A DNA stretch of 64,000 nt from contig JAGVRJ010000001.1 of the NCBI GenBank assembly GCA_019059635.1, positions 124,001 through 188,000 of the forward strand. Direction: 5' to 3'. Positions 1-64,000 of this stretch are shown here, piece after piece (the first letter of the stretch is position 1; each line of letters starts with the position of its first letter). Under the pieces are notes generated by a model. That model was not told the origin of the DNA and ran no database searches. It saw only the letters and a list, made by a program, of their open reading frames with translations. A program made the position numbers and the translations under genes. Source of the stretch: Proales similis (taxonomy: Eukaryota > Rotifera > Eurotatoria > Ploima > Proalidae).

Positions 1-22
1 AAAGAAATTTTTCCTTTTCTAG

Positions 23-468
23 AATGCAAACGACAAGAGTTCACAGTCGAAATATCTCAATCGGATTACATGAACGAATGGTACTGGAGCACGCTTGAGA
101 GTTTTGCCGAAAAGTTCCTGCCTTTTATTCCAGCTCTCACTCTCAACTTTTTGAATAACGTGATCGCCAAATTGAACGGCGTAGAAGAAGCCAAGCGAGA
201 CATGCTCTCAGTGAGCTTCTATTACGCCAACACAGCGATTGTGGAAGTTGAAGAGCGTCCACTCATCGATATTGGGTCACTATTGACCAACTTTGGCGGC
301 CAGCTGGGCTTGTTTGCTGGCATGTCATTTCTGAGTTTCTTGGAGCTTTTCGATCTAGCGGTCAAGTTGCTTCTCATTTGCTTTAGATCTTTGAAAAAGA
401 CGAATTCAGTTCAGGCAAGCAGCGGACATTCAGGACATTCCCGTTCAACTATTGAGGCTTTTAATTAA
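23..468 (+). CDS. DEG/ENaC-family sodium channel, C-terminal exon (gene runs off the left edge)
   Basis: This is the last exon of an amiloride-sensitive (degenerin/ENaC) channel subunit. A pyrimidine-rich acceptor ending in AG lies at 21-22, and the reading frame opens as E-C-K-R-Q, continuing the family's cysteine-rich extracellular domain. The second membrane segment follows the conserved LLTNFGGQLGLFAGMS signature, whose G-x-S forms the selectivity filter, then a short cytoplasmic tail ending at 468. The N-terminal half, including TM1, is outside the window. The gene sits tail to tail with a paralogue on the opposite strand (stop at 520), only about 50 bp away, so their 3' ends must nearly or actually overlap. 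Family assignment is firm; the ligand or gating stimulus (peptide, acid or mechanical) cannot be read from this piece. Confidence 0.85.
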
Positions 469-519
469 CTCGAGTCTGGAGTTGGAAAAAATTTCATTTT
501 TAAATTGATTTTATTCGGA

Positions 520-2131
520 TTAAACTTTGAATAAATTTGAGAGCACACCGGGAGCAAACAATTTCTCTAAGCAGATAAAGCAGAATTTAAGAAACAAGTC
601 GAAAATCTCCAACAAGCTGAGAAACGACATGCCAGCAAAAAGGCCGAGTTGGCCGCCGAAATTAGTGAGAAGAGTCTGCCATTCGAACATGGGCTGCTCG
701 GTAACTTTGGCGTATGAAAGATCGGCGTAGAAAAAGCTAACGGACAACAAGTCTCTTTTGGCCTCTTCATACGATTGAATGCCGGGCAGAATAGAAGTGA
801 AAAAGTCATCGTCGGATTTGTTTCGCAAATCAATCGAGAACTGACGGCCGTAAGGAATAAATTCCTTCAGCCAATTCCAGTAGGACCAGGTGACAAACTC
901 GGACTGAGCTGTCTCAACGCTAAATCTACTGGTGCTACATTCTGAACGTTTAAAAAGAAATATAAATAAAGCTTAAGTCTCTTTTGTTCTTTTGCTTACC
1001 TGGCGGGCACTGGCGCAAGCCTTCGTCCAAGCACAACTTGACTGGATCGGAGTTGAATTCGCCGAATACTTTCTGAAAGCATTTCAAATGCTCATAGGAC
1101 GAGCAGATATTCTGCGCCGTGCCCTTGTAGCCCGAAATTGATGGATCGTAGCATTTACATCTGCTGGACAACAGGCGCTGGTAGCAAAATTTCTGGCAAG
1201 TTCTCTGCTTATATTGACGCTGAAATTGAAACAAGACTTTCATCATGGACGTTTGGTAGAACGTTTTGGGTCCAACGTTTTGAATGCATTCATTATATGG
1301 CCATGCAAGTCGGTTCTCGAACATGCGTCGAATCGCTACGCTTGTGGCTGCTCCGGGCGCAATATCGAACCCGTCGTCCTTGACCGAAATCGATTCGTCG
1401 GTGTGATTGCTGATTAGCACTCGAACGCCGCGCCGGTCGTTCACCGAATTTAGATCGCTTGAGTTTCCCACGTAGATCTCGAGCAGGAGACTGGCATCCG
1501 GTCCATTCTGGCCCACTCTTAGTTGGCCATGTCCGTTGAATTTATAGCAATTGCCGTAATCAAAGTCAAAGAACCACTCGAAATGGTCTGTGCCGCATGG
1601 CTCTTCATTGAATCGGCAAAATATAAGCATTTGATCGAGCGAGTAGCCAAACTTTCGCTTTTCTTCGTCGCTCCACTCGGACAAGTTGGCACCGACTCTG
1701 GTCAATATGCGGCTAAAGTAGAAAGACGGATGAAATCTTGGTGGGAGAACTCCATCGTTTTCGAGCATGATCTGCCGGATTTTGGCGGTCACGTTGCTAT
1801 CCTCGGTTCTGTACGGGTTCAGGTTGCAAAACGAAATGGTCGGAAAGCGTGTCGGCTGATCAGTGACTGTTTCTACTTTGCTCGTGACCGGCCTCTGATT
1901 GTAGAGGATTATGCTGCTTGCCAATGAATAGGCACAATAGGCTGATGAGGCCAAGAACACAATCAGCCAAAGGAAACGAATGATCGGATTCGAGTTCTGC
2001 GCTACTTTTGATAGTCCGTGACTGGTTGAACACCTGCCACTCTCTTTAAACTTTTCACCGAACCGCTTCCAGATGCTCGTGGGCTCTGCTGATTTAAAAG
2101 CTACTCCAGATTGGTCCTCTACTCGATTCAT
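520..2131 (-). CDS. DEG/ENaC-family sodium channel subunit, complete, two exons
   Basis: Predicted product 517 residues: exon 2131-1000, a 58 bp intron (999-942), exon 941-520. The join gives the family motif C-P-P-E-C. A short basic cytoplasmic N-terminus is followed by TM1 (about residues 50-75, IIRFLWLIVFLASSAYCAYS), then the post-TM1 motif FPTISFCNLNPYR, a long extracellular domain with spaced cysteines and glycosylation sequons (NVT, NLS, NSS, NHT), and TM2 with GGQLGLFAGMSFLS. Such channels are trimeric, sodium-selective and gated by peptides, protons or force. It is a paralogue of the partial gene at 23-468; their C-terminal exons are clearly alike. In invertebrates FMRFamide-gated members are common, but the ligand here is unknown. 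Confidence 0.9.
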
Positions 2132-2549
2132 TTTGACAACTGGCGATTTTTTAAATAGTTCTTGCTGCTATATACCTAACTCACGTGGCCCTACCTGGCG
2201 AGTTATGAAACATTTATTTATTTTCGTGAGGCTAACTTCCGCTATAGATTTTTGGCATGGAAATAGACGCGACAAAAATGAGACAGTTGACAAACACCAT
2301 TAGTGTCGACGAGAACGTGATCGTAGACAACAATTTGAGCCAATCATTGAAGGTCGTGTTTTTTTCGAAACATTTCTGGTTTTTGCTCGAGTTGAATAAA
2401 ATAAAGTTCAAGACAAAGTAAAAAAAGAAGTCTACAAGAATTTATTGGTCACCGGAGTTAGATAATAAATGCCAAAGCAACAGCAACAGAGAAAAAGCGT
2501 TCATGCTCTGCAAGAATCGACAGAAGAATTTCGCTTTTTAGCTGTTGAA
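2132..2549. other. Intergenic, between ENaC 5' end and flippase 3' end
   Basis: No coding region is supported. The stretch holds the upstream region of the ENaC gene (leftward) and the 3' flank of the P4-ATPase (also leftward). It contains A-rich runs but no RNA gene or repeat that I can recognise. Confidence 0.5.
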
Positions 2550-5500
2550 TCACAACCGCTCTCTTAGTTCATAGGCCTCGCTATCGTCAATTTTGTTTAA
2601 AGATTCTAGATCGACCTGAGACGATTGATGCCAATTTGTGCGACTCTTGAGGATGCTTGATGAGTGCGTTTCTGCTTTAGATGGCGATATGTCCGATTCA
2701 TTAAATTTGGAATTTTGAATCACTCGCTCAATGAGGTCCGGTATGAGCGCAATCACAATGGCCACAGTCAGACAAAGCCAATATGAAAAGCAGCTCAACG
2801 AGTTGAAAATTGTAAAGTAGACCGATTGATTATCAGTAAATGCAGTAAAAGGCGATGGCCTAGAATGAGAATAAACGTTGTTTTAAATGAGCAATTTTAA
2901 AATAAAGCATTTCACTCACATGATGAAAGAGCTCGGTATGATCAGAGAGATGAGCAGTCCTAAAATAACACTAATCAGGGCAATGCCAGCGAAGATGGTC
3001 AAATGGCTCCAAATAATCCAAAGCTTAAGTGAATTGGGATAAAGGTCAGACAGGAATCCTCTCTAGTTCAAATGATGTGAACTGGGATTCACCTTAAGAT
3101 GCACAATTAGCACCACCAGGAGGACAACGGTGCCACCAAACAGGTAGACATCCCCTGCTGTTTTTCCATCGGCCAGGTATGAACCATCCGATGAAAGTAG
3201 AAGCCCGAGAGGAGCGAAAAAAGAGACCAGCGAATGCCAAGTGCCTTTGCCCGTTTAAATTCGATCTATTAATAGGCGTCTTAATTTTTGGCCAGTCACC
3301 CACCGATAAGGATCCATTTGACAAACTGAAGAGGACTGAGTATTCTGTTAGATGATATCGTTCTTCAAGTCAGTAAGTTGTTGATTCGTCGCTTTTTTGA
3401 CAAAAAATCGGCCAAGTTACCTGTAGATTTCGGGCCGGGCTTCAAGCGTCTTCATCGGGTGAGACTGTTCGGTGATGGCCATGAGAACTGGCGCCACCGT
3501 GCTCAGAGTTAAATTGTACAGACTGATGAATAGTGGAGCGTATAAACTCTGAGAGAGGCAAATTTGTTAAGAACTTTGCTTTTAGAAACAAAAATTGGCA
3601 ACTCACAGAGCTGGAAAAGGCGCTGAAAAATGCGTAGTACGTTTGGCATATTGCAAACGCGTAGTTCTTGTAAAAGTAGAACTGAGTGAGCAGGGCAGTT
3701 CGAGTGTAGAATAAATAGCCGTGAACGAGTATGAGGCGTTTTAGGAAGCGGAAGCGAGCGAGCGCGAAATCAGCCGCTCTGGCTGCACTGCGGCCCTCTT
3801 TGCCAAATAGGCCGATGCCCACATGAGCCTCTTGAATCATCGAAACGTCGTTGGCTCCGTCGCCAATCGCAGCTGTCATCGGCGAACCTTTTATGCTTTT
3901 GACCATGCGGACAATCTAATTTTTGGTCCGATTATGCTAAAGCGATCAGCTTTCCCTTCGCCCCAACTCACCTGGGCCTTTTGTCCGGGCGACATTCTGC
4001 AGCAGAGGACCGATTCACATTCCATTGCAGCTGAGAGAAATTCATCTTGCTGTTCGCTTTGAAACACTGTGTTCAATGTTGCGCCGTCAATGGTCAAAGC
4101 GAACTTGTTTCCCTTCCAATCACGAATCCTGGCAAAAGGAAGCTTGAAATTTTGGAAAATTGGAGTTGAGAATGGCACCGACTTACTGCCGCTTAGTTTC
4201 GTTGAGCATTCGCTTGAGTTCGCTTGAATCGACAATTTCAGAAAAAGTGATCTGCGTCGCACAACGGTCAAAGTGTCCACAAGACATTGATATGCTCACG
4301 GCGGTCTCTTGCTTATCACCGGTAAGCACCCAGATTCGAATGCCTGCCAGACGAAGAGCGTCCAGGGTCTCACACACTCCGTCTTGAAGCTTGTCCTCGA
4401 CTGCAGTGCAACCTTGTATTCGCAGGTCTCGCTCGACAGTGTCGTAGAGTTGAGCAAGACGAGTCTCTCTGTTTAAAATGTCCTTGTTCGCTTCGGATAG
4501 TTCAAAGTCGAGTCGCTCGAGCTCTTCACGGCTCAGCGAACGAGACGCGAATATGAGCGTGCGCCAGCCGTTTTGAGCAAATGCGCGCAGACTTGACGCA
4601 TACGACTGAGCCGTGCCACAACTGGACCTATTCAACATGGCCGAGTCGGCGCCTTTGCACAAAAGACGGCATTCGCTGCTTTCTTTCTCGCAAACCACCA
4701 CACTCATCCTCTTTCTGAACGGATCGAATGGAAAGACATGCCTCAATTCGTACTCTTTGGTAAACGCGTTCTCGAACTCGATGAGCCGCATACGACGGTT
4801 CAGCTCACGGTCTAGCACTTCTCCTTTGTAGCGAATGCCGATTCTGCTCCGAACGAAATGAGTTTAAATCCAGATTGGTGATTTGAGTTTAGGGCTTGCT
4901 TACTCACTTGCACATGAACTGGATAAAGCTCAACTCGTCCGGCGAGGAAGCCACGAACGATTGAGAATCGCTCGGGTCCAGCTCGACACTGTGGCAAAGA
5001 TTTAGCATTTCATAAAACTCTTGCAGTCGCTCGTCCTTGAGAGTTGAATTTTTAAAATGCGAGTGAGAAAGTGCTTATTCTTTTAGGACTCACTTGTGCC
5101 GGGAATACTTTATCGGAGCTCCTCACTGAGCCGTCTATCTCTTCATAAACGCGATCGCCGATGGCGAACTGCTTGAAGTGCATTTCATTCTCTGTGAGCG
5201 TGCCGGTTTTGTCAGAGAAGAGGAACTCAATTTGACCGAGGTCTTCGTTCAAGTCGGTCGAGTTCACTTTGGCTGTTTGATCGGTCTCTTCATCGTAAAG
5301 ATGGAAATCCCATTCGATGAAGCTGCTGCTGAAAAAGCGGACCAACTCTGAAGTGAACGGTCAACACTGACCAACCAACTGTGCAAATGCGCGTCTCTTA
5401 CCAAGAGTGATGTAGAGCGAGAGAGGAATCAAATTATTCAAATTCAGGTAGAATATGAATGTCACAAATCGATGCAGGCCTCTGTTCTCCTGGTTCGTTC

Positions 5501-6942
5501 GAGATACGAGACGATTGGAGTCGAGTCATTTAGATGGGTACTCACTTTGAAATTTACTGGCTCGCGTCCGAACAAGTACCAGTGTGAATCAAATATTTGC
5601 TCGTTTAATATCGAGCCGAGCAAACAGGCAATGCCAAGCAAGATCAAGACAACAATGAAAATTGCAATGAAACGATTGAGCCTTCGCTCTACACATGACA
5701 GCTTGTTCGATTTGAGATGCATGTTCAACATAACTTTGGTGTCACGGCCTGTGTAGACGGCGCAGCCTGATCACATCAGAAACATGAGCGATTGACGACG
5801 GCTGAACTTCAAAATTAGATGAAAACCAACCGTAGACTCGTTGGACCATTTTGAGGACAGTTCCACGAAGAAGAAGATTGTCGTTGGTCAGATTGCTTAA
5901 ACCGAGTGGCCGATTTTCTGAAGCAATTAGAAAATTGAAATGCTTACTAGGACCGATCTCTGGTGTAGAGGGTGCCCTTGAACTCATACAAGTCTTTGTG
6001 CGGTTTTTGACAGCTTATGACGGCGCTCAGCTCGAGCAAATCGTCGCGTTTGTCGATCAAATTGAACTCACACGGCACAGAGCGTTGTTTAAGCGTAGTC
6101 TCACCGTCCAGATTAGAAGTCTTTAACTGACAACAGTCCGACGCGTTCGCTTCGTCCACAAATAAAAGAACAATGTCGCAAGGCAGCTGACAATCTCGTT
6201 CCACTTCAACCAGATCGCCGCATTTAATGTGCATCGATTGAAGCTGAAGCAACTTGCCCTCCCTGATCACGTTCACTCTTCTCTGGTTTACTTTGCGATC
6301 TTCTCGGTGCCGCAATATGTCTTCGTAAGCCTAAGAGCGAGAAAAGCGGTTATTGTCGCGTCTATGGACCGTGCGACTGTAGACCAACCTGCTTGATGGC
6401 GGTCACTGCCATCACGATCAATATAGGCACCGTATAAGCGAACGGATTAGTGGGCGGGTCGGGCAGAACGAACTTTAACTTGAAGTCAAGTGCGCCGGTC
6501 AAAAGTCGTTTTCAGCGTTGCTATTTACCAGAACAATGCAGTTTAGAAGAAAGTAAAAGTTGGCCACGCGTCTGAACTGGGCGAATAAATTGATGGGCAA
6601 AAAGTTGTACCATGTATACTATCGACAGGCTGGTTAGACAGGTGGAAAGGAAAGGGCATGCAGGCTCAGATTACCTTTGAGGTGACTATTCGATTGCTGA
6701 CTGTATTTGAAGCGCTGCCTTCAAACCATTCGGGCTTTCGGCCGTTTATGAACACTGTTCTGGATTTTGAATATTTCTCATTTGTGTCCCTGGCTCCCTT
6801 TAAAAAGAGATTCAAGTTTACCAAGAGAAGTAAATTTAAAAATAGACAAGAAACAAACTATAGCTTGGCAGATGACTCTCAGAATCGCCACTCGGTGAAT
6901 GAAAGAGTCGAGTCGATCCAACAGCCAGTTGAACTGTTTCAT
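2550..6942 (-). CDS. P4-type ATPase (phospholipid flippase), ATP11-like
   Basis: A multi-exon gene with introns mostly 45-95 bp. It should use ATP to move phosphatidylserine or phosphatidylethanolamine to the cytosolic leaflet, normally with a CDC50 beta subunit. In order I see: an N-terminal segment [13 protein letters not shown] with [23 protein letters not shown] (about 6740-6530), the actuator motif TSNLDGETT (about 6100), the phosphorylation site [10 protein letters not shown] (about 5215), the nucleotide-binding KGADS (about 4650), [12 protein letters not shown] (about 4330), the hinge [17 protein letters not shown] (about 3860-3800), and C-terminal membrane segments ending at the stop at 2550. 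The string [15 protein letters not shown] before DKTG is typical of the ATP11 class. The N-terminus is tentative: an ATG at 6942 opens a 17-codon exon that splices in phase to 6797. Confidence 0.88.
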
Positions 6943-8133
6943 AATTAAAACATTCTAAAAGAAAAGGAGTGCGTTTCGAAACGCATGAGGAGACGAAAGT
7001 TATAGAGAATAAGCAGGGCAGCAACGGTAATGGATCTTGCCGCCGCATAATATTCAACATCCCACTTGGTTGCTGTGTGTGATGAAAAAGCTCGTTCGCT
7101 GTGCGCACCAAGTCGTCACGCCAGCCTTTATTGACTGTCAAAAATAGGATTGCGTAATAGACTGGGTGATGGCAAGAGAGACGAAGCTAATGACAGGCGC
7201 AGAAACGCCTCAAACATCCCCTGATGGAAGCGAGCGAAGACGGCGGCGGCAGCCGCGTTGATGGCAATAATCATGTGTGATTGCTCGTGGCTAGATCAGC
7301 GTCATTTCAAATTTTGCCCCGCCATTTCGATTCATCGTGCAATATTTACTGAGCGATAAGAGCATATCAAGTCTCTTCTTCTAGATGTTGCTTGTTGTCT
7401 TGCTTTTTGATTAAATCTAATATTGAACCTCTGCACGGCTCGGCCGGCTTCTCTCGAGTTTTATTGATTAAAGACCGCCTCTCAACAATCGAGCTCATCT
7501 TGTTGAATCAGCTTATTCTCTTTTGCTCCAATTTATCTGTCCTCTTTCTCTCTTAACTACTCTCTACTCCTAACTCATATCTGTCTGAATATTCGCTTAT
7601 TAATGGCTACTTGTAGCGGCTAATCTGAATGCGACTTTTCCTTTGCTCCGCTCTTTACGTCCACTTTTTATTAACAATAATCAAAATGCAAATTGCCCAT
7701 TTTCTGTCATTTTTTCGCTCAAGCAGTTGCGATAAATTTATTTTTTCAAGTGAGCTCGTTGTCCATTTTTTCAGCTGAAACGTCGTTGTCTCGTAAGCTC
7801 AGGGAGGAAAAAAAGAATTAAATTGAAATTTAATGCCACACACTCTCAAATCAAAAACACTCGTCATAAGCAAGCGGCATAATGGTAATGAGAATTTCAA
7901 CAGATAATTGCCCGAGTGTCTAAGTAGCTTTTCTCTCAATTATGCAATCAGAAATAGAAAGAAAATTAGAAACTGCGAGCTGGCACGCTGCTGCTGCTGC
8001 GGATGAAATTTTTATTCTGAGTCGAGATTTTTATTCTGTCAAGGCGGTGGTGAGGTATTAGAATTACACAATAAGATGGAGAGAGAGAGAGGACCAAAGA
8101 GATTAAAGCATAAAGTTAAAAGGAAAGGGCTCA
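6943..8133. other. Intergenic / upstream region of the flippase gene
   Basis: About 1.2 kb without a supportable gene. An open frame on the minus strand at 7141-6836 overlaps the presumed first exon of the flippase in another frame and resembles nothing known. The rest is AT-rich with pyrimidine tracts (for example around 7480-7580). It probably holds the flippase promoter and the 3' flank of the next gene. Confidence 0.45.
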
Positions 8134-10328
8134 TCACTTTCGGAAAGGTATTGTTCGCGACGGAGCATAGAAGGGAGGCCGTCCTTCGAGCGACTGCGAT
8201 AGAGAGCGCCGCAGATTACTGGTGGATGATGACAGCTCCTCTTCCTTCTTGTCGAGCCATTCGATGTAGGAGCGTTGTGCTAGCTTCCGTTTCTCTCGTT
8301 TCGCCTCTTGTTTGGCTTTTTCCTCGTCTTCTTGGCTGCGCTTTTTTAGCGCCTGCTCGCTCAGCTCTCTTTGCTTTTGCTTTTTCCACTGATCGAACGG
8401 CAGTGGTGGCTTTTTATTCTCTTTCTGCTGCTCCTTGCTCTCCGAGCTCTGCTCTTCTTTCTTACGCGTCAGTCTCTCTTGCTTTAGCTTCTGCTCGAGT
8501 TCGACTTCTTTCCTTAATTTCAGCTGCTCTTGCTTCTTTTTGAGCCACTGCTCCCGAGCGAGCTCTCCTTCTCTTTTCCGCTCGGCTTCATCTTCTTTCT
8601 TCTCTTTCAACTTTCTCTCTAACTCGTTTATCTGCTTCTGCTTTTCTCGCAGCTCCCTCTTCTTCTTCTCATTCCACTGCTCAAACGCCATCTGGACCTT
8701 GCTCTCCTTGGTCTCTTTGAGTCTGGCATTTGCCTCCTGTTCCTCTCTGATTTTCATCTCCATCTCTTTGAGCTGCCGCTTTGACTCTTTTAACTTTTGA
8801 TAGTACCAGTCGTTGTAGGTCGATTGGCGCAGACTCATGCTGTCGTTCAGATTCTCATTCATCGACTCATTTGCACTGCGAGCGCTGCCAGGCGGCCGAG
8901 TCTGAATTTTTGGTGCTACTTTGGCATAGCGTTTTTGACTGCCATTAGTATTGTTGGCCGAATTAGACCGTCCATTGTTGGACGCATTCGACAAATTGAC
9001 CGTGGCCGACTGACTTCGGCTCATTCGAACATTCGACTCGTTTAAACTTGGTCTTGTTGAATAACTCAGCTTTGCTTCTTTATCTTTGAGCTTGTCCACT
9101 CTGATCTGGTCTTGCAGATCGTTTTCAATTTGCTCGATGGCCTCGTCTGTTCGTCTTTTTACTTCGCTTTGATTTTTTGCACGATTTTCTCTTCTAAGCA
9201 ATTTGCAATGCACTTTTGAATCTTATTAAATTTTACCTAAGCGAACGACGGTCACTTACTCGATTCTTTTCAGCTCTCGCTCCTTTTTGAGGCGTTCACT
9301 GATCCTCTCGTCCTCGAAGGTTTCTATCACGTTCGGCTGCTCTGGTTCTTTGCTGCTTGCCTGCGTCTTTGACTCGTGCCCTTCGCTTTGCTCTTCCTCG
9401 TCTGTTCTGTTTAAACTTGCTCGACGTGGATCTGTTTGAACAAAATCGAAATGTTTGTTACTAATTCATGGTTGCAATTCAATCGAATCAAGCTCAATGT
9501 GACTTACTCAGCAAGGCGTCAAGTGTGTCTGTATGCTTTTCAAATATTTTCTTTTCAACCTCGGCAAACGGATCGGCCTGATCTGAAGATTTGAGATCTG
9601 GTGAGTGCCGCATGGTTTCTCTCAGCTTGCTCAAGGAGCTTGTTTCTCGCTCATCGTCCTCTTTGAGCTCTCGATCTGATGGTCGGCGACGGTCGCGTCT
9701 GGACTCTTCTTCATGACGATCACGAGCATCTCTTCTCATTCTTATTTCTTCATGGTCTTCTCTAATTGGGCTCTTGGCTCTGAATTGTCTCGAGTCAGCT
9801 CGTTGTTGCCGATTGCTTCTCTCTGAAGGTCGCTCTCTTTCCTCCAACTGGTCAAACTCCGAGCTTCGAAAGAGAGAGGCTTTAGAACAAGTTAGTTATC
9901 AATCAATAAATTCAATCAATTACTTTTGATGATTAAGAGGGCGTCGAAGAGTTCGATTGAAATCAGGCGTTTGACTGCGACCGGCATCAATTTGACGATC
10001 GTTCATTCGAGGCGACATTCTCATTGAGGAAAGACGTGGCGATCGGCTCGTGTCTGACGATGCTGAGCTTCTAGGTGAGCCACTGCCCCGTAGGGGATTT
10101 AGTGGACCACGTGAATGAGCCTCCTCGCCTGCTCGATTAGATTAGAATTGCTGATGTTTGTTTGGATGGCTGCTTCTTACCTCGGCGATTAGCTCGCATG
10201 GTGCCCAGCATCGCTTTGTCTTTGTACATTTTGAGCTGGTCTGATCGGGGCGAGGCAGCCGAGCGACGCTCAGGCGAAAGACGTTCGTCTTCCGAGTCTG
10301 TAAAACCTGTTCTAGATGCTCTCCTCAT
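8134..10328 (-). CDS. Coiled-coil protein, MAP9/CCDC181-type, five exons
   Basis: Exons 10328-10181, 10128-9924, 9863-9508, 9431-9260 and 9193-8134 join in phase to a 646-residue protein. The N-terminal half is low-complexity and rich in Ser, Arg and acidic residues. The C-terminal third is a highly charged coiled coil carrying a repeated aromatic-x-x-Trp module: NDWYYQKL, FEQWNEKKKREL, REQWLKKKQEQL, FDQWKKQKQREL and YIEWLDKKEEEL. That spacing is characteristic of the MAP9/CCDC181/CCDC34 group of microtubule- and cilium-associated proteins. I infer a role on axonemal or spindle microtubules; which member it is orthologous to is uncertain. It is divergently arranged with the MKK7-like gene, about 590 bp away. 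Confidence 0.7.
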
Positions 10329-10915
10329 ATTTGCCGACTAAAAACGGGGTCAGCCGCCTTTCTAATGGACACCTTCTATGTTCTACGTTTCGAAACGTGT
10401 TTCTCCTCCAACATTTCGTATGCGGCGCCGGTCGAAATAATTTCGTTGCCATGGCAACAAAATTCTAGCTCGGCCAGAACATTGGCGCCCACGCTTATGC
10501 AAGCTGAAGCTAATTATACTTGAAAGAGCGCGTTCTTGAATATTTAGCGTTCTAATCGCAACAACTACAACTAGATAATCAATGCAGATAAATTTGTCCG
10601 CTTATGTTGGTGGACGCTAGATTGGCGTGGATGCCAAACGGCTATTTTTATCTTTTTGAGCGTTTCTGGCACTTGATCTCATGTGCGGCTTCAATTATTC
10701 TATTTGAGCGCCCCCGCTGTATACAGCAGCGTCTTGATTGGTGGTGTATGCTTGTGTGTGTGTGTGTCTGCGACGAGCAATGACGTCTCGTTGCAAATTA
10801 TGCACGACTTGTTCTAGTAATAAATTCCGAGTCAAAATTCATATAATAGACAAAAAGAAGAAGGAGTGCATTGGAAAGAACGCTGCCTTGGATCGAAAAT
10901 TGCGACTCGTTCGAG
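10329..10915. promoter_or_regulatory. Divergent intergenic region between coiled-coil gene and MKK7-like gene
   Basis: Both flanking genes read away from this 587 bp stretch, so it should contain two promoters. It includes a short GT run at about 10753-10768 and the palindrome-like gttgccatggcaac near 10445. No canonical TATA box or initiator is convincing. Confidence 0.4.
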
Positions 10916-12804
10916 ATGGATTCGGAACGAGTTGATAAAGAGTCCAGAAGAGAGTTTGCTCAACCTGCAGCTCCAGCTCTGCAAGAACGGCCGCTGTCGA
11001 TTTCGCGTCGACTTGACCGACCCACATTGAATGGGAGCCATTACTTGGGCGCTGCACGGTCAAACGCTTCGCTCTCGTCAGAGCAGCAGATCGATCTTTC
11101 TCCCAATATTAGTCAACTTCATCTAACGCCAAACACAAACCCAGTCCGATCAAGCTCAGTGAATCCGTCTTCATTGGTCTTGAACTCTTCGCAGACTCAA
11201 ATGCGACGAATTCGCGATAATTTCAACGAAATGCGCCGAGGTGACGGCCAACTGCCACCAGTGAATCAAATACCACCCTTGAACAGCCAGTTGAGCATGC
11301 CCGAGTCAAATCAGTTGAATCGTAAGTTCGTTTGCTTATTTCGTGGCATTCCGCACGTGAGCACTCACAACGATCGCTTTCCAGTGAATTGGGCCAACGC
11401 GGGTCAGAATCGATCGAGTGCGACCTCAAACGCCCGCCCTCGGGTTGACTTGAGCTTCAACTTTGCGCACAGTCCAAACAATTTGCCTGGTCGACATGGT
11501 ACTTGGCTCTTTTGCTTTCGTCTTTTGCTCCACACTCAACGCATTTTCCAAAAGTAAGCTCAGCCGGCGCTATTCGTAGAAGAATGCAGTGGGCCCCGAG
11601 CCGACAGTCGAGCAGCAAGTAATTTGCCTCTTTCTGTCTTCTCTTTCTTCTTTTGCGTTTTGCTCTTGCCCGGCTACAATCTCAAATTTGCTTGTATTGA
11701 AGCGAGAAAAACGAATCCGAGCTGAAAAAGGAGGAAGTGAGAAAACGCTCGGGCGTAATGCAATTCGACAACGGGAAATTGTTCAAAGCGACAATGCACG
11801 ATTTCGAGCAGATACGCTTGATCGGCAACGGAGCGTCGTCGAATGTGTTCGAAATGAAGCACAAGCCATCCGGTACTCATTTGGCGGTGAAGGTGAGCCA
11901 AACGAAAACTTTAAGCTTGACCTTGACTTCATCTCGAGCAAATAGAAAATGAGCGTGATCTCGGACGGCAAGACCAACGACCAAGTTCTAAAGGACTTGC
12001 TGATGGCCGGCAAATGCAATACATGCCCGTACATTACAAGATGCTACGGCTACTTGCTCAGCGAGCATGAGGCCTGGCTCTGTATGGAGCTCATGTACAT
12101 GAGCTTCGAGGACATTCTTAAAATAACCGAAAAAATTCCCGAAAACATACTCGGCAAAGTGGCAGTGTCGGTAAGTGCGCCTTCAAACCAAGCGAATTGA
12201 ACGAATTTGATTTGGCGCAAAAAAAAAGACAATCAAAGGCCTTGATTTTATGAAGAGAGAGTTCAAGCACATTCATCGAGGTCAGTGCGTGCGTGCTCTT
12301 TGATTTTGAGAATTAGCTACATCGAACGTTGATTTTCAAGATTTGAAAACTGCCAACATTTTAGTGGACAAGAAAGGCAACATAAAGCTGACAGACTTTG
12401 GACTGAGCGCCGAACTGAACAACTCAATAATAACCAACAGCCAGAAGAACTTGGGCAGCATGGCGTATGCGGCCCCAGAACGCTTCTCAGAGTCGGAGAA
12501 CGACTTGAGAGTAGACGTGTGGGGCCTGGGCGTGAGCATGATCGAAATGGCCACCGGACAGCACCCTTACCAGCACCTACTGAACAAGTTTTTCGATCTG
12601 ATGGACGCCATCCAAACCCAAGACGCGCCGAGACTCGAGTCGACCGAATTCACCGAGCAGTTCAGAGCGTTTGTCAACAAATGCTTGATAAAAGACTTTA
12701 AGCAGCGGCCCAAGTACGACGTGCTGTTGCAAGATGAATTTATCAAGAAACATCAAATCTCGCAAGTAGACGTAGCTGAATGGCTCCGCTCGATCTCAAG
12801 TTGA
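10916..12804 (+). CDS. MAP2K7: Dual-specificity MAP kinase kinase, MKK7 (hemipterous)-like
   Basis: Seven exons (10916-11321, 11385-11498, 11555-11618, 11703-11892, 11946-12170, 12229-12280, 12341-12804) join in frame to 504 residues. MKK7 phosphorylates JNK in stress and developmental signalling. The first 240 or so residues are a Ser/Asn-rich extension. The kinase domain shows a glycine loop (GNGASSNVFEM), the VAIK-type lysine in LAVKK, HRDLKTANIL, DFG, the activation segment with NSIIT, and APERF. MKK7-like features are CPYITRCYGYL, ILGKVAVS and the C-terminal DVAEWLRSI. The loop is divergent: the usual third glycine is replaced (GNGASSN). The start is the first in-frame ATG after an upstream AT-rich leader. 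Confidence 0.85.
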
Positions 12805-13446
12805 TGAGCCCTGCCATTCATCGCATATTGCGTTCAATTTCCAGCCTGTCGCTCCTCCTACTCCTCCTTGACTTGTACGTTTTTGATCTATCACAGCGTC
12901 CCTATTGTCTCTCGACTGCTCACACTGCTGGACAATAGTTCATTCCATTCGTTGACATTGTTCATCTCTCGCGCTTTCCGGTCCACTGATTACCTGTTTT
13001 AACTTTAGGATTTGTCACTTCTATTTTTTTGTTCTAATTTTTCAATTTCAATTCTATTTTTGTACGTTAAACAAAAATATCGACGTCATTGACGAATAAA
13101 TCAAGCCAGCTTGAGACATAGAGCGATTGAGCCATGTGTTTTAGGTGAATTAACGCAGAGTGGAAACAAAATCGGGAGGTGTCAAGTGGAAATGGTTGGA
13201 CGAGGAAGCTTGACCCAATTGGACAGGCACCTGATCGGAATTTAGAGCAAGTTGGAAATGAAACTGATCTGTTAGTTTGTCTTTGTTTGTGTGTGCATAT
13301 GTAACAGTGATGATGATCCAATAAAATGCTCGTTGTTCCCTGTCCAGTCAGACATAGATAAATTGACGCAAAAACGCGCGCAGGCTAACAGTAGATAAAC
13401 GGCTCAGAATTTGTTCTCAAGTGGATCAACAGCGCCTAGACGAGAA
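12805..13446. other. 3' flank of MKK7-like gene and upstream of BAF
   Basis: Pyrimidine-rich sequence after the kinase stop, probably its 3' UTR, then AT-rich sequence leading into the BAF leader. AATAAA occurs at about 13320, reading with the plus strand. No gene supported. Confidence 0.4.
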
Positions 13447-13719
13447 ATGTCTTCAACATCTCAAAAGCATCAGGACTTTGTGTCAGAGCCGATGGGCGAG
13501 AAAGAAGTGACTGCGGTGGCCGGCATCGGACCTGTGCTTGGCGAACGACTGAGCGAGAAAGGATTCGACAAGGCATACGTTCTACTAGGACAGTTTCTGA
13601 TATTGAAGAAAGACGAGGAGAACTTCAAAGAGTGGATGAAGGAGACGTGTGGAGCCAACTCTCACCAGGCGGGCAACTGTTTCACATGCCTCAAGGAGTG
13701 GTGCAACGCTTACATTTAA
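13447..13719 (+). CDS. BANF1: Barrier-to-autointegration factor (BAF)
   Basis: A 90-residue intronless gene. BAF is a small dimeric protein that bridges double-stranded DNA and binds LEM-domain nuclear-envelope proteins, so it shapes the nucleus after mitosis. The sequence follows the family end to end: [17 protein letters not shown] at the N-terminus, the helix-hairpin-helix [20 protein letters not shown], then [19 protein letters not shown], and a C-terminal [13 protein letters not shown]. Its length matches the human protein (89 residues). The ATG at 13447 is chosen because the family begins there; the frame is open a little further upstream but without an ATG. An AATAAA at 13807-13812 is a likely polyadenylation signal. 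Confidence 0.97.
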
Positions 13720-14139
13720 ACGCACAATTTTCTCATTTCACATCGACCTCAGTCATCTTCTCGCTTGTCGTGTGTTTCACTTTATGTAAAGAAAGCCTTG
13801 ATAAACAATAAAATCTCAACTCCCTTCTAATATTGGTGCAATCTTGTTCGGTGTAGCTTCTATCTACACTTTTTCTTAGCCTTGGGGTTAGTTTCAATTC
13901 GCTCTCTGTCTGTGCTTTTGTGTCGACTTTACTATCTCCCTCATTTCATCTTATCTTGGCGCTCTATTCTCGAAAGGTAAATGCCGAGTGATTATTGTGA
14001 CATGTTAACCTTTGCTCGCCTCGAGCAAGCGAGTTTAAATACCCAATCTGGCTATTCGTTGTGTCTAAATTTACTTTCGTCTCGGTTTAAATACCTAATA
14101 GTTAAATTTGTCTCTAAGAAAATTTTGAAATTTAGCATC
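13720..14139. other. BAF 3' UTR and upstream region of copper transporter
   Basis: Contains the AATAAA signal at 13807-13812 for BAF and AT-rich sequence before the CTR start. The frame leading into the CTR gene is open upstream of its ATG, but that part has no family resemblance. Confidence 0.45.
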
Positions 14140-14943
14140 ATGGACAGCACGACGATGGACCATGCGCATCATCATCCCACAACGACCACAATGGATCATG
14201 CGCATCATCACCAGAGCACGACCATGGATCATGCCGGCCACATGCACGGCACAACCATGGACCACGGAGATCACCAAGGTCACGGTGGGATGGGCCACAT
14301 GATGCTGGTTTGTCCAATCTGATCCCAGTCTGGTCGCGCGTCCCTTAATTTGATAAACTCAGATGTACATGCACACAGGCTTCACCGAAATTATTGTCTT
14401 CCCCGAGTGGACTACCAAGAGTGTCGGAGGCCTGATTGCTTCATGCTTCGCGCTTGCTCTAATCGCCTTTCTCTACGAGGGCTTAAAACTCCTGAGAGAC
14501 GTAGTCACTCAACAAATGGCCAACACTCACAGGTAAAATGCGTAAAAACCAATTGAAATAGTCGTGGAACTTAGGCCCGAGTTTGAATGCTAGAAGCCGA
14601 GCCATTTCCGGACCTGACTCCAAGGGCCGCTTCACCTTGTCGGAGCAAAGAGTTGCACGCTATTCTGAATCTTACATAAAGTGAGTCGTTTCATTCTACC
14701 TCAAGTCTGCGATTCAAAACGGCGACTGGAAACCATGAAATTTAAAGGAAATTATTGTCCCCTGAACATTTGGTGCAAACCGCTCTGCACGTGATACAGT
14801 TCGCGATCAGCTACTTCCTCATGCTTGCTTTCATGACCTACAACTACTGGCTCTGTCTGAGCATTTTGGTCGGCATCGCAATCGGCTTCTTCGTGTTCGG
14901 TGTTCGCCGCGCCAAAATTGACCTTAACGAGGACTGCCACTAA
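14140..14943 (+). CDS. High-affinity copper transporter, CTR1 family
   Basis: Four exons (14140-14307, 14363-14532, 14582-14680, 14748-14943) encode 210 residues. CTR proteins form trimers that import Cu(I). The extracellular N-terminus carries repeated Met/His copper-binding clusters (MDHAHHH twice, MDHAGHMHG, MGHMM). TM1 follows HTGFTEIIVFPEW. TM2 contains the MxxxM motif (MLAFM) that lines the pore, and TM3 carries GxxxG (GIAIG). The chain ends in D-C-H, close to the HCH metal-binding tail of many family members. The third exon must use the acceptor ending at 14581: the AG eight bases earlier would bring a stop into frame. Confidence 0.92.
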
Positions 14944-15117
14944 CTTGGAAAATTTCAGAATTCTCTTTGCTCACATTTTTCAAATCAAAACAGGCCACCA
15001 TCGCACGGTGCCTGATAAGAACAAAATTTCTATTTTCTTTTTATTGACTCTAATTTGGCTAATTGCTTGCTCAGTTGCATAAAAAGAAACTAAATCACAC
15101 CGGAGCAGGCCGACGAT

Positions 15118-15960
15118 CTAGGAGCGCTCCATAGCCGAGCTGCTCACAAAGTGAATTGGGTCAGGATGGGCCGGTCTAGCTTGCTCAAGTTTGAATTTGT
15201 ACGGATCACGAAGAACCATCATATCACTTGAAAAGAAGCGTGAAAAAGAGCGGGCAGACTAGAGGGGCGCACACTCACTATGGATAGGTAGGCTGATACG
15301 TTTGATAGACTTGGTCGTCGTAGCTCTCGACCGGGACCACATGATAGCTCGTGTCTGGCACCTTTTCAAGACGATTGAGTGGATAGGTGGTTGAGTTCTC
15401 TTGGGCCATCTTAAGAAAATTGATTTGTTCAAGTGAGAGCGAGCCAACCAGGCGGCTGATTGAGCGACGCGCTGACCTGCTGAAGCTGAGTTTGGCCTTT
15501 GTGCGCCAGATAGTGCGGCTCATCGCGCGGCTGGTATTTGGGCACGAAAACGTAGCGCTCACGAGCATACTCGGCCGGCAAGTTTCGCTCGTAGTAACGC
15601 GTCAGTGAGGTGCCTGTGTGATTCAAACGAATGATTCGACGCTTAGACGGGTCCAAAAAAGCGGCCTGCCTTTCTTAAGCTCTTTAAGCGAGTGGATCGG
15701 ATCAATGAAATGCGATTGGGAATAATCGCTGCTATTCTCTTTCAGACGCGCCTCAAAGTCGGTGGCCAGTCGAGGCGCGATTCCGCTCGCTCTTCACGAT
15801 TAAAAAATTTACTCGTTAAAGGCTCTTGAATCTCCAAGGTTCGGTGGCTCACTTACGAGTAAAAGCCGTTGCCAGGCAAAGAATAAGTTCCACTTGGCAA
15901 ATGCCCGGCCAGTTCACTCACTGGATGATATCGCGCTTTGTTACCTCGGCTATCGGACAT
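15118..15960 (-). CDS. Unrecognised protein, four exons, with an apparent one-base frameshift
   Basis: Exons 15960-15857, 15791-15477, 15409-15279 and 15226-15118 have good splice sites and consistent phases, except that exon 2 is one base short of frame. The break lies at a run of six A (plus strand 15655-15660). One more base there would restore a product of about 219 residues. It is rich in Tyr, Pro and basic residues, with segments such as TRYYERNLPAEYARERYVF, VPKYQPRDEPHY and MVLRDPYKFKL. There is no signal peptide or membrane segment. The composition recalls small axonemal microtubule-inner proteins, but I cannot assign a family. Either the sequence has a homopolymer error or the gene is newly broken. 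Confidence 0.6.
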
Positions 15961-16563
15961 TTCGCAAATTTCACACAATCTTTCCCTATTAGACGAGCAA
16001 GTGAGTATTAGAGAGCTTGTTAAATTACAACCAAGACGCTGTAGCTAATTCACGAGTCGAGAGAATGAGAGGACTCTGTTTGCCTGCTGTTTAATTGAGT
16101 TAAACAGCAAATTTCCAAGGCGATTATTTTACACTGATTGCATAATAAAATAGAGCGGTTGCCAAAAGCGAGCAAATGTTAATTAGGCGACTAGCACAGC
16201 GAGAGCGGCTGGGTGCAGCCGGCGATGCTTTTAGCTCGCAACTAGCGGAGCGGGTTTAAATTTATTTCGACATTCGAAACAACAAACAAGACTCACAAAA
16301 GTGAAACAAATATTCATGGTCACCATCGTCTTCTCGATTCTCTGGTCAAATTGAATGCTGCCTTCTGGCTTGGCCAAAAGCAGAAATTTCAAGGGAAAAA
16401 CTAAAAAAGCTTGAAAACAAAAAGAGGCGAATAGTTGAAATAAAAGCATGAAAATGTGCTATAAATTCAACGGCCAAGTTAGATTAGCTCGCATAGACCA
16501 ACAAAGAAAAGAAAAAAAAACAGAGGAAAAGAGAGAGGGAGGGAAGAACGTTTGCTTGAAGAC
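15961..16563. other. Divergent intergenic region upstream of SNAPC3
   Basis: About 600 bp between the orphan gene (reading left) and SNAPC3 (reading right). It is AT-rich with a purine run at 16500-16550. A hydrophobic open frame at 16449-16231 on the minus strand has no supporting features. Confidence 0.4.
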
Positions 16564-18216
16564 ATGATGTGTCACAGGGAAGAACTGAGTGCGCCCATAG
16601 AGCTGCAGCAGTTCCTGGACGTACACCTTTCGCTGGTTCGAGATGATTACTTTGAGCGCAACAAGTCGCCAATCGAATTGACAAAGCTTGACTTAAACCT
16701 GCCGGACGAGGCGTTCGGAAAGCTGCGAGACATGTGCGAGTAAGTAAGTAAGTGGCCAGATGTGCTGGTCGTGGCCATGCAATGCCCCAAGTAGTAAAAA
16801 CTGAATAATTTGTCTTCCTACCACAGTCCTTGCAAACTGTACGATGAAGAAGCGCAGAAGAGCGTGACAGATATTGACTCGCTGGACTCTCAGTCTCTCT
16901 CTGTTGTGGAGTAAGTCAACCAGACCTTGCTTGCTCTTCTCTCCAATTCTCATTTATCCATCAATCTTGACCTCTTCTCTTTGTCGTAGTTTTGTCAAGC
17001 GAGCGTTCAACAAGTCAATGAAAAAAGTGCAGCCGTCGGAGATTAAGTTCATGAAGAACTTGGCGCGGCTGAATGAACTAGAAGCACCAGCAGATGATCA
17101 AATTCAAGTGCCTGATTTGGTTCTGGGTGTTCAAATCAGCCAGCCGTTAGACAGCAAAGTCAGAGTGAGTGCCGTTCGTCTTTATCCGCTGCCGAAATCA
17201 AATTTGATTCAAATGATTTATTGCAAAGAAACTTGCCTGGTCCGAGGATTTCATTGTTCTCGGACAAAACAAGCTCACTGACCTGCGCGACAAAATCGCC
17301 TGTGTAAGGGATGAGATTCGAATTGGCGAGTTCTCTTCAAACCCGGACGCTGTCTACAGCGCCCCTCGACTCAAGGCAAGCTGAAGCATTCACTCAACAA
17401 ACCTGAATTTGGCCAAACTCGAGCATTTAAAGGACATGGTTAAATCGGCCTATTTCTTGTTTGAGGATAAAATCTACAACGATCTGCGCGACAATGCGCA
17501 CGACTGCAGCGAGTAGGAGGATAAAAGAACCTTTCATCCAGATTGAAGAAAACATCAAGACGAACCTTGACAAAGGCCAGTGATCGAATGGGCCCGTAGC
17601 AAAAGTATTGGCGAGTTGCAGCCAATCGACATGGAGCGTACGCGATTCATCGATCTAAGCATAAGACTCGGATTTCCGTACTTGTACAAGCACGTGGGCA
17701 CTTGCGAGCACTTGGTCATATTCACCAATTTGAGGTAAACGTCGACTTCAAAGTGGCCAAGTGAGATTACGAGCAACTCTAAAAGACTGGTGAACCCGTC
17801 GAGTGACTGCTACTTGCTGAGCAAGTACCCAATCATGCGAGATAAAACGCGTGGAAGGTTCGCCTTCTGCTGGTGCTGCAACAAAATATACGCCAAGTAA
17901 GCGCTCGACCAAATTTCTCTTTTCAAATTCTTTTCTGGCGTTCTGACCCCGCCATTTAATGCATTTAAACCAAAACAACCAAATCGGGCGCAGATGGATT
18001 GTGTGCGGCTCGGAATACGCTGTAGACGACCCCACGTTCATGTGCGAGCGATGTTTCCGCAACTCTCATTACGCCAAAGAGCTCGAACAGGACTCGAACA
18101 CCAACAGCAGCGACAAATCGTCTAATCCGGAAGCGAACGCTAGCTCAACAGCGCCATCGTCACAATTCACCAAACTGTTCGACGAGTTGAAAGCGTTCCA
18201 TTTCTCGCAAATGTAG
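16564..18216 (+). CDS. SNAPC3: snRNA-activating protein complex subunit 3 (SNAPc50)
   Basis: Eight exons (16564-16739, 16827-16910, 16990-17164, 17229-17375, 17433-17512, 17576-17734, 17786-17896, 17994-18216) join to 384 residues. SNAPC3 is part of the complex that binds the proximal sequence element of snRNA genes and recruits Pol II or Pol III. The diagnostic part is the C-terminal half: a VIEWARSKSIGE block, MERTRFIDLSIRLGFPYLYKH, CEHLVIFTNLRLL, then a zinc-binding region with CWCC, the CGSEYAVDDPTFMCERCF block and a following histidine (SHYAK). The intron after exon 4 starts with GC instead of GT (17376-17377). The AATAAA at 18277-18282 is the likely polyadenylation signal. It ends about 130 bp from a GPCR on the opposite strand. 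Confidence 0.92.
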
Positions 18217-18346
18217 AAAATTGCACAACTGAACGTGACTAACAGCCGAAACGATTCTAATCTTAAAAAGATCGAAATAAACTGACTCTTGTACTTTGCA
18301 GGTAAAGGTTTATTTTAGAGAGAATGTGAGAACATAAAGTGATCGC

Positions 18347-19399
18347 CTAAAAGCAGCCTTTGAATGAATAGATTTGTCTGAACTGACGGTTGAAGACGTA
18401 ATAATGGAAAAAGTGAAATCCATGGTAGATGAACAAAAGGGCAAACGAGATAAGCTCGAATATGGTCATAGACAGACTTTGCACAGATTTGAACTGAATT
18501 AGAATGTAGAATATTGTGTAGGGAGTGCTGAGCAGTATGTAGCTGAAACTCATGCACACAGTCATCCGAGTCAAACTGTTGTTGCTGTTGGTCTTTTTGT
18601 TTGCTTGCCGATTGTTGCTCGTTTTGGACGGCACCGGATTCGACAGATTTGGATTTGAAGCATTTTGATTGGCGCCGGTCTCTTCGGTTGCTCGACTCTT
18701 GCTGCCTCCACGCAGGATCTTCTTGCGTGTTAGGAGCCGCCTAAAGTTCAGCACTGTGGCCGAATTGATAATCAGTAGAAGAACCAAAGTGCCGGGGCCC
18801 CGAATGATGCCAAGCATTGACAGAATCAGGCGACTGGCCTGTGTCTCGCCGAACGCGTTCGGCTCGAGCGCGAAGCCGATCCGAGTCGAGTTGGCTCCTC
18901 TTTCGGTGTCGGACAGCTGCACTTGCACTATGCGCTTGGTAAACAGCTCCGGCGTGTAGTAGACAAGCGAGACGAGGCCGATCGGGATGACGATGCGCCA
19001 GAAGCGCAGCTTCTCAAACACCTTCACGTTGGACACAATCAGGAACCGCTGCACCGATATGGTCAAGTCGATCAGGATGTTGAAGATGGCCATGCAGCTG
19101 GTCAGGTAGGCGTCAACGACAATCAAGTAGAGCTGACTGACGTAGCTTGTGCTGAACTGGCACCATGAAGCTTTGCATCGACTCAGGAAAAATAGAGAGA
19201 TGAACATCAAATAGAACAGATCAACCAAAGAGATGAGCTTCATGAACTTGAAGATCTCATGCTCTAGTTTGAGTCTTATGAAGCCCAGGATGCAAAGAGA
19301 GTTGGTGAAAATGCCCAAAAGACAAATGACCGGGACCACATAAACCCAGAATATGGTACGAGCCTCATCTAGTCCCGAATCGCTCGACGTCAAATTCAT
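18347..19399 (-). CDS. Rhodopsin-type GPCR, orphan (paralogue 1)
   Basis: Intronless, 350 residues, with seven hydrophobic segments: TM1 after residue 18 (VYVVPVICLLGIFTNSLCIL), TM3 TSCMAIFNILIDL, TM4 IVIPIGLVSLVYY, and TM6/TM7 in MTVCMSFSYILLSTPYTIFYIL and FALLFIYHGFHFFHYYVFN. The usual DRY at the end of TM3 reads Q-R-F, and TM7 has no normal NPxxY. The third intracellular loop is Asn/Ser-rich. It is a likely peptide receptor of a lineage-specific expansion; the ligand is unknown. Bases 18795-19108 are an inverted near-copy of 21830-22143 in paralogue 3, while the rest of the two genes has diverged. Confidence 0.85.
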   Translation of the reverse strand: MNLTSSDSGLDEARTIFWVYVVPVICLLGIFTNSLCILGFIRLKLEHEIFKFMKLISLVDLFYLMFISLFFLSRCKASWCQFSTSYVSQLYLIVVDAYLTSCMAIFNILIDLTISVQRFLIVSNVKVFEKLRFWRIVIPIGLVSLVYYTPELFTKRIVQVQLSDTERGANSTRIGFALEPNAFGETQASRLILSMLGIIRGPGTLVLLLIINSATVLNFRRLLTRKKILRGGSKSRATEETGANQNASNPNLSNPVPSKTSNNRQANKKTNSNNSLTRMTVCMSFSYILLSTPYTIFYILIQFKSVQSLSMTIFELISFALLFIYHGFHFFHYYVFNRQFRQIYSFKGCF

Positions 19400-20147
19400 C
19401 GCCGCGATCTAATTCTTCTCTTTCATTTTGTTGTTCAACAGATCATTTTCTTCAAGAACTCGCCGATGATCGACAGACCGTTCTGACATCCGAAATTGAA
19501 CGTGTCTGTTGAAATCGAACCATTCTATGACGATATGCCTTTTTGTTTGCTCTCATTATTAATTTACGTCCTGTTCTTTTAATAAAATAGCTTCAAACAG
19601 AGGATAGACTTTAAAAGGCGAAGAGGAAACGTTTGAGCTGCAAAGCGATCAGAGTAAATACGCTGTCAGCTTACAGGCGTTACGTGCGTCTGTTTCGGCT
19701 CATTTCAAAATGGCGTCTTTTTCTTTAGGTAAACTCAGGTTTTCTGCAATCTGCATTTAAGCGGCCCACATCCGAGCCCGCGTTCTATTTGCCTCTATTT
19801 CATGAGCTTGACGTTGATGTAACGTGCGCATGCGGTCGAAGATGCGTCTCGCACGCAGTTTAAAATCGATTTATGCCCAAAGTTAAACTCAAAGTAAGGT
19901 TCAGCTTCCACTGGCTGGGCTGATTTTTCTTATGTGTGGAGCTAGAAAACGAGGCTAGGAAATAGATCGGACCAATACAAATTTCCAAATAGAGCAATTA
20001 GACACGTTTGATGCTGGAACATGTTTGTCTGGCTGGAGCTCGGATGCTATCGAGTTTAGATTGAACGTTCCAATTCGAAACCTCAAGACCATATCAGGCC
20101 AGTTTCACACCAAATAGGCTCATGTGAATCGGCGCACAGTGGTTAAA
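19400..20147. other. Divergent intergenic region between two GPCR genes
   Basis: About 750 bp separate the start of GPCR 1 (leftward) and GPCR 2 (rightward). No TATA box or repeat is convincing. Presumed promoters for both. Confidence 0.4.
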
Positions 20148-21122
20148 ATGGGCACTGAATTCACTGACTGGATAAACGACACAAGACGCGGCGTCAACGG
20201 GACAATATGCCTAGTCGGCTGCACTCTGAATATTTTCTCTGCAATAGTGCTCTTCAAAGTCAAACTGAAGCATCAGGTTTATAAACTGATTCTTGCGAGC
20301 ATCTTGGTCGATATTGTCTATTTGTTGCTTTGCGCCTTATTTGAGCTGAGTCGGTGCGGTAGCCAATGCAGAGACGGCAGCTCGTTGGCAGAGATCGCTT
20401 ATCAGCTCTACGCTATCAAATATCTCTCGACGGCCTTGGCCGTGTTCAACATTCTTGTCGAACTGACTCTTTGCGCTCAGCGATTGATTGCGCTCACAAG
20501 CGTGTTCAAGTCAGAGATACCGGTTGGCATTTGGAAGCTACTTGGAGTTTATTCAATAATCGCCTCAGTTGTGGTCTCGCCCATTTTAGCCAGTAAATGC
20601 GTGGCAGTGTTAGACAATGGCCGATTCGAACTAGGTCTCACTGAGATAGGAAGACAAGGGCTAGATGACACGTTTCACATTGTTTTTTATGCTTTCAGGG
20701 GCGGTGTAGTGATGATCGTGGTGATCATTGTTAATCTTGTCAGCGTCTACAAATTTCGCCTGCTGATGAAAAAGAAGAGCGAACTGCGCCATTCGCCGAG
20801 CTCATCGAGCCAAGTGAACACAAACATGACCAAATTAACATTTACCATGAGCGCCATGTATGTGCTCACCAATCTGCCCTACAGCGCGTCGGGCATTGTG
20901 CGTCAATTCTATGAGCCCAACTCGCCTGTCGACGTGATTGCCAGCGCCTTGTCCAACACATTTCTGTTCATATTTCACTCGATACACTTTTTCCTCCTGT
21001 TCAGATTCAACAAAGCGTTTCGATGCTACTGCGTCAGTTTGACAATCAAATTGAAAGAGAATATGTTGAGAAAGGGCCGAAATGCCGAGGCGAAAGCAGC
21101 AACCAAGACAAGCAGCCCTTGA
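20148..21122 (+). CDS. Rhodopsin-type GPCR, orphan (paralogue 2)
   Basis: Intronless, 324 residues from the ATG at 20148. Seven hydrophobic segments are visible, with an asparagine-containing TM1 (CLVGCTLNIFSAIVLF), TM3 ending TLCAQRLIAL (QRL replaces DRY), a Lys/Ser-rich third loop, and TM7 NTFLFIFHSIHFFLLFRFNKAF. The architecture and the modified TM3 end match the two flanking GPCRs (18347-19399 and 21533-22573), so it is an older, more diverged member of the same local family. It does not share the near-identical block that links those two. Probably a neuropeptide-type receptor; the ligand is not inferable. Confidence 0.82.
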   Translation: MGTEFTDWINDTRRGVNGTICLVGCTLNIFSAIVLFKVKLKHQVYKLILASILVDIVYLLLCALFELSRCGSQCRDGSSLAEIAYQLYAIKYLSTALAVFNILVELTLCAQRLIALTSVFKSEIPVGIWKLLGVYSIIASVVVSPILASKCVAVLDNGRFELGLTEIGRQGLDDTFHIVFYAFRGGVVMIVVIIVNLVSVYKFRLLMKKKSELRHSPSSSSQVNTNMTKLTFTMSAMYVLTNLPYSASGIVRQFYEPNSPVDVIASALSNTFLFIFHSIHFFLLFRFNKAFRCYCVSLTIKLKENMLRKGRNAEAKAATKTSSP

Positions 21123-21532
21123 CAATTATCATATTCGTCTCCGATCCCCTTATGCTGCCTGATGCTTTAGTCACAAAACATATGAACCGAAGCCGATTTC
21201 TAGAAAATAAATTTTCTGCTTTGAAACCAGTTTGTTTCTGTTGGCTTATGCTTCGTTCTCATCTAAATGCGTATTGAATGTCAGATTTTCAACTTCTGCT
21301 CGTTTCATTGGACCAAACAGTTTCAATCAAGTTCCCATTGACGGTAGATGTGTTCGTTGGCCCGAAACTAATAAATTGAATGTTTGCTGTCAATTTAATT
21401 CATTCAAGTGAACCGGCCATTTTGAATATTGGGCCATCTGTGTGAAGGCTACAAGGCCCCAGGCATTTAAAATGCCCCGCTCTTGAGTAAGATTTAACGT
21501 TTAGGCTCTGAAGCTAGGCTATTGAGAAAAAA
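21123..21532. other. Intergenic between GPCR 2 and GPCR 3
   Basis: 410 bp, AT-rich, holding an AATAAA (about 21208) for GPCR 2 and the presumed promoter of GPCR 3. No gene seen. Confidence 0.4.
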
Positions 21533-22573
21533 ATGAATTCCAGTCAAGAAGCGGAAGCGCTAGACTCTGTTACATTGGCTTATCTACTCTTTTGGCTTTA
21601 TATTTCGCCGGTGATTTCATTACTGGGAGTAATTGCCAATTTTCTTTGTCTGCTTGGCTTTTGGAAACTCCGGCTCGAGCATGAAATCTTCATGTTCATG
21701 AAGCTCATTTCTCTGGTTGATCTGTTCTACCTAATATTCATGGCCTTGTCATTCTTGCCAAGATGCCAGCCGTGGTGTCGATTCAGCGATGACTATTTGG
21801 TGCAACTCTACTTGCTTACAATCGATTATTACCTGACCAGCTGCATGGCCATCTTCAACATCCTGATCGACTTGACCATATCGGTGCAGCGGTTCCTGAT
21901 TGTGTCCAACGTGAAGGTGTTTGAGAAGCTGCGCTTCTGGCGTATCGTCATCCCGATCGGCCTCGTCTCGCTTGTCTACTACACGCCGGAGCTGTTTACC
22001 AAGCGCATAGTGCAAGTGCAGCTGTCCGACACCGAAAGAGGAGCCAACTCGACTCGGATCGGCTTCGCGCTCGAGCCGAACGCGTTCGGCGAGACACAGG
22101 CCAGTCGCCTGATCCTGTCAATGCTTGGCATCATTCGGGGCCCTGTCTCGCTTGTGATTCTCTTGATTGTCAATGCGGGCACCATCATTCAGTTCCGATC
22201 GCTTCTTGAAAGGAAGAAACGGCTGAGAGGAGGAGGAGGAGCATCTCATTCCGGCCAGTCAACTGTAACAACAAACCAGACCACCGAATCAGCTTTAACT
22301 GAGAGCAGAGCCAGAACTAAACCATCAGATTCTAACACAAACAGCTTAACTTTGATGACTGTGTGCATGAGCATTGGATACATAATTCTGAGCACTCCCT
22401 ACACCATATTCTACATCTTGTCGCAGTTCCTGTCCACCCAGGTGGTCGGCATGGTGATATTCGAAATAATCTCCACGACGCTTCTGTTTGTCTATCATGG
22501 ATTTCATTTCTTCTACTATTACGTGTTTAATCGTCGATTTCGTGAATTCTACAATCTTCTCAAATGCATGTGA
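21533..22573 (+). CDS. Rhodopsin-type GPCR, orphan (paralogue 3)
   Basis: Intronless, 346 residues. Same plan as paralogue 1: TM1 region VISLLGVIANFLCLLGF, TM3 ending ISVQRF, TM4, a long second extracellular loop containing two sequons or near-sequons, a Ser/Thr-rich third intracellular loop, and a C-terminus with VYHGFHFFYYYVFNRRF. From the middle of TM3 through TM4, the second extracellular loop and the start of TM5 (bases 21830-22143) it is 312/314 identical to paralogue 1, with both differences synonymous. Outside that block the proteins differ widely. This indicates recent gene conversion over a ligand-facing part of the receptor. Confidence 0.85.
   Translation: MNSSQEAEALDSVTLAYLLFWLYISPVISLLGVIANFLCLLGFWKLRLEHEIFMFMKLISLVDLFYLIFMALSFLPRCQPWCRFSDDYLVQLYLLTIDYYLTSCMAIFNILIDLTISVQRFLIVSNVKVFEKLRFWRIVIPIGLVSLVYYTPELFTKRIVQVQLSDTERGANSTRIGFALEPNAFGETQASRLILSMLGIIRGPVSLVILLIVNAGTIIQFRSLLERKKRLRGGGGASHSGQSTVTTNQTTESALTESRARTKPSDSNTNSLTLMTVCMSIGYIILSTPYTIFYILSQFLSTQVVGMVIFEIISTTLLFVYHGFHFFYYYVFNRRFREFYNLLKCM
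21830..22143 (+). repeat. 314-bp inverted near-identical block, copy in GPCR 3 (partner 18795-19108)
   Basis: I compared this block base by base with the reverse complement of 18795-19108. There are two mismatches (Arg CGT/CGC and Ile ATC/ATT, both silent). Identity drops at once outside both ends. It is best explained as a gene-conversion tract. The two arms lie about 2.7 kb apart in opposite orientation, so they could also promote inversion of the segment between them. Confidence 0.9.
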
Positions 22574-22991
22574 TAAAATGTGCTTTTTATTTGACAAACC
22601 AAAGCAAAAAAAATTATTGAATCTCGAAATAGACAGTAAACTTGGCAAAATGACTTTATGATTTTTGACAATAAAACGAAAATGTTTTGATAAGAAGCGA
22701 TTTGATGCGAAAAGAAACTCAAGGCCAAGCGAGACGTCGAGCAGCTTGATCGTAAGCAAGGGCCATGCTAGGAAAATTAACACAAAAAGTTTAATTTGGG
22801 AAAAAGTGTACGTGAAAATAATGAGCTATTGCACGAAAGCTTCAAAGAATAGATCAGATGTTGCCCGCAAACAATCTTGATGACAAACTTCCATTTATCT
22901 GAAACAAGCAAGGCAATCAGATGCAAGAGGTCGCAAATGCTTTCTAACAATTAAGAAAGCAACAAGCATGATAATTAACTCAAAATTGAAA
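22574..22991. other. Intergenic between GPCR 3 and GT14 copy 1
   Basis: AT-rich, no gene supported. Contains A-runs near 22600 and the presumed promoter of the glycosyltransferase. An in-frame ATG at 22968 could extend the GT14 protein by eight residues. Confidence 0.4.
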
Positions 22992-24413
22992 ATGAGGAAA
23001 ATTTACTCGGCTTCAATTTTCTTTTGCGGTGCCCTAGTGTTCCTCTACGCCCAGCTTCCGCCAAGCTCATTAAGTAATAATGATTTCACTATGGATTCAA
23101 AAGGACCACACGAAAAAAACGTGCCCGAATACATGAAACAGGTCGACTGCCAGGCCCTTTTCGAGCGTGACCACGAAGCTATCCGTCACGCAGAGCAAGT
23201 GCGCGACAGACTGGTCGAGCAGAACGCCACTCATGTTCCGCTCGAGACCTTCCTCCAAGTGAAACACAAGTGCGACCTGTTCAAGAGACAAGCCGGCTAC
23301 GGCCGCTTGCCGGTCACCGACTTTGAGCTGCAGTTCCCGTTCGCCTTCTCCATCATGTTCAACCTGGACGTAGCCCAGCTCGAGCGGCTTCTCCGCCTCA
23401 TCTGGCGCCAGCACAACACCTACTGCATTCACGTCGACGTCAAGGTACAGCCCGAGGTGTATGCCGCAGTGCAGGCGATCGTCTCTTGCTTCGACAACGT
23501 GTTCTTGGCCACCAAGCGAGAGGATGTGATTTGGGGCGGGTTCACTCTGCTGCAGGCCGATCTCAACTGCATGTGGGATCTGCTCAACATCCACAACGAG
23601 ACCCATCTGCGACTTCATCGCGAGTCGTTCGAGGGCAAGCGGTTCAATCAGCTGCAGTGGAAGTATGTGCTGAACGTGCCGGCGACCGAGATGCCCCTGA
23701 AGACGAATCTGGAAATGGCGAAGGTCATGCGCATGTTCAATGGAGGCAGTGATGTCTCCGTAGACTGGAACTTTGATACTAAATCCAGATATTTGACAAG
23801 AGTTTCATATTACAATGACGATAATGGTCAACTCAAAATGAATTGGGATTCAGAGGAGCCCAATGACCCGCCGCCTTTCAATCTGACCATTTTCAAAGGA
23901 TATACGAATGGAATATTCAGTCAACCGCTGGTTCATTACACTTTCCATGATCACAGGGTTCAGGAATTTTACTCCTGGGTTAGGAGAATGAGACATCCTG
24001 ATGAGTCGTGAGTTTCTTTCAAACTTTCTTCTATTAGTTCTTAATGGCCATTCGGTTCTAGCTTCTGGCAGACAGTTTTGTTGAACCCGGTTCTGGAAGC
24101 GCCAGGGCAGTACAGAAATACGAGCTCGCCTGAGAGCAACTTCTTTCGCCGATTCTCCTTGTGGGCAGAATGCAATGGGCAAAATAGGAACGCAATCTGC
24201 ATTCCTACCATCAAAGACATGCCTTTCTTCGCCGAGCGACCCCATTTCTTCATCAACAAGCTGCTGCTCAGCTACGACCCGGTCACCTTTGGCTGCTTTG
24301 AGCAGCTCTATGAGAATCGCACTCGTGGTCAAATGCCTGTCAGCATGGACACTTACTGCAAGATGATTGTTCCTCGCTTCGACAATTCCCTTTGCGGATT
24401 AAATTTTCCGTAA
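22992..24413 (+). CDS. Core-2/I-branching beta-1,6-N-acetylglucosaminyltransferase family (GT14), copy 1
   Basis: Two exons (22992-24007 and 24062-24413, intron 54 bp) encode 455 residues. It is a Golgi type II membrane protein: short N-terminus, signal anchor (IYSASIFFCGALVFLYA), stem, then the GT14 catalytic domain. Family motifs are CQALFERD, IRHAEQVR, FPFAFSIMFNLDVAQLERLL, YCIHVDVK, FLATKREDVIWGG, QADLNCMWDLL and the acceptor-region WKYVLNVPATEMPLKTNLEM. These enzymes add branching GlcNAc to O-glycans or lactosamine chains. The start at 22992 is preferred over the in-frame ATG at 22968 because its context matches copy 2. Bases about 23140-23755 are nearly identical to copies 2 and 4. Confidence 0.9.
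23140..23755 (+). repeat. GT14 near-identical core block, copy 1 (partners about 28139-28754 and 40129-40743)
   Basis: About 615 bp that differ at only a few sites among the three full-length GT14 genes, flanked on both sides by sequence that is hard to align at the DNA level. The block is visibly richer in G and C than its flanks. It encodes the first two-thirds of the catalytic domain. Best read as a gene-conversion tract shared by dispersed paralogues. Confidence 0.85.
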
Positions 24414-24564
24414 TAAATTGTGATTTGCCTTGAATTATGACGTTCATGTGAGGCAATGCGAGCTGATTACCGACAAGCTTCGATTTATTTCACATGCCTG
24501 AGTGTTTGGAATGCTTGAGCATAGAGTAATTGAGTCAATCTGAAAGAGGACGGGCGGGGAGAAT

Positions 24565-27500
24565 CTAGAGGAAAAGGTATCGTCTGCCGAGCGCGGACTC
24601 TGAATGGCTGGTTCTCTCGAACTCGCCCTTGAGATCTATGGGTAATAGCTGCCTGGTCTGATTGCTGCTGGAAACAGTGTAGTTCAATATGCCGGTTGAG
24701 ACGCTGCTCGGGAAAAACACGCGCGGACTGTAGCCGGTCGGATGCATGTGCTGGGCGCGATTCAAACTGCGACAGTCCCTCACTGGCTCTACTTGCTTGT
24801 TGATCCCGTACGTGTTCGTAGTGCCCATCTCGAAGGCTGCCTTTGATACAAACAGAACTGAGCATGCGCTTGCGCTCTTGCCCATCAGACCACTGAACGC
24901 CGCATGTTTACGATGGAGAGCGTCTCCACCTTGCTTTCGGCTGTTGAATATCAGCTCACCGCCTTTGATTATACCGCATGGCTTAACAGCAAAAAACTCT
25001 GGCTGCCAAAGAACTAGATCGGCCATTTTGCCCGGTTCTATTGAACCAATGGCGTGTGAGCATCCGGCAACCGCGGCCGGGTTTATGGTACACTTGGCCA
25101 AGTATCTCTTTACTCGTTCATTATCTGTCGAAGTCGAGCTACTGGTGAAGCGCATTTTCTTCATTTGATCTGCCGTCTTGATCGCTTTTCGAATCAAATC
25201 CATGTCTAGATTGGCCTGAAGAACCGCTCTTGCGTCAAGTATTTCGCCAAGTTTCTGATTAGCTGTCTACCTTTTGTTCGGAGGCAAATGACGAAGTGGT
25301 CAGAACGCTCACTATGCCCAGCTCGTGAAGGTACTTTTCAATGTAGGCAGACTGAGCAAGACTGGCTGAAGATGAACAAATTAGATTGGGCTGAGTCAAC
25401 AGCTCTTGGAAGAAGCTGGACGAGATAAGACGCGGATGCAAGGGGATGCAGGCCACTTTGGTCTTGATTAGACTCTGCAGTTCACTCGAGAAAGAGGCGC
25501 ATGTCTCATGCGATGTGTCCATGTCGATCACCGCCTATCGGTGAACCGTCACTCTTAGAGACTAAATGTTGACTCGCAATACAATCGCTTACCATGACGT
25601 CATGGAAATCAGCAACACGAAGGCAAGAATCTATAGAAGCTGGTGAGACTCCGTACGCTTCGCTGAGTCTTAGCCTTCAATTAAACAGGTCGAAAAATTG
25701 AACGATTCAAGTTATAAACAGCCGCTAGGTTGGTTACCCGGCTGCTCCGGCAACGAGCTGATCTTCAACCTCTTTGGGCATTTCAAACGAGGCCGCTCCA
25801 GGCGAATGACTTGATGAGCTGTTTGCTTTGGCATAGAATCCGAAGTTGATTGGAATGTGGTCTGTGGCTTGGATCATGTATTTGAGATGGTTCGGTCCAG
25901 AAGAGCAGTCAGAGGATATGGAGTATCCGCCGCCGCCTCCGAACATGCTCGTCACTCCCGACAGTAGGGCGTTCTCCAGCATCTCTCGGGAGCCGTCCAC
26001 ATAGGTGCCCAAGTCAATAGCACCGGGCGTGCAAATTAGACCTTCGCCGTTGATCACCTCGGTGCCGACGCCCACCACAAGATCGGGAGTAATGTTCATG
26101 GTGTGTGGATTGCCGGCCTTGCCTACACCCTGAATGATGCCATCTCTGATGCCAATGTCGGCTTTGATCACCCCGACCAGGCTGTCGATTATAACCACAT
26201 TGGCGATGACCGTATCCAAAGCCACATCGTTACGCACGCCCCAGGTAACTGCCATTCCTTCTCTTGACGACTATGGCTCGTATTAGCCGACGTTTCGAAA
26301 GCAATTCTCATGAGTTTTCATTTGTTACTTTTCCCACTCCGATGGTCAACTCTTCGCCGTAGAGTAAGAAATCGCGTTCAACTTCGACAACAAGGCTAGT
26401 GTCACCGAGCAATATCTGAAAATCGTCGAGATTGCTACTCGGTCGATTGTAATCGGTAATTAAAAATTTTGAATTTACCGTGTCTCCTTTGGTCGGGCCG
26501 TATCGTTGAGCGTAGATTTCTCGCGGCATCCGACTCAGCTCGATGAGCTGCTCTCTGGCCTCCCTACTCAAGTTCAACTCGTCTTGCTGTTTGTTGAGGA
26601 AGCTCTTTCGGCCCAATTTTCTCAGCACTCGTTTGAGACTGTCGTCAGCAACCGCTCCGTCCGCAAGCTGATTACCTCCTCTGATCACCCTAGTCGGACG
26701 GCGAGAAGGTTAATTGTAAAATATCGAGCTGATGCGTGCTGTGAACAAAGTGTCAACCTACCGAGTTCCCGCAATTGGAACAATTGGAATGACTTTGCTC
26801 GCCTTGGCCTCGATCTCAATGCTGTCTCCCGAAGGGATGTTCTTTAAATAATTATTTAGAAATTCTTAAATGAGAGAAACTTGATGTTAGACTAACCGGA
26901 CGCATTCCAAACGAAAGTGATCTGTCAAACTCGAGAGATTTGCAAGCTTCAATTAAATTGAAATGACTGCCCAAACGGACCGATTGACTGCCAGTGTTGG
27001 TGATGTGAAGAAATTTCGACTCTCCTCGACTGGTGTTCAAATGGACCATCGTGCCAATCTGTCCACTCATATTGTGCGCCTCAGAGCCGACCTCTTGAAC
27101 GTCGTCGCTAATTTCACCTTCGTCGAGAGCTTCAACAAGCGGCGCCTCGCTGGTCACTATTCGGCCGGGAATCAGGGCCTCTTGGTTGGCAGGGAATAGC
27201 GATTTGTCAGGAATGGGTAAGAAACTTCCGTGAAGAAGAAGCTCGAGGTCTCCGTCTTCGCTAGTGATCGGATCTTCGACGCACACCGATTCGGTTCCGT
27301 CGCTAAATTCTACGGTAAGACTCAGCTCGACGAAAAGCTTGTCCACACCCGGCATTACCAGACGCCTGCCAAGCATCCGTTTGGCTCTTTCAATAACCAT
27401 ATCTGACCTGAGCCCTTCTCGGGCCATTTCGTATATCTGAATGAGGCCAAAGAGCTAAACAATCGAATTCAATGGCCGAATAGACAAACAGGAACCGACC

Positions 27501-27625
27501 TGGCTGGTGAGAAGGGCGACACTTTCGATATAATTGAGCTTTATACCCCGAGCAAGGCGGCGTTGGGCTAGAAAGCCCGCCGAGTGAGCAAGCAGGCGTT
27601 GAATTTCAACTTCATTTAATTTCAT
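24565..27625 (-). CDS. Urease-like protein, gamma-beta-alpha fusion, catalytic site lost (pseudoenzyme)
   Basis: Nine exons (27625-27500, 27454-26897, 26841-26762, 26689-26479, 26415-26329, 26270-25738, 25674-25593, 25534-25271, 25215-24565) join in frame to 863 residues, the size of a plant-type urease (840). The gamma part ([19 protein letters not shown]), beta part ([23 protein letters not shown]) and alpha scaffold ([37 protein letters not shown]) are all there. Compared with jack-bean urease, the nickel ligands are gone: AIDCHVH reads AIDLGTY (His407 to Gly, His409 to Tyr), the carbamylated Lys490 is Arg534 in GLRLSEAYG, His519 is Asp563, His545 is not conserved, and Asp633 is Ser640. 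About 40 residues including the flap CHHLDR are missing. It cannot be an ordinary nickel urease; its role is unknown. Confidence 0.88.
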
Positions 27626-27991
27626 TTTTATTTTATCAATTTATTTAATTGGTCTTGCACTGCAACTTTCAACATTCACATGCGAACTATTTTCACTGAG
27701 AAAGAAAAGCGGTTAAAACTTGACAATACTGCTTATAAAGAAACTAGAATTAAATACGGGACAAATTAAATGGAGAATAGAAACAGAACGAAGAAAAGAG
27801 CAGAAAAGTAGGGGAACTTGTAACAGATGGCTAAACGGCATCGCAACTCGTAGACTGAATTTAATTTTAATAACAATTACAAAAGCAATTTAAATATACA
27901 CAGGTTGAAAAGGCCGGCTTAAAAACCATGCGATCTGACGACTGGAAGGCACCACTTATATGGAAGAAAAACATTAAAGTTCAAGTTGAAA
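27626..27991. promoter_or_regulatory. Divergent intergenic region, urease-like gene and GT14 copy 2
   Basis: 366 bp, AT-rich, lying between two genes reading outward, so it should serve as promoter for both. No TATA element in a good position stands out. Confidence 0.4.
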
Positions 27992-29423
27992 ATGAAGAGA
28001 ATATTTATTTATTCACTAATTCTAAGTAGTGTGCTGATGTTCCTTGTCGGCATTTTGTTGCCGAAGACAAACGATAATCAAGTGGTAATAAGGACAACCT
28101 TGGAACCAGAGAATGTTGGCATGTCCAGATACATGAAACAAGTCGACTGCCAGGCCCTGTTCGAGCGTGACCCAGGAGCTATCCGTCACGCAGAGCAAGT
28201 GCGCGACAGGCTGGTCGAGCAGAACGCCACTCATGTTCCGCTCGAGACCTTCCTCCAAGTGAAACACAACTGCGACCTGTTCAAGAGACAAGCCGGCTAC
28301 GGCCGCTTGCCGGTCACCGACTTTGAGCTGCAGTTCCCGTTCGCCTTCTCCATCATGTTCAACCTGGACGTAGCCCAGCTCGAGCGGCTTCTCCGCCTCA
28401 TCTGGCGCCAGCACAACACCTACTGCATTCACGTCGACGTCAAGGTACAGCCCGAGGTGTATGCCGCAGTGCAGGCGATCGTCTCTTGCTTCGACAACGT
28501 GTTCTTGGCCACCAAGCGAGAGGATGTGATTTGGGGCGGGTTCACTCTGCTGCAGGCCGATCTCAACTGCATGTGGGATCTGCTCAACATCCACAACGAG
28601 ACCCATCTGCGACTTCATCGCGAGTCGTTCGAGGGCAAGCGGTTCAATCAGCTGCAGTGGAAGTATGTGCTGAACGTGCCGGCGACCGAGATGCCCCTGA
28701 AGACGAACCTGGAAATGGCCAAGGTCATGCGCATGTTCAATGGAGGCAGTGATGTGTCGGTGAACAGGAAATTTTATATCAAATCCAGATATTTGAATAA
28801 AGTTGCATACTTCAATGATAACGATGGCCATCTCAAAATTAAAGCTACAGCGGAACTTAATGACCCGCCGCCTTTCAATCTGACCATTTTCAAAGGATAT
28901 TGCAACGGAGTATTTAGCCAAGCCCTTGTTCACCACGCTTTCTACGATCAAAAAGTTCAGAGGCTGTTGACCTGGATGAAAGGAATGTACATCCCTGACG
29001 AATCGTGAGTTTCAATCAATCTGTGTTTATATTTCCGTCGACAGTTTATTCATGATCTTTCATGTTCAAAGCTTCTGGCAAACCATTTTGTTGAATCCCG
29101 TGCTGGAAGCGCCAGAGCCGTACAGAAATACGAGCTCGCCTGAGAGCAACTTCTTTCGCCGGTTTTCATTGTGGTCACGCTGTAACGGGAAGAGAAGACA
29201 CGCAATCTGCATTCCAACAATCAAAGACATGCCTTTCTTCGCCGAGCGGCCCCATTTCTTCATCAACAAGCTGCTGCTCAGCTACGACCCGGTCACCTTT
29301 GGCTGCTTCGAGCAGCTCTACGAGAATCGCACTCGTGTGCAAATGCCAGTCAGCATGGACACCTACTGCAAGACGATTGTGCCTCGCTTCGACAATTCCC
29401 TTTGCGGATTAAATTTGCCGTAA
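27992..29423 (+). CDS. Core-2/I-branching N-acetylglucosaminyltransferase family (GT14), copy 2
   Basis: Two exons (27992-29004, 29072-29423) encode 454 residues with the same plan as copy 1: a signal anchor (IYSLILSSVLMFLVGIL), a diverged stem, the near-identical catalytic core (bases about 28139-28754), a diverged middle part after GGSDV, and a conserved C-terminal exon ending NSLCGLNLP. All GT14 motifs listed for copy 1 are present. The frame is open upstream without an ATG, so 27992 is the start. It lies immediately right of the urease-like gene, which separates it from copy 1. Substrate specificity cannot be told; variation sits in the stem and just after the conserved core. Confidence 0.9.
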
Positions 29424-29547
29424 TAAACTTAATAATGAAATCGGCGGATACGCTTCTCTATTCAGTGATTATTTGTGAGAAGTTATTCGATTCTATTCAA
29501 TCTTTTTCTTTTTTATTCTTTGAATCAAAAATAAGTTTAGGTCAATC

Positions 29548-30671
29548 TTAATTGTTTGTCACCTGACGGTTTCTTTTTGGCGCTTCTAGGCGCCTTTTAA
29601 ACACCAGCGGGTAGAGAACTGTCAATACTATTTTGCCTACTGCCAGCAGGAAGGTGATGATCAGAATGATCAAAGTGATTATGTTGTTTCTGGTCGGTGC
29701 AGGACTCTTCCAGTTCTTGGTGAGACTGCCAATGAGCGCCAGGTTTATCACAAACCAGGGTGTTAGAACAAACAAAAGAAATCGGGGCCAAATAATGTTC
29801 TCAACTAAGAAATAGGCCACAAACAGAGCGAGAATCGTGAAGAGGGCGATTGTCGCCGATGCGCTTTGTTCTAGTCCACACGAATAGGCGAGAAAGATGC
29901 TTGCATTGAGCACAGTGGCGATCGAGAGCCAAGCGAGGAAAAAGGCGATGCCGTTCTGGACAACAACTCTGTTAAGCCAAACGTCCACAGTGCTTTATAA
30001 CGGAATTTTTGAATTAATTTTTGAGGAAAAAAAGAAACCCGATGGAAAAAAGCAATACATACAGAGAGCGAGCAATCATTTCATCCTTGAGATAGAAGCC
30101 CTGCCGAATCGAGATGAAAAAGCAGACTTGAAGGGCAATGACTGATAGCACGATAAGCAGCAAGGCCCACTGAATGTAACGGTTGGACCATAAAAAGAGC
30201 CAAATGATTATGAAAAGGTTGTTGGTCATGAAAGCGATGAGCATTCCGTAATGGATGAACTCGTGCTCTCGATAGAGCAAGCAGCCGCTCGACGTTCGCC
30301 TGAACATGCAGACCAATGTGTAAATCAGCCATAGAGCCTTGTGAGTTTTATTTCGTTCAGTATGTGATTGGTAATCGGCACTTGGGCTACTCACTTGCCA
30401 CACAAATATACTTGTCCAGATGACAGAGAACACCCAGCCGTCGGGGGTGATGTCGATGTAGAAGAGGTCAGACACCTCGCCATTGGTTTCTGGAAACAGG
30501 TCTAAGAGACGATCAGTGAGCCAGTCGATCAAAGCGATGAAGCAAACATGAAGCGCAACCTGATGAAAACGAGTTTAAGATGTTGAAGCCTACAAAGGCG
30601 ACATAGACCAACACGGTGGCAAGGATGATTGCCACAATTGGCCAACTATGCTTGGTCTTGTCCGGCTCCAT
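29548..30671 (-). CDS. Multi-pass membrane protein, TspO/MBR-like
   Basis: Four exons (30671-30560, 30501-30395, 30337-30063, 29992-29548) join to 312 residues. A first membrane segment (WPIVAIILATVLVYVAFVGF) is followed by a luminal-type segment and then ITPDGWVFSVIWTSIFVWQALWLIY. That aromatic block resembles the TPAGW..F..IW....IW motif of TspO-related proteins. About seven to eight hydrophobic segments follow, with aromatic-rich loops, and a basic C-terminal tail. The family is widespread but poorly characterised, and the name TspO-like is a resemblance rather than a proven homology. It lies tail to tail with GT14 copy 2. Confidence 0.6.
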
Positions 30672-31129
30672 CTTTGCCCTAATTGCTTTTGAATTTTGTT
30701 TGATGATTGCTTTTTTTAAGTTCTGATTAGGACGCCATTTGCATTTGCTCTTCTGCTCTAGAACTTATTCGGCTCTGAACTGGTCGTTTGAGGACGAATC
30801 TAGAAAAGCAAACACTTGACACTAGTCTCGGGCCGACGTTCGAATAAAATTGCAATTGCATGAGCCTTTGATGATTTAAGCTATTATTGGATTGTAAATT
30901 AGGAATAGAAGCAGGCTAGTTGATTGTTTACCTTTGAACGCGTTTGAATGCGAAGAGACACAATTCCATTAGCACGAGTCATTATTACAAAGCGTTTTTT
31001 TTTGAAACTCGTTATTGTGTAAGACGTTTTATTCAAGCTAAGAAAGGGTTCAAATAGAATAAGAAATCGAATTAGATTCATTCTATTGTACCAATCTTTT
31101 TTAAATGACACCTTGTCTAGTAAAAAGAT
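30672..31129. other. Intergenic between TspO-like gene and GPCR 4
   Basis: 458 bp, AT-rich with a T8 run near 30990. Holds the presumed promoter of the leftward TspO-like gene and the 3' flank of GPCR 4. No gene supported. Confidence 0.4.
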
Positions 31130-32071
31130 TCAATTGACTATTTGGCGAATTTTCGACCAAAATACCGAATAAATGGTTAATAATGGAACAAAGCTCTCCA
31201 ACGAGTGATACATGATGGTGACCTTTACAATCAGTGATGGACTCACAGTCATCAGCGTGAAGTTGGATTCTAGAAAGTTGATCACTCCGTCGGCCACATA
31301 CACCAGACTTGTGAGCGCGACCAGAACGCTCAAAATGAACAGTTGAATCTCTTGTTTGGCCTTGGAGCGGAACGCAGTCTTGACAGTCGGTCGCATACAC
31401 TGACCTAGCTCGATTCGCCGGCAACTTTGAGTTTTGAAAACCTTTCTCCTGTTTGATTGGAGCCGCCTAATAATGTGAACGTAGATCAGAAGCATGAGCG
31501 CACACGGAGCTGATTGAAAGAGACCACTGGCCAAAGTCAAATAGATTACAGAAGTAGTCGTTGATTTGGCTCTGCCAGACGAGCACATAAATTGCGACGG
31601 ATGAAGGTCAAGTGAGAGTTTGAGGCCGACTGCTGCAGCAAAGGCAGCGAGCCACAGAGCCAGACACGGCAGCAGCAATCTAGACAGACGAGCGTTCCAC
31701 TTTTTGTGCAGATTTACGCGAAATACAGCTGTGTGGCGCAGAGCGGCCAGAAGAAGCAAAGACCAGGAACGCATCGAGCCCAGCGTTGTCCACAGAATCT
31801 CGCTTGCGAAGCAAAGCTTCTCATTGAGCCATTCGGAAGCAAATGCCGGCCTAAGTGAGCCGATGTAGGCGGCGGCGTGCAGACTCAGTAGGAAACCGAC
31901 AAAGTTGAGCTGGTGCAAATAGAGCAGGCTGCATCTACGCAATGCTCTTGTTAAAATGATCATAAGGAAGTAGACGACGTGCACAACTACGGACACGCTC
32001 CTCACTGCGTAGTCGATTTTAATTTCGACTCCTTCCAACACTAGGTCCCACTCTGCTCTAGTTTGATTCAT
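31130..32071 (-). CDS. GPCR-like seven-transmembrane protein, orphan
   Basis: Intronless, 313 residues. Seven hydrophobic segments can be traced: SVVVHVVYFLMIIL, NFVGFLLSLHAAAYIG, ILWTTLGSMRSWSLLLLAAL, LLLPCLALWLAAFAAAVGL, VIYLTLASGLFQSAPCALMLLIYV, LFILSVLVALTSLVYVADGV and VKVTIMYHSLESFVPLLTIY. The TM3 end reads LRHTAVF in place of DRY, and the start of TM7 lacks NPxxY. It is not close to the three GPCRs at 18-22 kb and belongs to a different, equally divergent rhodopsin-like group. The ligand and signalling partner are unknown. Confidence 0.7.
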   Translation of the reverse strand: MNQTRAEWDLVLEGVEIKIDYAVRSVSVVVHVVYFLMIILTRALRRCSLLYLHQLNFVGFLLSLHAAAYIGSLRPAFASEWLNEKLCFASEILWTTLGSMRSWSLLLLAALRHTAVFRVNLHKKWNARLSRLLLPCLALWLAAFAAAVGLKLSLDLHPSQFMCSSGRAKSTTTSVIYLTLASGLFQSAPCALMLLIYVHIIRRLQSNRRKVFKTQSCRRIELGQCMRPTVKTAFRSKAKQEIQLFILSVLVALTSLVYVADGVINFLESNFTLMTVSPSLIVKVTIMYHSLESFVPLLTIYSVFWSKIRQIVN

Positions 32072-32424
32072 TTATTTTTGGTCTACTCTTCGATTGGAAT
32101 TTTCAAAATTGAAAAACTGATTGCCGCTTAAACTGGGCATGCATGATCTTGTAGTCTTTAAATAGTGTTCAGACAATATGGCTTTTTTATGCTCACAATC
32201 AAATGCCAGCTCGACGCTGTGATGTAATGTTTTATTAAATTTCCCCCCTCAATTTAGCGGAATCAATATACTCTTTATACTCTATCTAATAATACTTCCG
32301 TTTTATTCATTCTCAAACAATTTGAACGCGCTTGCGGAAGATGCAAACACGTTTGCTCTTGGACAAAGTCGGCCGCAGAGAGCGGTTGGATTGTTCGCCA
32401 GGAAACGAGTCGCAGTCGAACGTT
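32072..32424. other. Intergenic between GPCR 4 and FICD
   Basis: 353 bp, AT-rich. It holds the GPCR 4 upstream region and the 3' flank of FICD. No gene supported. Confidence 0.4.
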
Positions 32425-33918
32425 TCACTCGGTCGGTGGCAACAAGTCCTCGAATTCAATCAGCGGCGGCTCTTTTCTCAGCATTTTGTCCGACAGGTCC
32501 ACCCCTAGACTGTGAGAGTTGTTGCAGATTGTGATGTACTCGTGCAAGGTCCTTTTTGTGCATTTGGCGATGAAGCGTATAAACGGCTTGATGTCGCCTT
32601 GGTTGGCCGCTTCCAAATGCTCGTAGTATTCGAGTCGCTCTTGTTTGAGAATGATCACCGGCGGATAGGCGAGCTTCATGAGGATCAGATTCATCAGTAG
32701 TCTGCCAGTGCGTCCATTGCCATCGTAGAACGGGTGAATCCAAACAAATTTGTAATGGGCCAGAGCAGCGATTTGAACCGGATGAGCGACGTCAAGCAAC
32801 TGTGCCGAAGTGAGCCAGGCTATGAACTCGTTCATGAGACGCGGCACGTGCTCGGGCGGTGGCGGCACATGGTCTCCCACAAAGACCTGATGGTCACGAA
32901 GTCTGCCGGCGCCTGTCGGGTCGGCGAAGCCAAGCACTCGGCGGTGAATTTCGAGTAGATCGTTCAAAGTAAATTCACTAAGCGGCTGATTCAAAAGCGT
33001 GTCGTTCAAATAGCGCATGGCCGAGTCCAGACCGAGCACTTCCTGATGCTCGAGCAGACTTTTGCCGGCAATTGCGATCCGATCTTCCACAATCAGACGG
33101 GTCTGCTTCAGATTTAGCGTGTTGCCTTCGATCGCGTTCGAGTGATAGATGTGCATGAAGTAGGCCTCCTTTTTGGCTCGTCTGAGCGCAGGCGATACGC
33201 TCGGAATGTCGTAGAACTGAGCGAGAAGCACGTCCAACTCGCTCAGCATGTCGCGGTCGAGTTTGCTCACGATCGGAAGTGTGCGCCTCAGATTGAGCCG
33301 CGCCTTGTCATCGTCCGGCTGCATCCTCAGCGCCCGAGAATAAAAGTGCTCGGCTCGCTTTACGTCGTTTGCGTATAGCTCCAGAAACTCGCCGTAGGCC
33401 GTCAGCAAGTCCGTGTTGGTCGGATCTAGCTCGAGCGCGTGGCAGTAGATCTTGCCCGCTTTGTCCAATTTGCCTTCGCTGATCATCTTGATTGCGGCCG
33501 TCATGGCCATGCTCGATTCCATTCGATTCTCGCTCTTGGTCTCTTCTTGCGCTTCTGGTTTGCCTGTCCACTTGATCTCCTCGTCGCTGTGATAGGCCAG
33601 TGACGGAAATGCAACATGTTCGATCGACTTCATCTTCTGACGTCGTTGATCTCGAGCTCTGTATTCGGCTAACGAGTAGGAGGGCAACTGGGGCCATTCG
33701 ACCGGCTGCAGTTGTTGATGCGGCTCGTAAAAATAATTGTAATAGACGAAATTCATGGCGAATGAAAGGAGCGCAAATGTGAGCAGGGTGCCGAGCTGCT
33801 TGAGGGCGCGCTTGAGCTTGTGTTTGAATTTTGGCGACGAGTCGGCCGCTCTCGTCTTTGGCCGTGAGCTTCGCTTGCGTGTCTCGGCTTTTTCGTCGCT
33901 CGCTTTTGCTGTGCTCAT
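32425..33918 (-). CDS. FICD: FIC-domain protein adenylyltransferase (FICD)
   Basis: Intronless, 497 residues. FICD is an ER type II membrane enzyme that AMPylates and de-AMPylates the chaperone BiP, tuning folding capacity to load. Visible features: a Lys/Arg/Ser-rich cytosolic N-terminus, a signal anchor (LGTLLTFALLSFAMNFVYYNYF, about residues 42-63), TPR helices (AGKIYCHALELDPTNTDLL and AEHFYSRALRMQPDDDKARL), the inhibitory helix with the TxxxE(G)N-type element SNAIEGNTL, and the catalytic loop HPFYDGNGRTGRLL with its invariant histidine. All regulatory and catalytic residues look intact. It is a little longer than the human protein (458), mainly in the basic N-terminus. Its start is about 290 bp from the 3' end of eIF3B. 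Confidence 0.95.
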   Translation of the reverse strand: MSTAKASDEKAETRKRSSRPKTRAADSSPKFKHKLKRALKQLGTLLTFALLSFAMNFVYYNYFYEPHQQLQPVEWPQLPSYSLAEYRARDQRRQKMKSIEHVAFPSLAYHSDEEIKWTGKPEAQEETKSENRMESSMAMTAAIKMISEGKLDKAGKIYCHALELDPTNTDLLTAYGEFLELYANDVKRAEHFYSRALRMQPDDDKARLNLRRTLPIVSKLDRDMLSELDVLLAQFYDIPSVSPALRRAKKEAYFMHIYHSNAIEGNTLNLKQTRLIVEDRIAIAGKSLLEHQEVLGLDSAMRYLNDTLLNQPLSEFTLNDLLEIHRRVLGFADPTGAGRLRDHQVFVGDHVPPPPEHVPRLMNEFIAWLTSAQLLDVAHPVQIAALAHYKFVWIHPFYDGNGRTGRLLMNLILMKLAYPPVIILKQERLEYYEHLEAANQGDIKPFIRFIAKCTKRTLHEYITICNNSHSLGVDLSDKMLRKEPPLIEFEDLLPPTE

Positions 33919-34210
33919 TCTCGCCCTCTCTTGATTTACATGTTTTCAATTTTCGATTGGAGAGGCAAACTGTAGGCAGTTGCTTTGATCGCAATCGCAT
34001 CCAGAAATCATGATGATGATGAAGTTTTGTGACGCATTTTCAAACAGCGACCGCACGTTTGTCTGATCGACTCATTTGAAACGCAATTCACGTGCTTTCC
34101 GCTTTTTAAGACGGCCGGCAGCAAAAATGACACTGACTAAAGCTTTACATTTGACTTTGAAGCTCATTTATTTGGCTAATGAGAAATGGACTGACTGTGG
34201 CGAAGCATCA

Positions 34211-36639
34211 TCAAGCGGCCACTTCTTCTCTCTTGGTTTCGATCAAAAATTGAACGCTATATTCGACTTGCTGTTCAGACTGCGAGTTGTCGGCATCGGT
34301 GTCTACGCCGCCTCTCAACGCCAGGCGCCTCTCAGCCAGCTCGAGTCTTCTTCGAATGGCCGCCTTTTTGTACGTGTAAAACTCGTCGACCAGCTTCTTC
34401 CTCTTCTCAAGCAGCTCTTTGGACGTGTTCATCTGGTAGATCTTGTCCGCCGCGTTGTATTTCTCGCTGTACTGCTTCAGGTTTTTCCTTATTTCCTGCA
34501 AATTTCGTCTCGTGAAAAAGTGTTTGAGGGCGATTGAGCCGAGAGTTGCTGAGTAGTTACCTTTAGCTGCTCTTTGGTGAGCTGACTCGGCGGTCGCGGT
34601 CTCCAGCTGAACTTGTACAAACGTTCGAATGCGATGCGCGTGATGGGCTTGCCTTGGAAATTCCAGATTATGTAGGCGTTCTCTTGCTAAAAGGTTTGCA
34701 GCCAACATGAAACAGGCAGGAGAGCACGACAAGGGCAAGAGCAAGCAGACCTTGTAGTCCCAGAAGGAAACATAGGTGACGAAATAGCGGCCAGTCGGGT
34801 CCCATTCGAAGTCTGTCATGTGCTCATGTTCGATTCGATTGAGCATTTGAATCTCGCTTCCGCTGAGATCATAGAACTCGGCCTGGCAGGTCACTTGCTG
34901 CGTTTTGGACGCGGTGGTCGCCAGCACACAGTAGTTGCCATGCGGAGCCCACGATATCTTGGTCACGGACAGATTCTTGAACTCTTTGATGAGCTCAATT
35001 TTGCCGGCGATCTTGCCCGCAGAGTCGACCATTCGGTAGAAGGCGGCCGCAGTGCGGTTGGTCGGATAAGACGAGTCGGTGTAGATGATGGCGAATCGCT
35101 TGCCGTTCGGCTCCCAGGCGAACGAGTGGCACGTCTCCTTAATCTCGAACGACTCGACCGGTATCTGCTTCTCTCTGATGCGGAAGAACTCAAAGTTGTA
35201 GTAGATGCCCGTGTAGCGCGGAACCTCCACGGCGCGTTCGTCGTCGCCCTGACGCACCATCGTGCATTTCTTGTAGCGTTCTACTTTCACGCACAAAAAG
35301 TCGCCGTTGCTCTGCCAGTGCATTTTGCAGTCGACCACGTTGACAAGATTCTTGAAACGCAGCTCCTGCTTGCCGGGCAGCTCCATCAGAACGAGACGTG
35401 CCGGCACATTGTTCGCCTCACGGACCCAATACGAAATGTAATTGTCCACAGGTGACCATTCCAAATCGCCAATGTTGGGCACTTTGATGCTCTTTTTATC
35501 CAACAGGCTGAAAGTGCTCGTCTCGTAGACCAGAAGCGAATCGGGCGCGATGCGACGGGCAAAGTACGTGTCGTCGTGATTCCATTTGAAATAGGGCCAT
35601 GAGAGATTGACGGCTCGCTCGCAGGTGAACGAACGCTTCTTTTGGCCGGAGCGCACGCACCAGATAATAAGCGCCTGGTCGTCCACGCCCGCTCGACTCG
35701 GATTGCATGTAACCAAGTACTTTTCGCACGGAGAAAAGCTAATGAGCTGCACGCCTTGATGAGCGAATCGCATGTACTGAGCAAAGTCTTCTGCAGCCCA
35801 CAAGGCTATGCCTCGTTCGTGAAATGTGGCCAAGTAGACGCCGAGCGGAGACCATTCCAGACGTGTCTCTGTCCATTTCTAGAATGAAAAGGAAATCTCT
35901 GTTTAGAACTGCGGTCTGCCATTTGTGCTGCTATTGGCTTTAGCACCTCACGTGTTTTAAGAGGAGTCACTTTGTTCGGAGTGTTCAAAAAGACGCTTGT
36001 GAGCGAGTCGTTGTAGAGCAGGGCAAACTGATCGAAGCAGTCGACCGTGCTGATCCACCACATCAAATCGCCAGGATCTTTATAGGCAGCAGGCGCTTCT
36101 TTCAGGTCGGCTGAGCTATCCAGCTCTTGGTATCGGTCAAAGTCGACCAAATGGTTCACTTTGAACGTGTGCATCTTGTCCAGTCGGTAGCCATTCAGCT
36201 GGTTCACCGCCTCCTGGGCAGACGAGTCACTTTCAAACTCGACAAACATGTACCTTGGCGGTCGCAATTAGCCGATTGAGCTTCACAGACCGATTTTGCG
36301 CATCTCTTACCCTTTGAGCACCTGTTTGTCATCCTGCGGAAAGAACTCCTTGATCACTCGACCGTAGTTGTTGAGCAGGTTGCTCAGAATGCGCTTCAGC
36401 TTTTCTTGTTTGTCGGTGCCGACCTTGGGAATGTTGTCAACAACAACAATCCGATTGGTGGACATGTCCACTCTTGGCTCCTGGGCCATGAGCTCAGGCA
36501 GCAGTTCTTCGTTTGAAACGTCGTCGACAAAATCTTCCGGATCACTGAAGCTGCCCGGCTCATCGACGGCCGTCTCGCTCAACTGCTTCGAGTTGCTGGT
36601 TACCATCTCTAAACGAAAACCAACTCTCAGGTTAACCAT
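34211..36639 (-). CDS. EIF3B: Eukaryotic translation initiation factor 3 subunit B
   Basis: Five exons (36639-36311, 36253-35947, 35878-34751, 34686-34561, 34495-34211) give 724 residues. eIF3B is a core scaffold of the eIF3 complex on the 40S subunit. An N-terminal acidic stretch is followed by an RRM (NRIVVVDNIPKVG ... YMFVEFES), then the nine-bladed beta-propeller with WSPLGVYLATFHERGIALW, GVQLISFSPCEKYLV, WPYFKWNHDD, NVVDCKMHWQSNGDFLCVKVERYKK, EWDPTGRYFVTY and WRPRPPS. The C-terminal helix (KQYSEKYNAADKIYQ) contacts eIF3I/G and is followed by LRGGVDTD. The start is the first ATG of the open frame; a second ATG at 36606 would remove 11 residues. Confidence 0.95.
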
Positions 36640-37377
36640 TTGGCTTCAGTTTGAGAGCGCTCCAATTCGGATGGCAACAAGTCAGACTTTTCATATGCAG
36701 GTGCTTAAGGACAGCAACCGGAGAAATCTGACAATCGCTTCTGTTCGACAAACACAACCAAGCCCTTGGGCCAACTTGTAAAGCATCTATTCTATTAAGT
36801 ATACACGTGTTTGCGCTTCTTTGCAATTGTTCGCTTAACTTTACAGGCTCACAAGTATGGGATTGCCGCCCCCCAGTAGCAGATTAACTTGAACATTCGT
36901 GCATGCGCCAATTCGATGATTACGAGCAAAGTCAAAACACACATTTTACGCTCGGGATTGTGATCGAGTCATAGTTGAGGTCCTTTCTTCGCATTTTGAT
37001 CTTGGCGGTCGCAAATGGAGCCAGACCAAGTCAAAGTTGCAATTCCTGAGCAAGGCGAGATAATCGGCTAATTGAACACATGCGAATGTTGGTGATAACA
37101 GAAACATAAAATCGCAATCTGAATAAAAAAGTTAAGTGCCAAAGCGCAAAAAAAATTAGACAAGCACCTTCAGAAGTGCATACCAAACATGCTAGATTCT
37201 AAAAAGGTACAGAGATTGATTCCAGATAAAATTTTAAAATAAGCAAATAAAGAAAAGGCTGCAAAAAATCATAAAATCGTTCGCTCCTGGAAAAAACGAG
37301 TTGGAAAAAGAAAATAGCTCGCAATAAGCAGCATACTCAAGTAGGCAAATACTTTGGTATAAGCTAAGGAGGCTGGT
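36640..37377. other. Intergenic between eIF3B and the broken GT14 copy
   Basis: About 740 bp, AT-rich and featureless to my eye. The eIF3B promoter must lie at its left end. Confidence 0.4.
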
Positions 37378-38126
37378 ATGAAGCAGTTAATCAAGTCATT
37401 GAAAATCTCAACTAAAGTAGTAAAGAAATCCGGCTGCTTGTTGTTTTTCATTTTGCAGCTATTGATTACTTCAATCGTTTACAAAAGATTGATTGCCAAA
37501 CAATCAAAATACCTGGAAATCGAGACCAGCTTCACGGCTTTAACTGTGGATTTCGAATTTTACAGGTCAACTTAATTACCCGCCGCCCTTCAATATGACT
37601 ATATTCAAAGGTTATGGCAATGGGGTCTACAGCCAAGCGCTGGTTCGCCACTCTTTCCACAATCAACGAGTCTTGGCGTTGTTGACCTGGATGAAAGGAA
37701 TGTACATCCCTGACGAATCGTGAGTCTCCATCAAACTTTGTTTTTATTGCCGTCAACAGTTTATTCATGATCTTTGATGTTTCCAGCTTCTGGCAGACAG
37801 TTTTGTTGAACCCGGTTCTGGAAGCGCCAGGGCAGTACAGAAATACGAGCTCGCCTGAGAGCAACTTCTTTCGCCGATTCTCCTTGTGGGCAGGCTGCAA
37901 TGGGCAAAATAGGAACGCAATCTGCATTCCGACCATCAAAGACATGCCCATCTTCGCCGAGCAACTTCAATTTTTCATCAACAAGCTGCTGCTCAGCTAC
38001 GACCCGGTCACCTTTGGCTGCTTCGAGCAGCTCTACGAGAATCGCACTCGTGTGCAAATGCCAGTCAGCATGGACACCTACTGCAAGACGATTGTGCCTC
38101 GCTTCGACAAGTCCCTATGCGGATAA
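37378..38126 (+). pseudogene. GT14 glycosyltransferase pseudogene (copy 3), 707-bp internal deletion
   Basis: It aligns with copy 4. The anchor region (SGCLLFFILQLLITSIVY) and stem up to GTGGATTTC (ends at about 37554) are followed directly by sequence that in copy 4 begins at 40828. So the equivalent of 40121-40827, nearly the whole catalytic core, is missing. The deletion length (707) is not a multiple of three, and a TAA follows within four codons of the junction. Downstream, the end of exon 1 (to 37719), the intron and exon 2 (37787-38126) are almost identical to copy 4, so the duplication and deletion are recent. The ATG of copy 4 is not conserved here either. No functional enzyme can come from it. 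Confidence 0.88.
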
Positions 38127-38411
38127 ATGTTTCCCTAAAAATGCCCGTCTTATGTTTTTCTATAAATTATTTGTCCTAGAAGTTCTTTACTTTTACTTAA
38201 CAGTTTATTTTTTATTTAGGTGTTGCATTGAAGTTAGGTTTAAGTTAGATACTATTCCATCCTATTATAAAAAATAATATTTACTTTGTTATTAAATCAC
38301 GTAAAATTCACAACTGCGCGTAAGTAAAGTTAGTTTTGCTGCCGATTTTATTCAAACCTTTCGTTCGTAGAGACATAGAGCCGCAGATAGACCGTGTTGC
38401 TTTGAACCACG

Positions 38412-39473
38412 ATGGGACTAGCAGGACCAAAACGAAAAGTACGGTATTCAATTGATCCGAACGCTCTGCACTGGGCGCGGGATGACAGCAAATTCGGTTT
38501 AAAACTCATGGAAAAAATGGGCTGGGAAAAAGGCAAGGGACTGGGTGCGAAAGAGGATGGAATGACCGAGAACCTCAAAGTGAAATTCAAATGTGATACA
38601 AGAGGAATAGGATTTGACGCGTCATGCTACGATAACGTTTGGCTCGATCATCAGGACGGCTTCGAGCAGCTCTTGAACAATTTGAATTCCAACGAGCAAC
38701 GCACGGCCAGTGAAGAGAAGAAAGTCCAGTCGCTTGAGGAAAAGTCAAAAGGTTCGACAGCCCGTCTTCACTATAAGCGATTTGCAAGGTCCAAGGACCT
38801 TTCAAGTGTATCGGAAAACGACCTCAAATGTATTCTGGGCGGAGAGAAACGAACCAAGAAAGATGAAAAGACTCCGGACAATTTAGACCAAGATGAAGAG
38901 CAACGCCCGTCATTTAAGCAGACGAATCATGTAACGCTCGTGCACGAGACCGAAGAGTTGACAAAAAGCGACGGCCACTTCACCACTCAGACCTTGAGCA
39001 TAAGCGACTATTTCGCCAGCAAGATGGCCTCGAAGGAGAAGCGAAAAGCTGGAAATCTAATTCAAGCAGCGACGGAAGAGCAAGACAACGGCGACAATGA
39101 AGATAAAACAGTCGAGTCAAGGAAAAAGAAGAAGAAAAAGAAGAGTAGGCTAGAAAACGAGACAAACGGCGAATCAAATAGCAATGTTGAAGAATCGCTT
39201 AAATCCGAAGCTACTTGCAGCAAGGAAACTGTTGATGAGGTGCTCGATGTGGCCGTCGAGCCCATATTGGCTCAAGCAACCGAACAAACGGACGCTTTCA
39301 AAGGCTCTAATCTGTTCAAGATTTATGGCTATTCGCCATATAGAATTAACGCCGAGCTTGAGAAGGTGATGCACGAGAAGATAAAGCGCAACAACAAGAA
39401 ACGATCCGACGAGGGGAAAAAGCTCAGCTCGGACGCAGACTTTTATTGCATGAGTAAAAGAAAGACCTGTTGA
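38412..39473 (+). CDS. PINX1: PIN2/TERF1-interacting telomerase inhibitor 1 homologue (PinX1)
   Basis: Intronless, 353 residues. PinX1 is a nucleolar G-patch protein that inhibits telomerase in vertebrates and assists rRNA/snoRNA processing (yeast Gno1/Pxr1). The N-terminus is strongly conserved: MGLAGPKRK, SKFGLKLMEKMGWEKGKGLG (G-patch), and NVWLDHQDGFEQLL. The second family block is ARLHYKRFARSKDLS. The remainder is acidic/basic low-complexity, with a KKKKKK-type nuclear signal near residue 240 and a C-terminal TNLFKIYGY-like stretch. An AATAAA overlaps the region just after the stop (39475-39480). It sits between two GT14 copies. Confidence 0.93.
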   Translation: MGLAGPKRKVRYSIDPNALHWARDDSKFGLKLMEKMGWEKGKGLGAKEDGMTENLKVKFKCDTRGIGFDASCYDNVWLDHQDGFEQLLNNLNSNEQRTASEEKKVQSLEEKSKGSTARLHYKRFARSKDLSSVSENDLKCILGGEKRTKKDEKTPDNLDQDEEQRPSFKQTNHVTLVHETEELTKSDGHFTTQTLSISDYFASKMASKEKRKAGNLIQAATEEQDNGDNEDKTVESRKKKKKKKSRLENETNGESNSNVEESLKSEATCSKETVDEVLDVAVEPILAQATEQTDAFKGSNLFKIYGYSPYRINAELEKVMHEKIKRNNKKRSDEGKKLSSDADFYCMSKRKTC

Positions 39474-39958
39474 TAATAAAGGAAGGCAATTCGCGGAAAT
39501 TAGAAAATTTTCTGATTGTTTCATTAGCAAATTCTGAATGAGGCTTTTTTAATGGGAAAAGCAACTTTTTGTAGACAAATGAAATTAAGCCAAAATTTCA
39601 TGCAAGCATTCTTAGGCCAATGCTCCTTGTCAAAGATGCTGCATCCTAACTATGCTGACCATTATTACGCTCTAAAAAAATTAAAAAAGAAACGCTTCGT
39701 TAAGCAGCTATGAGTAGCAAAGGTAGAAATAAGTTTTATTAATACGCAGTATCTGAGTGGGTGATAATACAAATAAATAAAAGTAAGAAGTGATGGAGTT
39801 CAATGAGGGATGGATATTTTAGATAAAAAAATTAAACAAACACTCAACAAGGGAATTTGAAATCAAATTACACAAACGTAAAAGAGCTCGGAATCGGGAA
39901 TTCGGAATAGTTTTTGAGGCAATATCTTCAATAAACGCGATTCTTAGATCCAGCAAAT
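39474..39958. other. Intergenic between PINX1 and GT14 copy 4
   Basis: 485 bp of AT-rich sequence. It has the PINX1 polyadenylation signal at its left end and no recognisable gene. Confidence 0.45.
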
Positions 39959-41399
39959 ATGGTTAAAATGCAAGACTGTTTGTTGTTTTTGATTCTTCAG
40001 CTCTTCTTAGCTACCGTCATTTACTATTTCGCATTAAGTCCAAGTTTGGAACCAGCAAAAATTGAATCAACCAAATTAGACCAACTACCAACCAAATTCA
40101 ACGCTTTAAGTGTGGATTTCACCAAACAGGTTGACTGTCAGGCCCTGTTCGAGCGTGACCCAGGAGCTATCCGTGACGCAGAGCAAGTGCGCAATAGGCT
40201 GGTCGAGCAGAACGCCACTCATGTTCCGCTCGAGACCTTCCTCCAAGTGAAACACAACTGCAACCTGTTCAAGAGACAAGCCGGCTACGGCCGCTTGCCG
40301 GTCACCGACTTTGAGCTGCAGTTCCCGTTCGCCTTCTCCATCATGTTCAACCTGGACGTAGCCCAGCTCGAGCGGCTTCTCCGCCTCATCTGGCGCCAGC
40401 ACAACACCTACTGCATTCACGTCGACGTCAAGGTACAGCCCGAGGTGTATGCCGCAGTGCAGGCGATCGTCTCCTGCTTCGACAACGTGTTCTTGGCCAC
40501 CAAGCGAGAGGATGTGATTTGGGGCGGGTTCACTCTGCTGCAGGCCGATCTCAACTGCATGTGGGATCTGCTCAACATCCACAACGAGACCCATCTGCGA
40601 CTTCATCGCGAGTCGTTCGAGGGCAAGCGGTTCAATCAGCTGCAGTGGAAGTATGTGCTGAACGTGCCGGCGACCGAGATGCCCTTGAAGACGAATCTGG
40701 AAATGGCGAAGGTCATGCGCATGTTCAATGGAGGCAGTGATGTTGCCGTTGATTGGAACTTCAATACCCAAGCAAGATATTTACAAAGAGTTTCGTATTA
40801 CACTGATAATGATGGCCATCTCAGAACGAATTTTACAGGTCAACTTAATTACCCGCCGCCCTTCAATATGACTATATTCAAAGGTTATGGCAATGGGGTC
40901 TACAGCCAAGCGCTGGTTCGCCACTCTTTCCACAATCAACGAGTCTTGGCGTTGTTGACCTGGATGAAAGGAATGTACATCCCTGACGAATCGTGAGTTT
41001 CCATCAAACTTTGTTTTTATTGCCGTCAACAGTTTATTCATGATCTTTGATGTTTCCAGCTTCTGGCAGACAGTTTTGTTGAACCCGGTGCTGGAAGCGC
41101 CAGGGCAGTACAGAAATACGAGCTCGCCTGAGAGCAACTTCTTTCGCCGATTCTCCTTGTGGGCAGGCTGCAATGGGCAAAATAGGAACGCAATCTGCAT
41201 TCCGACCATCAAAGACATGCCCATCTTCGCCGAGCAACTTCAATTTTTCATCAACAAGCTGCTGCTCAGCTACGACCCGGTCACCTTTGGCTGCTTTGAA
41301 CAGCTCTACGAGAATCGCACTCGTGTTCAAATGCCTGTCAGCATGGACACCTACTGCAAGATGATTGTTCCTCGCTTCGACAATTCCCTTTGCGGATAA
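39959..41399 (+). CDS. Core-2/I-branching N-acetylglucosaminyltransferase family (GT14), copy 4
   Basis: Two exons (39959-40992, 41060-41399) encode 457 residues. The signal anchor (CLLFLILQLFLATVIYYFA) and stem differ from copies 1 and 2 but resemble the broken copy 3. The catalytic core (about 40129-40743) is again nearly identical to copies 1 and 2, with a few private changes such as RDAEQVRNRL and NCNLF. The segment after GGSDV diverges, and the C-terminal exon is shared almost exactly with copy 3. It ends NSLCG, three residues earlier than copies 1 and 2. All GT14 motifs are intact, so it should be an active Golgi enzyme. Confidence 0.9.
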
Positions 41400-42099
41400 A
41401 TGTTTCCCTAAAAATGCTCGTCTTATGTTTTCGATTGTTTTGTGCCTCGAGAAGCTTATTTTCGATTGTGCGATTTTATCTCTATTTTTTATATTTCATT
41501 TTATTCATTTGCTATGCTTTGGCGTCCGGAGCCATTTGCAGGGGAGCTGTTTTTACCAGAATGATTTATTTTCTACGCCCCTACTTCTCTTGCCATCATA
41601 CTTTCAAGGCCACTTGTAGTTTCTCTTCTCTCTCCGGCATCCAGCGAAGCAACCCGACTCATTAGAAAAACAGAAGGCTTGGCCCGTTAATGAGTCTTTT
41701 GCTCATATCGGTGATTGCGCTGCTGCTTTTGATGATGGAATCGCTTCGTTTCTTGTTGCGCATGTTTTCGCCAATTAAGTTTATTTGATCAGCGCGACAA
41801 GCAGCCTTTATTAAATTTTCTCTTTCCTCGCTCCTATTGAACGTGCAACAATATTTGAATATAACATTTTATTCAAATGCTAATACAGATCGAGATGGAA
41901 GAGGCGAGCGCGTTCTACCCGACGAGGCACCTGTCTGTTAAATGTTCGTTTGAGTCTTGAGAGTTAATATTACAACCCAAGAGAGCGACAATCATCAAAT
42001 ATCGTTTGAAACCGAAACGAGGCTGCATATAGCCGGTGCGCAGAAGCAGGGACGAATCCAACAGGTTTGGCTGCGTCCTTCTCGTTGCATGCTTCAACA
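41400..42099. other. Intergenic after GT14 copy 4
   Basis: 700 bp with no gene that I can support. T-rich at the left. Confidence 0.4.
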
Positions 42100-42588
42100 A
42101 TGGCAAGCTCCAAGAACTTGAGCAGAGCGATTACAGTTCAGAATAGAATGGAGACTAACGTACAAAATGAGCGATTAAAAGTCATTCAAAGTGAGCACAA
42201 AAAATCGGCAAGGATGTCTGAGCGTCAGATGCTCGCGTTTGTTCAAAGAGGTCAAATTCGACGCCGTGAATGGTGGAAAACGGACGCCTTCTACCGAGCT
42301 GAAATAAAAAGCCGCTGGCTTGTCGACGCAAAACCGGTGTCTAACCTTCAATCGGAGCGGCCAGTTATGCCCGACAAGGCTCTTGAAGGCAGCGCTTTTC
42401 AGGCAGTGGTCAGACGTTTTGTCGATCGATGCCCCGAATATGTGGAGAACAAGTCAGCGTTGGACGCGAGACAAGCTCACAACAAATACATTTCAGATCA
42501 AATTCAAGTGGGCAAGAAGACGGCGGCTAAACAAGACAAGCGATTCTTCAGTCTGATTTCCACGTTAGCTTCTTTCTCCGACAATTGA
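42100..42588 (+). CDS. Small basic protein, unrecognised
   Basis: A single open frame of 162 residues from the ATG at 42100. It is charged and helical in character (SEHKKSARMSERQMLAFVQRG, RRREWWKTDAFYRAEIKSRW, KALEGSAFQAVVRRFVDRCPEY) without a signal peptide or membrane segment. The tryptophan- and arginine-rich middle suggests a folded nucleic-acid- or protein-binding helix bundle, but this is speculation. Codon use and base composition look like the neighbouring genes, which supports it being real. I do not recognise a family. It has the right length for a single-exon gene in this compact genome, and no splice sites are needed. Confidence 0.5.
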   Translation: MASSKNLSRAITVQNRMETNVQNERLKVIQSEHKKSARMSERQMLAFVQRGQIRRREWWKTDAFYRAEIKSRWLVDAKPVSNLQSERPVMPDKALEGSAFQAVVRRFVDRCPEYVENKSALDARQAHNKYISDQIQVGKKTAAKQDKRFFSLISTLASFSDN

Positions 42589-43212
42589 TTTATGAGCGAA
42601 TGAAAAGATTCTGAGAGCTAGACTACATTCAAGCCAGCACCAGTCGACTGGCGTAGTGAACATTCACCAACAACCAAATTAGACGATTCTTTGTAAAAAA
42701 AAATACGCAACGTCAAATAAAAGAATTAAGAGCACTTGAGAGTCGCCGCTTAAATTTGAGCATAAAGAATAGGTTATTGTTGGCCTGAGTCAAGTATTCG
42801 TCCGTCTATTCAGTAGTCTTTCGTTCGCTGGGGTGACTGTTCTTCTCTGGCAAGTGTTTAGTTCTTCTCTGTTGCTGATCGCTGCTGGCCAAATTTACTA
42901 GATCAAGTAATTTTCAAGTGTCGAGTGCTCGAAACATTTCGAAAAAGAAACAACTCTTATCGCGGGCTTCGACCTTCTGAATGAACTTTTTAAACCACAA
43001 CCGACTAGAAGAGGAGAGGCCCGCACAAATGGATGATGCAATCGAAACAGGACAAAGAACGGAGAATGAAGTGAAAATTGATCGGGGTCCTTGAGTGTTA
43101 TGTCGATCAGTTCGTAGCTCTTATCTGTTTTAAAGAGCCCTGGATAGGTTTCGTTTTCCACTTCACCAACGCGCCTATTTAAACCGGCCACATTGGAGAA
43201 CAGGAGGAAAAA
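42589..43212. promoter_or_regulatory. Upstream region of secreted chitin-binding protein gene, TATA-like element
   Basis: The 620 bp gap ends in a TATA-like TATTTAAA at 43176-43183, about 30 bp before the short leader of the gene at 43213. The rest shows an A9 run at about 42697 and nothing coding on the plus strand. Confidence 0.4.
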
Positions 43213-43878
43213 ATGTTGAAACTTTTCGCCATTTGCCTCTCGCTCTCTTTGCTCGGCTCTGCGTGGGCCCAGTTTATCATATCGAACGTGAACAAAAACT
43301 CGAACCAAGTAAATGTCAACTCGCGAGATAATTACACGCCGAGAAGCCCATCAGATGTAACACTGATCGTGAACCGCCAGTCAGGCATTCGACCGGCAAT
43401 TGACTACGCCCTTACTCTGAGCAGACTGCCGTACGGCGCTCGGCCTCATCAGGGCGGCTCCGGTCTGAACCTAATCGCTCGAATCTCGGACTCGGGCAGT
43501 CGGCAAAAGCGTGAAATTCACGTCTACAGTCACCAAATGAGTCAAACAGGGGCATTTTCAAGCTGTTCTTGCCAATCGTACAACTGCGACCAGGCCTGGT
43601 ACAATCCCAGCTACGTGAGTGTGCGTCTGGCCCAACCATGCCAGGCTCGCTACGGCTTCATGGTGGTGCAAAAAACGCTTCACATAAACGAGAACGTGTG
43701 TGAGACGTTCGCTCCGTGCGCCTACGTTTTCCGAGTGTGCGATAGCGAGTACACGATCTGTAGCACCGGCAGACCTCGATATCATTCTTGTGCACCCGGC
43801 TACGTGTTCAGCATTGAACACGGCCACTGTGCCTGGCCAAGCCAAGTCTATGGCTGCTCTAGTTATATTTTCCATTGA
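43213..43878 (+). CDS. Secreted cysteine-rich protein with peritrophin-A-like chitin-binding module
   Basis: Intronless, 221 residues. A clear signal peptide (KLFAICLSLSLLGSAWA) ends before QFIISN. After a low-complexity N-terminal region and a dibasic-type RQKR site, the C-terminal 100 residues hold about a dozen cysteines. The last part follows the CBM14/peritrophin-A pattern: a first cysteine, aromatic residues, CSTGRPRYHSCAPGYVF, then GHCAWPSQVYGC. Such modules bind chitin in cuticle or gut linings. The paired-cysteine block before it (CSCQSYNCDQ) is not a domain I know. A TATA-like element lies close upstream. Confidence 0.72.
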   Translation: MLKLFAICLSLSLLGSAWAQFIISNVNKNSNQVNVNSRDNYTPRSPSDVTLIVNRQSGIRPAIDYALTLSRLPYGARPHQGGSGLNLIARISDSGSRQKREIHVYSHQMSQTGAFSSCSCQSYNCDQAWYNPSYVSVRLAQPCQARYGFMVVQKTLHINENVCETFAPCAYVFRVCDSEYTICSTGRPRYHSCAPGYVFSIEHGHCAWPSQVYGCSSYIFH

Positions 43879-44836
43879 GCTCTCTAGTTCTCAAGTCTTG
43901 TTCACCCGATCAGCCGTCTAATGCTTTCAAGATTACAATCAATTCGATCAGAGGATCATCTCATTATTCTGAATTTAAATTTCGCCTGTTTAAAGCAATC
44001 TCTTCTTCTAGACGCTCCAATAAACTCTCCTCAAGCGATTGTTAGAATACCAAACTCGAATGCTTTTTGGGGGGGGGGGGGGGGAGTTGTGTGAAATGCG
44101 AGTAGAAATCTGTTCAAATGAAATCTGACCACAAGAGGACAGAACCAAGTAAAGCCAAGTTGAACCGGGTCCTCCAAATTTTAAGGAATCTGCAAGACAG
44201 TGTCAGGAAAAAAAAGATTAAAAAAGCAATGCACAGAGAACCGGTCTATGTCTGTCGGCATCGATTCCTCAACTTCCCCTCCGTTACTTTCGAGTCAATT
44301 TGTGTCTTGCTGTTAGGCTGCTTTTTCTCTGCTCTCTCTCTCTGCAGAGCGCAGTTACCTGGCTGAAAATTTTGTCGATTCATGCCGCTAGAAGCCTTTT
44401 AGTGGCAATGAGAGCCTTGGAATGGCTCACCTCCAACAGACTGCGTTTTTCTTTTAAAAGAAAATTCATGCAAACAATACGAACGAAGCCTTGTTTTGAC
44501 GTTGGCTTTTTGAATTAATAACATTAGACTGACTGGGCTTGAAAGTAGCGAATTTTTGGTCAAATTCAGAAGAATAACCTTCTTATGCGGAGAAAATTTT
44601 AAAGTTTTTAGAAAAAAAAAACGAGCTTGGCTTGGTTTCTTGCTCAAGTGTGTTCTCTTTCAAAGCCTGTTAAATAACAAAAGTCGGTGAAAAACCAACG
44701 GCGACAACGACGCTTGCACATGAATTTCATTTTCTCTCTCTTTCTTTTCACTCAATCCGACTGCTGACTTTGGTATAAAGCTAGAATTCAGCCGCAGCGC
44801 ATAGTTCTTTCTGTTTAGCGTGGAAAATAGCAAAAT
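43879..44836. promoter_or_regulatory. Intergenic with G16 tract and a TATA box for the next gene
   Basis: A run of 16 G lies at 44069-44084. A canonical TATAAA at 44774-44779 sits 58 bp before the ATG of the next gene, which fits a start of transcription near 44805. The frames in between, including a basic one at 44118-44366, show no family resemblance. Confidence 0.5.
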
Positions 44837-45708
44837 ATGCGAACTTTGATCGGTCTTGTCGTAATCGCCTGCGCCTGGCAGTGCCTCTCGGCCCAAGAGG
44901 GTGAGTAGATTTGCATGTGTCCGGTTGTACATTTTAGTCACTAAATGCGTCTCAAGTCACCAGCGGCAGTGCTCTGGGCTCATATGACATGGACATGGCC
45001 ATGAACAACACCGATTTCGGCTTTGAAGATTACGTGCAGCAGTTTTTGCTGCAGTTCCTGCGCAACGCTGTCATTTCGCTCGAGTTGAATGCGCAGAACG
45101 GCACCAAGACGTACGAGGTGATGCAGAACCTGGTGGTGATAGCCAACTACCATCTGGACATGAGCTTGCTCTACCTGCACTATTTCAACACGAACGAGTC
45201 GATGGTCAACTCGTCGCTGCTGATGGAAAACATGCAGGAGATGATGAGCGTGGTCAACTCGACAGATAGAGAGCAGTGGGCCGAGGAAGTGCAAGCCTAT
45301 GCGATGCAATTCCTGGAAAGAGACCTGGAAAGCAACGTGGCCGGTCTTTTGGAAAGAGCCTGGAACTACGTGTTCGAGCACTACGAAATGGTAGAGGTCA
45401 GCGAGAATGCGGGCCCCGGCTACGAAATGCATCTCTGGGACAATTTTGTTATGAGTGTCATCAACTTGGCCCTGCACAATTGGTTTGACATTGAAGTGAG
45501 CTCGAACGACTACAGAGAAAAGTACGAGCAGTTCAGGGAACAGCTGCAGGACGTAGCAATGGGCGGAGAGGATTCAGCCAGCAAGTTCTCGGGTGCCCTC
45601 TGGTCTCTCATTGAGCTGCTGAACACTGTCGGCTTGTTCAGCTTTGATCAGGCGCCGATCGAGTTGCCAGACAATTCCACAATCATTCACGCCATAACCA
45701 CAAACTAG
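44837..45708 (+). CDS. Secreted, N-glycosylated helical protein, unrecognised
   Basis: Two exons (44837-44900, 44957-45708) encode 271 residues. Residues 1-20 are a signal peptide (LIGLVVIACAWQCLSAQ). The mature protein is acidic, methionine-rich and almost free of cysteine. It looks all-helical, with heptad-like stretches (YVQQFLLQFLRNAVISLELN, YHLDMSLLYLHYF). Sequons are frequent: NNT, NGT, NES, NSS, NST, NST. A TATA box is placed 58 bp upstream, the pattern of a highly expressed, cell-type-specific secreted product. The short signal-peptide exon split from the body by a 56 bp intron is typical of gland proteins. I know no family for it. Confidence 0.75.
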
Positions 45709-46314
45709 ACTCCCAAACACTCTCGTTTACTCGAAAGATAATAAAACATTTGAAAACTCGCAAAATGCAAGCTAACGCTCTCAGGTTAAACAAAAACTCA
45801 CTTTTGAGTCAAATCGGTCAAATAAGCGATTTAGTAAACAGTAAACGTAAGTAAACGCGCTTGGCAATTTCATAACAACCAAACGCCGGCCAGTTTATTC
45901 AAATTTATGGCAAAACGCAAAAATTAAATCCAAGATCGAGGCAAACGAGGCCTCAGCTGTTCCCCTAGGCCATGAATGCGCAATACTTTCCAGCCGCAAG
46001 GCAATCAATTGAATGACGACGAGTGAAACCGAGTTGGAGAAAATCGTCTAAATTGAGTTTAATTCAAGACCGACGCGACAATCTGCAGAATAATTAGTTT
46101 GAGCATAAGAATTCGAAAGAAATCAAGCCGACAAAAAGGAAAAAGATACACAAATAAGCTGTAAAGAAAAGGAGAGAGTAGACAAAAGTCGTTCAAGACC
46201 AAAAAAATAAAGAGGCGAAAGTCAAGTAAAAGAGAGCGGCATTTGTGGTGAAAAGCGTCTCTCAGTTGCCAAGCTGATTGGGTCACATACACGGCCGGGT
46301 AAAGGAAAATAAGA
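45709..46314. other. Tail-to-tail intergenic, secreted protein and PKA-C
   Basis: 606 bp containing the 3' ends of two convergent genes. An AATAAA (about 45740) follows the secreted-protein stop. No gene supported. Confidence 0.45.
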
Positions 46315-47542
46315 TTAAAAGTCGGCGAACTCCTTCTCAAATTTACAGCTCGACGAGGTGCGCAGCGTCTCTTCGTCGTACTCGTCGTAGTTGGACGCGT
46401 CTCCTTCCTTGCACTTGGGCTTGAACGGCGCCTCCACACTCTTTTCGTAGATGGCGATCCAGTCGATCGGCTGGAACCACTTGTGGTTCTTTATGTCATT
46501 CACGCCGTTCTTCAGATTGCCGAATCGCTTGGTCAGATCGATCTGCAGCAGATTGCGCACCAGGTCGCGCAGGTCCTGGTTGAACGAGGACGGAAAGCGG
46601 AACTTGCCGGCCACGATCTTTTCGTAGATTTGAATCGGCTGGTCGGCGTAGAAGGGCGGCATGCCGGCCGCCATCTCGTAGATCAACACGCCGGTGGCCC
46701 ACCAGTCCACTGACTTGTTATAGCCTTTGCTGAGGATAATCTCGGGTGCAAGGTACTCGGGCGTTCCGCACAGAGTCCAGGTGCGGTTCTTGCAGCGCTT
46801 GGCGAAGCCAAAGTCGGTGACCTTCAAGTAGCCGTCGGCGCCGATCAGCAGATTCTCCGGCTTCAAATCGCGGTACATTATGTCCAGATGATGCAGATAC
46901 TCGAACGTCAGAACAATCTGCGCCGCGTAGAAGCGAGTTAGATTCTCGTTGAACTTGCCCATCCTGCGCAGGTGCGAAAACATCTCGCCGCCGGGCACAA
47001 ACTCCATCACCATGAACAAGTACAAGTTGTCCTGAATCGAGCCAATCGCTTAGCAATTTATCTTAAGAGCCGTGCAAGAGTGCACACAGACCTTGAAGCT
47101 GTGGACCAAGTTGACCATGAACGGAAAGCTGACCGCCTGCAAGATGCGCTTCTCGTTTAGAGTGTGCTCCACTTGCTTCAGCTTGATCACTTTCTGCTTG
47201 TCGAGAATCTTCATCGCGTAGTGTCTGCCGTCTTTGACGTGACGTACAAGCATCACTCGGCCGAATGAGCCGGTGCCTAGTGTTCGCTTGCGCTCAAAAT
47301 CTTCCAGCGCGGCCGTGTTCTGTTTGACAAAAGATGAAACGTGCCAAGCTATGCGAGCCGTCGTCTAGAGTGCGTACCGACAATGGCTTCTCCCATCGCT
47401 GGGTAAACTCGTCCTTTGCTTTCTGAAGGAATGCTTTCACTTGAACAAGGAGGTTAGAATTTTGGGCTTTTGGAGCTGTCACTTTCATCTCACCATCCTC
47501 GTTGAGGTCGGCGCCCTTTTTGCTTGTCTGATTGTTTCCCAT
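46315..47542 (-). CDS. PRKACA: cAMP-dependent protein kinase catalytic subunit
   Basis: Three exons (47542-47378, 47319-47092, 47031-46315) give 369 residues. It is the Ser/Thr kinase released by cAMP. The N-terminus [10 protein letters not shown] is a myristoylation signal. The A-helix region ([18 protein letters not shown]) is followed by [11 protein letters not shown], the ATP-binding lysine in [40 protein letters not shown], the activation-loop threonine in [15 protein letters not shown], and the hydrophobic C-terminal EFADF that docks into its own pocket. It is 18 residues longer than the mammalian alpha form because of extra sequence before the A-helix. The gene symbol denotes the closest human equivalent; invertebrates usually have one such gene. 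Confidence 0.96.
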
Positions 47543-47724
47543 TGCCAGAATTGTACTCGTACTCGAATATCTATCTGCGTGCTTTAGCCCAACTCTACAA
47601 TTCAAGTGTCTGAGAATAGTAACTGAGCGAATTTTAATGTTGGAATTAATAATTGCCATCTGGCAAACGACTCGTTTTGATACGGTGCTCGCTAATGAAT
47701 AGGAGAGCGAGCCAAACGAGAATG

Positions 47725-47765
47725 AAAGAGAGACAGAGAGAGTGAGTAAGAGAGAGAGAGAGGGA
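47725..47765. repeat. GA-rich microsatellite upstream of PKA-C
   Basis: Imperfect (GA)n of about 40 bp interrupted by C and T. It is one of several purine tracts in this gap. Confidence 0.7.
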
Positions 47766-48514
47766 GAAAACGAGCGAGTGGAAACAAGTGAGGCCATCGG
47801 AGAAAGAGCAGGGAATCGAAAAGCGTGCTGCCTGAGCACTAAAAATAGCAATAAATGGAGTAGACCAAATTAGAAAGCGAGCGCGATTACATTCTAGCCC
47901 TTAAACGAAAGAAAAAAATTTAATTATTTTGCTTGCTTTTTATGATCATGTTGATGCTAGGGTCGCGCTTCTAACTGCGCTCTTGGCTCTTATAATAAAT
48001 AATGAGCGCGTAAGATTTCTAGCGAGCGAGTGCGCGCTCTCACGTTGCGGTCGCAGCTTTTAGTTTGGTTGTTTTCATTTTTGTCGTTGTTGTTGTCGTC
48101 GACGTCGTCATCATCATCGTGATCGTCAACATCTTTACTTTCGGACTCGGATGCGATAATTATAATCACACGTGCAATAATAATAAAAAAGAGAAAAAAA
48201 AATGAAAATAATAAAATAAGACGCGCTTGGTATGAGCGAGACCGAGTCCGAGGCACCGGAACTAGCCACACAACAAACAAGTCGAATGTGAATTGTGTTC
48301 GACACTTTCACAAGTGAGAAGCCATTTAAGTAACAAGTTAATTGATGCAGCACAAACAGAAACGCCATCAAATGCTCGCCAAACGTGATGGTGGCAGCTT
48401 GAAGGCGTGGGTGGCAATATGGCACTTTGGCATTGTTTAGATTTCGATTAAGACAGAACGAGACCCGGCAAACGCATTGAAAGAGAAGCAAGAAAAGGAG
48501 AAATAGTCAGAATG

Positions 48515-48541
48515 AGTGTGTGTGTGAGAGAGAGAGAGAGA
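48515..48541. repeat. (TG)n(AG)n microsatellite
   Basis: A compound dinucleotide run: GTGTGTGTG followed by AG repeats. Confidence 0.75.
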
Positions 48542-49100
48542 AAGGAAAATAGAGGCTCACAAACGAGTCTTGTCAAATGAATGAATCAGTCAAATGAATC
48601 AATCCGAAGTTTTAAATAGAAACAAAAATCTGCCAACTGCGCCATAACTAGAAAACAATGAGCATCCAAAAGAAGAGTGCTGCTTTGCTCGCACGTACAC
48701 ACGCGCTCAGATTGCTGGGACTCGAATTATACAAAAGCGTTCAAAATCGAAGCTCTCGAGTTGGCGTCGGCGCTTAAGGTAAGCAGTCTGCTTACGAACA
48801 GCAGTTGCAGTTGGATGGGCTTAAACAGCAGTGGGGCTTTGAGCTCGATTGCAAGATTATCGGGAGCTAAAGCAGACAAGGAGAGAGAGAGAAGAAAGGC
48901 AGCCGCAGAAATGAGATGAAGGAGTGAGGGCGAGAAAAGTGGCGAAATTTAGTCGGCCTGATTATTACTCCAATTTAGCCTTCATGTCCGTAGCAAGCTT
49001 TCGAGTGGAGATCAAGAGAACAAGACGATTGTAAATTAACGAAGATAACATGAAGAAGGAGATGAAAAAGCAACACAACTCCACGCAACTCTCTCTCTCT

Positions 49101-49139
49101 TGCATCTCTCTTCTGCATCTCTCTTCTGCATCGCTCTCA
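49101..49139. repeat. Short tandem repeat, 13-bp unit TGCATCTCTCTTC, about three copies
   Basis: Two exact units and a partial, changed third follow a CT dinucleotide run. Confidence 0.75.
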
Positions 49140-50952
49140 TCGGCCTCATCTCTTCGCTCTGGCTGAGTGATCTGATCTGAAATTCGAAATTTGGCTCCTG
49201 CTTTTCTCAACTGGGACTGAGAAATAATGGGCGACATGATGAGTATTTGTAAAATTGATGCAGATTAGTGCGTTGCATAAAGTGCGATAAACCTGGAGCG
49301 AGCTTTTCACGCGCAGGTGTCGATGGCGCACTAATGAGCCGCACGTCGCCGTCACCACCATTGCAAATTGAAGGCAATAAGTTTCTTTAACAACGAACCG
49401 CTCACTTCCGCAGTAGAATGTGACTCTGCTCACTCAGACTGGTCGATTTAATGAGTAATTTTAATTACCTACTGCTCATAGGCAGGAGGGGAAAATAATG
49501 AAATGGAATTCGGCTAGAAGACATCAAGCTGGCCGTAAAAATGTGAGAAAAAACGATGAACGAGTTGGCCACGATTGGAACTAGCAAAGCTGAGATAAAA
49601 AAAAAATTTCTAATAAAATAGCAATTTAAAAAACATGTTTGGTGCTGAGTGAACAATCAAAGTTTTGAAGCATTTTATATTCACTCAATTTACTCTCCCG
49701 TTCTATTTTTCAACTTGCTCTAGTTTAATGAGATCCTTCAGGCGATTTGTACGCATTTTTTTCAAAGATCAAAGGTACAGTTTGTAAATGCTTTCTTTTC
49801 TTCTGCTATGCCCTTGTCTATTTCAATATATTTCAGTTAAGGAATTAAAATGCGTATGAATGCTATTTTCTTCCATTCGTTTCGTAATTTTGATCGAAAA
49901 TAGACTGAGATTACGAGAGCGAGGCGATTCACTCATTTAATCAATTGGTCTATTTGCTTGAGCATTAATAGCCATTCTTATGTAAGAAGCAACAAGGTTT
50001 GTCAGTATTCTACTGCTTTATTGAGTCAGAATAGCCGAACAACATATGAGGTGACAACCTGAAGAATTTATCTTGACCAAGACCGGGTCTAGTGAGGAAC
50101 GAAGGCAAAGAAGGTCTTCATTGGGCTCCTAAAAATCTGCCGCCCGATTGGCCGCCAGTGAAAATTGGAAAAATTCTTTTCAAAGACAATTTGCAAGAAA
50201 GGCTGCCATTTCAAAAGTTTCTTCTATTTTCCGTTCGCAAGACGAAATTCTTCGCCAAGGGGGTAAAGCGTTTGAAAAAAAAAGACGATGAAAGAAGGGC
50301 TTGTGAATGTTGAATAGAGTGCTGATGGTGGTCGATGTCACTTTTTGGCGGACCAATGTCCTTGGAAGGGTATGACATAGGACAAGAGTGGTGTCGCTTC
50401 GTCGAATATGCATATGGTTGCATTGCGTATGCGCGATCAGCACGCAGCAATGCATGGGAGCAATGCATAGCTAGTGTAAAGAGGCCAAGAACTAAAATGC
50501 ATTCTATGATTATTGCGCTCTATGAATGTGGCTCTTGTATATGGGCGGCGCGTTATATTATGTTCACGCAAATGGTTGTTTCTGCTGCCGAGGCATTGAA
50601 TTAATGCATGGAGTGCTCATGCGATGAGCACTTAGGAGTGCAATTCTAGTCACTGAGTGACCGGCAACATATCAGACATGTGTGGGCGGTCATTTTTGAA
50701 CTTGAAATTTGACTGCGTGAATTTTCACATATTCAAGATGGCCTTAAGCTGCCTAATTATTTGCTAATCGGCCATCGATTCGATTATGGCCAACGATTGT
50801 AATTTATTCCAAACCAGAGCGGCGGCACTCGTGCCACAACAATCTGAGAGACAAACGAACAGTTCTAATTTTCATTTGCTCTAAATTTCAGTTGCGTGTC
50901 TGTTGTTTAGAAACCGGTTCGTCGAAGCACAACACAGAGCTGGAAGAGGCAA

Positions 50953-53900
50953 ATGGACGATCTTAGGCGATGCTGGAAGGTTCCTTATGTGGTCTACTTT
51001 TGCAACTTGTTCGAGAGCAAGTTCGATCTGGTCGATCTGCGAGTGGACGAGTTCGAGGAGGCACTTTTGGACGATTGCGGCGCCGAGCGGAACATACTGC
51101 TCATTCATTTGCTTCAGAAACTGCTGAAACCATTCATCAACCGCTCAGTCGAGTGAGTCAATTGCCTGCGCATTTGCAATCAGAGACCTGTGGCCCTAAT
51201 CAAAATTGCTTTTTTTTGTTGTTTCCTCGAATAGTCTGACCAGCTATGAGCACTTTTTGCTGACCGTTCTACGCCGCTACGGCATTCAGGATCTTTACTT
51301 GCAGGGAAAAGAGGAGAATCAGTGGAAAAACTTGAGCATGCTGAGCAAGTTGGACATCATATACAATCTGTGCGAACTGCGCCTCAATCTGAACGACATC
51401 GAAACCAAACTGAGCGACTTTGAGCCGAGCGAGCTGCGTGTGGAGCCGCTGGGCGTCGATTCTAGCGGCTCTAAACTCTGGTACTTTGGCGATCTGCGTC
51501 TGTACGAGGAAAAGTCGAGCGCTAAAAAGCAGACAGCCAAGCCAGCAGAGAGCAAACAGAGCGTCAAGAAGCCAGCCAAAGCAAAGGCCAAAGTCAAGCC
51601 GGCCCCAGCCAAAACGCCACTAAACAACTCATCGATTCGGCGCAGCAGTCGCCGAAGCACGAGACTTAAGCGAATCGAAGAGGAAGAGCAAGAAGCGGGA
51701 GACGAGGCCGGCGAGAATGAAGAAGAAGAAGAGGCCGGCAACGACGCGGACGAAGAGAACGAAGAGGAGGCGGACGACGAAGAGACAATGGACGTCACTG
51801 AGGAGCCAGTCGAGGTGAACGTCGAAGGCTCTGAATCGTCGACTATGATCGAACAGGCGAGCGCCGAGCGAGTCGAAGAGCCCGAAGCTTACCGTGACGA
51901 GCTCAAGTACTGGAGCTGCATATGCTTGACTCTGGAGGACTGGCAAGGCGTCTGCGAGAAATATAAAAAGTCAAAGAAAAAGAATGACGTTGAAATAAGC
52001 AAGCTGCTTGAGGAGAACTATTTGCCCGAAATGCCCGGCTTGTACAGCAAGGCAGAGAAAGAGCGCGTGCAACGACTACAGGCCATGGCGCCCAAGCGTC
52101 AGTCGCAGCGTCTTCTAGTCAAACAGCAGCTGATGACCAGTGAGGACGACGAGTCGATTTCGGTGCCGGTCGAAATGGACGAAGAGAAAAAGCGAGAAGA
52201 GATCGCACGGCAACGCGAAGAACGCCTAACCAAGCGACTGATGAAGCGAGAAGAGACACTCGACGCCGGCTTCGAGTCAGAGTCGATGGACCAGGCTGCC
52301 GAAAAGGACGAGTTCAACGTCAAAAATTTCTACCTCATGCACAAAGTTCTGGGCAAGATCATGCTCTGCAAGCATTCGTGGCCGTTCAAGGACGCGGTTA
52401 GCGAAGAGGACGCGCCCGACTACGAGACCATCATCGAGGTACTGTTTTCTCTCACACCCTGCCTAGCGTACTCAAATTTGAATCTGTTTATTCAAATGTT
52501 TATTTGCGCCTGTGTAGACTCCGATGGATCTGACCAGCGTGCAGAACAAGGTGAACAGCAAAGCGTACAAATCACGCAAAGAGTTTGTAGACGACCTTCA
52601 GTTGATTGTTCAAAATTGTCTCACATACAACGGAGAAGAGTCGTGTAAGTTGGATTTTCATTTGAACAGCTCATTTGCATCCATCGAACGGTGAGCGCAT
52701 GTCGCGAATGCATTCGCCGATCTTCTCGCAGTACTTGATCCATTTGAGAAGCGTTTCGTTTATCTCCTTGAGGAAAGGCAAACAGGCCTGTAGAGGCAAG
52801 CAGAGCAGGTAGAAGCCGGCCAGAATGCCGGCTATGGGCCACATGATAAACAATAGGATCAGTAGCCAGATTATCGAGTAGATTATTCCCGGGCAAAAGC
52901 TTGAAGAGGCCATTTTTCTTTCAGACAAGTTCGAGTTGAGTTTGTGTGATGGCGAGAGTGCTGCACAACAAGCGAATTGAAGTGCTAGAGCAAAAGAAAT
53001 GCGAGGTTTATCTACTCCTTACGCGCATAATCCATTGGGCAAATAAACGCTTATGCTGGCATTTCAAACGGGGCCGGTGATTAATTTAGGCCGACTTTTG
53101 CTAGCTGCTCATACCGTATCTTATCGCCTCGATTCATTGCGGCCCCGCTCGATTAGCATTTGTAAGCAAACACATCGGGCTTCTATTCGAGAATTTCTTA
53201 TGGAAGGCTCGCCGCCCTACTACTTGAATTAGGTCTTTTCTTTCTAATAACTCACATTCAACAAGCAAACTGTGCATGCCTGTCGGGCCAGGATGTCGAT
53301 CACTTTTCCACCTTTCCACACCCATTGCAGTCGAAATTTAATTAAATTCATTCGTTTGTTTTCAAGTCTACGGTAAATTGGCGACCAAATTCGAGCATTA
53401 CTACAAGCGATGGCTGCAGATATTCTACCCGCGCGAAATAAACACACAGCTCGAAGAGAAGAACCGTCAACTAATGAAACTGCTCAACGGCGGCGCAGAG
53501 AGCGACGAGCATAATGAGAACACCAACTCGTCTAATCAAGAGAACCAGCAGAACGGCGCATACGCCGATCTCGACGAGAATTCCAATTCAACCTCCTCAC
53601 GCACGCTGCACGACTTTTCGAACAGCAACGATGTGGCCGCACGCAAGAAGAAACGCGCCGAGCGCGACAAGTACATCCAAGAGCCAGAGTACGTGACCAA
53701 GAGAACTTCGTCTGGCCGCCTTGTGAAAATGAAAATCATCAACGACTATGACTACACGAGCGACCAAGAGCAGCAGGGAGACGGCAAGTCGTCGAGGAGG
53801 CCGCGCTCAGACGACGAAGAGCTCGACGACAACTACGAAGGCATTCAGCGCAAGCATCGTCGCCACAGCTCGGCGAGCTCTTCATTCAGCTCCGAGCCGG

Positions 53901-54952
53901 ACGACAGCGAGGACGAAGACTTTCGCGTGGGTCGAGCTAAGCCAGCGACAATCGCAGCCGCTTCTGCTGATCTGTCGCGAATCAGGAAAGCAACGCCTTC
54001 GAATGGACGCAGTGAGCGGCGAACCATTCGCCAGCTGACTGAGTCCGGCTTCGCCAATGGACAAGAGGCCATCGACTCGGACCTAAATTTGGCCAATTTT
54101 AACAAACGATTCAACAGCACAGCGCTCACAGTAACTCCCAGTGGCGAGACGGCCAATCAAGCCGGCAAGCTCACATTCGAGCAGTACGTGAAAAAGTTGA
54201 CCGGCAGCTATAACCCGAACGAAACGACGCCGTCGAGCGAAAGTATTCAGCCTGGTCGACTGTCGTTGAAAATCTCGGCGGCGCCCAGGACACCAAACAC
54301 GGTCGCCAAAATAATGAGCGCAATGAGCGCAGCAAGTCCCATCCAAACTGTAAATAATGCAAGTGACGATTCAAAATTCAGAAGCGCCATGCCTGGACAA
54401 GCCGCCACCACCAACGCGCTGAACGGCAGCAAAACTGCCACGCCGACGTTCAAAATTGTGCCGGCACACTCGCCGGCAATAATCCGGGCGGCCACCGGCT
54501 CACCGGCTGCACTGAACAAAAAAGTTCTCGTCATAAATCAGAACAATCAGCCGGGCTCTGTACAATCGCCCAATTTGGTCAAAGTGATCAACATCTCGCA
54601 GCTGGCCGGCCGACCACTTCAAGTATCAAACACAGTCAACCAGAGGCCAGTGATTATGATAAACTCACCGAAAGTGCTCTCGGCGGTGCCAATGGCCAAT
54701 GCAGCTGCTTCACTCAACGAAGCCGTAAAGCTTTCTGAAGAGGCGAATACGGAGACTGCTGGGGCCGTCAACTGCTCGCATGGGGACTCCACGCCCCTTC
54801 AAACGAGTGTTCAAACCGATGCTGAAGCAGAGGCGAAACTCGAGCCCCAAGCAGCACCAAACACTTTAGAGCTTTCCAATAAGGTCGACGATCAGATGCC
54901 GCACGAGCCCAAGCAGGAAGTCACCAGCATGAGCGAAACATCAGTACATTAG
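50953..54952 (+). CDS. CECR2: CECR2-like chromatin-remodelling factor with bromodomain
   Basis: Four exons (50953-51152, 51235-52438, 52518-52644, 53367-54952) join to 1038 residues. CECR2 partners ISWI-type ATPases in remodelling complexes. The N-terminal DDT-like region begins CWKVPYVVYFCNLFESKFDL and includes LRVEPLGVDSSGSKLWYFGD. A long Lys/Glu-rich coiled and acidic stretch follows. The bromodomain starts NFYLMHKVLGKI..HSWPF and continues TPMDLTSVQNKVNSKAY, FVDDLQLIVQNCLTYNGE (with its acetyl-lysine-binding Asn) and YYKRWLQIFYP. The C-terminal 500 residues are Ser/Asn/Thr-rich and unstructured. The third intron is 722 bp, about ten times the local norm, and contains a gene on the other strand. 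Confidence 0.92.
52671..52913 (-). CDS. Small membrane protein nested in a CECR2 intron
   Basis: A single open frame of 80 residues lies entirely within intron 3 of CECR2, on the opposite strand. A long hydrophobic stretch (IIYSIIWLLILLFIMWPIAGILAGFYLL in two adjoining segments) is followed by LPLQACLPFLKEINETLLKW and a short polar tail with two cysteines. The arrangement of two hydrophobic segments followed by a conserved Pro-x-x-Ala-Cys-x-Pro motif recalls a family of small uncharacterised animal membrane proteins. I cannot name a function. The hydrophobic pattern and the unusually large host intron both argue that it is a real gene. Confidence 0.65.
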   Translation of the reverse strand: MASSSFCPGIIYSIIWLLILLFIMWPIAGILAGFYLLCLPLQACLPFLKEINETLLKWIKYCEKIGECIRDMRSPFDGCK

Positions 54953-55641
54953 ACATTCAGAGTCAGTCTAGCTGAAGTTGCTCGCTCGCACGGGCTGTCG
55001 ATTTTCCAGGCGACTCAGCTGCTTCTCTACTTTTGTGGCTGCGCTGCCGTTCTGGTCCGTCTGCTCGCTCGTATTTTGATTGTTCTTTTCTTTTTCTTCC
55101 TTTCTTTTCTACTCTCTATACGCTTAGTTGTCATCATTTAATTTTTACTTGTTTGTTAATTATTTTACTGAGCTGATGACGATGATGATGACGATGGCGA
55201 CTCTTGTTGGCGATCAGCATCATTTTCATGTTCGTGGTGGTGAAAGCACCTTTGAATAAATTTAACCTCAATCAACCTCGTTTTTGAACCCAAGATGAGG
55301 TTTGTCCAATTTGAACCCAAGATGCGACTATCGGATGAACGAGCTGTGTCATTTTCTCACTTTGTTTTATTACGGTTAGAATGGTGCCCTTGAGTAACTT
55401 TGAAATGAGCATTTAGGAAATGAGGAAATAGGCGCCCAATTGGAGTTTTCGAGTTGATTTTCTCATTTATTTTTCTAATTGAAGTTAGACAAACAAACAG
55501 ACACAGCCAGAGAGGATAAGATTAAAAATGTTTGACTTTGAGTTGTTTTCCTTTTTTTCGATTGGCGAATAAGATTTTGTTTTGGGACAAACGATTAAGT
55601 GTGGATATTGATGGACAAGAACAGCGTCTGGGTGTGCGGGC
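54953..55641. other. Tail-to-tail intergenic, CECR2 and TMBIM
   Basis: Holds the CECR2 3' UTR (pyrimidine-rich, with ATGATG triplets at 55175-55200 and AATAAA near 55256) and the 3' flank of the TMBIM gene. No gene seen. Confidence 0.45.
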
Positions 55642-56385
55642 TCAGTTGTTACTGGCCGAGACGAGACGCAAGATCATCAAGAACAGGTTGATTATATCGA
55701 CGTAGATGTTGAGCGCAGCCCAGATGTAGTCCTCAGGCGATATAGAGTACTTGTGCTTGCCGCCCAGCATGAGCTGGGTGTCAAATACCAGGTAGAGGGA
55801 GAAGAGGCCGGCACCCAACGCTGCGTACAAAATGTTGAGTATTTGGCTGCGCAAGATTATGCTCACCAAGCCAAAGCCCATGAGCACGAGCAGGATCACA
55901 AACAGGTAGGTGCCCATGCCGGTAAAGTCAATCTTGGTCTGCATGGCGAACAGAGTGAGTCCAACCACAATCAGGGCGGTTAGGCCGGCCGCGATCAGAA
56001 TCGTGTCGGTTCGATAGCGGATGCTGATCACGCCCAGCATGATCGATTCGAACACGGTGAACGTGAACAGAAGGATCATGTTGAGCGGGAACTTGCGGCT
56101 CACTCCTTCACAGCAGGCCAGTGTGATCAGGATGACAAATGTGCCGGCGATGAGCAGCCACAGGATCCAGGCGTTGGTAATAAAGAAGCCGGTCACCGGC
56201 TCTACGTACTTGATGATGGCCATGAAGGCCACAGTGACAAACACTTGAACAGACACGATTGAATAGACCTTGCGAATGAAGGCATGTCGAATCTTGGTGT
56301 CGGAGAACGAATCCGCGCCTCCCACGAACTGATTCGACTCGGCCGAGTTCGGATCGCTGTATGCGTATGGACCGGCGGGTGTCAT
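55642..56385 (-). CDS. Lifeguard/TMBIM-family protein (Bax inhibitor-1 related)
   Basis: Intronless, 247 residues. These seven-pass proteins of Golgi and ER act as pH-sensitive calcium leak channels and protect against apoptosis. Family signatures: a short Pro/Gly/Tyr-rich N-terminus, SFSDTKIRHAFIRKVYSIVSVQVFVT, CCEGVSRKFPLNMILLFTFTVFESIMLG, TDFTGMG-like KIDFTGMGTYLF, SLYLVFDTQLMLGGKHKYSISPEDYIWAALNIYVDIINLFL and the terminal LRLVSASNN. The aspartates of the calcium site (in FDTQ and YVDI) are kept. It falls with Lifeguard 1-3 (GRINA, FAIM2, TMBIM1), but with a shorter N-terminus than most. Confidence 0.95.
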   Translation of the reverse strand: MTPAGPYAYSDPNSAESNQFVGGADSFSDTKIRHAFIRKVYSIVSVQVFVTVAFMAIIKYVEPVTGFFITNAWILWLLIAGTFVILITLACCEGVSRKFPLNMILLFTFTVFESIMLGVISIRYRTDTILIAAGLTALIVVGLTLFAMQTKIDFTGMGTYLFVILLVLMGFGLVSIILRSQILNILYAALGAGLFSLYLVFDTQLMLGGKHKYSISPEDYIWAALNIYVDIINLFLMILRLVSASNN

Positions 56386-57072
56386 GTTGTTCTAATTTCT
56401 TTCTTGTTGCGCTTGACTTGCTCCTTCGAATTGAAGAGTGTGTTTCGATGATTTCGCAATTGGCGCTCTCTGTCAATCCCCTTTAAGTCGTATAGGCCAA
56501 AAATAAATGAGACCAGACGACGACAGCAGCAGCAGCAGTTCGGTTATAATGCACGAAATTATGAAACAGATGAGTCATGAAACATGTCCAATCGAGCATT
56601 AGAATTGGTCTGGTAGGAATTTTCTCGACTGTTCTAGCCAATCAGAGACAAGCGTTTCTTATCTAATCTAATCCAATCCACATAATGTCAATTCGGGTTC
56701 CTCCCTACTGAGGTCCGCCTAAGCCCAGGCTGGATCGTAAAAATGGAGCCGTAAACGTGTCCTAGGTGCAAAAAGCTGCCCATTGCTAAACTCTGCTCCC
56801 CAGATGATGAGCAATTCGATTGAAAGCTCATTGAAACAACAGATTGGTTTTGGTGAGATTTTTTATTGGTACCGAATTCTACTGGTCAGACGCCCATAAA
56901 GAGTGAGAGACTGCTGTGGGCATTTATTGAATTCGGTCTAAGTTTGCTTGTTAAGTTAGTTAAGGAGAATGTGCGGTGAATGAACTAACAAGATATTGAT
57001 CTCAGTGCTGTCCTGTTTGGTCTTGCTTGAATGAAGAGATTATATTTGGGTAGGCGCTCGGGTCGAGCACGT
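56386..57072. other. Intergenic between TMBIM and the PPxY protein
   Basis: 687 bp, including a CAG-type run at about 56522-56538. Presumed TMBIM promoter at the left. No gene supported. Confidence 0.4.
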
Positions 57073-58101
57073 TCAGGCTTGAGGTCGTTTAATGCTTTGC
57101 TCATAGTCAGGCAAAGAGACTGAATCTTCTGACGGCGCCTGCTTGCCTTTGAGAGAGCTGACCAAGCTCGATTGACCGTTGAGGACCAGCTTGGCGGCCG
57201 ACGGATCGCTAATTATGACCTGATCGTAGGCCGGTGGTGCCATGAGCTTCTCGTCCGGATACTCTTCATCGCTGCTGTCCTCGTGCATGCGTCGGAAAGC
57301 GCGCTTGTTGCGATAGGAGCGCATGCTCATCAACGCAACAAACAGAATGAACAAGAGCAGCGTGGTGAAGAAGAGCAAGTGAAGCACAGTCCTGTAGTAG
57401 ATGGAGGCTCGCATCTGCATGAATCTGATCATCATGCACTGGCGCTTGTCGTCCGTCTCGTAGCCGAACATGTTTCTAATCTTGTCAATGATCGACGGTC
57501 GGAAATGCTTGTGGTCAATTTGCTCGGCAGCGTTTCGCTCGTCGTCACCGGCAAAGCGCAAGTGGTCCACAGTGTCAGTCTCGCCGCCGAACATGTGTTG
57601 TCTGAACATGTGGTCCGGGTCGGACATGCCGCCCAGCAGGTTGAGTTTGGGCCCGTCTCGAGGAATCATCATCATGCTCTTGAAAGTGCCCGGCTCTTGG
57701 TCGTCGCTCTGGTAAGTGCGGAAGAAGAGAATGTGCATGAGAGGCTTCTCTTCTGACGCCTGATCGGACTTGCCAATCGGTGCCACGCTCATCGGCTCCG
57801 CTTCGAGCATGTTGCGCAAAATGTCCGGAATGCGAGAGAGAATCGAGGGCATAATGATGGGCATCGGACCAAGCTTGATAGTTTGCACTTCGTCCGCCTC
57901 TTGCTTGGGCTCAATCGGTTCGGCTTTTTGCAACTCAATCGCTGGAATGACTTTGTCTCCATCTTGCTTGACAGTCTCAATCTGCTTGACGACTGACGAG
58001 TCGACCAGCATCTTTGAGTTGACCAAATTGTCGAGAGGCCCCTCGCCCATCACCGCCAAGACGCAGAGGGCGAGCGTTGCTAGCACAAGTCTGCTAGTCA
58101 T
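57073..58101 (-). CDS. Type I single-pass membrane protein with PPxY tail, unrecognised
   Basis: Intronless, 342 residues from the ATG at 58101. The N-terminal signal peptide is SRLVLATLALCVLAVMG. An extracellular part of about 220 residues is acidic and Met-rich with almost no cysteine (MPIIMPSILSRIPDILRNML; FRQHMFGGETD). One membrane span (TVLHLLFFTTLLLFILFVALM) is followed by a basic stop-transfer and a cytosolic tail with an acidic cluster (EDSSDEEYPDEKL), a PPAY motif (binding site for NEDD4-type WW domains), and two Tyr-x-x-hydrophobic-like sites. That tail suggests ubiquitin-dependent sorting. No family is recognised; the frame is open upstream but has no ATG. Confidence 0.7.
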   Translation of the reverse strand: MTSRLVLATLALCVLAVMGEGPLDNLVNSKMLVDSSVVKQIETVKQDGDKVIPAIELQKAEPIEPKQEADEVQTIKLGPMPIIMPSILSRIPDILRNMLEAEPMSVAPIGKSDQASEEKPLMHILFFRTYQSDDQEPGTFKSMMMIPRDGPKLNLLGGMSDPDHMFRQHMFGGETDTVDHLRFAGDDERNAAEQIDHKHFRPSIIDKIRNMFGYETDDKRQCMMIRFMQMRASIYYRTVLHLLFFTTLLLFILFVALMSMRSYRNKRAFRRMHEDSSDEEYPDEKLMAPPAYDQVIISDPSAAKLVLNGQSSLVSSLKGKQAPSEDSVSLPDYEQSIKRPQA

Positions 58102-59229
58102 CTTTCTGTTCCGTTTAGCTTTTTGTGTGTCTAAATATGCCAACAATTTTCTAATGTTAACAACAACTGGGTGAATGGCAACCAAATACGAAATTGAGCA
58201 AGATGAATACTGATTCCGCTCGGCGCATAAGCGCTGTGCTTTATGCCCAAGTAGACTTGGCGCGCATAAATTATTACGCCGACCCAAATCGATGGAAGCC
58301 TAGGCCTCCGAATTTGGCCTCTCTTCCTCTTTGAATCGTTGTCGTTTGAATCTTTGAATCGATGACGAGCTCTGGTCTTGCTCTAATCAAATACTTTTTT
58401 CCTTCTCCCTGTAGGCTCACCAAGTATTTGAAATTGGAATTCTTGAGGCTACCTCGTCTACCTATTCTTTTGCGTTTGTGCAACAATTTTTCGCGTTGAG
58501 TCACCACAATCGTATCGGATGAATCGCAACGAGAACATTCTCTCTCTCTCTCTGTTGAATTCTCCCGCTTGACTGAATTTTAAAAATAGAATAATCAAGT
58601 TTCAATTAAAACTCGACCGAAAAAAGGCAAAAAGCAATTAAGAGCGCTGTAGGTAGATGAGCGATAATTGTTGCGTCAAATCGAATTCGAATCGACGTTG
58701 AGTTGATGATAGATGACGGCATAAAGTGAAATAGAGAAACTCGACTGGTGCCCCCAACTGGGCGAGACTTAGCCGAGTAGAAGTAAATGAAATTTTTAGG
58801 AGCGTCTCCTGTACCAATTGAAGCTGATTAAAAGCCGTGTCAAATGAGTCCAGAAAGCGAGAAAGACAAAGAGAGAGATAGATAGAGAGAGAGAGCAGGA
58901 AAATGAGACAGGGCACTCATGCATGCCAAGTGTAGATGCGTGTGGCCAATGGCTGGTCAAATAGGAGCCAGATTCTCTTGCGTCATTTTCAAACTCTAAT
59001 CAAAGACTAAAATAGAAAGAGAATGCGACCAGCTCTAGTCCAGAGCGTTGAACAAGATGAGTTGTGTGTTGAATTTGTGACGCGTTCATTCTGCTCGCTC
59101 TACGTTCAACTGCCAGCATAATACGAATATTCAACTAACAAATATATGCTTGCAATATTCTGGGCATTAGGAGCCGAGCAACTAGTCAAGTGAAGAGACA
59201 CACACGCAGGAAGAGAGAGAGAGAGAGAA
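58102..59229. promoter_or_regulatory. Divergent intergenic region upstream of GGA, with CT/GA tracts
   Basis: 1.1 kb between two outward-reading genes. It contains a (TC)n run at 58539-58553, GA runs at about 58868-58895, and a (GA)n run at 59211-59227 that directly touches the GGA start codon. No gene supported. Confidence 0.5.
59211..59227. repeat. (GA)n tract ending next to the GGA start codon
   Basis: Seventeen bases of pure alternating G and A lie within the presumed 5' leader, two bases before the ATG. Confidence 0.75.
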
Positions 59230-61379
59230 ATGCCTCTTTTCGGTCGATTTCAGCAACAGCAGCATCAGGCCTATACAACGGCAGTGACCAGTCACTTTCA
59301 GGTGCAGTCATTGTTCGGTGAGTCGAGTGAAAACGCTGTCCTAACCCAAGAAAATACTAAAAAGCTCTTGTTGGTCCTGACCAGGCAAGATAATGAGCCC
59401 GATAAAGAAAGAGGCTGATCCGAACTTGGTCGCTCAGTTCTGTAGCGCGGTCAACAAGGAGACGAGCGTGATTCCGATTGCGCTCGAGCTGATCACAGAG
59501 AAGATGCAAAGCAGCCAGGAGTGGGAAGCGATGATCGCTCTTTACGTGAGTGCCACAAATCGAATTTAGCCACGGCCAAGGTCAACATTGAACTGATCAG
59601 ACTCTAGAGGCGTGCGTGAGGAATTGTGGCGACCGATTTCACGACTACATCGCTCGTTTCAAATTTTTGAACGAAATGATCAAACTTGTCTCGCCCAAGG
59701 TAGGTTGTGAGGAGAAAGGCGCTCCTCGACGCCTGCCAGTCTAAGCTTCAACATTCAAGTATTACGCCGAGCGAACCAGCGAGAAAGTGAAAAAGCGCGT
59801 GATCGAGCTTCTCTATTGCTGGACGGACGGCCTTCCGCACAAGGCCAAAATCCGAGAGGCCTACGAAATGCTGAAGAAACAGGGCGTTGTGCAGCACGAT
59901 CCCGATTACGTCGAAAAGCTGACAGTGACCGTGCCGCCGCCCGCTCGAGCGCCGAATCCGGTGTTCGAGGACAAAGTTCAGAGTGAAAGGCTGGCCCGTC
60001 TGTTGAAGAGCAAAAATCCCGAAGATTTAGAAGAGGCTAATCGAATAATCAAGAGCATGGTCAAGCAGGAGGAGATCAAAGTAGAGAAGCGATCTAATCA
60101 GCTGAACGAAATTCAGCAAATAAACAACACCATCTCTCTGCTGGAGGACATGCTCGACAGCCACCGAGTCGGATCGGACGTAAACGAATCGGAGAGCGAG
60201 ACAATGAAGGTAGAAGAGCATTTCAATGTGTGTGCGTGTCAAGAGCGCTCCTCTCACCGTCGCCCTCTTTTTAAGTATTTGTACGAGGAGGCGAAAAAAA
60301 TGAAATTGAGACTCATCGAACTGGCCAGCGAGGCGGACGACCACGACGAGAACATTGGCGAGATGCTCAACACAATAATGAACGCCGAAAAGGTGATCAC
60401 CCGCTATGAAGGAGGCGAGGAGGCGATGGCTGCCGACGATCACCTCGTCAACATCAGCATGGCCCCAGCAGAGCAAGCCCAGTCTAAGGACCCTTTCAGG
60501 GAGCTTGAAGACCTTTTTGCTCCTCTCGACCAACAAATCAAACAGCCAAGCCAAACCGGCAACTCCGATGGATTTCAGTTCGACTCTCTTCTCAACTCGG
60601 CTCCTCTGGCGCCAACCACCGAACCGGTCGCCGCTGTTAATTCAGCAGCGGTGAAAGTAGAAGCGAGCAAGGAGCAAACTCCGCAAATGCGCGCCATTGA
60701 TGAACTCAACCAACTCGGTCTAGATGCTCTAGTGAGTAATCTGCCGACCGGCGTTAAGTCAAGCGCTTCAGTAGAGGCAACAATGAAAATTCTGAGTCTT
60801 AAAGAAATGCAAGCAGCGGCATCCACAGCAGCCAAGACTGTGGAGCCAGGCAAAAAGTCGGCCGACGATCTGAACAAAAGCGACTCGGACGCGTTTTGGA
60901 CCGCGTTCGAGCAGCTAAATGTGAAACTTGAATCTATAAAGCCAGGATCTGTGCGGCCGTTCGAATTCTACAACCAAAATCAGCTTAAAATGGTTCTTCA
61001 TTTCGGCCGAGACGCGCCAATGCCGCATGTGCGCGTCATGGTCTTGACAGTGACCAATCTGAACGAGGAGCATTCGCTCGAGAATTTCACATTCCAGCTA
61101 TCAGTGCCCAAGGTAAGCCATTGAGTGACACTCAGGCAAACACTCAGAGAGGACTTAATCGGCCGCTCGGTCTAGAACATGAAAGTCAAACTGCAGCCCG
61201 CGTCCAGTTCGAGTCTTCCCGCTCACAATCCGATCCTGCCACCCAGTGCCCTCAGTCAAGTGATCCTGCTCGCCAATCCAAAGGAGGAGAGTCTGAAACT
61301 TCGCTACAAGCTCGGCTTCGCGTTCGACAACAAGATATTCAATGAAACGCACGAGCTCGACTCGCTCGAACTGATCTGA
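59230..61379 (+). CDS. GGA1: ARF-binding clathrin adaptor GGA (VHS-GAT-hinge-GAE)
   Basis: Six exons (59230-59317, 59385-59545, 59601-59699, 59760-60209, 60276-61112, 61176-61379) give 612 residues. GGAs sort mannose-6-phosphate-receptor-type cargo from trans-Golgi to endosomes. The VHS domain (to about residue 165) shows SSQEWEAMIALYTLEACVRNCG and YYAERTSEKVKKRVIELLY. The GAT domain (about 195-320) has RLARLLKSKNPEDLEEANRIIKSMVKQEE and two further helices. A Ser/Ala-rich hinge follows. The C-terminal GAE ear ends MKVKLQPASSSSLPAHNPILPP, VILLANPKEE and LRYKLGFAFD. Intron 4 (60210-60275) is 66 bp with no in-frame stop, so it could be retained; the family alignment supports splicing it out. The symbol marks the family, which has one member in most invertebrates. 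Confidence 0.93.
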
Positions 61380-61728
61380 TTTTAAGAATTTTAGTCGTCG
61401 GCTCCGCAGAGCAACATCCTTTTCCAAAAATAAATGCGATTCTTCTAAAAAGCTGAAAAAGGCCAGCATTCAGTCTGGGTTTCGATTCTAGCCAATTTCC
61501 TGACATAACGTGTACTCAAAGAGTGACTCAAGCAGATGCTATGACCAATTTTTACTTCACACGGCACGCATTCACATGAATCATCGCCAATTGAGTAATT
61601 ACGATATGTATGAATGTACTTTGCGCAACTTGGCTGTGATTGGTGGTTGTGAAATTCTCTCAATTCAAATAGCAACAGCAGCGGCTTAGCCAGCTCAGAT
61701 TAACACTAAGCGTTGAATAAAAGCGAAA
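61380..61728. other. GGA 3' flank and upstream of VWA protein gene
   Basis: 349 bp with AATAAA at about 61428 for GGA. No further feature seen. Confidence 0.5.
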
Positions 61729-63630
61729 ATGGAGTTTGCATCCAAGTTCGGCTATAACTATGGCTTTGAGAAATCGAGCTCAGAGAGCGGATCAGACGAA
61801 GAGGTCGAAGCAAAAGGAGGCGAAAAGCAGCGAGTGCGACGTCGTATTCGACGAGCCGATACAAACGTGATTGCCGTGCGCCTGGCCCAGTTGACATCAA
61901 ATGTGTTGGAGGTGCCAGGAGCTGCGCTGTCATGTCGCAACTGTCCGGCGGTGGTCTCCAACCTGAGCAGCGCATCCCTCAGCGAATTGAACAAAATCTG
62001 GAAATGTGAATTCTGCGGCAACGAGAACAACCTCTCGACTGACTTTGTGAGCAGTAAACAGATTCCAGCCGTGGGCGATGTCTGCTATGTCGTCGAGCCG
62101 GCCAAGCAGCAAGCAGACATCAAAAAGGAAGAAGAGAGCAGCCGAGGCAAGAGTCTGGACGACAACTATCTAATATTCTGCATCGACAACTCAGGAAGTA
62201 TGGACACAAGAATCGACGACGGGCTGAGTCAATTTGTGCAAACGAGCAGAGTAAGGGCGTCGAGTGACATGACTCGACTTGATGGTGTTAAGGTGGCATG
62301 CGCCGAGAATCTCGATCGGCTCAAAGCCCACGAGCCCAAGAAAAGAGTTGGCCTAGTGACCTTTAGCTCGGAGGTGAAATATTACGGTGACTGCTGTGGC
62401 GAGGGCACCGATAATAGGCCTCTTGTCATTCCTGATCATTCACAGCCCGAACAGAGCAATTTCATGCAAAAAGTGATCAGAAAAGTGAAGGCGCCGTCGT
62501 CTTTTGTGCAGCCACATCGAGGAGGCTTATCGCTGCATCAAGACATACTAAACAACAAAGAGCGACTGATCAGTTTGGGTGCGAGTCAAAATGCAGAGCT
62601 CAGAGGCATTGAGAAATCATTCGAAAAACTTAGAGCTCAAGTAGGCCAGATTAGAACAGAGGGAAGCACAGCGCTCGGCCCTGCGCTCGCTTTCTCGCTC
62701 GGATTAAACAGCCGACGAGCCGGCTCTCAAATCATTCTCTGCACGGACGGCTGCGCTAACGTTGGCGTTGGCTCAATTGAATCCTATTCGCGATCGAGCG
62801 AGGGCGCCGAAGAGTTTTACGATGAAATGGCCGAGTTCGCTCGAAGCAAATCGATTACAGTTAACGTGATCAGCATGGAGGGCACCGACTGTCGACTGGG
62901 ACTGCTTGGCAAGCTGGCGGACAAAACCAACGGCCAACTGAGCATAGTGAACCCGGCCAAGCTAGGCGAGCAGTTCAAGTCGATATTGGAGAATCGCCTG
63001 GTGGGCACCAATGTGGTAGCCACCCTGATTGTGAACCACAAATACTTGTACATACGAAGCGAGGCCCTTGAAGAGGCCGAGAGCGACATGGTGCAAAAGG
63101 GCAAGCGGGACGAGCAGCTACTCGAACAGTTCAAGAAGAGCGTGCTCAGACGCGAGATCGGCAACGCCAACGTCGACTCGGAGATCACATTTGAGTACGG
63201 AATTCGCCGAGTGAGAGGCGAGGACTCAAAGGCCACGTTCAGCAAACTGCCATTCCAGCTGCAGATAAGCTACACAGCAGTGGACGGCTCCAAGCGCGTT
63301 CGCGTGTTCACCCAAGAGCTCGAGTTCACCACAAGTCGTCAAGAGGCCGAGCAAAATGCGCTCAGCGATCAGATCCTCATGATGAACATGGCACAGAACA
63401 TGTCGAATCAAGTTCTCAAGAAGAACGTGCACGTGGCCAAGTGTCGCGAAAAGGCAGCCCGCAATTTCATGATGAAAAAGAACATGGCGGTGCCCAGCAA
63501 CTTGCAGCAAGATTTCGCCGCCGTTCAAGACCTGTCTTATGACGCTCGAGTAGAAGGAATGAACGATCAGCTTGCCGAGCGATTCTACAAAGGCAAGCGC
63601 GCTGGCCGCGCTTATTTCTCATCCAGATAG
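61729..63630 (+). CDS. Sec23-type zinc finger plus von Willebrand A domain protein
   Basis: Intronless, 633 residues. After an acidic N-terminus and a basic segment (KQRVRRRIRR), residues about 65-105 hold a C-x2-C...C-x2-C finger (SCRNCPAV; WKCEFCGN) of the Sec23/Sec24 type. A VWA domain with an intact MIDAS sequence (CIDNSGSMDTR) follows and includes GSTALGPALAFSLGL and IILCTDGCANVGVGS. The C-terminal 220 residues are helical and charged. The same zinc-finger/VWA order is found in the VWA-containing half of the circularly permuted Ras protein (CpRas1) group, but no GTPase domain is present here. A cytosolic protein is likely, as no signal peptide is seen; its function is unknown. Confidence 0.8.
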   Translation: MEFASKFGYNYGFEKSSSESGSDEEVEAKGGEKQRVRRRIRRADTNVIAVRLAQLTSNVLEVPGAALSCRNCPAVVSNLSSASLSELNKIWKCEFCGNENNLSTDFVSSKQIPAVGDVCYVVEPAKQQADIKKEEESSRGKSLDDNYLIFCIDNSGSMDTRIDDGLSQFVQTSRVRASSDMTRLDGVKVACAENLDRLKAHEPKKRVGLVTFSSEVKYYGDCCGEGTDNRPLVIPDHSQPEQSNFMQKVIRKVKAPSSFVQPHRGGLSLHQDILNNKERLISLGASQNAELRGIEKSFEKLRAQVGQIRTEGSTALGPALAFSLGLNSRRAGSQIILCTDGCANVGVGSIESYSRSSEGAEEFYDEMAEFARSKSITVNVISMEGTDCRLGLLGKLADKTNGQLSIVNPAKLGEQFKSILENRLVGTNVVATLIVNHKYLYIRSEALEEAESDMVQKGKRDEQLLEQFKKSVLRREIGNANVDSEITFEYGIRRVRGEDSKATFSKLPFQLQISYTAVDGSKRVRVFTQELEFTTSRQEAEQNALSDQILMMNMAQNMSNQVLKKNVHVAKCREKAARNFMMKKNMAVPSNLQQDFAAVQDLSYDARVEGMNDQLAERFYKGKRAGRAYFSSR

Positions 63631-64000
63631 ATTGTCTCATTTATTACTCCATAGCCCTTTGATTTGATCTTGTTCCTACATTTACCAGTTGATCGTTTAG
63701 AATAAAGCGAGTTTTAAATGGAAAAGACTAGTTGCAAACAGGGGCTTGTTGGAGGGATTTTCTTGTGATTCAGACTCATCTAATGTCTAAATAAGCAACA
63801 TCTCTCTCTCTAATGTGCCATTTTGATTGAGTTTTGCTTTTTCTCTTTTCAATCGATATTATTCAAAACAGATATTGTGGCGAAAAAGGCCTAGCCTGAC
63901 TACACGAGATGGACGCCCTGCATTCAACTCTACTCCAGACTCGAGCCTCTCTCCTTCTGATTTTTGATGAAATGAACGTGAAAGAAATGCGTCATTCGTC
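63631..64000. other. 3' flank of VWA protein gene
   Basis: AATAAA at about 63702 is a likely polyadenylation signal. The remaining sequence to the edge shows no gene. Confidence 0.5.

Follow-up and report, generated by a model that had tools for sequence, protein, structure and literature searches.

Structure and setting of the urease-like gene

The DNA analysed here is a stretch of 64,000 nt from the tiny marine monogonont rotifer Proales similis (hereafter the window), and positions are those of the window unless a contig is named. Its minus strand carries a urease-like gene at 27625-24565, with the start codon at 27625 and the stop codon ending at 24565. An earlier note on this DNA had proposed nine exons and eight GT-AG introns of 45-72 bp that keep 863 codons open. 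Splicing reproduced this model exactly, although the acceptor of intron 1 was subsequently moved. A CAG acceptor lying 18 nt deeper in exon 2 (CATTCAG/ATATACG) drops a six-residue insertion, LFGLIQ, which by alignment is absent from the plant ureases 4g7e and 3la4. Because the alternative acceptor removes this plant-absent insertion, intron 1 is probably 63 bp long, and the corrected model yields a protein of 857 residues instead of the original 863. The features of the gene are as follows.

24565..27625, minus strand: candidate urease pseudoenzyme gene; nine exons, open spliced frame, gamma, beta and alpha domains
27500..27625, minus strand: exon 1, start of the gamma domain (splicing, Urease_gamma match)
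26897..27436, minus strand: exon 2, remainder of gamma, linker and start of beta (corrected acceptor; the original model starts at 27454)
26762..26841, minus strand: exon 3, beta domain (splicing)
26479..26689, minus strand: exon 4, end of beta and start of alpha (splicing, Pfam)
26329..26415, minus strand: exon 5, N-terminal part of alpha (splicing)
25738..26270, minus strand: exon 6, N-terminal part of alpha and first half of the metal core (splicing, profile alignment)
25593..25674, minus strand: exon 7, segment GLRLSEAYG, which reads GLKLHEDWG in active ureases (splicing, profile alignment)
25271..25534, minus strand: exon 8, about 37 flap-region residues missing (splicing, profile alignment, MAFFT)
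24565..25215, minus strand: exon 9, C-terminal part of alpha, ending in RRYLFL, which resembles QRYFLF of the bacterial consensus (splicing, bacterial alignment)
24484..24489, minus strand: AATAAA polyadenylation-like signal, 75 nt past the stop (sequence reading only)

The gamma, beta and alpha scaffolds that had been recognised by eye are borne out by profile searches. The Pfam families Urease_gamma, Urease_beta, Urease_alpha and Amidohydro_1 (PF00547, PF00699, PF00449 and PF01979) all score above their cut-offs; Amidohydro_3 also matches, at a score under the cut-off of that family. The gamma, beta and alpha domains are present in order, which assigns the protein to the urease family by descent, and its top matches in the PDB are the ureases of pigeon pea (4g7e, E 5.3e-145) and jack bean (3la4, E 1.6e-142). 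A chance likeness to urease is, at this level of sequence similarity, out of the question. Exon 6 (25738-26270) contains an 11-residue in-frame insertion in the barrel before GLRLSEAYG, which neither the two plant ureases (4g7e and 3la4) nor the bacterial profile has. In exon 2 (26897-27436), the gamma and beta domains are joined by an acidic linker of about 35 residues that does not align to the plant ureases; it is possible that it forms a new interaction stretch.

Copies of a Core-2/I-branching glycosyltransferase lie at 23122-24355, 28122-29365, 37554-38080 and 40110-41353, and two of them, 5000 nt from each other, lie on either side of the urease gene. The central 300-nt blocks of three copies are 93-98% alike, the other parts are more divergent, and the fourth copy is partial; the flanking pair suggests a recent duplication or gene conversion. 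Elsewhere in the window, a 431-nt inverted block (18705-19135 and 21803-22233, 88% complementary) lies inside two divergently placed receptor-like open reading frames. It sits in the middle of both proteins, the remaining parts of which differ, and is likely a gene-conversion tract. One of these frames gives a weak, sub-cut-off match to the Srw GPCR family; the other has no Pfam match. A Fic-domain protein with TPR repeats, which we take to resemble animal FICD, is encoded at 32425-33945. Rfam and tRNA scans of the 64,000-nt window were empty.

Nickel ligands and flap

Urease is the textbook example of an enzyme that depends on nickel; the ligands of its dinuclear nickel centre are His407, His409, Lys490, His519, His545 and Asp633. 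Residues are numbered here by the pigeon-pea urease row of the PDB alignment (His 407, 409, 492 and 519; Lys 490; Asp 494), and the ligand and site-lining roles of the compared columns are those of the known urease structure. The comparison set consisted of 78 bacterial UreC sequences out of 80 fetched, two having been dropped for length or ambiguous letters. The 80 loci were the best 80 of 551 confirmed relatives, and their UreC sequences were anchored by the YGPT pattern, with Y or F at the first position.

When compared with pigeon pea and the 78 bacterial sequences, five nickel ligands are replaced in the rotifer protein, namely H407G, H409Y, K490R, H519D and D633S, all of them as the earlier note had listed. 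Further losses in the active site are H492S, D494A, A440S and M637S. Ala636 is the sole column kept of ten active-site columns, at all of which the bacterial sequences keep the common residue (78/78). The positions concerned are the following.

26001..26009, minus strand: HxH site, His407 replaced by Gly (residue 436) and His409 by Tyr (residue 438); histidine at both in 78/78 bacterial sequences
25656..25670, minus strand: carbamylated Lys490 replaced by Arg (528), His492 by Ser (530) and Asp494 by Ala (532) (alignment)
25523..25525, minus strand: ligand His519 replaced by Asp (557) (alignment)
25436..25438, minus strand: His586, a possible positional equivalent of ligand His545 (fold order; the aligners disagree)
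25292..25294, minus strand: ligand Asp633 replaced by Ser (634) (alignment)

In the flap region, 54 query residues stand opposite 91 profile positions, all of them in exon 8, which leaves the rotifer chain about 37 residues shorter. The mobile flap with Cys592 and His593 was not recovered; MAFFT alone pairs a stretch KVAC with the flap cysteine. Translation of 24400-27800 in the three minus-strand frames yields no CHH, HHL, GLK, HTD, SSDS or GGGHAP motif. Given the missing residues and the absence of CHH and HHL, the deletion of the flap with its CHHLDR motif, also claimed previously, stands. The accompanying statement that every metal ligand had been lost is slightly overstated because the equivalent of His545 is ambiguous: five of the six ligands are replaced, but the loss of the sixth is unsettled, as His586 may sit in its place.

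The case for His586 comes from a fold of exon 8 alone (88 residues, no alignment), which reached a pLDDT of 51 and shows three helices and no predicted strand. Its elements follow the order helix, gap, helix, gap, helix, a weak fit to the order expected, and the stretch VACIPLH586 falls in the first gap, the place of the urease strand that ends in His545. Because this stretch occupies the His545-strand place in a low-confidence model, His586 may be equivalent to ligand His545, and one of the six nickel ligands may thus survive. Profile alignment gives no confident match at the His545 place, and MAFFT puts the KVAC stretch on the flap instead of the His545 strand. Pairwise placing of His586 was erratic; it fell on the ligand histidine in 5 and nine residues off in 45 of 64 bacterial segments, these being the segments, of 78 available, that meet both anchor patterns.

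Conservation, frame integrity and the nickel pathway

A column of alpha was counted as near-invariant if at least 97% of the 78 bacteria share one residue there and pigeon pea has it too. All 174 columns obtained in this way lie in two confidently aligned segments, which exclude the flap region; 109 of them are kept in the rotifer protein and 65 are lost. Retention differs among four segments of alpha (chi-square p 0.001): it amounts to 43/54 in the N-terminal part (272-404), 24/46 in the metal core (405-526), 12/30 in the beta-8 region (614-660), which is the least conserved segment, and 30/44 in the C-terminal part (661-796). Losses affect nine of the ten active-site columns versus 56 of 164 other near-invariant columns, 108 of which are kept (Fisher p 7e-4). 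Near-invariant glycines are kept at 27 of 33 positions, compared with 82 of 141 for other residues.

Identity to pigeon pea was compared segment by segment with that of the bacterial sequences, a baseline favourable to the bacteria because the set was picked by likeness to pigeon pea. For residues 272-404 it is 56% in the rotifer, against a bacterial median of 63% and minimum of 58% (n=78). The corresponding values are 38% against a median of 61% for residues 405-526, 30% against 81% for 614-660, and 41% against 57% for 661-796. The gamma end shows 50% identity to pigeon pea across 119 aligned positions and is, together with the N-terminal part of alpha, the best-kept region of the protein. 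As judged from these columns, erosion centres on the metal site, and with 65 of 174 near-invariant columns changed, constraint is clearly lower beyond that site as well.

A barrel that has exchanged its chemistry would be one explanation for such a pattern. The protein would then be a repurposed enzyme working with another metal or with none, through His586, Asp557 and other new residues, a reading with which the profile matches spanning most of the barrel and the histidine that may remain at the His545 place are consistent. However, the protein no longer has the ligand HxH, the bridging lysine or the beta-8 aspartate; the only HxH in the spliced chain, QHMH at residue 797, belongs to the C-terminal part, outside the barrel core; and the beta-8 region retains the fewest columns of all (12/30). 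We consider a repurposed enzyme unlikely.

The reading frame of the gene contains no stops, and 16 of 16 splice-site dinucleotides are intact. Neutral simulations, which started from the present sequence and introduced substitutions only (no indels), yielded a mean of ~13 stops at ~35% amino-acid change, with 0/200 runs stop-free; at 10% change, 2/200 runs were stop-free. Codon preference, trained on 14 neighbouring open reading frames that also served as the comparison set, lies at z 8.8 above random synonymous codons, and the real frame scores best of three. The score itself, 0.034, is lower than that of 12 of the 14 neighbours (range 0.006-0.208), as could be expected if expression were weak or constraint relaxed. 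On the strength of the intact frame and splicing, the codon preference and the localised conservation, we infer that the gene is likely kept under selection.

The reduced conservation of alpha (65/174 columns changed) and a codon preference that 12 of 14 neighbours exceed are also what one would see in a dead gene on its way out, that is, a pseudogene yet to gain a stop or frameshift. Such a gene would be expected to have accumulated stops at the observed level of change, even if indels are disregarded, whereas here GT-AG is kept at 8/8 introns, the 11-residue insertion and the flap deletion are both in frame, and the erosion is focused on the metal site. A dying gene appears, on these grounds, quite unlikely.

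The assembly searched comprises 15 contigs and 32,716,893 bases. Profile searches detected no second urease in it, and hence no intact paralogue of the kind that the earlier note had named as the sign of a recent dead duplicate and a reason to abandon its reading. The accessory genes that it had proposed to look for were not found in the assembly either: UreD gave no match at E 0.001 nor at E 10, and UreG and UreF gave none at E 0.001. NicO, the nickel transporter sought, also had no match. A UreF candidate on contig C13 (E 0.018) was rejected, as it contains an internal stop and lies on the strand opposite an open frame that adjoins a VWA-like stretch (E 3.5e-4, just under the cut-off). Two CobW-type genes were likewise rejected as UreG; their best models are a ZigA-type zinc chaperone and a MeaB-type GTPase, whose cut-offs, set for bacterial proteins, they do not reach, and they would presumably be named ZNG1 and MMAA. 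The helper-gene searches were run exon by exon and find their targets in prokaryote control genomes, the sole positive controls, so that they might overlook a UreD or UreF that has diverged strongly and is split by introns. COX1 was not found in the assembly. Arginase-family matches occur in two pieces at 743044-743806 of contig C12, one of them reading through six stops, as expected for intron-split exons, which suggests that the animal could make urea though no working urease was found.

The evidence comes from one assembly, and the near-identical glycosyltransferase copies that flank the gene 5 kb apart are a possible spot for misassembly. The gene nevertheless occupies 148.6-151.6 kb of a contig 3,837,811 bases long, has short introns and is surrounded by animal-type neighbours (ion channels, receptors, kinases), and base errors would yield frameshifts, not coordinated in-frame substitutions; an assembly or contamination artefact is very unlikely. 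An active urease concealed by a wrong gene model, with alternative exons or splicing that restore the site, is close to excluded: the model was built from sequence alone and one splice acceptor did fit better elsewhere, but the active-site motifs are absent from all three minus-strand frames as described above, the several out-of-frame HxH and HS(D/E) strings all lack a urease-like setting, the ligand codons lie inside exons and away from junctions, and UreD, UreF and UreG were not found in the assembly.

A candidate urease pseudoenzyme and its relation to known systems

Judged by what an active urease possesses, the rotifer protein has five of six nickel ligands replaced, no flap and no maturation proteins found. 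With at most one of the six ligands left, the flap gone and no UreD, UreF, UreG or NicO found, urea breakdown has very probably been lost, and the protein is very likely non-catalytic. The loss of catalytic residues that characterizes a pseudoenzyme affects nine of the ten columns compared in the active site. Most of the chain is covered by sequence profile matches; the sole fold run is that of the 88-residue exon, at a pLDDT of 51. The reading that we prefer, with a probability of roughly two in three, is that the sole urease found in P. similis is a pseudoenzyme that has lost its nickel site and whose body has been kept under selection, likely in a scaffold or binding role. The earlier proposal of a selected non-catalytic protein is well supported in its non-catalytic part by the ligands, the flap and the helper-gene searches, and indirectly in its selected part by frame, splicing, codons and local erosion; the structural, sensor or binding roles that it named are conjectural.

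A course of events can be suggested for such a pseudoenzyme. Our searches of the assembly did not find the nickel-loading genes, and the dinuclear nickel centre and the gating flap are replaced or deleted. The metal site would serve no purpose once nickel could not be loaded, and the losses may have run from the loading genes to the metal site and the flap, with selection holding a folded, probably oligomeric body. In known ureases, parts of the gamma-end and alpha N-terminal type help to hold trimers and hexamers together. Going by where conservation lies, the protein may best be pictured as an oligomeric scaffold or a binding protein; its present role would most likely be non-catalytic and built on the framework of gamma and the N-terminal part of alpha, and the old pocket possibly still binds a small ligand.

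If the lost site is shared by orthologues in other rotifers, these would form an animal protein family not recognised before, and certain 'orphan' ureases elsewhere among animals may be following the same path. Retention of the protein body in the absence of the nickel apparatus would demonstrate a non-catalytic use of urease on which selection can act. Nickel use by orphan animal ureases thereby becomes testable, and in this rotifer the sequence itself gives the answer.

The eukaryotic fused ureases of jack bean (3la4) and pigeon pea (4g7e) share with the rotifer protein the single-chain order gamma-beta-alpha. The rotifer chain differs from them in lacking five of the six nickel ligands as well as His492 and the flap, and in having a longer gamma-beta linker and the 11-residue barrel insertion. 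Among animals, one survey gives Nematostella, sea urchin, Branchiostoma and Ixodes as the only metazoans in which ureases had been found as of 2011 (PMC3073912). A further study reports 'nickel ureases/hydrogenases' in an acanthocephalan and similar sequences in rotifers, which are candidate ureases only (PMC12274423). As of 2009, according to another paper, urease was the only known nickel-dependent enzyme of eukaryotes; Aplysia and sea urchin, which possess orphan ureases, had no known nickel transporters, and the paper describes their nickel use as unclear (PMC2667541). The rotifer protein resembles these orphan ureases in being an animal urease in a genome without known nickel transporters and may differ from them in its metal site, where at least five of the six ligands are gone. 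No description of a urease pseudoenzyme appears among the open-access titles and abstract openings listed, in agreement with the earlier statement that none was known from animals, though one may nonetheless have been published.

A model for such a role is provided by the CRMPs, which in vertebrates coexist with active dihydropyrimidinase. They are animal proteins of the amidohydrolase superfamily that are described as keeping the barrel fold and the tetramer without dihydropyrimidinase activity; CRMP-4 has two of six metal-binding residues, and its bridging lysine is replaced (PMC4051505). CRMPs and the rotifer urease thus belong to the same superfamily and show a similar loss of metal residues. 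The CRMPs are related to dihydropyrimidinase and the rotifer protein to urease, and the CRMPs persist beside an active enzyme, whereas no active urease was found in the rotifer assembly. On balance, we think it probable that this is the first urease pseudoenzyme, in which an animal lineage would have given up nickel, lost the genes for loading it and retained the body of urease for a new, non-catalytic role, as the CRMPs did with respect to dihydropyrimidinase.
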